Positions 1-64,000 of a stretch of 64,000 nucleotides of DNA are shown piece after piece. A model generated the notes under the pieces. It was not told the DNA's origin. It saw only the letters and a program-made list of their open reading frames with translations, and searched no databases. The DNA lies in contig NZ_CP015520.1 of the NCBI RefSeq assembly GCF_001647085.1, positions 1,384,219-1,448,218 of the forward strand, written 5' to 3'. The number at the start of each line of letters is the position of its first letter. Position 1 is the first letter of the stretch. Source of the stretch: Thermococcus piezophilus. Lineage in GTDB: Archaea; Methanobacteriota_B; Thermococci; Thermococcales; Thermococcaceae. Position numbers and translations under genes: made by a program.

Positions 1-475
1 TATTGCAACCATTCGTCGTTGTTATTGTATAGTTACTAATGTCGATGTTTCAATTCTCCTAGAGTCTTATTGCAACTGCTGTTGTACTATGCAGCAGAAA
101 ACAGCGTAACAATGTTTCAATTCTCCTAGAGTCTTATTGCAACCTAATGTGTCGATTATCTGGTTTGCGATTTTGTCATGTTTCAATTCTCCTAGAGTCT
201 TATTGCAACACGGCAACGCGGTTTTGACTTTTTCGATGATTTTGAGTTTCAATTCTCCTAGAGTCTTATTGCAACCCGTCAAAGTTCGGCGACCTCATCT
301 ACTACAAGGTCAGTTTCAATTCTCCTAGAGTCTTATTGCAACCCAGTTCCAAAGCCTAGCCAGAAGCCATCCTTACATGTTTCAATTCTCCTAGAGTCTT
401 ATTGCAACGCCATGAATCCCATTGCTCCCATAAAGCTCGCAACTGGTTTCAATTCTCCTAGAGTCTTATTGCAAC
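1..475 (-). CRISPR. CRISPR array, leader-proximal end (7 full repeats plus a partial)
   Basis: Seven identical 30-bp repeats start at 47, 114, 180, 246, 313, 379 and 446; the last 9 bases of another occupy 1-9, so the array continues beyond the window. Spacers are 36-37 bp (10-46, 77-113, 144-179, 210-245, 276-312, 343-378, 409-445) and all differ. Read on the minus strand, each repeat begins GTTGCAATAAGAC and ends GAATTGAAAC, which matches the known Thermococcales repeat type and gives the usual 8-nt crRNA 5' tag ATTGAAAC after Cas6 cleavage. Transcription is therefore leftward, from a leader at 476 onward; the spacer at 409-445 should be the newest. No repeat shows degeneration, as expected at the leader end. 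Confidence 0.98.
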
Positions 476-870
476 AGGGCGGCTTTTTCCTTTTTCTGCC
501 TAACAAAAGATTATGAGAACTTAGTTTTTATAAGCCTTTCTCCGGAGGTCTGCTAATGTGTATCTATGTGGCCTTGGAAATCTCCGGATTAAAATGATCA
601 CTTGGGGAATAGAAAGCTCCAAGACGTCTTTCTGGTGTTGTGTGTGGTAATCCTTGCAAGTTCCGGAGGATAGAGATCGCTGTGATTGACTTAACGAGCA
701 ATTGGACCCTTTGGGTTATAAAAACGCCGAGTTTAAACAGGTTGCTAACTTTTTGGAGGCCCATGAAGTTTCATCTTAACTTTCAGAAAAAATTTCGTTA
801 CATCAAATATCTTTGATGCAACATTAAGTTTGATAATTACTTTATGTTACTAAAGACTTCCCATTTGACG
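476..870 (-). promoter_or_regulatory. CRISPR leader
   Basis: This stretch between the last repeat and the cas2 region has no convincing gene. It is AT-rich next to the array and contains a promoter pointing into the array (524-533). The hexamer TCCGGA recurs at about 541, 580 and 662, which could be leader motifs recognised during spacer integration, though that is inference. The far boundary is approximate; Thermococcales leaders are usually several hundred bases long, which fits. The 66-codon open frame on the minus strand here (764-564) has no ribosome site or recognisable similarity and is not called. Confidence 0.75.
524..533 (-). promoter_or_regulatory. Leader promoter (TATA box) for the CRISPR transcript
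   Basis: On the minus strand the sequence reads GAGAAAGGCTTATAAAAAC: a purine-rich BRE followed by a strong archaeal TATA box. Transcription would start about 25 nt downstream, near 500, roughly 25 nt before the first repeat. Position, strand and quality all agree with the repeat orientation. Confidence 0.8.
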
Positions 871-995
871 ACAGTGCCATGTTTTTCCTTTTAACTCCTC
901 AGAGTACGCCAGTTCCAAAATGTGCCCCTCCAAACTTGATACTGCCTTCCAAAATCCCTAAAAGACCTTATTCAGTATTTCTTTTAGGTGAGCTC

Positions 996-1253
996 ATGTA
1001 CGTGGTCATCGTCTACGATGTGGCCGTTGAACGGGTGAACAAAGTCAAGAAGTTCCTACGTCGGCATCTCCACTGGGTTCAGAACAGTGTCTTCGAGGGT
1101 GAGGTAACCCTAGCCGAGTTCGAGCGCATAAAAGCCGGTCTGCTCGATCTGATTGATGAAGACGAAGACTCTGTGGTCATTTACAAGCTCCGTTCGATGC
1201 CAAAAAGGGAAGTGCTGGGAATGGAAAAGAACCCTCTGGAGGACATCATTTAG
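996..1253 (+). CDS. cas2: CRISPR-associated endonuclease Cas2
   Basis: An 85-residue protein starting MYVVIVYDVAVERVN, the canonical Cas2 ferredoxin-like opening with the conserved Asp after the first strand (YDV). The later YKL strand and the short length fit the family. Cas2 dimerises with Cas1 to form the spacer integrase; the metal-site Asp is present. The start at 996 is chosen over an in-frame ATG at 879 because an AGGTGA ribosome site lies just upstream and because the 39 extra residues are low-complexity and not Cas2-like. Unusually it is on the plus strand, convergent with cas1 and the rest of the cas genes, and next to the leader. It must have its own promoter. Confidence 0.93.
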   Translation: MYVVIVYDVAVERVNKVKKFLRRHLHWVQNSVFEGEVTLAEFERIKAGLLDLIDEDEDSVVIYKLRSMPKREVLGMEKNPLEDII

Positions 1254-1263
1254 ACTCAACGGC

Positions 1264-1913
<650 letters not shown>

Positions 1914-1923
1914 TTCATCCACC

Positions 1924-3551
<1,628 letters not shown>

Positions 3552-3570
3552 CTAGTAATACTTTTAATAT

Positions 3571-3582
3571 CCTACTATATAG
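3571..3582 (-). promoter_or_regulatory. Promoter and candidate operator for vapBC-cas1
   Basis: On the minus strand CTATATAGTAGG forms a TATA box about 35-40 nt before the antitoxin start. Two CTACTAT copies (plus strand, 3572-3578 and 3588-3594) flank and overlap it. Because the genes downstream are overlapping, this promoter probably also drives cas1. Confidence 0.55.
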
Positions 3583-3598
3583 AGTTTCTACTATCGCC

Positions 3599-6313
<2,715 letters not shown>

Positions 6314-6314
<1 letters not shown>

Positions 6315-6940
6315 CAGCCCCACCTGTGCAGGTAAACACCGATATTGAGGTCACTGTCGTAGAGTGCATTCGCCCTTTGTCTCTTTCTCTCCCCGTCGGT
6401 TCTCGGATACGGAAGGACTATGAAAGGCTTCACAAGCTTTGGCCTTCTCGGGATTACCGAGTAGTCATGCTCGACTACGAGCGCGTGCACCATCCCTGGA
6501 ACGCCAAGACTAACCGGCACTACTGTGCCACCTATAGGTGCTTCTCTTTCTTCAAGTTCGACTCTCTTAATTTCCTCGACCGTCGCTAGGTCACTTGAGC
6601 GCCCGAGGAGGAGCTGGTATTTGGGCTTTCTAAAGTGTTCTTTCCATTCATCAGGTAGGTAGAGGTAGAGCTCTGTGTTGTAAAGGAACTCGCGCCTCAT
6701 TATGTCAGTCTCAATCTTGCCAAGGGCGTAGATTTTCTCCAGGTCAATGCCTTTGCCCGAGCTTTTGAAGACGTAACCGAGGTAGGGAAGCTCTGTAAGG
6801 TACACTGGCTCTCCCTTAACCGCGGAAAGGAGTCCCTGAATCGTTGAGGGGGGTGGGACAGGCAGAGTGGGCTGGTAGCCAGATTGAAAAGTTGGAAAGC
6901 GGAAGCTCGCCGTCCATGCGCTCAGTTTGACCCGTATCAT
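6314..6940 (-). CDS. cas5: Cascade subunit Cas5 (Cas5t-like)
   Basis: A 208-residue RAMP protein. The opening MIRVKLSAWTASFRFP and the segment PTLPVPPPSTIQGLLSA are typical of Cas5, which caps the 5' end of the crRNA in Cascade. The C-terminal half has GGTVVPVSLGVPG, a glycine-containing loop. The start at 6940 follows GGTGAGGGC; the longer frame to 6976 lies inside cas7 and is not needed. It lies four bases after the cas7 stop and overlaps the cas3 start by one base, so translation of cas7-cas5-cas3 is likely coupled. Confidence 0.9.
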
Positions 6941-6944
6941 GCCC

Positions 6945-10244
<3,300 letters not shown>

Positions 10245-10297
10245 TTATCTATTGGTACGATAAGATATAAAGATGTAAAGAAAGATACGACTTCAAA

Positions 10298-10311
10298 CCT
10301 TATAACTTTTT
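10298..10311 (-). promoter_or_regulatory. Promoter of the cas6-cas3 operon
   Basis: Minus strand AAAAAGTTATAAGG gives a purine-rich BRE and TATA box about 65 nt before the cas6 start. A second AT-rich candidate (minus strand CATCTTTATATCTTATC, about 10262-10278) lies closer to the gene; which is used cannot be settled by eye. Confidence 0.5.
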
Positions 10312-10398
10312 CTCGCGATTTAGAGTATAAAGAGAATTTTACCGAAGACTCTTCCACTCAAACAAAACGTGAGTAATGGAAGAAAAAGGGCCGAAAGC

Positions 10399-11097
10399 TC
10401 AGAGAAGCATCCTCGCGTCAACGGCAACAGCTGAGTCCTCGTAGGCGAAGATCGGGTTAATGTCAAGCTCCTTGATCTCCGGAAGCTCAAGGGCGAGCTC
10501 GCCGACCTTGACAATGATTTCGGCAAGGGCGTCGATGTCCACCGGCTTCTCACCGCGCGCTCCAGCGAGAATTGGATAGGCCTTGATCTCCTTTATCATG
10601 TCGAGGGCTTCCTCCTTGGTTACCGGGGCAACGCGGAAGGAAACGTCCTTGAGAATCTCGACGAAGATTCCACCGAGACCGAACATGATGGCCGGACCGA
10701 ACTGCGGGTCGCGGATCATTCCGACGATGACCTCCTTGCCGAGCGGGAGCATCTTGTAGACGATGACACCCCAGAGGTCCGCATCCGGCTTGTAGTTCTT
10801 GGCGTTCTCCATGATGGTCTTGAATGCCTGCCTGGCTTCATCGTCATTATTGATGTTGACCTTAACTCCACCCGCGTCGCTCTTGTGGATGATCTGCGGA
10901 GAAACGATCTTCATAACGACCGGGTAGCCGATTTCCCTTGCGAACTGAACGGCCTCCTCCTCGTTGGTGGCGACCTTGAAGTCCGGAACCGGGACGCCGT
11001 AGAGCTTGAGTATCTCCTTGGCCTCCGGCTCGACGAGCGGCCTGTTTTCGGCCTTAGCCTTCTCAATGATTGCCCTAGCCTTCTCAATCCTGTCCAT
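10399..11097 (-). CDS. acdB: Acetate-CoA ligase (ADP-forming), beta subunit
   Basis: A 232-residue ATP-grasp protein: RPLVEPEAKEILKLYGVPVP, then YPVVMKIVSPQIIHKSDAGG and the metal-binding end PEIKELDINP. This is the separate beta subunit of the archaeal ADP-forming acyl-CoA synthetase, which converts acetyl-CoA (or related acyl-CoA), ADP and Pi to the acid and ATP, the main substrate-level phosphorylation of peptide and sugar fermentation here. Thermococcales have several isoforms, and substrate cannot be assigned by eye. The alpha subunit is not adjacent. Start at 11097 follows GGGGTGAT; a TTTTAA TATA-like box lies near 11140. Confidence 0.93.
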   Translation of the reverse strand: MDRIEKARAIIEKAKAENRPLVEPEAKEILKLYGVPVPDFKVATNEEEAVQFAREIGYPVVMKIVSPQIIHKSDAGGVKVNINNDDEARQAFKTIMENAKNYKPDADLWGVIVYKMLPLGKEVIVGMIRDPQFGPAIMFGLGGIFVEILKDVSFRVAPVTKEEALDMIKEIKAYPILAGARGEKPVDIDALAEIIVKVGELALELPEIKELDINPIFAYEDSAVAVDARMLL

Positions 11098-11240
11098 ATC
11101 AATCACCCCATCAGCTTGACAGTTGTGGATTTCCCGGGAGAGTTAAAAGGGTTTCCATTTGCCAACCTTCCGTTTCAGTCTCGTTTGAAGCAATGACGGG
11201 GTATAACCACTATGCCGCCGAAAAAGATATTGGGTGATTT

Positions 11241-12542
11241 ATGACGAAGAGAAAAATGCTCGTTGGACTTGGGGCTGTGCTGATTCTGATTCTGGCGGTT
11301 TTTTCTTTCCAGGGAGAGAAGGCTGTAGATAGCAACACCACGGTCGTTCTGTACAACTCCGTTAAGATTGGCGTAATTGAGAAGACGATCGAGGTGGAAC
11401 TCGAGGAAGGAATAAACAGCGTTTCCCTCGACGGGTTGGCGGGTTTGGATATAGCTGAGGTCACGATAATGTCCCTTGACGACGGGGCGAGAGTCCTCGG
11501 AATCTTCAGTCGAGGTTCTACTGGTGACGTTTACAGCGCCAACGTCGGGAGCGAGGTCGAGGTGAAGCTGAGGAGCGGCGATACCGTTACCGGAAAGTTC
11601 CTTGGCATCAATGACGGCAAGCTTGCTATCCAGGGCGATGCATACTACATCATCAACCCGGACGAGGTGGTTTACTTTAAAGCCAAGAACCTAGAGGGTG
11701 CTTTGAGCGTTTACGCATCCATCCAGGCCGATAATGCCGGCAAATACAGCTTTGACGTCATCTACCGCGTTTTCAACATGAGCTGGTCTTCCCGCTACAA
11801 GCTCTACATCGAAGATACCGCCAAACTCTACGGCCACATCTTGATAGACAACCCTACCGCTCAGACCTTTGAGGGTGCGAAGGTTCTCCTCGTTGCCGGT
11901 GATGTCCAGCTTTACCAGAAAGCCTTCCCACAGCTGGGGGTTATCTACGCAAAAGCTGAAGAGGAAGCCGTGGAGCTGAGTGAGCCTCCGAAGATCGAGG
12001 CCTTCTACTTGTACAAGCTCGGTATAGTCGACCTGAACCCGTCGAGCAAGATGGCCTTTCCGTATATAAGCTTCGAGGTTCCCTTCGAGCTTGAGTATCT
12101 CTACGAGAGTTATCCTTACGGCGATGGGGAGGTCTATGAGTCAGTCTCATTCAAGACGGAGCAGGTTCTTCCAGCAGGGATTGTCGAGATTTACAGGGGA
12201 ACCGAGGACAGAACTCTCCTTATGGGGGAACGCTGGATAGAGCACACGCCCAAGGACGAGACTCTCAGGATAGGCATAGGAAGGAACTATGACCTCAAGG
12301 GAAGCACGGTTATCCTTGAGGAGGAGCACGGCGATGGATACGCCTATTACAAAGTAAAAGTAACGGTTGAGAACTTCGGCGAGGAGACGAAGACGGTCAT
12401 AGTGAGCCACTACAGATAGGGCAAGCTGCTGAGCTCGAGCATTGACCCTATCAACAAGACTGCCAACTACGTCGAGTTCAAGATCACTCTGAAACCCGGA
12501 GAAAAGAAGGAGATGGTTTTTGACTACGAGAGCCGCTGGTGA
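11241..12542 (+). pseudogene. Membrane-anchored DUF4139-like protein with in-frame amber stop
   Basis: The frame from 11241 (ribosome site GGTGATTT) gives 392 residues and meets TAG at 12417-12419. The same frame then continues 40 more codons to TGA at 12540-12542, with normal coding character (IDPINKTANYVEFKITLKPG, then KKEMVFDYESRW). That ending resembles the terminal beta strand of DUF4139 proteins, so the full protein would be about 433 residues with one nonsense codon. It has an N-terminal hydrophobic segment (residues 7-23) acting as signal or anchor; the rest is beta-rich and extracellular by inference. Thermococcales are not known to use pyrrolysine, so readthrough is not assumed. Function unknown. 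Confidence 0.75.
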
Positions 12543-12776
12543 TTAAGACTTCCTTAGCGTTATCTCGAATCTATTTTCACCTTTTGTCACGTCCAGCACG
12601 AGGCCCTTGTCGTAGTCTTTAAACCTCGTCCCAACGAGGGCGTAGCCTTCCTCCTTGAGGAACTCCACCATCTTCAGCCCGAGCTCGTCGAACAGCTTCG
12701 CCGCCATCGCGGCCATGCTCGGCTCCTTTATGTCAAGCTCATCGTGATACCTGCGCGCGAGTTCGAAGACATCCAT
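12543..12776 (-). CDS. Small conserved protein, function unknown
   Basis: A 77-residue soluble protein starting MDVFELARRYHDELD, with GGTGATAACGT just before the ATG. It looks alpha then beta: helical to about residue 45, then strands (YALVGTRF, LVLDVTKG, RFEITL). I do not recognise the family. Its stop is immediately next to the stop of the convergent gene that ends at 12542. Codon use matches the neighbours, so it is likely real. Confidence 0.7.
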   Translation of the reverse strand: MDVFELARRYHDELDIKEPSMAAMAAKLFDELGLKMVEFLKEEGYALVGTRFKDYDKGLVLDVTKGENRFEITLRKS

Positions 12777-12871
12777 ACGTTATCACCATTAACTATTATC
12801 CCTGCTGTGATAGAACGGTTGCGGTCGAAAGGCTTAAAACCCTCGATCAGTTACTAAAACAAGTGGTCAAC

Positions 12872-13402
12872 ATGGACGAGAGGACTCTCAAAAAAGGGAA
12901 GCGCTACTATAAGGCCGGTAAGGTTCTCTGGGTTGTTAAGTATAAGGACAAACTCTTCTCCAAGGTTCTTGGGACGTATCCCTACTATGTCGAGCTTGAC
13001 CTCTCCACCGGTGAGAACAGGTGCACCTGCCCCTTGGGTGGAGACTGCAAACACGTTGCCGCCGTGATAAAGGCCCACGAAAACGGCTTCTACTTCGAGG
13101 CTCTCGAAGACTATGCTCTGCTGTATCCTGAGGCCGTGGTATTGAAGATGCTGGCGAGCGTTCCGGAGCTGGCGCTGGATGTTACCCTCAAGGAGCTCCG
13201 CTTTGCGATGAGCACCGATGAGAGCGGCAGCGAGGTAGCGAGGCTCTTCAGAAGGGCGCTGAGGCTTGCCGAAATCACGAAAAGGGTTGAAGTGCTTCAT
13301 GTCCTCGAGGATATTCTTGACGAATACAAACACGTCTTCAGCGATTACGAGCTGGCCCTAAAGCTTGAGGATGAACTGAGGAAGCTTAAGACGAGGCTCT
13401 AA
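12872..13402 (+). CDS. SWIM zinc-finger protein
   Basis: A 176-residue protein with a SWIM motif: CTCPLGGDCKH, the CxCx(n)CxH pattern, near residue 50, preceded by strands that form the usual SWIM sheet (YYVELDLSTGENR). The remainder is helical (ELALDVTLKELRFAM onward). SWIM domains bind nucleic acid or protein and often accompany recombination and helicase proteins. The ATG at 12872 has GTGGT just upstream; an in-frame GTG at 12863 is the alternative. It is followed 53 bp later by reverse gyrase on the same strand, but that gene has its own promoter. Confidence 0.85.
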   Translation: MDERTLKKGKRYYKAGKVLWVVKYKDKLFSKVLGTYPYYVELDLSTGENRCTCPLGGDCKHVAAVIKAHENGFYFEALEDYALLYPEAVVLKMLASVPELALDVTLKELRFAMSTDESGSEVARLFRRALRLAEITKRVEVLHVLEDILDEYKHVFSDYELALKLEDELRKLKTRL

Positions 13403-13408
13403 AAAAAG

Positions 13409-13420
13409 CCTTATAAATTC
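13409..13420 (+). promoter_or_regulatory. Promoter of reverse gyrase
   Basis: GCCTTATAAATT preceded by an A-tract forms a strong BRE/TATA element about 45 nt before the reverse gyrase ATG; GAGGGTGGG is its ribosome site. Confidence 0.7.
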
Positions 13421-13455
13421 CTGAAACACCAAATAGGAACTTAGAGGGTGGGAAA

Positions 13456-16400
13456 ATGAAGGCCGTTTATCGGGAGATGTGCCCAAACTGCGTCGGTAGG
13501 ATCTCCGATGAGAGACTGTGCAGTAAGAATCCCTGCGATGAGTGCCTCCCCGAAGCTGTTCACGCTAATTCTTATTTGGAGCTTGTAACTGCTGTGAGAA
13601 ATGCGCTTAAGCTGCGTGGCACACTCAAGGCCTGGGAGGAGCTCTACCAGGTTGAAAGCCAAACGCACGAGATAGAAGAGTTCTTTGAAAAAGCTACTGG
13701 CTTCACCTTCTGGAGCGCCCAGAGGACGTGGGTCAAGCGGCTGGTCAGGGGAAGGAGCTTCTCAATCATAGCTCCGACGGGAATGGGCAAGAGCACCTTT
13801 GGAGCCTTTATGGCAGTCTGGCATGCAACCAAAGGCAAGAAGAGCTATATCGTCGTCCCAACGACTCCGCTGGTAATCCAGACAGTTAAGAAAATCGAAA
13901 AGATAGCAGAGAAAGCTGGCATTGAGGTTAACCTCGCATACTACCACGGCAACCTCAGGAAGAAGGAAAAGGAAGAGATGGTCACCAAGATTCAGAACGA
14001 GGACTATGATATCCTGGTCACCAGCGCCCAGTGGCTCGCCCGGAAGTTCGACGAGGTTCTGAAGGGCAGGCACTTCGACTTCACCTTTGTTGACGATGTG
14101 GATGCCTTCCTCAAGGCCTCAAAGAACATAGACCGTTCGCTTCTCCTTCTCGGCTTCACGGAAGAAATAATCCAGAAGGCGTGGGAGATAATAAGGCTGA
14201 AGAAGAGCATGGCGCGCTATCTAAACGGCCGCGCCGAAGACAGGGACGAGAAGCTCAAGGAGCTTAACGAGGAGATAGAGAAGCTCCAGCGCGAGATAGA
14301 GGAGTTCAAGGCCAGAAATAACGTTGGCATAATGATCATCGCCTCAGCCACTGGGAGCGCGAGGGGGGACAGGATAAAGCTCTACCGCGAGCTGCTTGGC
14401 TTTGAGGTGGGGAGTGGACGTTCCTCGTTGAGGAACGTCGTGGACAGCTATCTGAAGCCGAGCAAAGACACCAAGGAGCAGGTGGAGGAGCTCCTCTCGA
14501 GGCTCGGTAGGGGCGGTATAATCTTCACCCCCATCGATCAGGGGCTGGCATATGCCGAAGAACTGGCGAATTATCTCAAGGAAAAGGGCTTCCGCGTTGA
14601 GCTAGTTTCGTCCAAGAACAAAAAGGCAATTGAGAGGTTTGAGAACGGTGAGGCTGACTACTTGATTGGCTCGGCCACCTACTACGGCTCTCTTGTCAGG
14701 GGTCTCGATTTACCTCACCTCATCCGTTATGCAATCTTTACGGGCGTTCCAAAGTTCAGGTTTTCCGTAGACCTCGAGAGGCCGACCATCTATCGCGCCC
14801 TTGGTTTGATGAGCGAGATTATAGACTTCCTGAGCGACGAGCATAGGAAGGAGGCGGAAAAGCTTCACGCAAGGCTGAGGAGGCTCATCAGAAACATTCC
14901 CCAGTTTGAACTCCTAAAAATCGAGGAGGCGCTGGCAGAGGGGTTGCCGATTGAGGGTGGCTTCCAGAACCACGTCCTTGACGTTTTCAGACAGATAGTG
15001 GAGTTTCTCAGGAGGGTTCTCAAGGACAGGGAGGTTCTGAGAAAGCTCGCCGAGGATCCCTTCATCAGCCTAAAAGAAGAGGGCGGAAAGTGGTACATCG
15101 AGATTCCAGATGTGAGGACGTACATACAAGCAACGGGAAGGACGAGCAGGCTCTTCGCGGGAGGAATAACCAAGGGACTAAGCGTCCTGATCGTGGACAA
15201 CGAGAAGGTCTTCAACGGCCTAGTTAGACAGATGCGCTGGCGCTTCACCGAGTTCAAGATGGTGCCCTTCGAAGAGCTGAACCTCGAGGAGATACTCCGC
15301 CAGATCGATGAGGACAGGGAGAAGGTAAGGCTCGTGATGGCGGGCAAGATAAGCGCCAAAGTCAAGAATCTCGTTAAATCCGCTTTGATGATAGTTGAGA
15401 GCCCGAACAAGGCAAGAACCATAGCCAACTTCTTCGGCCAGCCGAGCAAGAGGAGGATAGGCGACCTTGTAGCTTATGAAGTTAGCATAGGCAACAGGGT
15501 GCTGACGGTTTTGGCGAGCGGCGGACATATGTTCGATCTTGTGACCAACGAAGGCTACCACGGCGTCCTCGTCGAGCAGAATGATGGAATGCTGAAGTTC
15601 ATCCCAGTTTACGACACCATCAAGCGCTGCCGTGACTGCGGCCATCAGTTCGTTGACTGGGAGGAGAAAGGCATCTGTCCGCGCTGCGGCTCGACCAATG
15701 TCCGCGATGCGCTCGAAAACGTCAAGGCCATGCGCGAGATAGCACAGGAGGTTGACGAGATACTCATAGCGACGGACCCCGACACAGAGGGTGAGAAGAT
15801 AGCTTGGGACATAAGGAACGTCCTCTCACCTTACACCCCGAACATCAGGCGCATAGAGTTCCACGAGGTCACGAGACCTGCAATACTGAGGGCCATCGAG
15901 GAGGCGCGCGACATCAACGAGGGCCGCGTGAATGCCCAGCTCGTGAGGAGGATGGAGGACAGGTGGATAGGCTTTGAACTCAGTCAAGAACTCCAGCGCG
16001 TGTTTGAAAACAGAAACCTCTCAGCTGGAAGGGTTCAGACGCCTGTCCTTGGCTGGGTCATAGAGAGGTATAAGGAGTTCACGGAGAGCGAGACTCACTT
16101 CCTCGGTTTAACCCTCGAGAACGGCTTAATCGTAACGCTCGAGGTCGGCAAAGACGGCAAAGAGGTTAAGCCCCCCGAGGAGGTCGTCGTTGAAGATGTT
16201 AGCATTGAAGAGCGCGAGATAAGCCCATCCCCACCCCACACCACCGATGCGATGCTGCGCGATGCATCAACCTTTCTCAAGCTTTCGGCTCCAGAGACGA
16301 TGCGCTTGGCTCAGGACCTGTTCGAGCTGGGTTTAATCACCTACCACCGTACCGACTCGACACACGTCAGCAGCACTGGAATAGAGGTTGCCAAGGAATA

Positions 16401-17121
16401 CATAACTCAGGAAATCGGAGAGGAGTACTTCAAGCCGAGACCATGGGGTGAGGAGGGAACCCACGAGGCCATAAGGCCGACGAGGCCGATAGATACGGGC
16501 AGGTTAATGCAACTCATCCGCGATGGCGTTATTACTCTTCCCAAGAACCTCACGAGGAATCACTACAGGCTTTACGATATGATATTCAAGCGCTTCATGA
16601 CCAGCCAGATGAAAGCCGCAAAGGTTCTCTATGAAAAAGCCACCATCGATGCCAGCGTTGGGAAGACTGAAGTAGAGGGCTACGTGGATATACTTTACGA
16701 CGGATGGGCCCGCATACGGAAGCTGCCCCTTAGAGAGCTGCCAAAGCTTGAGAAAGGGCAGACGCTCAAGGTCGTTGAGAGCAAGAAGTGGAAGGCACCA
16801 AAGGTTCAGCTATACACCCAGGGTGACCTCATTGCGTTAATGAAAGAAAAGAAGATAGGCAGACCCTCTACCTATGCTAAGATAGTTAAGACGCTCCTCC
16901 AGCGCTACTACGTCATCGAGACCCGCGGGCGGAAGAAGCTCGTGCCGACGGAACAGGGCATTAAGGTTTACCACTACCTCATCAGCAAGTACAAAGAACT
17001 GGTCAGCGAGGAAAAGACCCGTGAACTTGAGGAGATAATGGATCAAATAGAAGAGAATAAAGTTGACTACCAAACGGTGCTTAGGCAGCTTTACAGTGAG
17101 ATACAGGAATATCTGAAATGA
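13456..17121 (+). CDS. rgy: Reverse gyrase
   Basis: A 1221-residue fusion of an SF2 helicase-like module and a type IA topoisomerase that introduces positive supercoils; it marks hyperthermophiles. N-terminal zinc finger (CPNC and CSKNPCDEC), Walker A in [10 protein letters not shown] (residues 106-115), Walker B variant FVDDVDAF, coiled latch around 255-285, helicase motif [15 protein letters not shown], a second zinc finger (CRDCGHQF, then CPRCGS) at the topoisomerase junction, the Toprim acidic motif [14 protein letters not shown] and the active-site Tyr963 in [11 protein letters not shown]. Length is normal and no intein is present. Single gene from its own promoter; T-rich sequence follows. 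Confidence 0.99.
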
Positions 17122-17510
17122 AACCTGCGATCTAGGTAGATGGCGCGCTTGACGCGAGCTTTTTTAAAATCTTTTAAACTTCTAACTGGACTTTTGATGT
17201 TTATGCCTTGGCTCTGTGTTTGTAGTGTATTTGATAATGTGATGTCTACACTCGATGGTTTGTATGTTTTTCGGAGAGCTAATGTCTGTACTGATTATTG
17301 TAAATCCTTCAAATAACTCACATTTCGTTTCATTTTTTCTTAGTATTGTTTCATTTAGTATGCTATCTTTCACTATAATTTTGCTTTTCAGTAAGACCAA
17401 AAATTTTAAAATCTCTCTGTAGTAATAGGTTTGCATGTAGATGCAACGGCCGTAATATCTGGCGAAGTCATTGCCGAATAATCTTCGAGACATAACTTGA
17501 GACACTAATG
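17122..17510. other. AT-rich intergenic region between rgy and trmBL2
   Basis: This stretch is visibly richer in A and T than its neighbours. The T-rich run just after reverse gyrase (CTTTTTTAAAATC near 17159) could terminate it. One minus-strand open frame of 107 codons (17505-17182) lies here, but it has no clear ribosome site and no recognisable domain, so I do not call it as a gene. No RNA gene was recognised. Confidence 0.6.
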
Positions 17511-17518
17511 GGCCGTGG

Positions 17519-17532
17519 AAAAAATTTATATG
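17519..17532 (+). promoter_or_regulatory. Promoter of the TrmBL2-type gene
   Basis: GAAAAAATTTATATG, with a purine BRE then TTTATATG, lies about 50 nt before the ATG at 17577. The ribosome site is GGTGGTGG. The strength of both fits an abundant protein. Confidence 0.65.
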
Positions 17533-17576
17533 TGATTAAACCTACACAGAAAATAGAAAATGTGGTGGTGGTAAAA

Positions 17577-18371
17577 ATGGTTAGGGACAGGATGGTAGAG
17601 CTCCTTCAGGAGCACTTTGAGTTGAACCTCTACGAGGCCAGGGCGTACGTTGCATTAGTTGGGTTCGGGGTACTAACCCCAGCGGAGCTCGCCAGTGTCT
17701 CGGAAGTTCCGGCTCCGAGAACCTACGATGTCCTCAGGAGCCTTGAGAAGAAGGGCTTCGCCATAAGCCAGCCGGGCAAGGTTAATAAGTACAGGCCGGT
17801 TCACCCGGAGAACATCCTCGAGAAGTTCATCGAGGAGTGGCAGGAGCGTGTCAAGGAAGAGCTCGAAGCCAAGAAGAAGGCTAAGGAAGAACTCCTCGAG
17901 CTCATGAACCCACTCATCGAGACGGAGATTCCGAAGTACGGCGTCGAGAGGATATGGGTTGTCAGGGGCATAAGGAACGCCACCATCAAGACCAAGGAGA
18001 TGTTTGAGGAGGTTAAGGAGCAAATACTCCTTGCCGATGATGGCTACATAGCCATCAACCTCGAGAGCGATATTATAAAGGCCATAGACAACGGCGCCAA
18101 GGCTAACATAATCGTCACCGAAAATGTCTATCACAGGCTCGGAACTTCTAAGATAATGGACTACTACAAGGCAGGAAAGCTTGAGCTCAAGGTCATCGAC
18201 AAGCTCGAGCTTCCGATGCTCATCTGCGACGACGAGGTCTTCTTCGCCCTTGAGGATATGGCTGCCAGGTACTTCAACTACGAGACCCAGATCTGGATAA
18301 AGGACTTCCGCGTCAAGGCTCTCTTCGAGGGCAAGTTCAATGAGTATTGGGAGAAGGCAAAGAAGGTCTGA
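17577..18371 (+). CDS. trmBL2: TrmB-family chromatin regulator TrmBL2
   Basis: A 264-residue protein: N-terminal winged helix (LNLYEARAYVALVGFG, PAPRTYDVLRSLEKKGF, residues 15-75), a coiled dimerisation helix rich in Glu/Lys (about 105-135), and a C-terminal TrmB effector-like domain (YGVERIWVVRGIRN onward). Length and position directly after reverse gyrase match T. kodakarensis TrmBL2, an abundant DNA-coating protein that shapes chromatin rather than a sugar-responsive regulator; this is from memory of the family. The start at 17577 follows GGTGGTGG; upstream frame to 17508 overlaps the promoter. Confidence 0.9.
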   Translation: MVRDRMVELLQEHFELNLYEARAYVALVGFGVLTPAELASVSEVPAPRTYDVLRSLEKKGFAISQPGKVNKYRPVHPENILEKFIEEWQERVKEELEAKKKAKEELLELMNPLIETEIPKYGVERIWVVRGIRNATIKTKEMFEEVKEQILLADDGYIAINLESDIIKAIDNGAKANIIVTENVYHRLGTSKIMDYYKAGKLELKVIDKLELPMLICDDEVFFALEDMAARYFNYETQIWIKDFRVKALFEGKFNEYWEKAKKV

Positions 18372-18401
18372 TTCCTCTTTTTCCCTATTCTTCTTTGTTC
18401 T

Positions 18402-18620
18402 TCATGTGCTTTTCCGACCTGCATCTTTGTAAACCCGTGAAGTCCATCTTGGGGGGTCCTTGAGAACATACCTCCAGAGAATGTAGTAGGAGCAGTTTGC
18501 GACACCGGCATCAATATGATAGGAGGGCAGAGGGGGTTTGAGGTCTTATCCACATGCGACATTGAGGAGAGATTGAGATAAATCGGAGTTTCATCCCTGA
18601 ATAGGTACAGGAAGTTCATA
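18402..18620 (-). pseudogene. Remnant of a Cys/Tyr-rich protein, C-terminal part
   Basis: On the minus strand a short coding-like frame ends at TGA 18402-18404 and reads, going backwards, VANCSYYILWRYVLKD then PPRWTSRVYKDAG. It is closed upstream by an in-frame TAA after a CG pair, beyond which similar composition continues. It resembles the tail of the remnant at 19629 (ACDYYRAILEVNP then TRAYYFGTDPR). Not translatable as it stands; boundaries at the 5' side are approximate. Family not recognised. Confidence 0.45.
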
Positions 18621-18648
18621 GGAATCCATGCAGCGGATCGCCAATCTT

Positions 18649-19586
18649 TTATCCTGAGCATGCGGTGCTACCGTTAAAGTACAGGTATATTGAAAGATAA
18701 TCCGTTGGGGAGAAATCACAGTTTTCAAGGGCGTTCTTTTCGGGTCTCATTACCGTTGCATTAACTGCGTATGGATTTGGTAAGTCCCTTAGGGAGTCTC
18801 CTTTGGGTGTAATCATCATTAGTATATCCGCAACGGGCTTTAATGTGTCATTTGAACATAGCAGTACGGGAAGAGCATTGACGAGTGGTACACCAGCCGA
18901 GGAGTTGGGGCCAACGTAAAGCTCGCCGCCGCTTTTCCAATAGGTTACGTTCAGGGGGTAAATCAAAAGCTCCCAACGATAAATCGGGTTGCCGTGTTCA
19001 TCCCAGTTTACAATATGGTAGTATACTGTGGCGCCAATCTCGGAGAGAAAAACCTTCGGGTAGTAGTGCTCAAGTTTGTCGAGAGAAATTCTGACAGTCC
19101 AGTTGGAAATCCCAAACACAATGTAATCACCCTGAAGTTCTCCCGTAGTCAGTATGGTGGGGAGTATCTGGTGTGCACCCTAACGAGACCCTTGAGAACC
19201 ACATAGTCAACTGCGGAGCCGTTCTTCAGCCACCAGTGGAGGATTACATCATTTCCCGCTGAGTATAGTTTAAACCTATTGGTGGGCCAAGGAAGCGTGA
19301 TGTTTCTCAACTTAAAGCTTTCACCCGGAAGACCCGTGAAGTTCAGATAGGTGAAGTTTCCGTAGTTCGTGTAGTAGTAAGTGAACCCGTAGGCCAGTGT
19401 GTATGTTCCGTAGTCTGGAAGCTCAACATCAATGGAGAGTATCGTCTGGGTTCTAGTTCCAATACCAGAGATGTGGATTTTATAAACGGTTGTGGGCGGT
19501 TTATATATAATCTGGAAAGCAAAAACTAAAGAGTTGACAGACAAGGTTATAAGAAAGAGAATTAAGAAAATAGCAATCCGTTTCAT
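18649..19586 (-). pseudogene. Secreted protein with signal peptide, frameshifted
   Basis: ATG at 19586 behind GGGGTGATAATT opens MKRIAIFLILFLITLSVNS, a signal peptide, followed by a beta-rich segment with many Asn-x-Thr/Ser sites. The frame closes at 19149 (RYSPPY then stop). The next frame, read from just past that point (TTGELQGDYIVFGISNWTV), continues for 165 codons of similar character to 18649. One missing base near 19150 would join them into a single protein of about 312 residues. It has no recognised domain. Frameshift may be real or a sequence error; the surrounding locus is otherwise decayed. Confidence 0.6.
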
Positions 19587-19628
19587 AATTATCACCCCAT
19601 TGTTATCAAAAAATAACAGACTACAAAA

Positions 19629-20210
19629 TTACCATCCTGGACACTTTGCTCTCACCTTGTCAACGACTCTTGGATCTGTGCCAAAGTAGTATGCTCTGGT
19701 TGAGAATGCACTGGGGTTTACTTCAAGGATGGCCCTATAGTAGTCACAGGCGCGGTTGATGCACTTCTGTTCTGTTTCTTGAGTGGGATTCTCGTCACAA
19801 CCGACCTTCTCTTTGAAGTGATTGTTCTCCCCTCATCCTTGAGTACTCTTGCAGTACGCACAGTTGCTCGCTTCCCCAATTATGTTGTTGTCGGCTTCAT
19901 GAGTCCGGGACATTTGAAAAAGATGCCTGGGTCTGATCCCTCTGCCTGCCATCGGGACGACTAAACGGAATTGTTATGCAAAGCGGCATGTCAATACTCA
20001 GGGAACGGCTCATTTCGCTAACTCTCTTCCGTTGTCGTACCCATTGGAATACCTAAAACCACTGCAGTTAGAGTTACGCCCTTCGCCATCCAGTATTATC
20101 AACCTATCAAAGCACATTCTCCTGAAGTCCTCAACAGTGACGTCTCTTCCTCCAACCTTCATCCTCGACACGTAATGGGAACAGTTCTACCTAACTCACT
20201 TTCCACGGGA
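19629..20210 (-). pseudogene. Decayed Cys-rich secreted-type gene
   Basis: Minus-strand fragments in different frames show coding character: near the start of the gene NCSHYVSRMKVGGRDVTVED and NSNCSGFRYSNGYDNGREL (about 20190-20010), then ASNCAYCKSTQG (about 19890-19850), then VGCDENPTQETEQKC and ACDYYRAILEVNP to a stop at 19629-19631. Several stops and shifts separate them. A TATA-like AGTATTTATAACGG on the minus strand (about 20219-20228) may be its former promoter. I do not recognise the family; the even spacing of cysteines suggests an extracellular disulfide protein. Confidence 0.5.
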
Positions 20211-20349
20211 CATCACCGTTATAAATACTATCCATACACTTAAAAAACTATTTGAATTTCTAATTGTTAAAATTGCAACATTATGGGTCAAAAATAAGGG
20301 GTAAAAACCAATTACTCAGACTCCACTTCTAATATGAAAAATCAGAGGT

Positions 20350-20562
20350 TCAAACGTACTTGAACTCTTCCTCTTTTTCGTCTTTCTCCTTAATCTTCCA
20401 GAAGAGCTTTCCGTTCTTTTGATAGCTTTCGACCTTTCCCTGCTCCAAAAAGCGGAGCAGGTAGCGCCTGACTTCCATCTTTGGAAGTTTAGTTGCCTCG
20501 ACTATCTCCTCGATGGTCTTTGGGCCTTCCTCCAGAGCCTTCATGACCCTGACGTTCTTCAT
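20350..20562 (-). CDS. Small winged-helix DNA-binding protein
   Basis: A 70-residue winged-helix protein: helix-turn-helix in GPKTIEEIVEATKLPKMEVRRYL followed by a wing (KVESYQKNGKLFWKIK) and an acidic tail. Small regulators of this kind are common in Thermococcales. The ATG overlaps the stop of the gene before it (20559-20562), so it is the last gene of a three-gene operon with the UPF0148 and ureohydrolase-fold genes. Likely a local regulator; target unknown. Confidence 0.8.
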   Translation of the reverse strand: MKNVRVMKALEEGPKTIEEIVEATKLPKMEVRRYLLRFLEQGKVESYQKNGKLFWKIKEKDEKEEEFKYV

Positions 20563-20888
20563 TCTCCTCCCTCCAGCTTTTTGTATCTCTCCAGCAGTCC
20601 TATTATTTTTTCCATGACACTTAAGTGTTTCTCGAGCTCGGTTAAATCCTCGGGAAGCGAGTTTGCAAGTTCGGTTAGCTTCTCCATTAACCGTTCCGCA
20701 ATTCCCTTCATCTTGGCCTTCCTCTGCCTGGCCCTGTGCTCGCAGATTGGACAGAACACCCTGCCGTCCTTCTCAAAGAGGGGCGAGCCGCACCTGGGAC
20801 AGTGCTTGTCGAGCATCTTGGCTCCCGAAAGCATGAGGGGCATGAGGACCGTTCTTATCTCTTCTTCTGTAGGACCCTTCAGTGCCAT
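20559..20888 (-). CDS. UPF0148 zinc-ribbon protein (autoantigen p27-like)
   Basis: A 109-residue protein with a zinc ribbon: CPRCGSPLFEKDGRVFCPIC, then a basic linker (RARQRKAKMKG) and a helical C-terminal half with a coiled-coil look. This is the archaeal UPF0148/Sjogren autoantigen 1 family, of unknown function. The start at 20888 has GGTGAAGAGG before it; the GTG at 20897 is the alternative. It overlaps or abuts both neighbours, indicating a coupled operon. Confidence 0.85.
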   Translation of the reverse strand: MALKGPTEEEIRTVLMPLMLSGAKMLDKHCPRCGSPLFEKDGRVFCPICEHRARQRKAKMKGIAERLMEKLTELANSLPEDLTELEKHLSVMEKIIGLLERYKKLEGGE

Positions 20889-20893
20889 CCTCT

Positions 20894-21619
20894 TCACCCC
20901 ATCAGGAGCTGGAAGACCTCCACGAAGGCCTTCTTTCCTAGGCGGGAGCGTCTAATTCTATCAGAAACTTCGGCCATGTCAAAGGCCCTTATCTTAAAGT
21001 TTTTCTTTACCTCCTCAAGGATTTCTAAGAGTTCCTCGAGGCTCAGTTCCCCGTGTTGGAAGCGGGCTATCTTGTACTCCGGCTTCAGGACGTCCATGTC
21101 AATGGTCAGGTAAATCTCATCGCCGAGATATTTCTTAGTCTCATCCAGTATCTCGTCGAGGGAATTCGTCTGGAGGTTTTTGTAGGCCTTCCACTTTCCG
21201 CGCACCTTCCTGCTCCTGAGCAGTGCGGGGAAAATCTTCACGCGCCTTGTCCAGAGTTGAGTTCTCTCGGTGGTCGGGATCATGAGGACTGGTGCGAGGA
21301 CGACGGTCCTGTTAACTAGGCGTTCCTCGAGGGTGTAAGCGAGCCAGGAGCCGTGGTCGAGGTAGTCGTGCATCAAGTCTGTGTGGCCGTCTATGCTGAG
21401 GAGCGAGTTTGGCCTGAGCTTTTCCACTATGCCGTAGGTTGCTAGGTGCTCACCGACGATGTAGGCCCGGTCTTGAGGAATGCGCTCCGCTAAAAGCTCA
21501 ACCCTGCTCGATTCGACTATAATGTAGTCCTCTATTAGCTTGTTCCGTCTGAGCAGCTGCAGAACGTAGAGAACGCCGTCGCGGTTGGGCTTCTCGCCGA
21601 AAGGGATGAACGTAACCAT
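20894..21619 (-). CDS. Ureohydrolase-fold (arginase/agmatinase-like) protein
   Basis: A 241-residue protein with the arginase metal-site motifs in order: VGEHLATYG (His), SIDGHTDLMHDY (Asp, His, Asp) and LTIDMDVLKPEY (Asp, Asp). All six manganese ligands of the family therefore appear to be present. It is clearly shorter than the usual 290-300 residues, and the substrate-recognition segments differ, so it is not safely an agmatinase or arginase. First gene of a minus-strand operon with UPF0148 and a winged-helix gene. Substrate unknown; a hydrolase acting on a guanidino or amide compound is a fair guess. Confidence 0.8.
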   Translation of the reverse strand: MVTFIPFGEKPNRDGVLYVLQLLRRNKLIEDYIIVESSRVELLAERIPQDRAYIVGEHLATYGIVEKLRPNSLLSIDGHTDLMHDYLDHGSWLAYTLEERLVNRTVVLAPVLMIPTTERTQLWTRRVKIFPALLRSRKVRGKWKAYKNLQTNSLDEILDETKKYLGDEIYLTIDMDVLKPEYKIARFQHGELSLEELLEILEEVKKNFKIRAFDMAEVSDRIRRSRLGKKAFVEVFQLLMG

Positions 21620-21757
21620 GATTCCACCCGTCGAAAATTAGTCCTCTTCTTTTTAAATCTTGGTGAAGCCCTTCGACAAAATTATGTCAAATTTCAACGC
21701 CAAAGTTTAAAAAGTAGCCTGATGAGGTTAAACCGAAAACTCCTTGGAGGCGAGGAG

Positions 21758-22978
21758 ATGATACTTCAGGTTGCTTTAGACTTAACCGACATTGAACAGG
21801 CAATTTCTATCGCTGAGAAGGCCGCTAGAGGTGGCGCTCACTGGCTTGAGGTTGGAACTCCCCTCATCAAGAAGGAGGGCATGAGGGCAGTGGAGCTTCT
21901 CAAGAGACGCTTCCCAGACAGGAAAATTGTCGCCGATTTAAAAACAATGGACACCGGAGCCTTGGAGGTAGAGATGGCAGCAAGGCACGGTGCCGACGTC
22001 GTTTCTATCCTCGGCGTTGCTGATGATAAGACCATCAAAGACGCAGTTGAGGTGGCCAGAAGATATGGAATCAGGATCATGGTTGATTTAATTGGCGTGA
22101 AGGACAAGGTCAAACGTGCCAAGGAACTCGAGAAGATGGGTGTTCACTACATACTCGTCCACACAGGAATAGACGAGCAGGTCCAAGGCAAGAGTCCGTT
22201 GGAGGACCTTGAGAAGGTCGTCAAAGCCGTCAGCGTTCCAGTTGCCGTTGCTGGTGGCTTGAACCTCGAAACCATCCCGAAGGTCATAGAGCTCGGTGCA
22301 ACGATAATCATAGTTGGCGGAGCCATAACCAAAGCGAAAGACCCGGAGGACGTCACTAGGAAGATAATCGACCTCTTCTGGGGAGAGTACATGATGACCA
22401 TCAGGAAGGCCATGACCGATATCCTCGAGCACATCAACCAAGTTGCTGAGAGCATCAGGCTTGAGCAGGTCAGGGGCTTCGTCGATGCCATGATAGGGGC
22501 TAACAAGATATTCATCTACGGTGCAGGAAGGAGCGGTTTGGTCGGCAAGGCCTTTGCAATGCGCCTCATGCACCTCGACTTCAACGTCTACGTCGTTGGA
22601 GAGACCATAACGCCTGCCTTTGAACCTGGGGACCTGCTCATAGCCATCAGCGGTTCAGGCGAGACCAAGAGCATCGTCGATGCTGCGGAGATAGCCAAGA
22701 AGCAGGGCGGAAAGGTTGTCGCCATAACCTCCTACGCCAACTCGACCCTTGGAACGCTCTCGGATGTCGTCGTTGAGATTCCTGGAAGGACCAAGGCGGA
22801 CATACCTACTGACTACATAGCGCGCCAGATGCTTACCAAGTACAAGTGGATAGCGCCGATGGGCACGCTCTTCGAGGACTCCACCATGATATTCCTCGAC
22901 GGTGTCATAGCCCTCCTCATGGCCACCTTCCAGAAGACCGAAAAGGATATGAAGAAGAAGCATGCGACCCTTGAGTAA
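21758..22978 (+). CDS. hps-phi: Bifunctional 3-hexulose-6-phosphate synthase/6-phospho-3-hexuloisomerase
   Basis: A 406-residue fusion. Residues 1-210 are the HPS TIM barrel (MILQVALDLTDIEQ, VADLKTMDTGALEVEMAARHGAD, VAVAGGLN); residues 215-406 are the PHI SIS domain (IFIYGAGRSGLVGKAFAMRL, LLIAISGSGETKS). In Thermococcales, which lack the oxidative pentose phosphate route, this enzyme runs in reverse to make ribulose-5-phosphate from fructose-6-phosphate, releasing formaldehyde. Start at 21758 follows GGAGGCGAGGAG; a TATA-like AGTTTAAAAAGT is at 21704-21715. First of a plus-strand gene run. Confidence 0.97.
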   Translation: MILQVALDLTDIEQAISIAEKAARGGAHWLEVGTPLIKKEGMRAVELLKRRFPDRKIVADLKTMDTGALEVEMAARHGADVVSILGVADDKTIKDAVEVARRYGIRIMVDLIGVKDKVKRAKELEKMGVHYILVHTGIDEQVQGKSPLEDLEKVVKAVSVPVAVAGGLNLETIPKVIELGATIIIVGGAITKAKDPEDVTRKIIDLFWGEYMMTIRKAMTDILEHINQVAESIRLEQVRGFVDAMIGANKIFIYGAGRSGLVGKAFAMRLMHLDFNVYVVGETITPAFEPGDLLIAISGSGETKSIVDAAEIAKKQGGKVVAITSYANSTLGTLSDVVVEIPGRTKADIPTDYIARQMLTKYKWIAPMGTLFEDSTMIFLDGVIALLMATFQKTEKDMKKKHATLE

Positions 22979-22987
22979 GGGGTCGCC

Positions 22988-23740
22988 ATGCCGTCTTTTA
23001 CCCACGTTTTTGTTGGAATAGGGAACACGGGCGCGAGGATAACAAACAGCATACGCGCCGATGGAATTGTGAAGGTAACGGTTAATCCTGCCTACTACCT
23101 TCTTCCCCGATCGGAGGAGTATAAGGAACGACTCAGAAGCTTCTTCTCAAGCCTTCCAGAGAACACTTTCCTGTGGCTTGTATTCGAGGATAAGGAAGTA
23201 AATCACAAACTCATGGAGATAATCGTTGAGAGTGCTCCGAGCGATACCATAAAGCTTGCCTATGTCCTGACTCCAAGAAAGGAGCTGGTTACCGGAAAGA
23301 AGCCCGAATGGGCCGAGCCGTTTGAGACCGTGTTCTATGATTCCCTCTGGGACTTCCTCAGAGAGAGCGATTCCCTATCACTAGCCTTCAGCAGGGCTGC
23401 CGAGAACATCGCCGAGATGTTCTCCAAGCTCTACTACTACCTTGAGACCCAGATGCTGGTTAACATAGACTATGCAGACCTCTTCAACATGATACGTGGA
23501 GGGAACGTTGGAATACTGCGCCTCCTCAACAGAGTGGACTTCAGCTGGCACTGGGGCCTCTGGGCCAGGGGACTGATTGGAATCCTCGTCGGGAAGGAGT
23601 TTCCCCTTAAGGATGCTCATGAGATACTCGAGCGCTTCCAGGAGATACTACAAGAGAAGGACATCATCTGGGGTGTCATCATGGAAGAGAGCCTAAAGAA
23701 CGAGGTCGAGATACTGGCACTTCTCGTTAAGAGGTGGTAA
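22988..23740 (+). CDS. Conserved protein with glycine-rich nucleotide-binding-like N terminus
   Basis: A 250-residue protein. The opening MPSFTHVFVGIGNTGARITN has a beta strand followed by a G-x-G-x-x-G-like turn, as in Rossmann or tubulin/FtsZ-type folds, but no further FtsZ motifs (no GGGTGTG) are seen. Residues 140-250 are helical and Trp/Phe-rich (FSWHWGLWARGLIG). I do not recognise the family. It lies nine bases after the HPS-PHI stop and one base before the HAD gene, so it is in the same operon, suggesting a cytosolic role in or near sugar phosphate metabolism; that is inference. Confidence 0.75.
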   Translation: MPSFTHVFVGIGNTGARITNSIRADGIVKVTVNPAYYLLPRSEEYKERLRSFFSSLPENTFLWLVFEDKEVNHKLMEIIVESAPSDTIKLAYVLTPRKELVTGKKPEWAEPFETVFYDSLWDFLRESDSLSLAFSRAAENIAEMFSKLYYYLETQMLVNIDYADLFNMIRGGNVGILRLLNRVDFSWHWGLWARGLIGILVGKEFPLKDAHEILERFQEILQEKDIIWGVIMEESLKNEVEILALLVKRW

Positions 23741-23741
23741 A

Positions 23742-24386
23742 ATGGAGGCCGTTCTGTTCGACATTGATGGGACGATACTGACGGAGAAGCCCCTCGTAAT
23801 GCTCTTCCTCCCGCAGGTCTACGATAAACTCTCCAAAAAGATGGGAATCAGCAAGGACGAGGCGAGAGAGCGCTTCCTAGCGGAGGTACTCGGTAGGCGT
23901 GATACATACGACTGGCACGACTGGAACTTCTTCTTCAGGCTCTTTGACCTTGGTCTGAAATATGAAGAGCTTCTTGAGAGGTATTTCCACAAGCTCGTGA
24001 TTTATCCTGACACTGTTCCTACCCTCGAATGGCTGAGGGAGGCTGGCTACAAGCTCGGTGTCGTGACGAGTGGGCCTTCCTATCAGCGGCTTAAGCTTAA
24101 GCTCGTCGGCCTTTTGGAGTACTTCGATGTTGTCGTCACCAGGGATGACATTGGGACAATAAAACCTGAACCCAAGATCTTTCTCCATGCCCTCGAAAAG
24201 CTTGGTGTCGAACCCAAGGAGGCCGTTATGGTCGGGGATTCTCTCTCACAGGACGTTTACGGTGCCAAAAACATCGGCATGACCGCAGTGTGGATAAACC
24301 GCAACGGGGATAGGGGATACAATATGCCCGATTATGAGATAAGAACCCTTTATGAGCTGAGAAAAGTCCTGGGTGGTGAAAAATGA
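23742..24386 (+). CDS. HAD-superfamily hydrolase
   Basis: A 214-residue HAD phosphatase: motif I FDIDGTIL (nucleophile and acid/base Asp), motif II VVTSG, motif III Lys in TIKPEPKIF and motif IV VMVGDSLSQDVYGAK. The cap is helical (residues 15-90), type C1, as in phosphoglycolate phosphatase and haloacid-type enzymes. Substrate unknown. It follows the previous gene with almost no gap, behind GAGGTGG, and its stop overlaps the ATG of a 59-residue protein. Confidence 0.9.
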   Translation: MEAVLFDIDGTILTEKPLVMLFLPQVYDKLSKKMGISKDEARERFLAEVLGRRDTYDWHDWNFFFRLFDLGLKYEELLERYFHKLVIYPDTVPTLEWLREAGYKLGVVTSGPSYQRLKLKLVGLLEYFDVVVTRDDIGTIKPEPKIFLHALEKLGVEPKEAVMVGDSLSQDVYGAKNIGMTAVWINRNGDRGYNMPDYEIRTLYELRKVLGGEK

Positions 24387-24562
24387 GGGAGATATTCAAC
24401 GCGGAAGGTGTTTTTGTTAAGTATGCCGAGAAGAAGGTGCAGCTCGAGAACGGCGACGAGCTGACGCACAGGATAGAGGAACCGACGGAGCTCTGGTGGA
24501 AGCTTAAGGAGGCCTTGAAGGGTAAGAGGGTTAGAGTGGTCGTCTACGAAGTCGAGGAATGA
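24383..24562 (+). CDS. Small conserved protein (59 aa), function unknown
   Basis: ATG at 24383 overlaps the HAD stop (ATGA) behind GGGTGGTG and the frame runs to TGA at 24560-24562. The protein opens MREIFNAEGVFVKYAEKK and ends VRVVVYEVEE; it looks like a small beta barrel with one central helix (TELWWKLKEALKG). Tight packing with both neighbours and coding-like sequence support it. No family recognised. Confidence 0.75.
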   Translation: MREIFNAEGVFVKYAEKKVQLENGDELTHRIEEPTELWWKLKEALKGKRVRVVVYEVEE

Positions 24563-24565
24563 GGG

Positions 24566-25372
24566 ATGATAGCCCATCTAATAAATACGGATATAGGTGA
24601 CAGGGGCATCCTGAGTGTCTACCTCGAATATCGTAAGGAGAACTTTAATTTTTTACATAATTCTGCAAAGCTGTTTTTAGATAACATCGAGAGGGTTCTC
24701 ATCGTTACTGGCTTTCCGATTCCCCCCATGATGCTAGCTGAAACTGATGGGCCGCCGGGAGCGCTGGCGCTTTACAGGGCTGTTGAGATGCTGGGTGGAA
24801 AGGCTGAGATTTTAACGTATCCAGAAGTCGAGATGGTCCTTGAGCCATTCGGGGTATCCTTCGCAAGAGTTCCAGAGCCGAGTGATTACTCCCTTATAAT
24901 CAGCGTTGAAACTTCAGGAAGAGCTGCTGATGGCAAATACTATTCTATGAGCGCTATGGAGATAAAGAGAGAGCCACTTGATGGAGTATTCATTGAAGCT
25001 AGGAGTCTGGGAATCCCGACCATAGGCATAGGCGACGGCGGCAACGAGATAGGTATGGGGAAAATCAGGGAATTGGTTGTAAAGTACGTTTCTCATGGCG
25101 AAAGGATAGTGAGCACCGTCGAGACGGACGAGCTTATAGTTTCTGCCGTCTCCAACTGGGGCGCCTACGGATTGCTGGCCCAGGCTTCCTTTGAGGTAGG
25201 AAAGAATCTCTTGGAAAACTGGAACGAGCGCGAAATCATTGGAGTGCTCGCTAAGGGAGGCCTCATAGATGGCGTCTCAAAGACCCGCTCTCAAAGCGTT
25301 GATGGAATAAGCGCTGAGGTTCATGAAAGAATCGTTGGGCTTTTAAAGGCAATCGTTAATGAGGCCCTTTAG
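24566..25372 (+). CDS. DUF4392 protein (D-glutamate cyclase-like fold)
   Basis: A 268-residue protein with hallmark segments GFPIPPMMLAETDGPPGALA and GIPTIGIGDGGNEIGMG, typical of DUF4392, the domain shared with the C-terminal part of mitochondrial D-glutamate cyclase. The Gly/Asp-rich loops suggest metal and anionic substrate binding. Whether the archaeal protein acts on D-glutamate is not known. ATG at 24566 follows GAGGAATGAGGG, four bases after the upstream stop; it is part of the HPS-PHI gene run. Confidence 0.82.
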   Translation: MIAHLINTDIGDRGILSVYLEYRKENFNFLHNSAKLFLDNIERVLIVTGFPIPPMMLAETDGPPGALALYRAVEMLGGKAEILTYPEVEMVLEPFGVSFARVPEPSDYSLIISVETSGRAADGKYYSMSAMEIKREPLDGVFIEARSLGIPTIGIGDGGNEIGMGKIRELVVKYVSHGERIVSTVETDELIVSAVSNWGAYGLLAQASFEVGKNLLENWNEREIIGVLAKGGLIDGVSKTRSQSVDGISAEVHERIVGLLKAIVNEAL

Positions 25373-25380
25373 GTGGTGGA

Positions 25381-26001
25381 ATGAAGCTGGATAAGTTCAT
25401 AACCGATGAAGAGAGCCCCAGGCTCATAGAACGCACGAGGGAGTTTGCGGAGCACTTCTTCGAACGCGAAGGGACGCATGGCTTCAGCCACGTAGAGCGC
25501 GTTTTCAACCTGTGCATGCACATAGGCAGAGAGGAAGGTGCCGATTTAGAGATTCTGGCCCTGGCGGCCATCCTCCATGACGTTGCGAGGCCCCTCGAGA
25601 GCGCCGGAAAGGTCGAGGATCACGCTGCCGAGGGGGCGAGGATAGCGAGGCACTACCTGAGGAGCTTAGGCTATCCTGAGGAAAAGGTTGAAGCCGTTGT
25701 CCATGCCATAGAAGCCCACCGCTTCTCCCGCGATCCGAAACCAAGAACCTTGGAGGCTAAAATTCTGAGTGATGCTGACAAGCTCGACGCAATGGGTGCG
25801 ATAGGCATTGCTAGGGTCTTCATGTATTCCGGCGAGCACGGCAGGGATATAGACGCATCACTAGAACACTTTGAGGAGAAGATACTCAAGCTGAAAGACA
25901 TCATGTATACCGAAACCGCCAGAAATATGGCGGAAGAGCGGCACCGCTTTACCGTGAAGTTCATAGAGCGCATAAGGCGCGAGATAGAGGGAGAAATCTG
26001 A
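25381..26001 (+). CDS. HD-domain phosphohydrolase
   Basis: A 206-residue HD protein: GTHGFSHVERVFNLC (first His), LAAILHDVARP (HD pair), VVHAIEAHRFS and KILSDADKLDAMGAIG (final Asp), all metal ligands present. This is the YedJ/RNase Y-like single-domain type, acting on phosphate esters or nucleotides; substrate unknown. It starts eight bases after the DUF4392 stop behind GGTGGTGG. Last gene of the run that begins at 21758. Confidence 0.88.
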   Translation: MKLDKFITDEESPRLIERTREFAEHFFEREGTHGFSHVERVFNLCMHIGREEGADLEILALAAILHDVARPLESAGKVEDHAAEGARIARHYLRSLGYPEEKVEAVVHAIEAHRFSRDPKPRTLEAKILSDADKLDAMGAIGIARVFMYSGEHGRDIDASLEHFEEKILKLKDIMYTETARNMAEERHRFTVKFIERIRREIEGEI

Positions 26002-26103
26002 ACCCCCTTCTAGCCTTTTCTTCCATAATAAGGTTTTTAAACAACCCTCGGAATTAAGGTTTAGCCCTTCAAGGTCATTCTTCAGGTAAGGGGAGGTGAG
26101 GAG

Positions 26104-26616
26104 ATGAAGGCACCAATCTGTGAGGTGTGTTTGAAGACCGACGACATTCTGTGCCCGGCTGACGAGAAAAAACTTCAAGGGGGGGTTATCTCCGAGCTTG
26201 ACGTTACCGTTGCGAGACTCCTCTACAAGCTTATTGGCGACGTTGATATGGAGTTCAAGAGGGCCGTCGAGGCTGGAGACCTTATAATACTTATGGTCGG
26301 AGAGGGCGACGTACCGATAACCATTGGAAAGGGCGGCAAGAACATCAAGGCCCTCATGAGAGAGCTCGGAAAGAGGATAAGGGTCATCGAGAGCGTTGAA
26401 GTGAAGGGAACCGACGACGTCAAGAAGCTCGCCACTGACCTGCTCTACCCAGCGAGTGTCTTCGGTGTTAATATCGTCTACAAGCCTGGAGGAGGAACCT
26501 ACTACAAGGTCCTCGTCCCCGGCAGGGACAGAAAGAAGCTCCCAGAAAAGGCCGAGGTGCTCGAGAGCATACTCTCCCAGATAGTTGGAGAGGAAGTTAA
26601 AATGGACTTCATCTGA
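26104..26616 (+). CDS. KH-domain RNA-binding protein (NusA-like)
   Basis: A 170-residue protein. N-terminal knuckle with Cys (ICEVCLKTDDILC), then two KH-like units: the first has the GxxG loop in PITIGKGGKNIKAL, the second around 110-165 ends ESILSQIVGEEVKMDF. Archaeal proteins of this type resemble the KH part of NusA and probably bind RNA during transcription or translation. A TATA-like GGTTTTTAAAC lies at about 26032-26042 and GAGGTGAGGAG precedes the ATG. It is followed closely by aspS. Confidence 0.85.
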   Translation: MKAPICEVCLKTDDILCPADEKKLQGGVISELDVTVARLLYKLIGDVDMEFKRAVEAGDLIILMVGEGDVPITIGKGGKNIKALMRELGKRIRVIESVEVKGTDDVKKLATDLLYPASVFGVNIVYKPGGGTYYKVLVPGRDRKKLPEKAEVLESILSQIVGEEVKMDFI

Positions 26617-26644
26617 CTTCTTTTTTCTTATGGAGGTTGTGGAG

Positions 26645-27961
26645 ATGTACAGGACGCACTATTCGAGTCAGATAACCGAAGAGTTAAACGGTCAGAGGGT
26701 TAAAGTTGCCGGCTGGGTCTGGGAAGTTAAGGACCTCGGTGGAATAAAGTTCCTTTGGATAAGGGACAGAGAAGGTATAGTCCAGATAACCGCACCCAAG
26801 AAGAAGGTTGACCCTGAGATATTCAGGCTCATACCCAAGCTTAACAGTGAGGACGTAATAGCTGTTGAAGGCATCGTGAACTTTACGCCAAAGGCTAAAC
26901 TCGGCTTTGAAATCCTTCCCGAGAAGCTCGATGTCCTGAGCAGGGCCCAGAGCCCGCTCCCACTTGACCCGACGGGAAAAGTCAAGGCAGAGCTGGACAC
27001 TCGCCTTGACAACCGCTTTATGGACGTCAGAAGGCCGGAGGTAATGGCGATATTCAAGATACGCTCAAGCCTCTTCAATGCCGTCAGGAACTTCTTCCAC
27101 AGCGAGGGCTTTGTAGAAATCCACACGCCAAAGATAATAGCCACGGCAACGGAGGGCGGCACCGAGCTCTTCCCAATGAAGTACTTCGAGAAGGACGCCT
27201 TCCTCGCCCAGAGCCCGCAGCTCTACAAGCAGATAATGATGGCCAGTGGCCTCGACCGCGTTTATGAAATTGCCCCGATTTTCAGAGCCGAGGAACACAA
27301 CACAACGAGGCACCTCAACGAGGCCTGGAGCATAGATGCCGAGATAGCATTCATCGAGAACGAGGAGGAGGTAATGGAGCTCCTCGAAAGGCTCGTGGCT
27401 CACACCGTCAACTACATCCGCGAGCACAACGAAAAGGAGCTCCAGACCCTTGGCTTTGAGCTGGAGGAAGTCAAGATTCCATTCAGGCGCGTCACCTACG
27501 ATGATGCCCTTGAAATCCTAGCGGATCTTGGCAAGGAAATTCCCTGGGGCGAGGACATAGACACTGAAGGTGAGAGGCTCCTCGGAAAGTACATGCTCGA
27601 GAACGAGAACGCGCCGCTCTACTTCCTCTACCGCTATCCAAGCGAGGCCAAGCCATTCTACATAATGAAATATGATACTAAGCCAGAGATCTGCCGTGCC
27701 TTTGACTTTGAATACCGCGGTGTCGAGATAACCTCGGGCGGCCAGAGGGAGCACAGGGTAGATGTCCTCGTCGAGCAGATAAGGGAGAAGGGACTGAACC
27801 CGGAGAGCTTCGAGTTCTACCTCAAGGCCTTCCGCTACGGCATGCCACCACATGGAGGCTTCGGACTTGGAGCCGAGAGGCTCATCAAGCAGATGCTTGA
27901 CCTGAATAACATCAGGGAAGTTATACTCTTCCCGAGGGACAGGAGAAGGCTCACACCGTAA
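26645..27961 (+). CDS. aspS: Aspartyl-tRNA synthetase
   Basis: A 438-residue class II synthetase of the archaeal/eukaryotic type: OB-fold anticodon domain (residues 1-105, GQRVKVAGWVWEVKDLGG), catalytic core with motif 2 (IFRAEEHNTTRHLNEAW) and motif 3 (GFGLGAERLIKQML). The SQSPQ-like AQSPQLYKQ loop and ATATEGGTELFP flipping loop are present. Charges tRNA-Asp. Length equals the well-studied T. kodakarensis enzyme. Start at 26645 follows GGAGGTTGTGGAG; an earlier in-frame ATG at 26585 lies inside the previous gene. Confidence 0.98.
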   Translation: MYRTHYSSQITEELNGQRVKVAGWVWEVKDLGGIKFLWIRDREGIVQITAPKKKVDPEIFRLIPKLNSEDVIAVEGIVNFTPKAKLGFEILPEKLDVLSRAQSPLPLDPTGKVKAELDTRLDNRFMDVRRPEVMAIFKIRSSLFNAVRNFFHSEGFVEIHTPKIIATATEGGTELFPMKYFEKDAFLAQSPQLYKQIMMASGLDRVYEIAPIFRAEEHNTTRHLNEAWSIDAEIAFIENEEEVMELLERLVAHTVNYIREHNEKELQTLGFELEEVKIPFRRVTYDDALEILADLGKEIPWGEDIDTEGERLLGKYMLENENAPLYFLYRYPSEAKPFYIMKYDTKPEICRAFDFEYRGVEITSGGQREHRVDVLVEQIREKGLNPESFEFYLKAFRYGMPPHGGFGLGAERLIKQMLDLNNIREVILFPRDRRRLTP

Positions 27962-28021
27962 CGCCTTTATACTACCTTTTCCTTTTGGTGACTAGTTGAC
28001 TACTCTTTGGAGGTTTGAAAT

Positions 28022-30069
28022 ATGAAAAAAGCTATCACTTTAATCTTGTTGACTCTGCTGCTTCTCTCCCTGACACCAATGGTGCACTTAGTAAAATCCG
28101 CGACGGTGCCCGAGTACGCGAGCATCACAGGAGTCTCCCTGGGACTGAAAGACAAGGTAGTTCTGGGCCCCTTTGAGGTGCAGTTCATCGACGTTGATAT
28201 GTACTGGAGCAGGCTGAGCTTCCATGTCAACGGACCGGATGGTCCAAAGCTCTACGTTGTGGGGCAAGGCGAGTCGTTTGTTTATCCCGCGGCAGACAAC
28301 CAGTACCTCAACATTACTCTGACCTGGATCAGATCCGATACCAAGACCGCCCTCATCGAGATACAGTCCCCTCTCCAGAAGTTACTCTCTGGCCAGAAGC
28401 TCAACGTGGGTGACACAATAAACCTCCCCGAGGGCTTCCCACAGATAAGCATTAAACTCACCTCGACCTCGGACACACAGGCTACCTTCCTTGTGACTCT
28501 CCCGTACGGCGAGACCCAGACCCTCGTGATAACCGAGGGCTCTGGTGGAAGCGTTAGGTATAAGCTTGGTGATGTTTACTCCTACTCCAATTACGTTTAC
28601 ATTCACCTCTTAAACACCACAAGCGATGGTCCGGCGACAGTTGACATCTATGTCCCCAAGGTCGCCTCGACCGACTTCAAGATAGTGAGGGAAGGCGAGG
28701 AAGAAACCGCTCCAACGACAACCGTTGAGACGGTTCTCGTTTACAATGACCTCCTTTACGTCAACGAGAAGCTCCCGATAACCGTTGACAATGTTACCTA
28801 CTACGTCAAGCTTGTCTCAACGATTCCGGACGTTGCCAAAGTCGAGGTCTTCAAGGACGACAAGAGCCTTGGATCAATAATCCTTAGGGTTAACGACGAT
28901 GAGCCCAAGAACGTCCCCAACGCACCCATCAAACTTTCTGTTCAGAGCGTTGAGCCCGAGTATAAGAGGGCCATCATCAGGGTTTACGGTCCTGCTGGGG
29001 CCCACGTCATCCCTATACTCCGTCCTGCAAATCTCTTGGTCAAAATAGACGCGAGCCCCAAGGAGATGCTTCTTGGCGATGAGCTCGTGGTTGTCATAAA
29101 TGTCGAGAACCTCGGCAGGGGCGATGCTTACGATGTCAGTGTTGCGGCTCCAATACCAAACGACTTCGAGCTGATCAGCATGACGAAGACCTGGAGCCTC
29201 AAGACGTTCCCGGCCTTCACCAACATGCCTGCCCTCATCTACGTCCTTAAGCCGACAAAGGTGGGTGAGTTTGAAATTGGAAAGGCTGTTGTGACATTCT
29301 ACGACGACACAAGTATTGAAACCAATGAGGAGAAAACCATTTATTCCCCTGTTCTCACCGGCATTAAAGTGTATGGAATCCCCAAGATAGAGGTTAATGG
29401 GATGGCCTACAACGGAACCTGGGGCAACTACGTCACGGCAACGTTGGCGACACAGTCAGCGTCAAGTTCACCCTTAAAGCTACCGATGGGAACCCGGACT
29501 ATGAATTCATCCAGAATGCCACGCTCGTCCTCAGCCTGCCCAGCAGCGTCGATGGCCCAACTGAGGTTAATGTTGGAACCATAAAGGCGGGAGAGACCAA
29601 GACGGTTCAGGTGGATCTCAAAGTCCTCAAGGAGAACCTCACCAGCATAAAGGTAGTCCTCCTTTATGCAGACCCGCTCGGCGGGGAGCACAGAACCGAG
29701 TTCGGAAACCTCGTCACTATAAACAGCATCCCGCCGAAAGTTATCGTTAAGGAGGTCTCAGTTTATCCAAGCTCCGAGGAACTTCCGAAGTACATCGACC
29801 AGGTCCTCGCCAACATGAGCGATCCTGCTCCAGTCGCCGAAAAGATAGAGGCCATCGCCGCGAGGTACAACCCAACAACCAACATATGGAAAGGCGTTGG
29901 AATCGTCTTCATAATCCTGACTGCTGTCTTCGCGGGTCTGACATACAGGTACTGGAGTGAATCCGAGAAGCTCAGGGAGAAGCTTGAGAGAAAGAAGCAC
30001 AGGCGCCCAGGTGGACTTCCCAAGAAAGCTGAAGAAGAGCAGAAAAGCTCCGAGATAGTCGAGCTTTGA
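28022..30069 (+). pseudogene. Large secreted, C-terminally anchored protein with a frameshift
   Basis: From ATG at 28022 a signal peptide (MKKAITLILLTLLLLSL) leads into beta-rich repeats with CARDB-like segments (EMLLGDELVVVINVENLGRGD) up to about 29440, where the frame runs off into unlike sequence and stops at 29584. The -1 frame resumes at once with GDTVSVKFTLKATDGNP and continues to 30069, ending in a membrane helix (VGIVFIILTAVFAGLTY) and a basic tail. Adding one A in GGCAACG near 29440 gives a single 682-residue S-layer-type or substrate-anchoring surface protein. Intact otherwise, so a sequence error is quite possible. Confidence 0.75.
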
Positions 30070-30128
30070 GCTTTTTTCCTCTCCTTAAATTTATAAACCC
30101 CCCTTTTTCACTCTTCACGGGAGGGGAG

Positions 30129-30485
30129 ATGTTCAGGTACAAGCAGGTCATGGTCATAAGGAATGATTTGAAGATTAGTAAAGGCAAGTTGGCCGTCCAG
30201 GTGGCACATGGAGCCGTAACCGCGGCGATAAAGGCGCAAAAAGAGAAGCCAGAGTGGTTCAAAAACTGGTTCCATGAGGGACAAAAGAAAGTCGTTGTTA
30301 AAGCAGAAAACGAGAGGGAGCTCTTCGAGCTGAAGGCCCACGCAGAGAAGCTCGGTATTCCAACGGCCCTCATACGCGACGCGGGCCTGACCGAGATAGC
30401 GCCCGGAACGATAACATGTCTCGCGGTCGGCCCTGCCCCAGAGGAGCTCGTGGACAAGGTTACTGGACGTCTGAAGCTGGTGTGA
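30129..30485 (+). CDS. pth2: Peptidyl-tRNA hydrolase, archaeal type (Pth2)
   Basis: A 118-residue Pth2: MFRYKQVMVIRNDLKISKGK, then KLAVQVAHGAVTAA with the conserved Lys and His, and the C-terminal DAGLTEIAPGTITCLAVGP. It recycles peptidyl-tRNA dropped from ribosomes. Start at 30129 is preceded by GGGAGGGGAG; the longer frame from 30066 adds unrelated residues upstream of this site. Cotranscribed with truD, which starts three bases after the stop. Confidence 0.96.
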   Translation: MFRYKQVMVIRNDLKISKGKLAVQVAHGAVTAAIKAQKEKPEWFKNWFHEGQKKVVVKAENERELFELKAHAEKLGIPTALIRDAGLTEIAPGTITCLAVGPAPEELVDKVTGRLKLV

Positions 30486-30488
30486 GAG

Positions 30489-31739
30489 ATGGACTACCGC
30501 GAGTTCTTCTCCCAGTTTAAGTATTTGAGCGAAAAGCCCGGCATAGGCGGGAGAATTAAAGTTGAGCCCGGGGAATTTATCGTTAGGGAGGAGCCTCTGC
30601 CGAGCATCTTCGAGGGAAAAAAGCATGCTATCTTACTCCTCAAGAAGCGAAACTGGGATACCATGGCAGCCATAAAGGAGATAGCCAAGCGCGCGGGGAT
30701 TTCTCATAGGGAGATAGGTTTCGCCGGGACAAAGGACAGGCACGCGGTAACCTACCAGTACATCAGCGTGCCGGGGGAGGCCAAGGAAAAGGTTGAGGCC
30801 GTTCAAATCAGGGATGTAGAGTTAAAGTTCATCGGCTACGGAAAACCTTTAAAGCTCGGCCATTTGCTCGGCAACCGCTTCAAGATAACCGTCAGGGATG
30901 TGGATGGGGGCGCCTTTGAGAGGACGAAGGAGATAGTGAGGGAGCTTCGGTCTAAGGGCGGTTTCCCCAACTACTTCGGCTACCAGCGCTTCGGCGAGAG
31001 GCGCGTTACGAACCACCTGATTGGGAAGCTCCTCATGAAGGGCGACTTTGGGGGCGCTGCGAGGCTTTTCCTGGGGGCCCATGGGGGAAACATGGAGGGG
31101 GACGAGGCGAGGAAAACCTTCTGGGAAACGGGGGACGTTAACAGGGCTCTGGAGGAGTTCCCAAAGTTTCTCCGCTATGAGCGGGCGATGCTGTACAGGT
31201 ACCGAGAGACCGGCAGCTGGAGAAAGGCATTTCTCTCGCTTCCGTTGCCCATAATGCGCATCTTCATCCACGCCTATCAGTCTTACCTCTTCAACCTCTA
31301 CATCTCGCGCCGCATCGAGGAGGGCCTGCCGCTTAACGAGGCCCTTGTGGGTGATATCGTCATCCAGGTCAAGGGAGGAGTACCTTACCGCGATAGAACC
31401 TACCGCGTGACTGAGACTAACATCGGGTTCGTCAATGAGAAAATCCACAAGGGTCAGGCGATGGTCTCGGGCCCTCTCTTCGGCTTCGCCATGAGGCGCG
31501 CCAGGGGTATTCCTGGAAGACTTGAGGAAGAGCTGCTCGATGCCGAGGGTATAACACTGGACGACTTCAAAAGGCTCCCAAAACCCATGGCCGAGCCCGG
31601 TGGCAGGAGAGAACTTCTCATAAGGCCCCTCGGCCTAACCTACGGCTATGTCTCAGGCGTAGGAATGTGCTTCCGCTTTTTCCTGCCCAAGGGGGTTTAC
31701 GCCACGAGTGTCCTGAGGGAGATAATGAAAGATCATTAG
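30489..31739 (+). CDS. truD: tRNA pseudouridine(13) synthase TruD
   Basis: A 416-residue TruD with the catalytic Asp83 in [14 protein letters not shown], the conserved [11 protein letters not shown] and the long TRUD insertion domain (about 165-330). It makes pseudouridine in tRNA and, in archaea, probably further tRNA sites. C-terminal [19 protein letters not shown] is intact. Translation appears coupled to pth2. Confidence 0.96.
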
Positions 31740-31803
31740 CCACCACGAGAATGGGAAGAAACCCTTTTATCTGTGGCCGTTGAGTGGCCTTAGGGTGAAG
31801 AGA

Positions 31804-32514
31804 ATGATTAAAGCTATATCTCTCGACATAGACGGCACGATAACCTATCCCGACAGGCGGCTCCACGAGGATGCTCTAAAGGCCATAAGGCTCGCTGAGA
31901 GCCTCGGTGTTCCTGTCATGCTCGTCACGGGCAATTCTATACCATTCGCTGAGGCGATGGCAATAATGATAGGAACCACTGGACCAGTCGTGGCCGAGGA
32001 TGGCGGTGCCCTCTCAGTAAAGGACGGCCGTTTGAGAAAGAGGATATACCTCACAACGATGGACGAGGAGTGGATCCTCTGGAGCGAGATAAAAAGGCGC
32101 TATCCCGAGGCCGTTCTCAGCTTCTCAATGCCTGAAAGAAAGGCGGGTCTCGTGGTAATGCGCACAATTCCCGTCGAGAAAGTTAGAGAGCTCATAGAAG
32201 AGCTGGGACTCAACTTGATAGCTGTTGACTCCGGCTTTGCCATACACATCAAAAAGCCCTGGATAAACAAGGGGACGGGCATAGAGAAGGCCTGCGAGAT
32301 TCTCGGCATAAGCCCGAAAGAGGTTGCTCACGTTGGCGACGGTGAGAACGACCTCGATGCCTTCCGCGTTGTTGGCTACCGCGTGGCTGTTGGACAGGCC
32401 CCGGAGACACTGAAAGCTGAAGCCGACTACGTGACGCGGGCGACTTACGGCGAGGGAGGGGCGGAGGGAATAGTACATATCCTCCGGAAGTTCGGGTACC
32501 TCGCGAAGGAATAG
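31804..32514 (+). CDS. pgp: Phosphoglycolate phosphatase, archaeal HAD type
   Basis: A 236-residue HAD IIB hydrolase: motif [16 protein letters not shown], motif II LVTGNS, Lys in [11 protein letters not shown] and motif [14 protein letters not shown]. This matches archaeal phosphoglycolate phosphatase (TA0175 type), which clears 2-phosphoglycolate; other sugar phosphates are possible substrates. The start at 31804 follows GGGTGAAG; CCCTTTTATC near 31762 may be the TATA box. Confidence 0.92.
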
Positions 32515-32524
32515 AGGGGAGCTT

Positions 32525-33439
32525 ATGGCTATGGTCTCGACCCTGAACGTGCGGATTGCGACGCTTGAAGACGTGGCTGGAATAGTTGGTGTCCACCGAT
32601 CCGGAATTGAGCGGTGGCTTAAACGAGAAGACGGGAGGGTTGAGGAGGCTCACTATAAGGAGCTGAGCGTAAGGGAGCGCTATCTCTCCGGCAGCCCCTG
32701 GGTGAGCATCGAGAGCTGTGTGGTTCACATAAACAATCTCCTTCTTGAGGGGCAGATTGCAGTGGCGGCTGAAGTAGATGGGAGGATCGTTAGCGAGGCC
32801 GAACTTCTGATAAGCGAAGAACCCGTGCATGGAGAGATTATCAAAATAGCACACCTCAATGTTATCGAAGTTCACAGGGAATTCGGGGACGTGGAGTTGG
32901 ACGGGCAATAGTGGAGTTCTTGGAGGAACTTGCTCTGAGAGGGATGCAGACTTTTCACCGCAACTCCCGATCCAAGCGCTGTCGGATTCTACAAGAAAAT
33001 AGGCGTTTCAGAGGTCGTCTATAGGGCCGGCATCGCCGAGTTCGATACTTCAAAGTTTCCTGAACCTCCAAAAGATCCTGAAACATTCGAGTTCTCCTGG
33101 GACGACGTAAAGGCCCTCGAAATGGTCGCGGGGAGATTCCAGAGCTCGTGCCACTACTGGTTCGTTTCCTTCAGGGACAGGATAGCCGGTGTGGACGGCG
33201 TTATACATTTCGAGAGCGGAATGCTCGGTGAGTTCTACTACGTGCTCAGGGAATTGCCCTCTGGCGATGGGGGCACGCTGTTCCTGTGGGGCAAGCGGGA
33301 AGACCTTCCCCTTACCCCAGGACGGGCAAAGGAGATCGGATTCAAAAAGGTTCGCACCGTCGTTGACGAAACCCTTTTGAGGGAACTCAAGCCCAGTGTC
33401 CTTGGCGAAAACATAATACTCGGCAGGCATATCCAATAG
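32525..33439 (+). pseudogene. Tandem GNAT-type acetyltransferase with two indels
   Basis: From ATG at 32525 the frame encodes an acetyltransferase N terminus (LNVRIATLEDVAGIVGVH) to VIEVHREF, then goes out of frame at about 32883 and stops at 32909-32911. Inserting one base there recovers RGRGVGRAIVEFLEELAL, the GNAT acetyl-CoA loop; a compensating shift about 55 bases later returns to the first frame (LFTATPDPSAVGFYKKIGV) and on to 33439. The C-terminal half looks like a second GNAT-like unit. Total about 304 codons. Two opposite indels so close together are odd for simple decay; sequence error is possible. It starts just after pgp. Confidence 0.75.
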
Positions 33440-33453
33440 GGTAAGGAAATGGA

Positions 33454-34602
33454 TCATTCCCTTAAGAACTCAAAAGCCAGAGCGACCTCCATTGCAGTTC
33501 CGAGGTGCAGAACTTCTTCATCGACGTCGAACTTGGGATGGTGGTGGGGATGGACGATTCCCTTCTCCTCGTTCCTTATGCCAAGGGCCAAAAACACCCC
33601 GGGAACCTTCTGGAGATAGAAGGAGAAGTCCTCTGCGCCCATCGTCGGCTTGACCTTGCCCCACATAAGGCCGTATTTATCTGCCACTTTCCTCGCGAAG
33701 TCTGCCATTCTCTTATCGTTCACCGTCGGCGGCGTTAGCTCCTCAATGTCGAGCTCGTATGAAGCGCCGTGGGCCTTCGTTACACCCTCAAATATCTCCT
33801 TCATTCTCCTCACTATTAGCTCGCCCACCCCTGGCTTGAAGAACCTTATCGTTCCTTTAAGCTTGACCTCCTCGGGAATCACGTTGAATGCCGTCCCGCC
33901 GCAGATGGAGGTAACGCTGATGACGCCACTCTCTATTGGGTCAATGTTCCTGCTCCCTATGGTCTGGAGGGCCAGTATGGTTTCCGCAGCTATTGGAATT
34001 GGGTCGATAGTCTCGTGAGGCGAGGCACCGTGACCGCCCCTGCCCTTAATCAGGGCATTGAATATTCCAGCTCCAGCCAGGAATGGGCCATCGCGTATTC
34101 CTATAACTCCGCTCGGCAGGTCCATCCAGACATGGAAGCCGAAGATTGCATCTACTCCCTCCAGAGCTCCGCCTTCGATCATCTTCAATGCTCCGTTTCC
34201 GCCTTCCTCAGCCGGCTGGAAGATGAGCCTGACCCTTCCATTGAGCTCTTCACTGTGCTCGGCTATTATCTTGGCCGCTCCGAGGAGCATGGCGGTATGT
34301 GCATCGTGTCCGCAAGCGTGCATCTTGCCTGGAATCTTCGACTTGTAGGGAATGTTGTTCTCTTCCTGGACCGGCAGAGCGTCCATATCCGCGCGGAGGG
34401 CTATCGTTCTTTCACCCACCCCTATGTCTGCTATGATGCCAGTGCCGACGCGCTTTATCTTGTAGCCCCACTCGCGCAGGTGCTCCTTAACTATCTTGGA
34501 GGTTCTCTTCTCCTCGTACTTGAGCTCTGGGTACATGTGGAAGTCTCTTCTCCACGCGATTATCTCCTCCTTAATCTTGAGGGCTTCTTCAACTGGGCTC
34601 AT
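33454..34602 (-). CDS. M20-family metallopeptidase/amidohydrolase
   Basis: A 382-residue zinc amidohydrolase: ADMDALPVQEENN, MHACGHDAHTAMLLG, FQPAEEGGNGA and the dimerisation lid (about 180-290, GRGGHGASPHETIDPI). This matches the carboxypeptidase/N-acyl-amino-acid amidohydrolase/hippurate hydrolase group; Thermococcus/Sulfolobus enzymes of this type remove C-terminal residues or acyl groups from amino acids. Exact substrate unknown. Start at 34602 follows GGTGATAGC; the longer frame to 34656 is not needed. Convergent with the GNAT gene. Confidence 0.92.
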   Translation of the reverse strand: MSPVEEALKIKEEIIAWRRDFHMYPELKYEEKRTSKIVKEHLREWGYKIKRVGTGIIADIGVGERTIALRADMDALPVQEENNIPYKSKIPGKMHACGHDAHTAMLLGAAKIIAEHSEELNGRVRLIFQPAEEGGNGALKMIEGGALEGVDAIFGFHVWMDLPSGVIGIRDGPFLAGAGIFNALIKGRGGHGASPHETIDPIPIAAETILALQTIGSRNIDPIESGVISVTSICGGTAFNVIPEEVKLKGTIRFFKPGVGELIVRRMKEIFEGVTKAHGASYELDIEELTPPTVNDKRMADFARKVADKYGLMWGKVKPTMGAEDFSFYLQKVPGVFLALGIRNEEKGIVHPHHHPKFDVDEEVLHLGTAMEVALAFEFLRE

Positions 34603-34668
34603 GCTATCACCATCATTAATCCCGCCAAGCCCCCATATTAGCTTTTCGATGCTCATCTGAAAAGACCA

Positions 34669-34682
34669 AAAAATTTATAAAT
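34669..34682. promoter_or_regulatory. Palindromic TATA box, tRNA-Ala/Val and possibly the M20 gene
   Basis: AAAAAATTTATAAATCC includes the palindrome ATTTATAAAT, so it could be read by TBP in either direction. Rightward it lies about 40 nt before tRNA-Ala; leftward about 70 nt before the M20 start. The A-rich BRE lies on the left side, favouring rightward use. Confidence 0.6.
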
Positions 34683-34718
34683 CCACCTTGGTAGGTGATT
34701 ACGGCGTCGGTGGGAAGT

Positions 34719-34795
<77 letters not shown>

Positions 34796-34805
34796 TCCTT
34801 GGGTT

Positions 34806-34883
34806 GGGCCCGTGGTCTAGACTGGTTATGACGCCACCCTGACAAGGTGGAGGTCCGGGGTTCGAATCCCCGCGGGCCCACCA
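34806..34883 (+). tRNA. tRNA-Val (anticodon GAC)
   Basis: Acceptor GGGCCCG/CGGGCCC, anticodon stem CCACC/GGTGG around loop CTGACAA, T arm CCGGGG TTCGAAT CCCC-G type, discriminator A and encoded CCA at 34881-34883. No intron. The inverted-repeat element at 34892 begins eight bases after its end. Confidence 0.97.
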
Positions 34884-34891
34884 TAACAACC

Positions 34892-35446
34892 CTTTGCTTC
34901 GCAAAGCGCTGGCGGAAGATTGTGTGCTTCTCTAAAAGTTTTCGAGTTTTAGTTAGAGTTTGCGTTTCACTAGCTCCTTTTTCAGGGTTTCACTTTCAAA
35001 AAGCGCCCTTTGGGCGCTGAAATAAGATGTGAAACCTTTTTACCCGCTCATCTTCGAACAAACTCTAGTTAGAAAAGCCCTTGGTAGTGCACGACTGTTC
35101 TCGGGCAATTGTGAAGAAGGGCACTCTTTGGTCAAGCTTTTTCTAAAAGCTTGTTCGCCTGCGCGACGTCGAGCAAAGCTCGACGCGAGGGATGATAGTC
35201 CCGTAGAGTTTCATCAAAGTTAGTATGTCGCTTTTGGAATTGCTAATTCTTAGAAGTAGTTTCTACAATCAAAGACTATTGCAGTCAATACGGCGCCCGA
35301 AGGATGTCAAAATAAAAATGAAACCCTACAACTTGCCGTTTATATTGATAAACTCGTTGAGGAGTGCCGTATTAGAGTTGCACGCTGTTCTGATTTTATG
35401 TTGTATGAGCAGTAAAAACTTTCCGCCAGCGCTTGCCGAAGGCAAG
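34892..35446. repeat. 555-bp element bounded by hairpin-bearing inverted repeats
   Basis: The left end (34892-34917) is the hairpin CTTTGCttcGCAAAG followed by CGCTGGCGGAA. The right end (35421-35446), read on the other strand, is the hairpin CTTGCCttcGGCAAG followed by the same CGCTGGCGGAA. The ends match at 22 of 26 positions and the four differences are paired so both hairpins keep full stems. Inside are further inverted repeats: TAGAGTTTG/CAAACTCTA (34954, 35059), GGTTTCAC/GTGAAACC (34986, 35029) around AGCGCCCtttGGGCGCT (35002-35018), CAAGCTTTTtctAAAAGCTTG (35133-35153) and GTCGAGCaaaGCTCGAC (35168-35184). No intact gene is inside; a fragment ending LAVYIDKLVEECRIR (about 35260-35416) looks coding-like. 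Its place beside a tRNA suggests a MITE-like or other mobile remnant, or a structured RNA. Confidence 0.7.
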
Positions 35447-35460
35447 GCTGATGGGATAAG

Positions 35461-35469
35461 GTTTATAAG
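35461..35469 (+). promoter_or_regulatory. Promoter of the DUF357-DUF555 genes
   Basis: GGTTTATAAG preceded by GGGATAA forms a BRE/TATA element about 40 nt before the GTG start at 35502. It lies just outside the right inverted repeat of the upstream element. Confidence 0.6.
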
Positions 35470-35501
35470 ATTCCTCCCTTACCAACCGTGAGGCGAGACC
35501 G

Positions 35502-35789
35502 GTGGAGCGAGAGATAACCGAGGAAAAGCTCCGGAGGTATTTTAGAATCACCGAGGAGGCCCTTAGGACGCTTGAAATAGCCGTCCACCAGAAGAGCCTC
35601 CTGAGGAGCGTTGCGGACGACTTTTTGACTATGGCGAAGAGCTATTTTGAGGACGCTAAATACTACTACGAGAAAGGCGACTACGTGACGGCTTTTGCCG
35701 CCCTCAACTACGCACATGGCTTTATCGACGCTGGGGTGAGGCTTGGAGTCTTCAAGGGGGAAAATGACAGACTGTTTGCTTTTGGTTGA
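35502..35789 (+). CDS. DUF357 protein
   Basis: A 95-residue all-helical protein ([57 protein letters not shown]) of the DUF357 family, a two- to four-helix bundle resembling HEPN-like folds, found across euryarchaea. Function unknown. The start is GTG at 35502, with GTGAGGCGAG upstream; no nearer ATG is in frame. It is followed by DUF555 with a 12-base gap, a constant pair in related genomes as far as I recall. Confidence 0.85.
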
Positions 35790-35801
35790 GAGGTGGGAGC
35801 A

Positions 35802-36182
35802 ATGGGAGACTACGTAGTTGTTTTGGAGGCACCTATCATAGTCAGGGACGTTGAGACGAGCGAGGATGCGATAAACGTGGCGGTATCAAAGGTCGCCAAG
35901 GCCCTCAACAAGGAGAAGCTCGATTTTGTTAGGGTTGAGATTGGTTATTCTCAGTGCCCAGTCTGTGGGGCGCACTTCGAGAGCGCCTTTGTGATTGGGA
36001 GCGTTGGCCTCGTCGGGATGTACCTCACGATAAAGGTCTACAACGCCCAGACGATTGAGCACGCTGAGAGGATAGCGAAGGCCGTTATCGGCAAGGCCCT
36101 CAAGAAGGTTCCGCTCAATGTTTATGAGATACGGGAGCTGACTGAAGAGGAAGGAAAAAACGGCGTTGAATACACTGAATAA
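35802..36182 (+). CDS. DUF555/UPF0212 protein
   Basis: A 126-residue protein of the archaeal UPF0212 family: MGDYVVVLEAPIIVRDVETS, a Cys pair in SQCPVCGAHFESAFV that may hold a metal, and GLVGMYLTIKVYNAQTIEHA. Function unknown. The ATG at 35802 has GAGGTGGGAG before it; the in-frame ATG at 35793 lies too close to that site. Cotranscribed with the DUF357 gene. Confidence 0.9.
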   Translation: MGDYVVVLEAPIIVRDVETSEDAINVAVSKVAKALNKEKLDFVRVEIGYSQCPVCGAHFESAFVIGSVGLVGMYLTIKVYNAQTIEHAERIAKAVIGKALKKVPLNVYEIRELTEEEGKNGVEYTE

Positions 36183-36319
36183 TGCAATCCGTCCTTTATT
36201 TCCTGCTCATGCCTTCTTGATGGTATTTGTTCTTTACAAAATCAGAGGCTTCTAGGGGTTTTTCAAGCTTTTTCGGTGGGGTTTATGAGTTAGTCTCGGG
36301 GCCTTTTATCCTTTTCTAA

Positions 36320-37975
<1,656 letters not shown>

Positions 37976-37989
37976 AGTCTGCGAACACA

Positions 37990-38883
37990 TTAGAGCTCAA
38001 GACCAAGGTCTTCCAGCTCTGCGTCCACCTTTTTTATATCCTCCATTCTCTGGAGCTCCTTGTAGAAGGCCACCCCTCCAGTCCAGAGGAAGAGGTACAT
38101 GAGGGCATCCAGCGGGGCCTGCACGAATGCCGAGACGTAGGGGGTTATGTTCTCTGGAACTGTGAGCTGGATTATGAAGGCCAGCGGGCTCGCTATGATG
38201 ACAATACCCATCACTGCGATGGTCATCAGTACCCCGAATCCGATTGTTGAGAAGACGTTTCTGAAGACCAGGCCAAAAGCTTCGAAGGCTGCGCCTAGGT
38301 TTTTTCTTTCTACGTAGAGGGGAACTGGTAGGGATGTGAGTCCTATCGAGAAGGCCAGGACTGCGAAGAACAGCAACACCCCCAGGAAAATCAAAATCCA
38401 ACCCACTGGAAGTCCTATCAGGGCGCCAACGCCTATGGGGATGATGGCTATCACGATGAAAACAGCCACGATCAGACCGAACACTATGTTGATTGCCAGC
38501 ACTCCGGGGAAGTGTTTGAACCCGTCCTTAAGAAGTTCTTCTAAGCTGTAGTCTTCGCCCTTTAGGTATTGGAGGACTCCCTTTGTTGTTCCGTATTGAA
38601 ATGCCGAACTGAGAAGGACGCTCACAAGGAAATAAACCGCTAGGCCAGCGAGGAGCTTGACCATAACCTCTGCCTCGTCTTCTGCTATTGGTGTTCCATA
38701 CTCCACTACTATCACGTCGCCCCTCTGGATTGATGTCTGGTTGTAGGTGTATTCAAAATCTTGGGGAATAACGTAGACTGACAGTGGCGCGAGGATGAGC
38801 GTCATTATCAGGACGAATAGGTAAAGCTTTTTGTTGGCGAGTACTATGCTGAATGTCCTTGAGAAGGCATCTATCGCTCCCAT
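37990..38883 (-). CDS. Multi-pass membrane protein, function unknown
   Basis: A 297-residue protein with about six membrane helices (residues 20-40, 73-95, 122-175 as two long segments, 205-235 and 240-265), an external loop with one N-glycosylation-like site (YNQTS), and a Lys/Glu-rich cytoplasmic tail. It resembles the DUF4013/DUF7847-type archaeal membrane proteins (FPGVLAINIVFGLIVAVF, long conserved Gly/Ile stretches). No catalytic motif seen. Divergent from the S8e gene. Confidence 0.75.
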   Translation of the reverse strand: MGAIDAFSRTFSIVLANKKLYLFVLIMTLILAPLSVYVIPQDFEYTYNQTSIQRGDVIVVEYGTPIAEDEAEVMVKLLAGLAVYFLVSVLLSSAFQYGTTKGVLQYLKGEDYSLEELLKDGFKHFPGVLAINIVFGLIVAVFIVIAIIPIGVGALIGLPVGWILIFLGVLLFFAVLAFSIGLTSLPVPLYVERKNLGAAFEAFGLVFRNVFSTIGFGVLMTIAVMGIVIIASPLAFIIQLTVPENITPYVSAFVQAPLDALMYLFLWTGGVAFYKELQRMEDIKKVDAELEDLGLEL

Positions 38884-38935
38884 ACCACCACCTGGAAGAG
38901 TAAGTGGGTAAAGAATTTAAAAACCCTTCCAGAAA

Positions 38936-38947
38936 AGCTTATAAATG
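38936..38947 (+). promoter_or_regulatory. Promoter of the S8e gene
   Basis: GAAAAGCTTATAAATGC is a textbook BRE/TATA element about 55 nt before the S8e ATG, as expected for a ribosomal protein gene. Confidence 0.7.
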
Positions 38948-38998
38948 CACCGCCCAAAGTGGCGATAGGTTGAAGATTAAGCTCATGAGGTGAGATAA

Positions 38999-39391
38999 AT
39001 GGCTATCTGGCAGGGAAGGTCACTCAAGAAGCCTTCGGGCGGAAGGATTATCCTCGCGAGGAAGAAAAGGAAGAGGGAGCTCGGTAGGGAGCCCGCTTTC
39101 ACCAGGGTCGCCGAGAAGAAGGAAAAGAAGAAGATCATAAGGACCTACGGTGGCAACAGGAAGGTTCGTCTTATAGAGGCCCTCTACGCGAACGTTTTCG
39201 ACGGCGGCAAGGGCAAGAAGGTCAAGATACTCAACGTCGTCGAGAACCCGGCCAACAGGCAGTACGTCAGGAGGAACATCATCACCAAGGGTGCCATTAT
39301 CGAGACTGAGATCGGCAGGGCCATTGTCACCAGCAGGCCCGGCCAGCACGGCGTCGTTAACGCCGTCCTCATCACGGAGGGGAACGCCTGA
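38999..39391 (+). CDS. rps8e: 30S ribosomal protein S8e
   Basis: A 130-residue protein: [36 protein letters not shown] and the conserved [20 protein letters not shown]. Very basic, binds 16S rRNA. GAGGTGAGATAA precedes the start. Complete length for archaeal S8e. Confidence 0.98.
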
Positions 39392-39523
39392 TTTCTCTTC
39401 TTCCTTTGGATGTGTCCTTTTAGCTTTCCTTTAGATGCCCGGTTCTGATGTCTTTGTGCCAAAGTTTCATGGGGCTCCAAACCTGTATATAGTTTGGCGA
39501 CCAATTTGCAATGATGGTGTCCT

Positions 39524-40450
39524 ATGGAAGATGAATATTCCCGAGCCGAGAAAGTACTTGCGACTCTTTTCGTTTTGTTTCTCCTTCTGGCGAGCATCAA
39601 CTTTCTTCGCGAGCTTGAACGCATCCCTGCAGAGCCAGACTATTCTGATTACCAGACCAAGTACGGAATAGACGAGCTCCTCGACAATCGGAGCAGGCTA
39701 ATTTCCCTAGAACGGGAGCTATTCAAAACGTATCAAGCGGCCGAGAACAACCTGACTGAGGCGGAGAGGGTTTACCTCTTCAAGCGTGAGGAGTACCGCC
39801 CGACAATTGAGAGCGGCAACGCCACGGAGGAGCTGAAGCAGGAATACCTTCAGGCAAAGGAGAACTACAAAAGGACATACGCGAGGTATCTGGCAGCTAA
39901 AGGAGCTTATGAAGATGTTCACCAGCAGCTAGTGGAGCTTAACGCGCGTATAGGTGAGCTGAGTGCAAAAACCTGGGATGAGTACAATAGGGAGTATCAG
40001 ATTTACAGGCTCAAAGTTCTGGCGCTAAAGCTCCTCTTCGCTCTGCCGATTTTCATAGTCTCGTTCCTGCTCTTCAGAAAGCGTAGGAACATCTACACAA
40101 CTTCTCTGATAGCCTACTCTTCGCTGCTGCTTATCTACCTAATCCTCTCAGCGATATGGAGCACGATCCAGATGATAGGGCTGAGTCTGTTCGGGGCAGG
40201 GGCTTCAGCTGCGGCGCTCTACTACCTGAGGAAAGAGTACCTCAAGCCTGAGAGGGTTTACAGACGCAGGACAGGACAAAACAGGTGCTATCGCTGTGGA
40301 TTTTCGGTTAAGGATGACTACCTCTACTGCCCCAACTGCGGGGCAAGGCTGAAGGAAAAGTGCGAGAACTGTGGTGCCATGAGACAGCTCTATCTGGAGT
40401 TCTGCCCCTACTGCGGCGTCAAGGTTGAGAAGATGGGAGAAGAGAGCTAG
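39524..40450 (+). CDS. Membrane protein with coiled coil and zinc ribbons
   Basis: A 308-residue protein: an N-terminal membrane helix (ATLFVLFLLLASINFL), a long charged coiled coil (residues 45-160) facing outward by inference, three further membrane helices (168-235), then a basic linker and a C-terminal double zinc ribbon (CYRCGFSVKDDYLYCPNCG, CENCGAMRQ to CPYCGVK) on the cytoplasmic side. Function unknown; the layout suggests signalling or scaffolding. A GTATATAG TATA box lies near 39486. Its end overlaps the convergent NOG1 gene by four bases. Confidence 0.8.
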   Translation: MEDEYSRAEKVLATLFVLFLLLASINFLRELERIPAEPDYSDYQTKYGIDELLDNRSRLISLERELFKTYQAAENNLTEAERVYLFKREEYRPTIESGNATEELKQEYLQAKENYKRTYARYLAAKGAYEDVHQQLVELNARIGELSAKTWDEYNREYQIYRLKVLALKLLFALPIFIVSFLLFRKRRNIYTTSLIAYSSLLLIYLILSAIWSTIQMIGLSLFGAGASAAALYYLRKEYLKPERVYRRRTGQNRCYRCGFSVKDDYLYCPNCGARLKEKCENCGAMRQLYLEFCPYCGVKVEKMGEES

Positions 40451-41523
40451 AATTCTTCTTCCCTGAACTTCCTTATCTCCTTCTCCATTATTTTCCGCGC
40501 CTGCTCCTCGACCATTGGCTGTACCAGCTCTATGACGCGCCGCTTTAATTCTTCCAGCCCCTCGCTGTTCAGCGCCGAAATCCTCAGCGGCTCAAGGCCT
40601 TTACTCTTAACGAACTCCTCGACCACTCTAATCTTCTCCTCGTCGGCGATGTCCACCTTGTTGAGGACGACTATGAACGGGAAGTCCCTGAACTCTTCGT
40701 AAATTTCCTCGAAGAGGTGCATCTGCTCCTCAATGGGGAAGCCGCAGTACTCCGACGGATCGAAGATATAGACTATCACTCTCCCAAGGTGCTTCAAAGC
40801 GAGAATTGCCTGCCTCTCGATTTCGTTCCTCTCGCTAAGCGGCCTGTCGAGCAGTCCCGGGGTATCAATGACCTGGTACTTGAGGTAGTGCTCCTCGAAC
40901 TGGCCTACGTTGATGCCCTTCGTGGTGAACGGGTAGCTGGCAACTTCAGGCTTCGCGTTGGTCAAGGTCCTCAGCAGGGTGCTCTTGCCAACGTTTGGGT
41001 GGCCCGCTATGACCACTGTGGGAAGCTCCAGATCAACGACCGGCAAATCTTTGAGGACGTTCCTCGCCTGGTTGAGGTACTTAAGGTCGTCTCCTATCTC
41101 CTTAATAACGTCTGCAACTCTTCCGTAGAACTGCCTTCTCAGCTTGGCTATTTCGTCGGGGTCTCTGGAGTATCGTATCTTCTCAACATATCTCTGCTCA
41201 AGGTTCCTTATCGTCTTTGTTGCCCAGTTGACGTGGGCCAGCGAGCGGTGGAACTGGTCCCGGTCGACGAGTATGTCAACCAGGTCCTGGTAGAACTTCG
41301 GAAGCGTCGAAACGCCTGGCGTTCTGTCGAGTATCTTTCTTAGGTTGTCCCTCACGACATTGGAGACCGTTCTAACCCTGAGCTCCTCCCTCTGCCTTGC
41401 CTTGATCACCCTGTTGCCCTTGGGAGTGAATGCCGAGGCGGCTTTTTCAGCCCTTCGGAAGGCCTTATCGATGAGCTCGTCAGCGGTAAGGACGGTTGGC
41501 ATCTTCTCGAATGGGTTCTTCAT
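40447..41523 (-). CDS. GTPase NOG1-like, ribosome assembly
   Basis: A 358-residue archaeal NOG1/Obg-type GTPase: N-terminal helical domain (ANRVIKARQREELRVRTV-type segment, FHRSLAHVNWATKTIRN), then the G domain with G1 AGHPNVGKSTLL, G3 DTPGLLDRP, and G4 LNKVD. NOG1 acts in large-subunit ribosome assembly in eukaryotes; the archaeal protein is expected to do likewise. The ATG at 41523 follows GAGGTGAGAG; GTG at 41532 is the alternative. Confidence 0.92.
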   Translation of the reverse strand: MKNPFEKMPTVLTADELIDKAFRRAEKAASAFTPKGNRVIKARQREELRVRTVSNVVRDNLRKILDRTPGVSTLPKFYQDLVDILVDRDQFHRSLAHVNWATKTIRNLEQRYVEKIRYSRDPDEIAKLRRQFYGRVADVIKEIGDDLKYLNQARNVLKDLPVVDLELPTVVIAGHPNVGKSTLLRTLTNAKPEVASYPFTTKGINVGQFEEHYLKYQVIDTPGLLDRPLSERNEIERQAILALKHLGRVIVYIFDPSEYCGFPIEEQMHLFEEIYEEFRDFPFIVVLNKVDIADEEKIRVVEEFVKSKGLEPLRISALNSEGLEELKRRVIELVQPMVEEQARKIMEKEIRKFREEEF

Positions 41524-41584
41524 CTCTCTCACCTCTCCTTTCTCTCGCGATGGTTAGCTTTTCAGCTGGGTATTTAAAGGTTCG

Positions 41585-42392
41585 CTAGAGTTCTACCGTT
41601 TTGCCCACGTAGAGGGGCTCTATTCTATCCCCAAGTCTCGTCTTAAGATAAGCGTAGGAGTCTATGCCCGTGCAATGGCCCGCGTAGAGCTTTTCGGCGT
41701 CAATTTTCTCAACCACGTCATTAAGGAGCTCTTTGCTTGCACCGCTGAGATGCAGACCTCCGATTAGCGCTTTAACGGGCTTCCCCAAAACGTCTTCGGC
41801 GTGCCAGGCTATGTTGAGAACGCTTGAGTGTCCGCAACCGATGATAACCGCTATGGAATCGCCGAGGTCAACGATTAGAGCGATGTCGTCTATGACCGGA
41901 TCTCTGAGGAGCTCACCGTTCTCTTCGAGATAACCGACTGCTCGGTCCCAGGTTCTTCTCTCGATTTCGCCGGAGCTCATAAACCCTGGCGCGAACTCAA
42001 ATGGCTTCTCACTGAGGATGAACTCCGCCCCGGGTTCTTCCAGTTCCTCTCGAGTGAATGGAATTCCTAGTCTTCCTCCGGTGTGGATTCAGTGCTATCC
42101 TCCTCAGGAATATTCCAGGGTGAGCTATGACCATTATCCGCTTCCCTCTAGCCTCAAAGAACACTTTAAGCTCGCCAGTGTGGTTGTAGTGGCCGTGGGT
42201 GATAAAAAGGTAGTCAATCTCTTCCGGCCTTATTTCCAGTGCCTCTATGTTGCGGAGGAGCACCTCTCCGTCGGTTCTAGTATCAACTAGGACTTTAATT
42301 CCACCGTGTTCAACTAGAGTCTAGAAGCCGTGTGCGCCCGAGAGGTTCCTTTTGAATCCCGCGTGGTTCTCGTGGATTACCCTTAGCTTCAT
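41585..42392 (-). pseudogene. Metallo-beta-lactamase fold protein (MJ0301-like), broken
   Basis: ATG at 42392 opens MKLRVIHENHAGFKRNLSGA and the frame meets TAG at 42321-42323 (codon 24), continues with normal sequence (TLVEHGGIKVLVDT, EEIDYLFITHGHYNHTGEL), then shifts frame near 42080, and finishes in the other frame (GRLGIPFTREELEEPG to IEPLYVGKTVEL) at 41585. Total about 268 codons. The metal motif reads HGHYNH where the family has HGHYDH, replacing a metal-ligand Asp by Asn. GCGHSSVLNI, GGLHL and AGHCTG remain. Three defects suggest genuine inactivation. Confidence 0.82.
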
Positions 42393-42448
42393 GACCTTCC
42401 CTCGAAAAGTTTATTTTTCTCGAAGGTTAAAACCTTTTAGTGATTGCC

Positions 42449-43264
42449 ATGGTTTATCCGTACGATTACTACAGCTCAGCGATTTCGGGAGTTATCGTCG
42501 CGCTATCCTCGTGGCTTCCAATAAGTTTCGATGGGTACTTCTTAAAAACGGTTCTCGCGGAAATCAACCCGCTCTACGAGACTTACTTCGTCCCGGCGTA
42601 CCTTGGTATCCTCTTCGCAGTCCTCTTCCACTTCAGAGAAAAGGTAGCCGAGGGCGCCCAAAAGGCCATCAAAATTAACATAGACGCCGATGGGAGATTC
42701 CTCTTCTACGCCTCAATCTTTACGATTCTCGTTGGGTACTCCGTATGTATAGGCCTCTCCGATGTTCTTGATCCAAAGACTGCAGACATGGTCAATGCCA
42801 TCATTGGTGCTCTCCTCATTGGTATGGGAATGCTGACCTCTAAGCGCATTAAGGCCACACTAAAGAACGTTGAGAGCAACCTGCGCGATAGTGAAAATGA
42901 GCCCACGTTCCTCGACTCTCTGATAGTCGGTGTATCACAGGGAATTGCGTTCATAAATGGTATATCAAGGACTGGGCTTACAATAACGTCCCTTTTGGGC
43001 ACGGGTGTCAGCGTAAAACGTGCCCTGGAGCTGAGTTTTCTCATAGCACCTGTTTACATCGTGATGAGGCTGATCTTTCTCGATGGCTGTGAAGCCCAGC
43101 TCCCATTGGGCATCTCATTTGTCGCGTTCCTCACTTCTTTTGTGACCAGCATACTCACGATGAGTCTGCTCCTAAAACTCCCTAATATCCTTGGTAGAAA
43201 GGTATTCGTCACTATTTTTGGTTCCATTGCGGTGATTGTATACATCCTGGGGGTGGTCCTTTGA
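42449..43264 (+). CDS. Undecaprenyl-diphosphatase homolog (BacA/UppP family)
   Basis: A 271-residue membrane protein with seven to eight hydrophobic segments. The BacA signature GVSQGIAFINGISRTGLTIT (Gln, Ser-Arg-Thr-Gly) is recognisable near residue 165, and MVNAIIGALLIGMGM precedes it. The first motif (usually PxSSxxH) appears here only as SSWLPIS with the expected Glu not clear. It probably hydrolyses polyprenyl diphosphate to recycle the lipid carrier for glycan assembly. Its stop overlaps the TTG of the nucleotidyltransferase gene, showing a coupled operon. Confidence 0.8.
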   Translation: MVYPYDYYSSAISGVIVALSSWLPISFDGYFLKTVLAEINPLYETYFVPAYLGILFAVLFHFREKVAEGAQKAIKINIDADGRFLFYASIFTILVGYSVCIGLSDVLDPKTADMVNAIIGALLIGMGMLTSKRIKATLKNVESNLRDSENEPTFLDSLIVGVSQGIAFINGISRTGLTITSLLGTGVSVKRALELSFLIAPVYIVMRLIFLDGCEAQLPLGISFVAFLTSFVTSILTMSLLLKLPNILGRKVFVTIFGSIAVIVYILGVVL

Positions 43265-44520
43265 AGGCTGTAGTGCTTGCCGCTGGGAAGGGTGAGAGAC
43301 TGAGGCCCTTGACGGACGACAGGCCGAAAGTAATACTAAAAGTCGCCAACAGGCCGATAATAGAGTACATCTTAGAGAACCTCTCCCCGTTCGTGGATGA
43401 GTTTATTCTCATCGTTAGGTATGAGAAGGAGATGCTGGTTAAAGCCCTGGGGGACGAGTTCAACGGAAAGCCGATAACTTACGTTGACCAGCTTGAAGGA
43501 GACGGTACGGCGAAGGCGATAGAATCTGCTAAGGATTACATTGAGGGCGAGGAGTTCATAGTGGCGAACGGTGATATCTATTTCGAGATAGATGGCGTTA
43601 AGGAGCTCATCCAATCCTTCAAGAAGGAAAAGGCGGATGCTGCGATACTGGTTAAAGAGTTTGATGACCTAAGCCACTTTGGGAAGATAGAGGTTGACGG
43701 GAACCTTGTGAAGGCCGTCGGGGAAAAGCCTGGGAAGGTACCTGGCTACGCCAACCTCGGCGTCTACATATTTAAACCCGATGTATTTGAGTTCATTGAG
43801 AAAACCCCAACAAGCGAGCGTGGGGAGTACGAGATAACCGACACCCTCAACCTGATGATCAACGCGGGCAAACGAATAACCTACGCAGTTTATACAGCCT
43901 ACTGGAACGACGTTGGGAGACCGTGGAACCTTCTTGAGCTTAACGAATACCTCCTTAAAAACTACCTCCGGCACGAGATACGGGGTATCGTGGAGGAGGG
44001 GGCAACCATAGTTCCGCCCGTGGAGATAGGCGAGGGAACAGTGGTACGTAGTGGGGCCTACATCATCGGGCCGGTTAAGATAGGCAAAAACTCGCGCATA
44101 GGCCCCAACTGCTTCATAAGACCCTACACAAGCATCGGTGACAACTGTCACATCGGGAACGCCGTCGAAGTGAAGAATTCCATAATTATGGACAACAGTA
44201 ACGCTCCCCACCTCAACTATGTGGGTGACTCGATAATAGGGGAAAACACAAACCTTGGTGCTGGAACGATCACTGCAAACCTCAGACACGATAAGGGGAA
44301 CATAAAAGTCGAGATAAAGGGCAAACTCGAAGACTCTGGAAGGAGAAAGCTCGGGGCGATAATAGGCCACAATGTCAAGGTAGGCATACACGTGACCATC
44401 TATCCTGGGAGGGAAATCGGGAGCAACTCATTTATCGGACCCGGAGTCATTGTCGATAAAAATGTGCCAAGCAACAGCCTTGTGGTAGTGAAGCAGGAAA
44501 AGGAGGTTAGAGAACTGTGA
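43261..44520 (+). CDS. Bifunctional sugar-1-phosphate nucleotidylyltransferase/acetyltransferase (GlmU-like)
   Basis: A 419-residue protein with an N-terminal nucleotidyltransferase (MKAVVLAAGKGERLRPLTDD, residues 1-230) and a left-handed beta-helix of hexapeptide repeats (IVPPVEIGEGTVVRSG onward, 245-419). This matches the archaeal ST0452-like enzymes that make UDP-GlcNAc or dTDP-glucose; substrate not fixed by eye. The start is TTG at 43261, with GGGGGTGG upstream. It overlaps the BacA-like gene in front and the DUF835 gene behind by a few bases each. Confidence 0.92.
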   Translation: MKAVVLAAGKGERLRPLTDDRPKVILKVANRPIIEYILENLSPFVDEFILIVRYEKEMLVKALGDEFNGKPITYVDQLEGDGTAKAIESAKDYIEGEEFIVANGDIYFEIDGVKELIQSFKKEKADAAILVKEFDDLSHFGKIEVDGNLVKAVGEKPGKVPGYANLGVYIFKPDVFEFIEKTPTSERGEYEITDTLNLMINAGKRITYAVYTAYWNDVGRPWNLLELNEYLLKNYLRHEIRGIVEEGATIVPPVEIGEGTVVRSGAYIIGPVKIGKNSRIGPNCFIRPYTSIGDNCHIGNAVEVKNSIIMDNSNAPHLNYVGDSIIGENTNLGAGTITANLRHDKGNIKVEIKGKLEDSGRRKLGAIIGHNVKVGIHVTIYPGREIGSNSFIGPGVIVDKNVPSNSLVVVKQEKEVREL

Positions 44521-45617
44521 TATGGGTATACGCCCTCAACCTAATTTCAAGGTGGATACTCTTCGGGGTGGCAGCGTATAAAACATATAAAGAGCGCAGT
44601 AAAGGCTGGATGTTCTTGATGGTGGCCTTTCTTCTTTCGGCTATCACCCCAGAGCAGCTCCTTCTGGAGCCATTGGGGCTCAAGCTTGTTCCAGAGGTGG
44701 CGTTCGTTCTGGGTATGGTAAACACCGCACTCCAGGGACTATTCTTGCTTTTGGCTGCGAGGTATCTGGAAACCCCGAACCCGACGATGAGGGATTCTAT
44801 TGTCATTTTGGGGTTTGGTATTTTCTCATACCTATGGCTGGTCGTTACAAACACGACCCACTTCTATCCCGACTTAACCATAAGGGCCCTAGGGCCATTC
44901 TTGGTCTACGCCCTCGGTTATGTTTATGCGGGGATTGTCTTCTACCGCTACATCATAGTCAAGAAGTTCGAACAGCTGCTGTTTCCTGTGGGGATGATGC
45001 TCCTTGGACTACTGAACGCTACGTATCCCGTAACCGCCACTTGGAAGTGGTTTGTCCCGTACGGCTTTTTCTTGGGCACAATGTTCAGAATAATGATGGC
45101 GAGTGGGGCATTGAGCTTCATGTTCTATCTGTTCTTCCACATTGAACCCGAAGTTGAACGTGATATACCCCCTGGAGCTTTTCTGTATCCCACCAGAGAA
45201 TCAGTGACTCGAGAGTTCGGAGACTGGGAGCTTGAGCCGGGCCTATTGATGATAACCCGTAAGGATGTCAACAAGCTCAAACAGCAAATAAACCCCGAGG
45301 CCATAGTGTTTTGGATCACGAGAACCAAGGAAGGTAAGCTCCACGACTCTCCCACAATCTACGCCATAAGCCCAACTAAAATAGACATCTTGATTGACCT
45401 TATAGCCAGGGCCGTGGAAAGGGGATACAGAGTAGTCTACATAGACGCCTTTGAATATCTCATCTTGGAGAATGGCTTTGATAACGCCATTAAATTCCTC
45501 TTGAACGTGAAGGATAGGGTCTTGGCCAATAAGGGCACGCTGATACTTGTTGTGAATTCCAGTGCACTCGATACGTTCCAGAAAAAAATACTGGAAAGGG
45601 AATTTTCAAGGGGGTGA
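44517..45617 (+). CDS. DUF835 membrane protein
   Basis: A 366-residue protein: residues 1-205 hold six or seven membrane helices, followed by a cytoplasmic DUF835 domain (YPTRESVTREFGDWELEPG; GLLMITRKDVNKLK; YIDAFEYLILENGFDNAIKF). DUF835 resembles the RecA-like region of archaeal KaiC-type regulators lacking a P-loop, and is common in Thermococcales. The GTG start overlaps the preceding stop (GTGA). Operon context with a lipid-carrier phosphatase and sugar nucleotide enzyme suggests a link to envelope glycans, by inference. Confidence 0.85.
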   Translation: MIWVYALNLISRWILFGVAAYKTYKERSKGWMFLMVAFLLSAITPEQLLLEPLGLKLVPEVAFVLGMVNTALQGLFLLLAARYLETPNPTMRDSIVILGFGIFSYLWLVVTNTTHFYPDLTIRALGPFLVYALGYVYAGIVFYRYIIVKKFEQLLFPVGMMLLGLLNATYPVTATWKWFVPYGFFLGTMFRIMMASGALSFMFYLFFHIEPEVERDIPPGAFLYPTRESVTREFGDWELEPGLLMITRKDVNKLKQQINPEAIVFWITRTKEGKLHDSPTIYAISPTKIDILIDLIARAVERGYRVVYIDAFEYLILENGFDNAIKFLLNVKDRVLANKGTLILVVNSSALDTFQKKILEREFSRG

Positions 45618-45630
45618 CTGCATCAAATTT

Positions 45631-46806
45631 TCAGGCCAGACCTATTCTCTCAAGGAAGCGCTTGTAGTAGTGGGTGTCCCTTTCCAGCTCTGCCTTCTGG
45701 AGTAGCTGTCTCTCGATGGCTCTAATGGCATCGTGGACGGCCTGTATCGCTCCCCAGGTTTCTCCGGTTGCGATGAAGATGCCTCTGTCGGTGACTACTC
45801 TCATCCTTGCCTGGTAGAGGTAGACTCCCCTGAACTTCTCGCTGAAGCGCCGGAGGTAGAGGTATATTGTGCCCTCGTTGCCGAGCAGGTCTTCATAACC
45901 GTCTACAAAGCGTTTGATGTCCTCTATAATCCTCTCCCTGGTGAAGTCGCTCAGTAGGGCGGCGTCTCCTCCGAGCTGGAGGTAGAACTTTACCTCTTTT
46001 TCGACCATCCTTGAGATTGGCAGGAGCAGATCCTTAATGGTCAGGACTCCCCTGACCCTGTCGTTTTCATCGACCACTACGAGGCCATCGATGTTGCTAT
46101 CTATCATCGTTGCAACGGCTTCTTGGACAGTGGCATCGGGCAGTATGGTAATGACGCCCCTTATCATAACCTCCCTGAGCCGGGTCGAGAAGGGCGGTAT
46201 CTTCTCGCCGACGAGTTCGCCAGTCTGAGCCCTGAAGCGCGGCTTTATAAATCTGACTATGAGGTCGTGGAGCGTAACGAGGCCCTCAAGCCTGCCCTCT
46301 TCGTTAACGAGGGGAATTCTCGAGATGGCATGGTCGCGCATCGTCGCTAAGGCTTTGGCAACCGTGTCGTCCGGTCTAAGAGTGATGACATCCGTCGTCA
46401 TGAACTCTTCTACCTTTCTCTTTCCGAACTCTTCCTTAGCGATCCTGTTCAAGAGCATTAAATCGCTTATGACTCCGATTATTTCAGCTTTGCTCTCCCC
46501 AACAGGGAGGGAGCGCAGGTCAACCTCAATCATAAGTTTGGCGGCCTTGCTTAGGTCCTCGTTCGGTTTGATAACTGGAGCGGTCTTATAAACATCCTTA
46601 ACCTTAGCCTTGGTTGGGTTCCACTTGAGATGGGAGTGTATAATAAGGTCCTGGGTCAGGACACCCTTGTACACGTTTCCATCGAAGACCAGAATAAGGT
46701 CCGGGTCCTCCTTCTCAAAGATGCCAATCGCCTCAGAAAGCGGGGCGTTGATGTCTATCTTCTGGAACTTCCCAGTTATAACCTCCTGCACAGGAATACC
46801 GACCAT
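45631..46806 (-). CDS. Four-CBS-domain protein with HPF-like C terminus
   Basis: A 391-residue protein. Four CBS motifs can be traced: FQKIDINAPLSEAIGIFEKED, KTAPVIKPNEDLSKAAKLM, TDVITLRPDDTVAKALATM and GVITILPDATVQEAVATM, covering about residues 8-270. The last 120 residues (DFTRERIIEDIKRFVDGYED; VYLYQARMRVVTDRGIF; AIQAVHDAIRAIERQL) resemble the fold of ribosome hibernation factors of the HPF/RaiA type. The CBS part should sense adenine nucleotides. Start at 46806 follows GGAGGTGG; the longer frame from 46824 overlaps that site. Confidence 0.85.
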   Translation of the reverse strand: MVGIPVQEVITGKFQKIDINAPLSEAIGIFEKEDPDLILVFDGNVYKGVLTQDLIIHSHLKWNPTKAKVKDVYKTAPVIKPNEDLSKAAKLMIEVDLRSLPVGESKAEIIGVISDLMLLNRIAKEEFGKRKVEEFMTTDVITLRPDDTVAKALATMRDHAISRIPLVNEEGRLEGLVTLHDLIVRFIKPRFRAQTGELVGEKIPPFSTRLREVMIRGVITILPDATVQEAVATMIDSNIDGLVVVDENDRVRGVLTIKDLLLPISRMVEKEVKFYLQLGGDAALLSDFTRERIIEDIKRFVDGYEDLLGNEGTIYLYLRRFSEKFRGVYLYQARMRVVTDRGIFIATGETWGAIQAVHDAIRAIERQLLQKAELERDTHYYKRFLERIGLA

Positions 46807-46890
46807 TTCTGCCACCTCCTTCACTTTATTATTGGGTGCTCGATAATTTAAATCTTTGCAACTTCTCCGAGAGGAGTTTAGTTAAGTTTG

Positions 46891-46903
46891 GTTAATAAAT
46901 ATT
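46891..46903 (-). promoter_or_regulatory. Possible promoter of the CBS protein gene
   Basis: Minus strand CGAAATATTTATTAACC has a purine BRE and TATA-like core about 85 nt before the start codon. AT-rich alternatives lie nearby, so the assignment is tentative. Confidence 0.4.
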
Positions 46904-46911
46904 TCGCGGAA

Positions 46912-46922
46912 AGATTTATAAA
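46912..46922 (+). promoter_or_regulatory. Promoter of tRNA-Ser
   Basis: GGAAAGATTTATAAAAC is a strong BRE/TATA element about 30 nt before the tRNA 5' end, consistent with a start just upstream of the mature tRNA. Confidence 0.75.
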
Positions 46923-46946
46923 ACTTGCATGAGAAATCCAAACCGC

Positions 46947-47032
46947 GCCGGGGTAGCCTAGCATGGGAAGGCGCGGGACTCGAGATCCCGTGGGCGTTGC
47001 CCACCAGGGTTCAAATCCCTGCCCCGGCGCCA
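46947..47032 (+). tRNA. tRNA-Ser (anticodon CGA)
   Basis: Acceptor GCCGGGG/CCCCGGC, anticodon stem CGGGA/TCCCG around loop CTCGAGA, long variable arm TGGGCGTTGCCCACC typical of serine tRNA, T arm AGGG TTCAAAT CCCT, discriminator G and encoded CCA at 47030-47032. No intron. Confidence 0.97.
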
Positions 47033-47052
47033 TCTGCCGAGCCCGTTGGGGG

Positions 47053-47298
47053 TTAGCTCCTTTCCCCTTCTCTAACCAGCTTCAGCACTCTGATAACTGG
47101 GCCAACGAGCGCCACTGAAATCCCGATTAACACAAGGACCATCCATAAAAACGCTGTGCTGCCTTTCTTGATAAAGGCTGCTACCTGGAACTTGAGGAAA
47201 CTCATCACTACTATGACAACTCTTGAGAGAAGGCCCCCATTGTGTACAGTACGAGCTTTAGGGTACGGGGCAACCTCACCGTTTCTTAGGATGCCCAT
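47053..47298 (-). CDS. Small membrane protein
   Basis: An 81-codon frame whose C-terminal half has one strong membrane helix (TAFLWMVLVLIGISVALVGP) followed by a basic end. The start is uncertain: ATG at 47298 would be nearly leaderless behind an AT-rich box, while ATG at 47202 (MSFLKFQVAAFIKKG) has GTAGTGATG around it and would give 49 residues. No family recognised. It shares no overlap with its neighbours. Moderately likely to be real. Confidence 0.5.
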   Translation of the reverse strand: MGILRNGEVAPYPKARTVHNGGLLSRVVIVVMSFLKFQVAAFIKKGSTAFLWMVLVLIGISVALVGPVIRVLKLVREGERS

Positions 47299-47332
47299 CT
47301 ATGTATGGTGAAAAAATAAACTAACGAAATAA

Positions 47333-48223
<891 letters not shown>

Positions 48224-48317
48224 CTATCACCGAGCTAAGAAAGCTCTCACGCCCCTTAAACCTTTCCACCTGAGAAAACCTTTTATTTGGTGCGAACCCT
48301 TAATCTACGGTGGGCCC

Positions 48318-49799
48318 ATGCTAGAGTTAGGGAAGTACATCAATATCTCCGACGATCTATTCGTAGTCAAAAACCTCATTGGAGCCATACTTCAGGGCGT
48401 TGGCCTTGCCTACCTATTTCCGGTTCTGTTAGCCTGGATCTATCCGAATGAAATTCAGTACGTCATATACTTCGCCGTCCCTGGTGTTTTTAGCATCCTC
48501 CTTGGCGCATGGCTTGCCAGGCATCTGGGGAACGTCGAGGACGTTAATCTCAGGCAGGCTATGGTTTCTGCCGCTTTCACTTGGCTCTTTGCGTCATTTA
48601 TCAGCGTCGTCCCCTTCATGAGCATCGCCAACATGCCATTTATTGATTCCTACTTCGAGAGCATGTCCGCCTGGACAGGCACGGGCCTCACCATGATGAG
48701 CAACCTAGAGAGCTATCCCCATATCCTGCTCTTCTGGCGCTCTTGGATGCAGTGGTTGGGAGGTATAGGTATCGTCCTCGTCGCGCTCACAATACTCATT
48801 CGCCCAGGTGTTGCAGCAGCGAGGCTTTACAGGGCCGAGGCGAGGAGCGAGAGGATTCTGCCGAACCTCGTCAATACCTCCAAGGTAATTTTTGAGATAT
48901 ACTTCGTCCTCACGCTGGTCGGAGTTTACCTCTACTACATCAACGGCATGACGCTCTTTGATGCGGTAATCCACGCCATGACTGGCCTCGGAACCGGCGG
49001 TATGAGCAGCCATGACTTAAGCATAGGTTACTTCAACAGCACCGCCATAGAGGCCGTTACGATATTCCTCATGATTATGGGTGCCGTCAACTTCACCGTC
49101 CACTATAAAATCTTCCGGGAGAGACACCTCAAGCCCTTCTTCGAGGATGTTCAGGTTAGGTACCTATTCTTCTTCCTCCTTCCAACGGTGGCAATAATAA
49201 CATTCAGCCTGATCCAGATTGGTGATACCATCGGCCAAGCCCTCAGACAGTCTATCTTTCACTCGGTATCGGCGATAACATGTACTGGATTTGGAATAGG
49301 GGATCTGAGCAAATACCCTGAGCTGGCCAAGTTCATGATAGGTATGCTGATGGTCATAGGTGGTGGAGCGGGAAGCACCGCCGGTGGAATAAAGCTCATA
49401 CGAGTCATCCTGATGTACGAGAGCCTGAAGTGGACCATTCAGCAGGCCCTGCTCCCGAGGGGGGCCATTATCAAAAGGAAGGTTGGAAACTACATCTTCA
49501 GTGAGGAGGATCTCCAGGAGGTCATGAGCTTCACCATGACGTACTTGGCGTTTCTGCTCTTTGGCACGATCTACACCATGCTCCGCCTTGGAACAAAACT
49601 TGTGGATTCATTCTTTGAGGTGGCTTCCGCTCAGGGAAACGTCGGACTGAGCGTTGGAATAACGTCTCCCAGCCTCCCCATTGATATGAAGATCCTTCTC
49701 ATTCTCCACATGTGGATAGGCAGGCTGGAGATATTCTCCACACTGGTGTTCATAATAAGCGTCCTCTTCCTCGCGCCCAGGGTGGTGGGCAAGAGATGA
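48318..49799 (+). CDS. trkH: Potassium uptake protein TrkH/KtrB type
   Basis: A 493-residue membrane protein of the Trk/Ktr family with the four repeated pore segments: SAWTGTGLTMM, HAMTGLGTGGMSSHD, SAITCTGFGIGDLS and ASAQGNVGLSVG, each holding the selectivity Gly. About ten membrane helices. No trkA gating gene is in the window. Start at 48318 follows GGTGGGCCC. Its stop overlaps the ATG of an ABC ATPase (ATGA), implying translational coupling. Confidence 0.93.
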   Translation: MLELGKYINISDDLFVVKNLIGAILQGVGLAYLFPVLLAWIYPNEIQYVIYFAVPGVFSILLGAWLARHLGNVEDVNLRQAMVSAAFTWLFASFISVVPFMSIANMPFIDSYFESMSAWTGTGLTMMSNLESYPHILLFWRSWMQWLGGIGIVLVALTILIRPGVAAARLYRAEARSERILPNLVNTSKVIFEIYFVLTLVGVYLYYINGMTLFDAVIHAMTGLGTGGMSSHDLSIGYFNSTAIEAVTIFLMIMGAVNFTVHYKIFRERHLKPFFEDVQVRYLFFFLLPTVAIITFSLIQIGDTIGQALRQSIFHSVSAITCTGFGIGDLSKYPELAKFMIGMLMVIGGGAGSTAGGIKLIRVILMYESLKWTIQQALLPRGAIIKRKVGNYIFSEEDLQEVMSFTMTYLAFLLFGTIYTMLRLGTKLVDSFFEVASAQGNVGLSVGITSPSLPIDMKILLILHMWIGRLEIFSTLVFIISVLFLAPRVVGKR

Positions 49800-50650
49800 A
49801 GGTGATAACCGTTGAGGATCTAAGCTTCAGGTACCGCAGGGCAGTGAACTATTCACTGAGGGACGTTAGCTTTGAGGTTAAAAAGGGAGAGCTTCTGGGC
49901 ATACTCGGGCCAAGTGGAAGTGGAAAATCAACGCTCTGCCTGACCTTTAACGGCATAATCCCTCATTCGATAAAAGGGGACTTTTCGGGGGATGTAATTG
50001 TACGGGATCCAAAAACTGGGGAGGAATACAACACAAAGGAGACGCCCGTGGCAAAGCTCTCGACAATCGTTGGTTTGGTTCTTCAGAACCCCGAAAGCCA
50101 GCTCTTTAACATGACTGTTGAGGACGAGATAGCATTTGGGCTTGAAAATCTTGGTCTTGACAGAAACGAAATTATGCGACGTATTATGTGGGCACTGGAA
50201 GTCTCCGGGTTGGAGGGCTTAGAGAAGGAGTTCCCCCCCAACCTGAGCGGCGGACAGAAGCAGCGCTTGGCTATAGCAGCAATTCTGGCAATGAAGCCGG
50301 AAGTCTTGGTTCTCGACGAACCCACGTCCCAGCTCGACCCCGTTGGAAGGGAAGAGGTTCTTGGACTCATCTCTCTCCTCAGGAAAGAACACGGCATCAC
50401 AGTCATCTTGGTTGAGCACCACACGGGGTACATACTCCGCTTTGCAGACAGGGTAATCGTCATGGATGGGGGTAGGATAATACTTGAAGGCAAGCCAGGA
50501 GAGATAGTAGAGGAAGTTGAAGTTCTGAGAAGGCTTGGCGTAAAGCTCCCACCGAGCCTTGAAATCTCTCATGAGCTCAAGAGGAGGGGATTGATAAAGC
50601 GGCTGGCTTTTACTGAGGAGGACCTCCTTTCCGAGATAAAATCTCTTTAA
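49796..50650 (+). CDS. ECF/Cbi-type ABC transporter ATPase
   Basis: A 284-residue ATPase: Walker A GPSGSGKSTLCL, Q-loop LVLQNPESQLFNMTVEDEIAFG, signature NLSGGQKQRLAIA, Walker B VLVLDEPTSQLD and the His switch VEHHT. The QNPESQLF and VEDEIAFG segments are typical of energy-coupling factor (EcfA) ATPases for vitamin or metal uptake. No EcfT or S component is next to it; instead it is coupled to trkH, and the next gene is convergent and overlaps its end by 41 bp. Partner therefore unknown. Confidence 0.9.
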   Translation: MKVITVEDLSFRYRRAVNYSLRDVSFEVKKGELLGILGPSGSGKSTLCLTFNGIIPHSIKGDFSGDVIVRDPKTGEEYNTKETPVAKLSTIVGLVLQNPESQLFNMTVEDEIAFGLENLGLDRNEIMRRIMWALEVSGLEGLEKEFPPNLSGGQKQRLAIAAILAMKPEVLVLDEPTSQLDPVGREEVLGLISLLRKEHGITVILVEHHTGYILRFADRVIVMDGGRIILEGKPGEIVEEVEVLRRLGVKLPPSLEISHELKRRGLIKRLAFTEEDLLSEIKSL

Positions 50651-51440
50651 GACTGAATGTGTTACCGAGGATTGAATGCTTCAGTTCATAGAGCTTGAGC
50701 GTAAGTTCAAACCTCGCCTCTGGGTCTTTGACTTTCTCTGCCATTTGAAAAGCTGCATCCAGTATCTTGAGCGCTTCTTCTTTGTTATGTTCTGCCTCTA
50801 TGGCGGCTATGTAGTAGAATGCCATCGTTTTGTGAAACGGACTGGCTATGTGATCGATTATCAGCCTTGCCTTCTTCATGTCCCCGGCACGGTAGAACAT
50901 CTCCGCCAGCTGGACGAGAACGACGTTGAGCTTCTCGGGTTCTCTGACCATCTTTATTGCATAGCCCGCCTTGTTAAGAAGACCCTTCCTTATGAAGCAC
51001 ATCATTATGTCCCTGAGGACGTCATCGTGGTTCCTTGCCAAATCGATGGCAGTGCGGAGGGCCATGTCCCCGTTAAGTTCATCATTAAGGCAGTAGAAAA
51101 GCACGGATAGGTCTGCCATGAGAAGCGCCCTATACCTGGAGTTGAAGACAGTGTTCACAATGGGTATCAATTCCTTAACTTTCTCGTGGACTTTCTGAAG
51201 ATCTTCTTGGGTGATGGTGCCCAACTGGTTCAGCTCGTCCAGCTGGCTCACAATAGAGCGCATGATCATTCTGAGGGCTAAAAAGATGTTCTGTTCCTTC
51301 TCAAGGTTTTTAAGCTGGGCTATAGCCTCATCTACCCCTCCTGTCTGGAGGTAGCCCTCGATCTCCTCGAGTATTTCCAGGTCAGATTTTCCATTTCTCT
51401 CGCCTATCAGGGACTTAAAAAACTCATCTAGCTTCTCCAT
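50610..51440 (-). CDS. Helical-repeat (TPR-like) protein
   Basis: A 276-residue all-helical protein with repeated paired helices (LVQLAEMFYRAGDMKKARLII; FHKTMAFYYIAAIEAEHNKEEALKI split in two) typical of TPR folds from about residue 90 on. No enzyme motif. Such proteins usually mediate protein contacts. It overlaps the CYTH gene start by 17 bp, so both are likely cotranscribed. Function unknown. Confidence 0.8.
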   Translation of the reverse strand: MEKLDEFFKSLIGERNGKSDLEILEEIEGYLQTGGVDEAIAQLKNLEKEQNIFLALRMIMRSIVSQLDELNQLGTITQEDLQKVHEKVKELIPIVNTVFNSRYRALLMADLSVLFYCLNDELNGDMALRTAIDLARNHDDVLRDIMMCFIRKGLLNKAGYAIKMVREPEKLNVVLVQLAEMFYRAGDMKKARLIIDHIASPFHKTMAFYYIAAIEAEHNKEEALKILDAAFQMAEKVKDPEARFELTLKLYELKHSILGNTFSLKEILSRKGGPPQ

Positions 51441-51978
51441 AGCTTCCCTCCTTCTCCAGTATCAGCTCTAGATAGGAACGCCTCTCAAACTTTTTAACTC
51501 CAAGTGAGATCAAGATTTTCCTTAATATTCTCACGGTTTCCCCTACGGCTTCTTCACTTTCGGCGAGTGCCTCTATCTCGATGAACTTCCCTAAGCCCTC
51601 GACCTCGTCGAGCATTATAACGATACCCTTGTCGACGTAGTACTTTTCCCTGGTCTTCTCAATGGTCATTACCTCCTTGAAGCCGAGGCTCTCAAGAATC
51701 TCTACATGCCTGTCCGGGTCGCTCACGGGGACCTCTATTTCCCACCTTGTTTTTGAATTCGGATCAATCTTCGGTCCTTTGTATGTTATGAATGCCTCAA
51801 AATGTCCGTTGAACTTTCGTATCCTTATCCTGAGTGCCTCGTCGGTCTCTGTGAAGTTCCGACAGGGGTGCTGAAAGTAGGTGTCCTCGTGGTATTCTCG
51901 TCTAATTAGCTTGAAATTTTTCCTGACACGCTCGAACACCTTATCGTCCGCGTAGCCTTTAACCTCAATCTCAATCAT
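51424..51978 (-). CDS. CYTH-domain protein (class IV adenylate cyclase/thiamine triphosphatase-like)
   Basis: A 184-residue triphosphate tunnel enzyme: the signature ExExK in MIEIEVKGY, DTYFQHPCRNF, ALRIRIR, AFITYKGP and the acidic/basic strands KYYVDKGIVIMLDEV and KFIEIEAL. All expected tunnel residues are there. Archaeal members hydrolyse inorganic triphosphate or may make cAMP; activity not assigned. GGAGGCGTTGGC precedes the ATG. First of a two-gene operon with the TPR-like gene. Confidence 0.88.
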   Translation of the reverse strand: MIEIEVKGYADDKVFERVRKNFKLIRREYHEDTYFQHPCRNFTETDEALRIRIRKFNGHFEAFITYKGPKIDPNSKTRWEIEVPVSDPDRHVEILESLGFKEVMTIEKTREKYYVDKGIVIMLDEVEGLGKFIEIEALAESEEAVGETVRILRKILISLGVKKFERRSYLELILEKEGSYGEAR

Positions 51979-52055
51979 GCCAACGCCTCCTTAAAGCTTT
52001 TTTAAAAGGATATTATGGTATCCCATCTCCCTTTATTGTAGCCTTGCCGAAAGAA

Positions 52056-52460
52056 TTAACGGGTCCGGATTAAGTCTCTCCTCCACGGCGCCTCCTTCAG
52101 GAAAGCTTCAATGTACTCAATGTACTCGGGCACGTTTCGGAAGGCTATCTCATCGCTCATCAGGTCGTAGTTGTATATCAGTATCTCCCTCAGATCCACG
52201 AGGAAGAAAAGCTTCTCCTTCAACTCGGAGGATATTATTCCGTTTTCGGCCAGATTGTTCACCAGGTCTTTGTAGCCAAAGCTCACCATCTCCTGTTCAT
52301 GCGCTATTTGAGAGCAGATGTCTAGAATGCACTGTATTGCGAACTCGAGCCTTTTGTAGATTCCATCTTTCGCAAGGCCCAGTGCTTGAAACTCCTCAAA
52401 AGAATTGGGCATGGTTTCCTTTATCAGTTCAATGCTCTCAACCATGAGTTCGGTTTTCAC
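52056..52460 (-). CDS. HepT-like (DUF86) HEPN protein lacking the catalytic His
   Basis: A 134-residue helical protein of the HepT/DUF86 family (YKRLEFAIQCILDICSQIA; LRKELKEKLFFLVDLREIL-type second helices). HepT toxins carry R-x(4-6)-H, commonly RNxxVHxY; here the aligned segment reads REILIYNY, with Tyr in place of His. The usual MNT nucleotidyltransferase partner gene is absent. The start is taken as GTG at 52460 behind GGGGTG with a TATA-like AAGTTTATTTC about 40 nt upstream; ATG at 52445 is the alternative. Confidence 0.7.
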   Translation of the reverse strand: MKTELMVESIELIKETMPNSFEEFQALGLAKDGIYKRLEFAIQCILDICSQIAHEQEMVSFGYKDLVNNLAENGIISSELKEKLFFLVDLREILIYNYDLMSDEIAFRNVPEYIEYIEAFLKEAPWRRDLIRTR

Positions 52461-52577
52461 ACCCACACCCCGACAGAAAATTTGGGAAATGATGAAATAA
52501 ACTTTTCCCAGAGTGTCCCGACAGAATAATAATTCGAAAGGTAAAAGAGAAAAGGGATATTTCAATCGACCGTCATC

Positions 52578-53615
52578 TCACGGTGTCAGGTCCATGGGTT
52601 TGAGCTCCTCAAGGAAGTGCTTGGCGAACTTTATCGTAAGGTCTATATCCCTTAGGTCGGCGGTCTCAACCTGGCTGTGCATGTACCTGATGGGTATGCT
52701 CAGAACTGCCGTTGCGACGCCCTCACGGTTAATCTGCATTATGTTGGCATCCGTACCGGTTGGTCTCGGTGAAGCCTCGACCTGGAGCGGTATCTCGTAC
52801 TTCTTCGCCACTTCATCGGCGAAGGCCCTTATCTTCGGGTTGATGTTTGGCCCGACGTCCATAACCGGACCGCCGCCGAGCTTCGGAACGATCTTACTCT
52901 TGTCGCCAACCTGCTTGGCGAAAGTGACGTCCATGGCTATGCCTATCTCGGGGTCAATGGCGTAGCTGGCAACCCTGGCACCGCGGAGGCCGACCTCCTC
53001 CTGGACGCTGGCCACGAAGTAGATGTCAGCCTCGTGCTCTTCGAGCTGTCTTGCAGCTTCGAGCATAGCGTAGAGGCAGACGCGGTCGTCGAGATATGGC
53101 GTGGCAATCCTGTTCTCGTTGAGCTGGGTGAAGGCAGGGGCAAACTCTCCGATTGTGCCAACGCGGAAGCCGAGCTCTTCGGCTTCTTCCTTGCTGTCAA
53201 CACCGATGTCGACCACTATGGTATCCCAGTCGGCTGCCTTCTTTCTGTCCTCAGGCTTCTGGAGGTGTGGTGGGATGTGGCCGACAACGCCAAAGCGCTC
53301 GCCCTTCTCGGTGAAGAAGCGAATCCTCTGGGCAACTAAAGTCCTTGGGTCAACGCCGCCAACTGGAACGACGTGAAGGTAACCCTCCTTGTCGATGTGG
53401 TTGACCATGACACCGATTTTGTCCATGTGGGCTGCTATCATGATTTTTGGCCCGGAGCCCTTCTTGGGGGCTATGACGTTGCCGAGCTTGTCAACATAGA
53501 TTTCATCAACGTAGCCCTCGAGGGTCTCGATGACGACGTCTCGTATTCCGAGAAATTCGTATCCAGAAACACCAGGAGCCTCAATGACCTTTTTCAAAAG
53601 CTCGATGTTCACCAT
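52578..53615 (-). CDS. M42-family (TET) aminopeptidase
   Basis: A 345-residue M42 metallopeptidase: [11 protein letters not shown] (His, Asp), [10 protein letters not shown] (bridging Asp), [12 protein letters not shown] (catalytic Glu pair), IAMDVTFA (Asp) and the last His in RYMHSQVE. These form large tetrahedral dodecamers degrading peptides in the cytosol; Thermococcales have several with different residue preference, which cannot be assigned here. Start at 53615 follows GAGGTGATTGAA. It stands alone. Confidence 0.94.
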
Positions 53616-53699
53616 TTCAATCACCTCTTTCGTTAAGATTTCCATCTAACAGTAACGCTTCCTTTCCTTAAAAGGTTTGCCGCAGAAGAGGGGAAGAGG

Positions 53700-55229
53700 T
53701 CAGCCGAGGATTACCTGGAGGTAGGCCTCTTCACCTGGCTCCAAATGCTCTATTTCCCAGATTACTCTGTTGTCCTCAACTTTTGCCGTCCCCTTGGTTG
53801 CCCTAACGTCTATGGCAGACACAGCCTTTTCAAAGCGGAAGTTATCCATGCCCCTGAGCCTCGGTGCCTTCACCTTCACGAAGTAATAGCGGTCGAGCAC
53901 TTCCTCTTGGGTTAACGGCATGAAGAAGGCCGAGTAGGACGTTCCAGCGAATAGAATGCCGGCTATGATGAGTACGACACCCAAGGGACCGTAGCCCTTT
54001 TGGGGCTCCTGCGGAACTGTGCTCGTCGAGACGTTGCTTTCGGGTGTGATCGTTGTGGACGTCGGCATGGGAGTTATGGGGGGAACTACCTTAACGTTCG
54101 CCTCTGCTCCAATGTATCTGCTGCTCTCGGCCTTGAGCATGATGGTCCCGTAGCCGGTCTTTTTCAGGTCTACTGTAGCGAGACCTGACGAGTCCGTCAC
54201 GGCGTAGGTCTTTCCTAGGGGCCCTGATGCCGTTACGGTGATGTTAGGAACTGGAACGTCGGTGGAATCCACGACTTTAACCAGCAGTGTATCATTTTCT
54301 TGAGAATAGCTCATAAAGAGTTTTTTCACCTCGACGAAGGTTGTTATGATTCTTCCATCGAGATTGAGCACGATTTTGTATGTCCCGGGCTGGTTCACCA
54401 GGTAGGCGACTGTGCCATCGTCATCCGTCTTGAACGGAATTTCGTTTATCTTAATCGAGATATTTGGGACGCCGTTTCCGTTCTCATCGTAAACCTGAAC
54501 GTAAATCACTCCGTCCCTGAAGTAGGCTTCGTATTTAAGGTTCCTCTGGTAGACGCGGAAAGTCGCGGTGGTGCTCTTAAACCTGCCGCTAAAGTTGCCC
54601 CAGAAGTAAATCATGTAGTTGCCAACCTTGGGCGTGGTCAGCGTGAGGTTCTGAAGCCAGCTCTCGCCGGGTCTAAGGTAGATGACCGTGGAAAAGCTCT
54701 TGAAAAGGGTTCCATCGTAATAGAAACTGTATCCTATCCGTCCGATGATAACACCGTTCGCCTGGGACGTGATCCTAAGGAGGGCCGTTACGTTGTTTCC
54801 GTAGAGGTATTCGTCGTCGGCATCTATCCTGAGGGCGTAATCGACAAAGGTTTTAACCGTTATCGTTACTTGTGCTTCCGAGTAGCTCGAACCCACACGG
54901 GCGACAATGATAAGGGTATATTTTCCAGGATCAATGTTAAGGATCTTCACGGATAGAGTGTCCTGAACTGTCTCATTTGGTCCGATTGGATCCCTGATGA
55001 CCTTGCTCTGGTAAAGGAAGCCCTCCGTCGGCCCCGTAACGTACACGGTAACGTTCGAGATTGTCTCGTTTCCAAGGTTTATGAGACGGAAGGGTATTAC
55101 TATAACGTCGCCAGGGACACCAGAAAAATTATCATTTAGTGGAATGATAGCTAGCGGGGACTGGGCGCTGGCGGAGGGAAGGAAAACCGGAATCATCAGG
55201 AGGACGAGAATTAAAGCCCTAAGCTTCAC
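53700..55229 (-). CDS. Secreted membrane-anchored protein with Ig-like domains
   Basis: A 509-residue surface protein: signal peptide MKLRALILVLLMIPVFLPSA, several beta-sandwich units (VPGDVIVIPFRLINLGNETI, NPCBM/CARDB style; a carboxypeptidase-regulatory-like unit VPNITVTASGPLGKTYAV), a Thr/Ser/Pro-rich stalk (about 385-405), a membrane helix (GVVLIIAGILFAGTSYSAF) and a short cytoplasmic beta domain at the end. It has many N-glycosylation sites. Function unknown; probably cell-surface architecture. It overlaps the end of hjc by 11 bp. Confidence 0.85.
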   Translation of the reverse strand: MKLRALILVLLMIPVFLPSASAQSPLAIIPLNDNFSGVPGDVIVIPFRLINLGNETISNVTVYVTGPTEGFLYQSKVIRDPIGPNETVQDTLSVKILNIDPGKYTLIIVARVGSSYSEAQVTITVKTFVDYALRIDADDEYLYGNNVTALLRITSQANGVIIGRIGYSFYYDGTLFKSFSTVIYLRPGESWLQNLTLTTPKVGNYMIYFWGNFSGRFKSTTATFRVYQRNLKYEAYFRDGVIYVQVYDENGNGVPNISIKINEIPFKTDDDGTVAYLVNQPGTYKIVLNLDGRIITTFVEVKKLFMSYSQENDTLLVKVVDSTDVPVPNITVTASGPLGKTYAVTDSSGLATVDLKKTGYGTIMLKAESSRYIGAEANVKVVPPITPMPTSTTITPESNVSTSTVPQEPQKGYGPLGVVLIIAGILFAGTSYSAFFMPLTQEEVLDRYYFVKVKAPRLRGMDNFRFEKAVSAIDVRATKGTAKVEDNRVIWEIEHLEPGEEAYLQVILG

Positions 55230-55620
55230 GACTTATCACCTCTTCGAGAGACCTCTGCTTTCCGACGACCTCATCAAAGGTCAGGTAGTTTGATGTTTGG
55301 AGGCTAACCTTATAGTTTTTGCCTCCCCTCTCAAGGTTTTCCGGATGGAAGAAGCGCCAGCCGTTGTTGATGAACTTGACCGCTATAATAGGCCTTCCCC
55401 CGAACTTCTCCGCGAAGGAGATGAGCTTATCATAATCTTCCCGACTGAAGTAGAGCTTCTCGTCGTGGGTGCTCTTCACCTCTATACAGAGGTACAGCTT
55501 TCCATTGCCGGCCACGATGTCAACCTTCTTGCTCCCGGCGGAGCGTACGACTGCGAATCCCTCCTTCTCGAGCATCTTTATGAGCTCCCTCTCGGCACTC
55601 GCACCCTTTTTGTACCTCAT
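55219..55620 (-). CDS. hjc: Holliday junction resolvase Hjc
   Basis: A 133-residue archaeal resolvase: KKGASAERELIKMLEKEGF (Glu of the active site), SKKVDIVAGNG (Asp), LCIEVKSTH (Glu-x-Lys). It cuts four-way junctions in recombination and replication restart. Divergent from the hexapeptide-repeat gene with a shared palindromic TATA. Translation of the downstream surface-protein gene may be coupled through the short overlap. Confidence 0.97.
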   Translation of the reverse strand: MRYKKGASAERELIKMLEKEGFAVVRSAGSKKVDIVAGNGKLYLCIEVKSTHDEKLYFSREDYDKLISFAEKFGGRPIIAVKFINNGWRFFHPENLERGGKNYKVSLQTSNYLTFDEVVGKQRSLEEVISREA

Positions 55621-55650
55621 TGCACTCCCTCAGACTATCTTGTCTGGTTA

Positions 55651-55660
55651 GGTTTATAAG
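55651..55660. promoter_or_regulatory. Bidirectional TATA box, hjc and gamma-carbonic anhydrase gene
   Basis: GGTTTATAAGTT reads as a TATA box on both strands. Leftward it lies about 35 nt before the hjc ATG (55620), rightward about 35-40 nt before the ATG at 55692. Only 71 bp separate the two starts and no second box is seen. Confidence 0.55.
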
Positions 55661-55691
55661 TTATGTCGAGGAGTTAGGGGCGGTGGTACTA

Positions 55692-56216
55692 ATGGCAGTC
55701 TACGAGCTGGATGGAAAGAAACCTAAAATTCACGAGACCGCTTTCATTGATGAGACTGCATCGGTCATAGGTGATGTTGTTCTTGAAGCCAAGACCAACG
55801 TGTGGCCATCTGCCGTGCTCAGGGGAGACATAGAGCAGATTTACGTGGGCGAAGGCTCCAACATCCAAGACAACGTGAGCATACACACCTCCCACAGACA
55901 GCCGACGATAATCGGCAAGTATGTTACCATCGGGCACAACGCCGTTGTTCATGGGGCGGAGATAGGAGATTACACCATCATTGGAATGGGTGCGGTTGTC
56001 CTAGACGGTGCTAAGATAGGCAAGCACGTCGTCATCGGTGCCGGTGCCCTCGTCCCACCGGGCAAGGAGATACCGGACTACAGTCTTGTTGTCGGTGTTC
56101 CTGGTAAGGTCGTCAGGCAGCTCAGTGAGGAGGAGATTGAGTGGACAAAGAAGAACGCCGAGATTTATATCGAGCTGGCTGAAAAGCACATGAAGGGTAG
56201 GAAGAGAATCGAGTGA
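55692..56216 (+). CDS. Gamma-class carbonic anhydrase-like hexapeptide protein
   Basis: A 174-residue left-handed beta-helix protein: NVWPSAVLRGDIEQIYVGEG, NIQDNVSIHTSHRQPTIIG and YVTIGHNAVVHGAEIGDY, with the three metal His residues of gamma-carbonic anhydrases in place. The C-terminal helix packs outside the trimer. Archaeal relatives bind zinc or calcium and may or may not hydrate CO2. Start at 55692 follows GGTGGTACTA. The uppS-like gene follows at once, so they may be cotranscribed. Confidence 0.9.
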   Translation: MAVYELDGKKPKIHETAFIDETASVIGDVVLEAKTNVWPSAVLRGDIEQIYVGEGSNIQDNVSIHTSHRQPTIIGKYVTIGHNAVVHGAEIGDYTIIGMGAVVLDGAKIGKHVVIGAGALVPPGKEIPDYSLVVGVPGKVVRQLSEEEIEWTKKNAEIYIELAEKHMKGRKRIE

Positions 56217-56222
56217 TGCGTG

Positions 56223-57017
56223 ATGATATCCCGTTTGGTTTCTCATATTCCCCACATTTTATTCAAGCCCGCCTACGACCTCTACGAGAGCTACCTCATA
56301 GACAAGGTTAAGAGGGGCCGTATTCCGAAGCATGTAGCGATAATTATGGACGGAAACAGGCGGTGGGCGAGGAAGCTTGAGAAGCCCCCGTGGTACGGCC
56401 ACCTCTTTGGCTCCCGAAAGCTTGAGGAGATTCTGGAGTGGTGCCGCGAGCTCAATATAATGACGCTCACCGTTTACGCCTTCTCCACGGAGAACTTCAA
56501 GCGCTCGCCAGAGGAAGTAAATGCCCTCATGAACCTCTTTAAAGAGAAGTTCCACGAGCTGATACACGACGAGAGGGTTCATAAGTACGGCATCCGCGTG
56601 AACGTCATAGGCAGAAAGGAACTCCTCCCCAAAGACGTCAGGGAGGCCGCTGAAGAGGCGGAAAGGACCACAAGAAAGTACGACAACTACTTCCTGAACA
56701 TAGCGATAGCCTACGGCGGGAGAAGCGAGATAGTGGATGCGGTGAGGGAGATTGTTGACGACGTTCTCGCTGGAAAAATAAGCAGGGAAGACATAGACGA
56801 GGATCTCATAAAGCGCTACCTCTACTATCCCAACATGCCGGACCCTGACATCGTGATAAGGACGGGCGGTGAGGTGAGAATAAGCAACTTCCTTCTCTAC
56901 CAGATAGCATACAGTGAGCTGTTTTTCGTCGATGTTTACTTCCCTGAGTTCAGGAAGATAGACTTCCTCCGGATAATCAGAGAGTACCAGAAACGGCAGA
57001 GGCGCTTCGGAAGGTAG
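56223..57017 (+). CDS. uppS: cis-Prenyltransferase (polyprenyl diphosphate synthase)
   Basis: A 264-residue enzyme: P-loop-like AIIMDGNRRWARKL with the catalytic Asp, TVYAFSTENFKRS, AYGGRSEIVDAVREI and IRTGGEVRISNFLLYQ, all hallmark segments. It makes the long dolichol-type lipid carrier used for N-glycosylation. ATG at 56223 with GTGATGCGTG before it; a GTG one codon upstream is possible. Functionally linked with the BacA-like protein at 42449, which would recycle the product. Confidence 0.95.
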   Translation: MISRLVSHIPHILFKPAYDLYESYLIDKVKRGRIPKHVAIIMDGNRRWARKLEKPPWYGHLFGSRKLEEILEWCRELNIMTLTVYAFSTENFKRSPEEVNALMNLFKEKFHELIHDERVHKYGIRVNVIGRKELLPKDVREAAEEAERTTRKYDNYFLNIAIAYGGRSEIVDAVREIVDDVLAGKISREDIDEDLIKRYLYYPNMPDPDIVIRTGGEVRISNFLLYQIAYSELFFVDVYFPEFRKIDFLRIIREYQKRQRRFGR

Positions 57018-57116
57018 CACTTCTCAATCGCAGCCCCCATTGGGCAGAACGACCCTTTTTAAAATTTTCGCTAAAGCTTATTAACGTTAGCTTCTATCTC
57101 TCCACGGTGGTGATTA

Positions 57117-57797
57117 ATGACCTACGAAGAGCTCAGTCCGAGGATTAAAAAAGTCTATGCCCAAGTGAGATACCTTGATGACTATTACTGGGAGATTAAT
57201 GATGACAGAATCATCGGAATCCACAAGAAGAGCAGTGTGAAGATAACAATAGACGTCGCCGACAATAAGGAGCACGCGGAGAAGCTTTCAGAGGAGGACG
57301 CCGATGGAATAAGGATAATCGCCATACCTGACAAGAGCGTTTTCTACATTCACAACGGGGCCTTTATCCTCACCTACCGCTACCTCAAGGCAACGCTCGC
57401 CGACATAAACGACCACATAGTGTGGAGCGGGTTCAAGGTCGTCGAGGAGGACGGCAGGCTGGTTCAGGAGGATTTCTACGAGTACCTTGGGGGCGTGCTC
57501 GTTCAGCACATCAAGAACAACATGCTGGCTGGCCAGGACTACGTCTTCTGGCAGTTCTACAGGTGTAAAGACTGCGGGAAGTACGTTGATATAGAGAGCG
57601 TCGAGAGGCACCTCAAGTGGCACGGTATCAAGCACCATGAGAAGAGCGAGGAGAGGTACGAGGTCTTCGAAATCAACTTCAGGGATGGCAAGGTTTACGA
57701 CAAGCACGGAAAAGAAGTGCCGAGGGAGCTGTTCAGCGAAGAGGCCAATGACTTCCTCGACGATATTATGGCAGGTATGAGGGAGTCCGTCGAGTGA
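57117..57797 (+). CDS. Conserved protein with C2H2-like zinc finger
   Basis: A 226-residue protein. Residues 1-130 are mixed alpha/beta ([39 protein letters not shown]); a zinc finger follows at about 148-170 ([21 protein letters not shown]), then a beta/acidic tail. I do not recognise the family. GGTGGTGATTA precedes the ATG and an AT-rich promoter (AAGCTTATTAAC near 57075) is present. Probably nucleic-acid binding because of the finger; inference only. Confidence 0.75.
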
Positions 57798-57870
57798 GTT
57801 CTTCTTTATCTAATTCTTGTTACAATCGGCTGGCTGGAATTCAGTGTGTACATTCGTGGAGGTGGTGCCA

Positions 57871-58608
57871 GTGAAGGAAATGAACGTCATTGAAATCTTC
57901 CACAAGGAGCACCTTCCGGGTTCAACGGTTAGCGTAGTCTACGATGCCTACTCGTCGGCTTGGCAGATAGCGCTACTCCTTCTACGCTACGGCCTGGAAA
58001 ACGGCTACTTTGGAATTGTTTCAAACTACAGCGTCCCGCTAAGTGCGTTCATAAGAAAGGCCGAAACAGTTGGCATTGACATCAGGAACACCCTAGAGAA
58101 AGGAGAGATGGCAATAATAGACTTCTTTGGGTCCAGGTACCTCTCAAAGGAGGAGCTTCCCAACGTCTTCTACCTCGATAAGGTCGAGCCAGAGACCCTG
58201 AACCCGAAGATAGAGCGTATCCATGATGGTCCGCTGAAGGAATATCTCTCAGAGAAACTGGCACTTCGCATGATATACACCCTTGATGGGGCCTCCCTTC
58301 TCCTGGGAGAGGATAATACCCTGAAGCTTCTAAATCAGACGCTTGCCTCGAAGAGCATTCGGCTCCGAGATTCCACCCTGGTCCTTGCAATCAATAGGGA
58401 CGTGGTCTCTCAGCGCTTTGTGGCGTGGGTGACAAGCATAAGCGACTACGTCATCCTTGCCCAGTCTCAACTCGATGAAGACGGTCCAACAGAGTTCCTC
58501 TATCTAATAAAGGCCCCCTACGAGGAGTTCGAGCCAACGGCTTATTCATTCAAGGTTACCAAGAACAGAGGGATGGATAAATTAAAGGTCAGAAAAATCA
58601 GCCCCTGA
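57871..58608 (+). CDS. KaiC/RecA-like fold protein without a P-loop
   Basis: A 245-residue protein whose N-terminal part follows the KaiC pattern ([52 protein letters not shown]), but where KaiC has GGPGTGKTT this reads YDAYSSAWQ, so it cannot bind ATP in the normal way. Later strands ([23 protein letters not shown]) fit the same fold. Likely a regulatory partner of active RecA-like proteins. The GTG at 57871 sits six bases after GGAGGTGGT; ATG at 57880 is possible. Overlaps thrS by 11 bp at the 3' ends. Confidence 0.75.
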
Positions 58609-60475
58609 ACTTGGGCCTCTTCGAGAGGATAAGTGGCAGAGGCCTCGGCTTGTAGGGGAAGCCCTCGGTCTGGCTCTTTATCTCCTTGATGAGATCCTCG
58701 AGCTGCATCTCGGCCTGGCCCCCGCTCCTGCGCCTTACAGTTACAGTGTTCTGCTCCTTCTCGTTTCTGCCGACCACGATGACGTAGGGAATCCACTCTT
58801 TTTCTGCTTTCCTTATCTTCTTGTTGAGCCTGTCGTTGGTGTCGTCGACGTCGACCCTGATCCTTGCCCCCTCAAGCTTTCCTGCGACGTAGAGGGCGTA
58901 GTCAAGAACCTCCTCGCTGACCGGGATGACCCTGACCTGTATCGGGCTCAGCCAGAGCGGGAACATCGGCTTTACTCCCTTGGCCTGGAGCTTGGCCTGC
59001 TTCTCAAGGATGGCGTACATGACGCGCTCTATTGCTCCGCTCGGCGAGCAGTGGAGTATGAGCGGATACTGCTCCTTGCCTTCCTCATCGTAGTAGGTGA
59101 TACCAAAGCGCTCGGCGTTCTCGACGTCTATCTGGACTGTGCTAAGTGCGGCCGCCTTGTCGAGGTTGTCCACGAAGTTGAACTCGAACTTGAGGATGAA
59201 GTAGAAGAACCTCTGCTTCCACATCTCGATGAGCACGGGTTTTCCTATAATCCTGGCGAGCTCCACTATGAAGTCCCTGTTCTCGTTCCAGAAGTCCTCC
59301 GTAAACCTTATGGCCACTTCGTAGTCTTCTGGGGTAAGCCCGACACCCTTGAGGACCTCCATACTGAGCTTGTACTGCTTCTTGAACTCGTCCATGGCCT
59401 GCTTGAGGTCCTTAGCGACGGTGTGCATATCTGGCATCGTGAATGCCCTAAGGCGCCTGAGTCCGCTCAGCTCACCGCTCTTTTCACGCCTGAAGGAATA
59501 CCTGGTGAGCTCGTACATTCGGAGCGGCAGGTTGCGGTAGCTTATTATCGCGTCCTTCTTGATGAGGAACTGGCCAAAGCAAGCCGCAAAGCGGAGGAAG
59601 AACTTCTTGTCACCGCTCTTAACTATGTACTGCCTCGCTGGAAATCGGTTGAGGTACTTCTCGAGAGCTGGGTGCTCGAAGTCATACATAATAGGGGTCT
59701 CAACTTCCATCGCGCCGTACTCGATGACCTTCTCGGTTACGTACTGTTCGAGGAGGCTCTTTATCAGTCTGCCCTTCGGGTAGTAGCGCAGGTTGCCTGG
59801 GTCGCTTCCCGGCTCATAATCTACGAGCTCCTGCTCGAGCATTATCCTGACGTGTGGTGGCTCCTTGTCAGCGATGCGGCTCTTGCTTATCTCGTAGTTG
59901 GCGAACTTTCTAAGGTTCTCGTGGCCGGTAAAGTCGAACTTGTCGACCTCGATAAGCTCGCCTTCGGGGGTGAGTATGTACCAGTAGCTGATGAGTTCTT
60001 CCTCCTTTTTGAGGGCCTCTGGGACTTCTTCCTCGGCTTTGGCTTCGCCGCTCGGGACTATTGTCCTGCTGAGTTCTGCCAACGGGTGGCCCTTACAGGA
60101 GAGCTTGAAGGCCTTGTAGTAACCAAATGGGGCGCGCTTGACGTTTAAATCCCCCTCTTTGAGACGTTCTTCTATCTTTTTAAGGATTTCAAGGGCCACA
60201 TCGGGTTTGGCGAGCTCGCTGCTGAGGTGGGCAAACGGATAAACGAACACGTTTTTGGCTTTAATATGGGAGGCGACATCTTTGATTTCGTTAACGGCCT
60301 TTTTTACAACTTCATCTGGGTTGGTCTCGTCGACCTTCTCAACGCTTATAAAGGCTGCCAGAACCTCCTCAAGCCTTCCTTTCTTCTGCTCTTCACGTAT
60401 CGGCTCGGGGTTCTTTAAAGCCTTGTCTTTGACCTCGTACTCCAAATAGTCGCTGTGTATTAGAAGCATTCTCAT
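58598..60475 (-). CDS. thrS: Threonyl-tRNA synthetase, archaeal type
   Basis: A 625-residue enzyme: an N-terminal archaeal editing domain related to D-Tyr deacylase ([17 protein letters not shown], residues 1-145), then the class II catalytic domain (motif 2 [21 protein letters not shown] split; zinc ligands around [11 protein letters not shown] and [14 protein letters not shown]) and the anticodon domain ([16 protein letters not shown]). Start at 60475 follows GGTGGTGG; in-frame starts at 60499 and 60469 are less well placed. Charges tRNA-Thr. Confidence 0.97.
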
Positions 60476-60603
60476 CTTTAACCACCACCCTAGGGTCAAT
60501 GGGAATTACTAAAACTTTTCCCTCGGCCTTTATAAACTCTCACCTGACGTCCCATAGCAAAGACTTAAAAAATCCGAATCCGAACTTCCTTGGAGGTGGG
60601 GGA

Positions 60604-61191
60604 ATGGATGAAAAGAAACGGGTAGAAAACGGCGACCTCGTTCTCCCTGGAGATTATCTCGGCGTTATCGAGGAGTATTTTCCGGGTGATGGTGTTAAAG
60701 AGGAGAACGGGGAACTCTACGCGATCAGGCCAGGAAGAGTCAGGATAGATCCAAACAAAATGGAAATAAGCATAGAATCAGTTACGGACACGCCTCCGCT
60801 TCCGCAGATAGGAGACATCGTTATAGCCAAGGTCATAGAGGTCAAGCCCCAAGCCGCGATAGTCCAGCTCGTTAGAATCGAGGGCCGGAACGAGAGGGAG
60901 ATCGCCACATCGAAGCTGGCCGGCATCCACATCTCCCAGGTCAGGGAGGGATACATCGAGAGCATGACCAACGAGTTCAAGATTGGAGATGTAATCAGGG
61001 CCAGGGTAATAGCCAACGAGAAGAGTCCAATACAGCTCTCCACGAAAGGCCACGACCTTGGGGTGGTTTACGCGCTGTGCACACGCTGTAGGGCTCCACT
61101 CGTCAGACGTGGGAACCAGCTCGTCTGCCCAAGATGCGGCCACGTCGAAACAAGGAAGCTCTCCTCTTTCTACAGAAAGCTGAAGGTGTAA
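60604..61191 (+). CDS. csl4: Exosome subunit Csl4
   Basis: A 195-residue cap protein of the archaeal RNA exosome: N-terminal domain (VLPGDYLGVIEEYFPGDG), S1 RNA-binding barrel (IGDIVIAKVIEVKPQAAIVQ, about 65-150) and C-terminal zinc ribbon (CTRCRAPLVRRGNQLVCPRCG). It recruits DnaG and substrates to the Rrp41/42 core. ATG at 60604 follows GGAGGTGGGGGA. It heads the operon csl4-DUF2067-rpoL. Confidence 0.95.
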   Translation: MDEKKRVENGDLVLPGDYLGVIEEYFPGDGVKEENGELYAIRPGRVRIDPNKMEISIESVTDTPPLPQIGDIVIAKVIEVKPQAAIVQLVRIEGRNEREIATSKLAGIHISQVREGYIESMTNEFKIGDVIRARVIANEKSPIQLSTKGHDLGVVYALCTRCRAPLVRRGNQLVCPRCGHVETRKLSSFYRKLKV

Positions 61192-61193
61192 GT

Positions 61194-61826
61194 ATGGCGA
61201 GGGCAAAAAAGGTAATTACAATTCACGTTCAGGACGATAGGGAGAAGGAAGAGTTCCTCAAGGAGCTCCAGAGGCTCCGCCTTCCAGCTTTCATCTACGT
61301 CCACGGAAAGCTCAACGACCTCAAGATAAACATACAGGGAACGAAGGAGGAGATCCGCGAGACGACTTACAAAATCAAGGAGATTCACAACCGCGTGAGG
61401 GCTAAGCTCTACCCAGATAGGCACAGACTCTACCACTACAATCTCGACGATCTCTTCAGGGGGGCCGGCGCGAGCGTCTCGACACCAATCCTCGTTAAGA
61501 CCCTTGAGCTTCTCGGGGAAACCGTGGAGGTCAAGAATGGAGAGCTAGTAACGTCGATGCCGTGGGAGGAGATAATTAAACTCGTTGGAATGCTGGGTGA
61601 GTATCTTGGTGATGTTTCCCTCCAGACAACGAAGCAGATACGCGAGGTGATTCTCCCGGTAGCCATCCGTTACAACTTGGATCCTGAGGAAGCTATAGAC
61701 ATCCTGCTGGAACTGGGTCTGGCCGAGTGGAAGGAGGATAAGTTTAAATACGAACTGGTGAAGAACAAGGAGCAGGCGTTGGAGATCCTGCTAAAGCATT
61801 TGAAGGGTGAGGAAGATGAAAATTGA
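61194..61826 (+). CDS. DUF2067 protein
   Basis: A 210-residue protein: an N-terminal alpha/beta unit ([37 protein letters not shown]) like a KH or ferredoxin-type RNA-binding fold, then a helical C-terminal half ending [17 protein letters not shown]. The family is archaeal and uncharacterised. It starts two bases after the csl4 stop and overlaps rpoL by 11 bp, so it is translationally locked between an RNA exosome subunit and an RNA polymerase subunit. Confidence 0.88.
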
Positions 61827-62103
61827 GGTCATCAAGCGTGAGGAAAACGTCCTTGAGTTCTACATTGAGGGTGAGGACCACACCTTCGCCAACCTGCTCA
61901 ACGAAGTCCTTCACGAGAACGAGCATGTGACCTTTGCCGGCTACACCATCGAGCACCCGGTTCTCATGGCCAGGAAGCCGAAGTTCCGGGTCGTCACCGA
62001 TGGAAAGGTGACTCCAGGGCAGGCACTTGAAGAGGCTGCCCAGAAGATATTTGACAGGGCGAGGGCCGTTCTCGAGGCCTGGAAAGAGGCCGTTGGCCAG
62101 TAA
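61816..62103 (+). CDS. rpoL: DNA-directed RNA polymerase subunit L
   Basis: A 95-residue Rpb11/RpoL homologue: [19 protein letters not shown] and [19 protein letters not shown] are hallmark segments, with the long C-terminal helix. It pairs with subunit D in polymerase assembly. ATG at 61816 follows GGGTGAGGAAG. Last gene of the csl4-DUF2067-rpoL operon; CTTTTTG follows. Confidence 0.97.
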
Positions 62104-62203
62104 GCCCTCCACCCTTTTTGTTAACCCCGCTTCCAAAACCCTTAAATCCTGAACTCTTCTAACTTTAAGTTGAAACTTCCCGACCCTCCGTGAGGTGGAA
62201 TGA

Positions 62204-63523
62204 TTGAAAAGTCCTCCCCCACTGCTTACTATACTAATCCTAACTGGACTCGCTGTGAGGCTGGTATTGGCCCCGTATTCAGCTGGCAGTGATTTGGCTC
62301 AGTTTTACGGCTTTGCTGAGACAATGCTTGAACATGGAGCCTGCTTTTACTCCTACGCTGATGGAATCGGCCACATCAGGGAGGGCTGGCCGTATCCCTG
62401 GCCCTACGTCTACGGCCCGGTTCTGGCTTATCTCTTGGCTTTAATCCGCCGTCTCGTCGGGGGTTCTGTAGAAGCCTTCTGGAGCGATGGAAATTACTAC
62501 GTCTATGTTGACTCTACATGGGCATTGTCTGTGAAGCTTTTCTTCATCCTTGCAGATGCTCTCGTGGCGCTTCTGCTCTACCGCATGCTCATGTTAAGGG
62601 GTGAGAAGAAAGCCCTCTTCCTGACCGCGCTCTATTATTTGAACCCGATGACGATTTACGTCTCCTCCATTTACGGCATGTTTGACGGGCTGGCACTCCT
62701 CCTCTTTCTGCTGGGCCTCTACCTCTCGACCCTGAAGGAGAATCTCTCCCACGCGCTTTACGGGTTTACATTAGCCGTCAAGTACACCCTTCTCTTCCCT
62801 GCTCTCGTCTCGGTGTGGGACGCCCTTCTAACTGGAAGAGGGGCTGTTAAGAAGCTCGCCCTCTTTCTTCTGGGTGTCTCGCTTCCGTTCCTTCCACTCC
62901 TACTCCTCTGCCCTTCGAGCCTCCGCTCGGTACCGGAGCTCATGGGAGGGATATCTATAGGCTACGCGCTTCCGATCCCCTACAGCCTAAACGGGGTTTC
63001 AAGCCTGGCCACTTACTTCCACCAGACGAGGGGAGCCGAAACCCTTACCCTTCTGGAGCACTGGTACGTCCCAGCGGCCATTCTGCTCTCCCTTGTTTTT
63101 GTGAGGCACTCCTTTGAGGGAAACTTGCTCGTCTCAAGCTCCCTCGCATATGTCGTTTTCGTGGCGACATTCTGGAGGGTAAACCCCCAGTACCTTGCAC
63201 CCCTCGTGGCGTTCCTGGTTCTGATTGCTTCCTGCGGAAGGGGCTTCCCCTCAAGCCTTGCCCTTGGAACGGCAATCTACGCTGGGTTCTGGCCGATAAT
63301 GCAGCCGGCGAGCTTCTGGTTCCATGTGCATCTGAAAAACCCGAACTGGGAAATGGTGCACCTGGTAGACAGCTTAACCCTGAGGATTTTCGAAGACGAG
63401 CCGTACGTTGCCTACAGCCTTGGTCTGACGGTTCTTCTTTACCTCATAGTTTTGACCTCGACCATTCCCCACCTCAAAACCCTTAAAACCTGGCTCTCCA
63501 ACCGTCTTGGGGTGGGAGCTTGA
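62204..63523 (+). CDS. GT-C-type membrane glycosyltransferase-like protein
   Basis: A 439-residue protein with about ten membrane helices. The first outer loop carries the acidic pair in [17 protein letters not shown], and [11 protein letters not shown] and [18 protein letters not shown] follow, as in GT-C mannosyltransferases that use lipid-linked sugars (PIG-M/ArnT-like). Donor and acceptor are unknown. The start is TTG at 62204 with GAGGTGGA upstream; an ATG at 62200 is out of frame. Likely acts in surface glycan assembly. Overlaps the RNase III-fold gene. Confidence 0.8.
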
Positions 63524-63906
63524 GATACAAGAGGGACTTCAGGGACAAGGGGCTGTCGAAGTTTGGTGATTCTCTGGTGAACTTCGTCTTCTCGCTGGCG
63601 CTGAGCGAATATCTTGGGCGCCCCACCGGTGAGAGGGTTCCGAACGCCTCTCTAAGCACGGCCCTCGAGCTCTCTGGGCTGAAGCACGTGGTTCCACCGA
63701 GGACCGACAAGCACGGGAGGGGAGACATAGCCGAGGCCATATTCGCCTACGCCTGGCTTGAAGGAGTTGTGAGCATCGAAGAGGCCGTTGAAATCCTTAA
63801 GAAGAATTTCATGGAGGACGTTACCCACTTCTCAAGGAGAAAAGAGGCAATAGGAAAGGCCTTTGCAGAGGTTTTCAAGGTAATAAGGGAGAGACTGGAG
63901 CTTTAA
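63520..63906 (+). CDS. RNase III-fold protein
   Basis: A 128-residue helical protein: [20 protein letters not shown] resembles the RNase III signature (GD-x-x-x-N), with a later acidic segment [16 protein letters not shown] matching the second catalytic site (D-x-x-E). There is no dsRNA-binding domain, as in mini-RNase III enzymes that trim rRNA. The start is TTG at 63520 overlapping the preceding stop (TTGA), behind GGGGTGGG. Actual activity unproven. Confidence 0.82.
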
Positions 63907-64000
63907 AGGCTCGTCAGAAGCTCAATAAGGCCCTGCTTGCTGGGAACCTTGGCGAACTTCTTGGGGTTCTTGACCTTTAGCAGGAGCGGGACATCACCGA
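63903..64000 (-). CDS. C-terminal end of a minus-strand gene, cut by the window edge
   Basis: Read leftward from 64000, the frame ends with [19 protein letters not shown], then [10 protein letters not shown] and TAA at 63903-63905. About 31 codons are visible. Coding character is clear but the fragment is too short to name. Its stop overlaps the stop of the convergent RNase III-fold gene. Confidence 0.7.

Follow-up and report, generated by a model that had tools for sequence, protein, structure and literature searches.

The window analysed here is a 64,000-nucleotide stretch of Thermococcus piezophilus DNA (NZ_CP015520.1, positions 1,384,219 to 1,448,218), in which a gene for tRNA-Val(GAC) (34806–34883, + strand; ARAGORN and Rfam RF00005) anchors an array of palindromic DNA. 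The feature under study covers 34892–35446 (555 bp) and consists of two tandem units that belong to a dispersed family of non-coding palindromic elements. It starts eight bases past the end of the tRNA gene, as had been predicted. The distal limit of the array is set by the TATA-like promoter sequence of the next gene (35458–35469, + strand), which is recognized from its sequence and conserved at orthologous loci; the gene itself encodes a DUF357 protein (35502–35789, Pfam). No credible ORF was found within 34892–35446, in keeping with the expected absence of an intact gene.

The left end of the feature is formed by the hairpin CTTTGC-ttc-GCAAAG (34892–34906, + strand), which is followed by CGCTGGCGGAA (34907–34917). 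The right end takes on the same arrangement on the opposite strand, with the hairpin CTTGCC-ttc-GGCAAG at 35432–35446 and CGCTGGCGGAA at 35421–35431. The four bases that distinguish the two hairpins are paired inside each stem, and the 27-nt arms of the feature are 85% complementary and span 503 nt. Inner inverted repeats (16 nt at 81% and 13 nt at 92%) are accompanied by the palindromes AGCGCCCTTTGGGCGCT (35002–35018), CAAGCTTTTTCTAAAAGCTTG (35133–35153), CGTCGAGCAAAGCTCGACG (35167–35185), and GGGATGATAGTCCC (35189–35202). The original prediction had described these 3-nt-loop hairpins with their inverted flanks, the compensated bases, and the further inner repeats, and all of them lie at the positions given there. 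Both strands of the feature fold well above shuffled sequence (z −6.7 and −7.1); the fold-energy gap between the strands is explained by composition and does not discriminate.

Unit 1 begins with an A-type head (34884–34917, + strand), composed of a spacer, the left hairpin, and its flank; the same head is found behind many tRNAs. Its body (34918–35132, + strand) is of the A/L type, with a unit length of about 235–245 nt, and carries U-tracts near its start and the apical hairpin AGCGCCCTTTGGGCGCT. The tail hairpin CAAGCTTTTTCTAAAAGCTTG, on the + strand, is preceded by the flank GGGCACTCTTTGGTC (35119–35133) and ends at the junction with unit 2, at about 35153/35154. Unit 2 opens with a truncated T-shaped head (35154–35219, + strand) that has lost its 5′ arm at the junction and carries the flank ATCAAAG. 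Two hairpins, CGTCGAGCAAAGCTCGACG and GGGATGATAGTCCC, are inserted in the 3′ arm of this head, which in the related genome G068 is identical in kind and free of the insert. The unit 2 body (35220–35420, + strand, apical hairpin at about 35293–35308) is orthologous in the genomes G068, G063, and G067, and the unit closes with an inverted A-type end on the minus strand (35421–35446). The feature had been read as one element bounded by two ends. The ends are real, but each belongs to a different one of two tandem units, whose outer limits they mark.

Additionally, the two-hairpin sub-module (35167–35202 in the window; also in heads at loci L025, L063, L066, and L249) occupies one fixed site in the 3′ arm, in A heads as well as B heads. 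It is present or absent between close relatives and represents a nested insertion into a hairpin. A CRISPR repeat array with seven repeats at gathering score (RF01319) lies at 47–475 on the minus strand. At gathering score, Rfam 15 picks out tRNAs and CRISPR repeats in the window and nothing else, with no match for the element.

Units, copies, and spread of the family

Reading of about 100 copies gives units of about 240 bp (A) and 265 bp (B) with hairpin-bearing inverted ends. The A head is a hairpin of 4–6 bp (CTTTC/GAAAG, CTTGC/GCAAG, CTTTGC/GCAAAG) within AGC-C...C-GCT that is followed by GCTGGCGGAA. The B head takes the form GAAACTTTT...AAAAGTTTC or CAAACTTCGC...GCGAAGTTTG, followed by AYCAARGTT. 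A T-shaped version of the head has two extra hairpins inserted in its 3′ arm. Tails are either reverse complements of heads or of a AAGCTTTT..AAAAGCTT form, and the body is centered on a GC-rich hairpin such as GGCGTCC-nnn-GGACGCC. The several end types are interchangeable, and heads, tails, and bodies are mixed freely between units, which makes the units mosaic. In a motif map of fetched loci, which is not exhaustive, units measure 160–310 bp and no long gene-bearing element was seen between heads.

Three observations on the heads and their surroundings stand apart. The hairpin base of A heads (e.g., L231, 2011–2031) holds a conserved C.C mismatch (AGC-C-CTTTC / GAAAG-C-GCT) that may serve in recognition. 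At L214 (tRNA-Gly) and L355, a B-type hairpin is fused directly to an A flank, so hairpins can be exchanged without the body. A second repeat family, TAACGAAAGACAAGGGGGCTCCGCCCCC...ATCTCTCTGTACTCTCAAACCCCCG, with GC-rich hairpins, sits right behind the tRNA CCA and at times before an A head; it is found just past tRNA-Cys, Lys, Arg, and Val (L217, L222, L225, L227, L239, and L085).

Copies had been expected elsewhere in Thermococcales, and at E ≤ 0.01 blastn with the element hits 36 of the 37 Thermococcus genomes, this one included; outside the genus a single genome is matched (E = 0.008). The exact 13-mer AGCGCTGGCGGAA, which marks the A head, occurs twice in the window, eight times in this genome, and in 72 of 94 genomes of the family Thermococcaceae, covering five of its six genera. 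Read backwards as a control, it does not occur in this genome and hardly occurs in the others. B heads are found in 67 of the 94 genomes. Neither head type was found in nine genomes of Pyrococcus, the genus of P. abyssi. One Thermococcus genome (G019, 1.5 Mb, 99% completeness) holds zero copies of both head types and is a natural array-free member of the genus. A search of the open-access literature found no description of such elements, and the main texts of the transcriptome papers on T. kodakarensis and T. onnurineus do not mention them.

Anchoring and turnover at tRNA 3′ ends

Attachment to the tRNA gene is borne out by the recurrence of heads behind many tRNAs, where units start 3–9 nt past the CCA. 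This genome has heads behind 15 or more of its 44 tRNAs, and the whole genomes of T. kodakarensis and a further one, G021, have them behind 19 of 43 and 18 of 44, respectively. Among 299 unique tRNA contexts, a sample partly chosen (enriched) for copies, a head follows within 45 nt in 154 cases, and the conserved flank most often starts 20–21 nt past the CCA. Five genomes were sampled in full and yielded 54 exact A motifs. Of these, 27 are no more than 35 nt away from the 3′ end of a tRNA, where chance would place about 1% on an assumed intergenic share; 16 more lie behind a tRNA within 1.5 kb, and none of the 54 faces a tRNA in the opposite orientation. Units stack head-to-tail with fixed polarity behind tRNAs. 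Among bodies behind tRNAs, matches in the same orientation dominate (380 pairs, versus 28 in the opposite one), and 13 of the 28 involve one unit between two convergent tRNAs. Three copies begin right behind the stop codons of protein genes. A heads are also found directly behind an H/ACA sRNA (Pab160) and a C/D sRNA (sR36), at L210 (1919–2011), L232 (about 2060), L220, L224, and L250, loci that include stop-codon cases. The tRNA is thus preferred and not required.

The DNA behind the CCA differs in P. abyssi, whose tRNAs have T-runs right behind the CCA and no arrays. Measured over 200 nt, the excess in folding energy is −3.5 kcal/mol in P. abyssi, −6.6 in Thermococcus without a head, and −13.5 with a head. 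In the arrays, T-runs recur at about 45, 60, and 72 nt past the CCA.

Orthologous tRNAs of three related genomes were compared for their arrays. In 17 comparisons a new proximal segment is joined to a common distal segment, 11 are alike throughout, and none combines a common proximal part with a new distal part. Of the remainder, 24 have no homology inside 1.3 kb, and three have lost the distal part too. Proximal-variable arrays also occur between T. kodakarensis and G021. Variation at the present tRNA-Val, another expectation of the original prediction, is found between genomes. Both units are common to this genome and G068, with a head hairpin that differs in a compensated manner (GCttcGC versus CtgacG) and a T-shaped insert that differs as well. 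A different first unit is present in G063, and in G067 the tRNA is separated from unit 1 by an additional B unit that replaces the hairpin of unit 1.

One such junction in this genome is at tRNA-Leu(tag), where G068 reads CCA-TAAGAAACTTTTCTGAGGAAAAGTTTCATCAAAG and T. piezophilus has a whole A unit, then TTTGCCAATCAAAAATTTCATCAAAG. The junction is exact, with one unit more than in G068 and the resident head lacking its first 9–10 nt. The truncation point, AAAC|TTYGCC, is repeated at 35153/35154 of the window and at many other loci. Single-unit differences with both flanks alike are found at tRNA-Leu(tag)/Val(cac) and tRNA-Pro(cgg). No target-site duplication is present at the tRNA-Leu(tag), Val(gac), and Pro(cgg) junctions; about 10 nt are lost instead. 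The tRNA-Gln(ttg) locus was rejected as a case of turnover, as its difference is an internal 82-nt deletion.

Our preferred reading, to which we assign a probability of roughly 0.55, is that the two units of the feature belong to a gene-free palindromic family of Thermococcaceae that is tethered to tRNA 3′ ends, where non-autonomous elements accrete. The predicted repeated, non-coding, and probably mobile element is supported, and we infer that its units are mobile and non-autonomous. A new unit would enter beside the CCA end, replace about 10 nt, and truncate the resident unit at its head hairpin; arrays would thereby record the events with the newest unit nearest the tRNA. Insertion would depend on an enzyme acting in trans or on a recombinational process; no autonomous copy or transposase for the units was found. 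The head hairpin and the U-tracts about 45 nt past the CCA may replace the displaced tRNA terminator, which would make insertion there tolerable. The interior of the unit would be kept as a DNA palindrome, and the arrays could then serve as dispersed substrates for chromosomal rearrangement.

The same junctions could also be read as deletions in the sister genome or as ectopic gene conversion between tRNA loci. An explanation by ectopic recombination alone, which we consider rather unlikely, holds that no unit jumps. Old palindromic intergenic DNA would be reshuffled between tRNA loci by homologous or tRNA-integrase-driven exchange, and template-switch correction would keep the hairpins perfect. 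The mosaic heads, tails, and bodies and the palindromic interiors without strand preference are consistent with such exchange, and tRNA-directed integrase inversions are known in Thermococcales (PMC5495485). It is further favored by the loss of downstream synteny at array-bearing tRNAs, counted on orthologous tRNAs with conserved upstream DNA. Synteny is lost at 9 of 18 array-bearing versus 1 of 10 array-free tRNAs in the first trio of genomes, and at 9 of 16 versus 1 of 12 between T. kodakarensis and G021 by our own reading of the block table. The pooled counts (18 of 34 versus 2 of 22, p = 0.0013) describe an association, since some array-free tRNAs lie in conserved ribosomal operons. However, each exact single-unit difference with common flanks, as at tRNA-Leu(tag)/Val(cac) and tRNA-Pro(cgg), would demand a double exchange, and exchange alone would not predict the strict proximal polarity of 17:0.

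Hairpin covariation and other origins

Covariation was counted on the hairpins alone because RNAalifold, run on whole A units aligned with MAFFT, yielded a poor consensus owing to indels. Among A heads, 64 of 72 have perfect stems in several stem versions, which upholds the proposal that the ends are kept as hairpins through compensating change. The apical hairpin shows 33 double changes versus 11.0 in shuffles, with 95.9% paired; covariation among homologues, likewise anticipated, is positive. In tRNA-sense orientation, the exceptions in the apical hairpin comprise 22 G.T and 24 A.C, whereas the acceptor and T stems of tRNAs at the same loci, used as a control, give 12 and 0 (p = 0.0007 versus apical). 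Head hairpins give 12 G.T and 2 A.C with poor fits left out (p = 0.015 against apical), and whole units are nearly balanced (GT:AC only 62:50). This wobble asymmetry suggests that selection at the RNA level is limited to the tRNA-adjacent head hairpin and that the interior of the unit evolves as a strand-symmetric DNA palindrome. The head bias is small (14 sites), and a transcription-linked mutation bias may mimic it. We infer a tRNA transcript that would include the head hairpin and stop at the U-tracts, with the interior kept as DNA.

These counts also bear on a second, still less probable alternative, in which the whole unit would function as a structured non-coding RNA that is co-transcribed with the tRNA and freed by 3′-end processing. 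The fixed sense polarity behind tRNA and sRNA genes, the covariation, and the wobble bias in the head hairpin would all fit such an RNA. Its apical hairpins, however, accept A.C and G.T equally often, which the tRNAs given the same test do not, and the U-tracts begin about 45 nt past the CCA. No Rfam family matches it, whole units are rapidly replaced between close relatives, and the main texts of the two transcriptome papers contain no mention of it. A structured RNA with long-range pairing of its two ends had been among the original proposals. It survives mainly for the tRNA-proximal head hairpin. Since each end comes from another unit, their pairing is in part an accident.

The proposed IS200/IS605-type single-strand transposon remnant is very improbable. 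Hairpins near both ends and the absence of genes recall such elements, but the Y1 transposase (PF01797) has 0 matches in this genome in a search that was positive in 5 of 14 control genomes, which leaves this mobilization unsupported. Moreover, the ends are inverted copies and not subterminal hairpins in one orientation, and T. gammatolerans has no transposase genes (PMC2718504). An integrated virus or plasmid remnant, or a casposon-like element at the tRNA, is hardly credible. Integration at tRNA 3′ ends is common to such elements, and virus-related regions within tRNA genes occur in Thermococcus (PMC2718504). Against this origin, the sequence past 35446 holds no copy of the tRNA-Val 3′ end, phage and plasmid matches are none, and the units are short, uniform, and tandem. 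Viral contigs give one 18-mer match for the A head, probably by chance, and 0 for the B head. A decayed gene was rejected, as there is no ORF and the bodies covary as palindromes.

Related systems and chromosome rearrangement

By analogy, the family resembles a tRNA-targeted non-autonomous element in the way it would work and is akin in kind to REP/BIME and to MITEs, which are non-autonomous DNA transposons, while it fails a defining feature of each. REP/BIME sequences of enterobacteria, which are linked to RAYT transposases, are short extragenic palindromes with a conserved foot that are often inversely paired and frequent at gene 3′ ends. The Thermococcus units share the dispersed extragenic palindromes, the conserved foot, and the many copies per genome. 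Unlike REP/BIME, they measure 240–265 bp with nested palindromes and exchangeable end hairpins, they sit on tRNA 3′ ends, where their polarity is fixed and their stacking polar, and a Y1/RAYT gene is absent from this genome. Like MITEs, they are gene-free and multicopy with terminal inverted repeats, a size below 600 bp, and presence or absence between relatives; they differ in having no target-site duplication at the resolved junctions, compensated hairpin ends, and no parent transposase found.

Fixed distance and polarity beside tRNA genes are shared with the tRNA-targeting retrotransposons TRE of Dictyostelium and Ty1/Ty3 of yeast, but the Thermococcus units have no reverse transcriptase or coding capacity, abut the tRNA 3′ end, and are DNA palindromes. 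As in CRISPR arrays and integron cassette arrays, the anchor-proximal end is variable and the distal end conserved, and the attC sites of integrons are hairpin recombination sites in likeness to the unit hairpins. The present arrays nevertheless contain no spacers, cassette genes, Cas, or integron integrase, and they are anchored by tRNAs. Hairpin-forming repeats of sponge mitochondria (PMC2800124) are likewise families of hairpin repeats in intergenic DNA, with another host, arrangement, and targeting.

Up to about 40% of tRNA genes carry arrays that resemble a chronological record. The arrays pose the question of what enzyme acts on tRNA 3′ ends, and with them the transcripts of many Thermococcus tRNAs would have to terminate within a palindromic element. 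T. kodakarensis is a genetically tractable model that carries arrays behind 19 of its 43 tRNAs.

Thermococcus genomes are scrambled and Pyrococcus genomes colinear, and the T. gammatolerans genome paper found the scrambling not attributable to mobile elements, with transposase genes absent (PMC2718504). The same paper reports roughly 100 genes that every Thermococcus has and Pyrococcus lacks. Tentatively, and at less than even odds, the preferred reading can be extended to a tRNA-tethered, polarized acquisition, in which units would be added singly at the tRNA 3′ end by an archaeal activity that recognizes the tRNA gene or its trailer hairpin, and in which the arrays would be the missing substrate behind the scrambled chromosomes of Thermococcus and not Pyrococcus. 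A palindromic family that is present in Thermococcus, was not found in the nine Pyrococcus genomes, and lies at the tRNAs where synteny is lost is a testable candidate for this scrambling.
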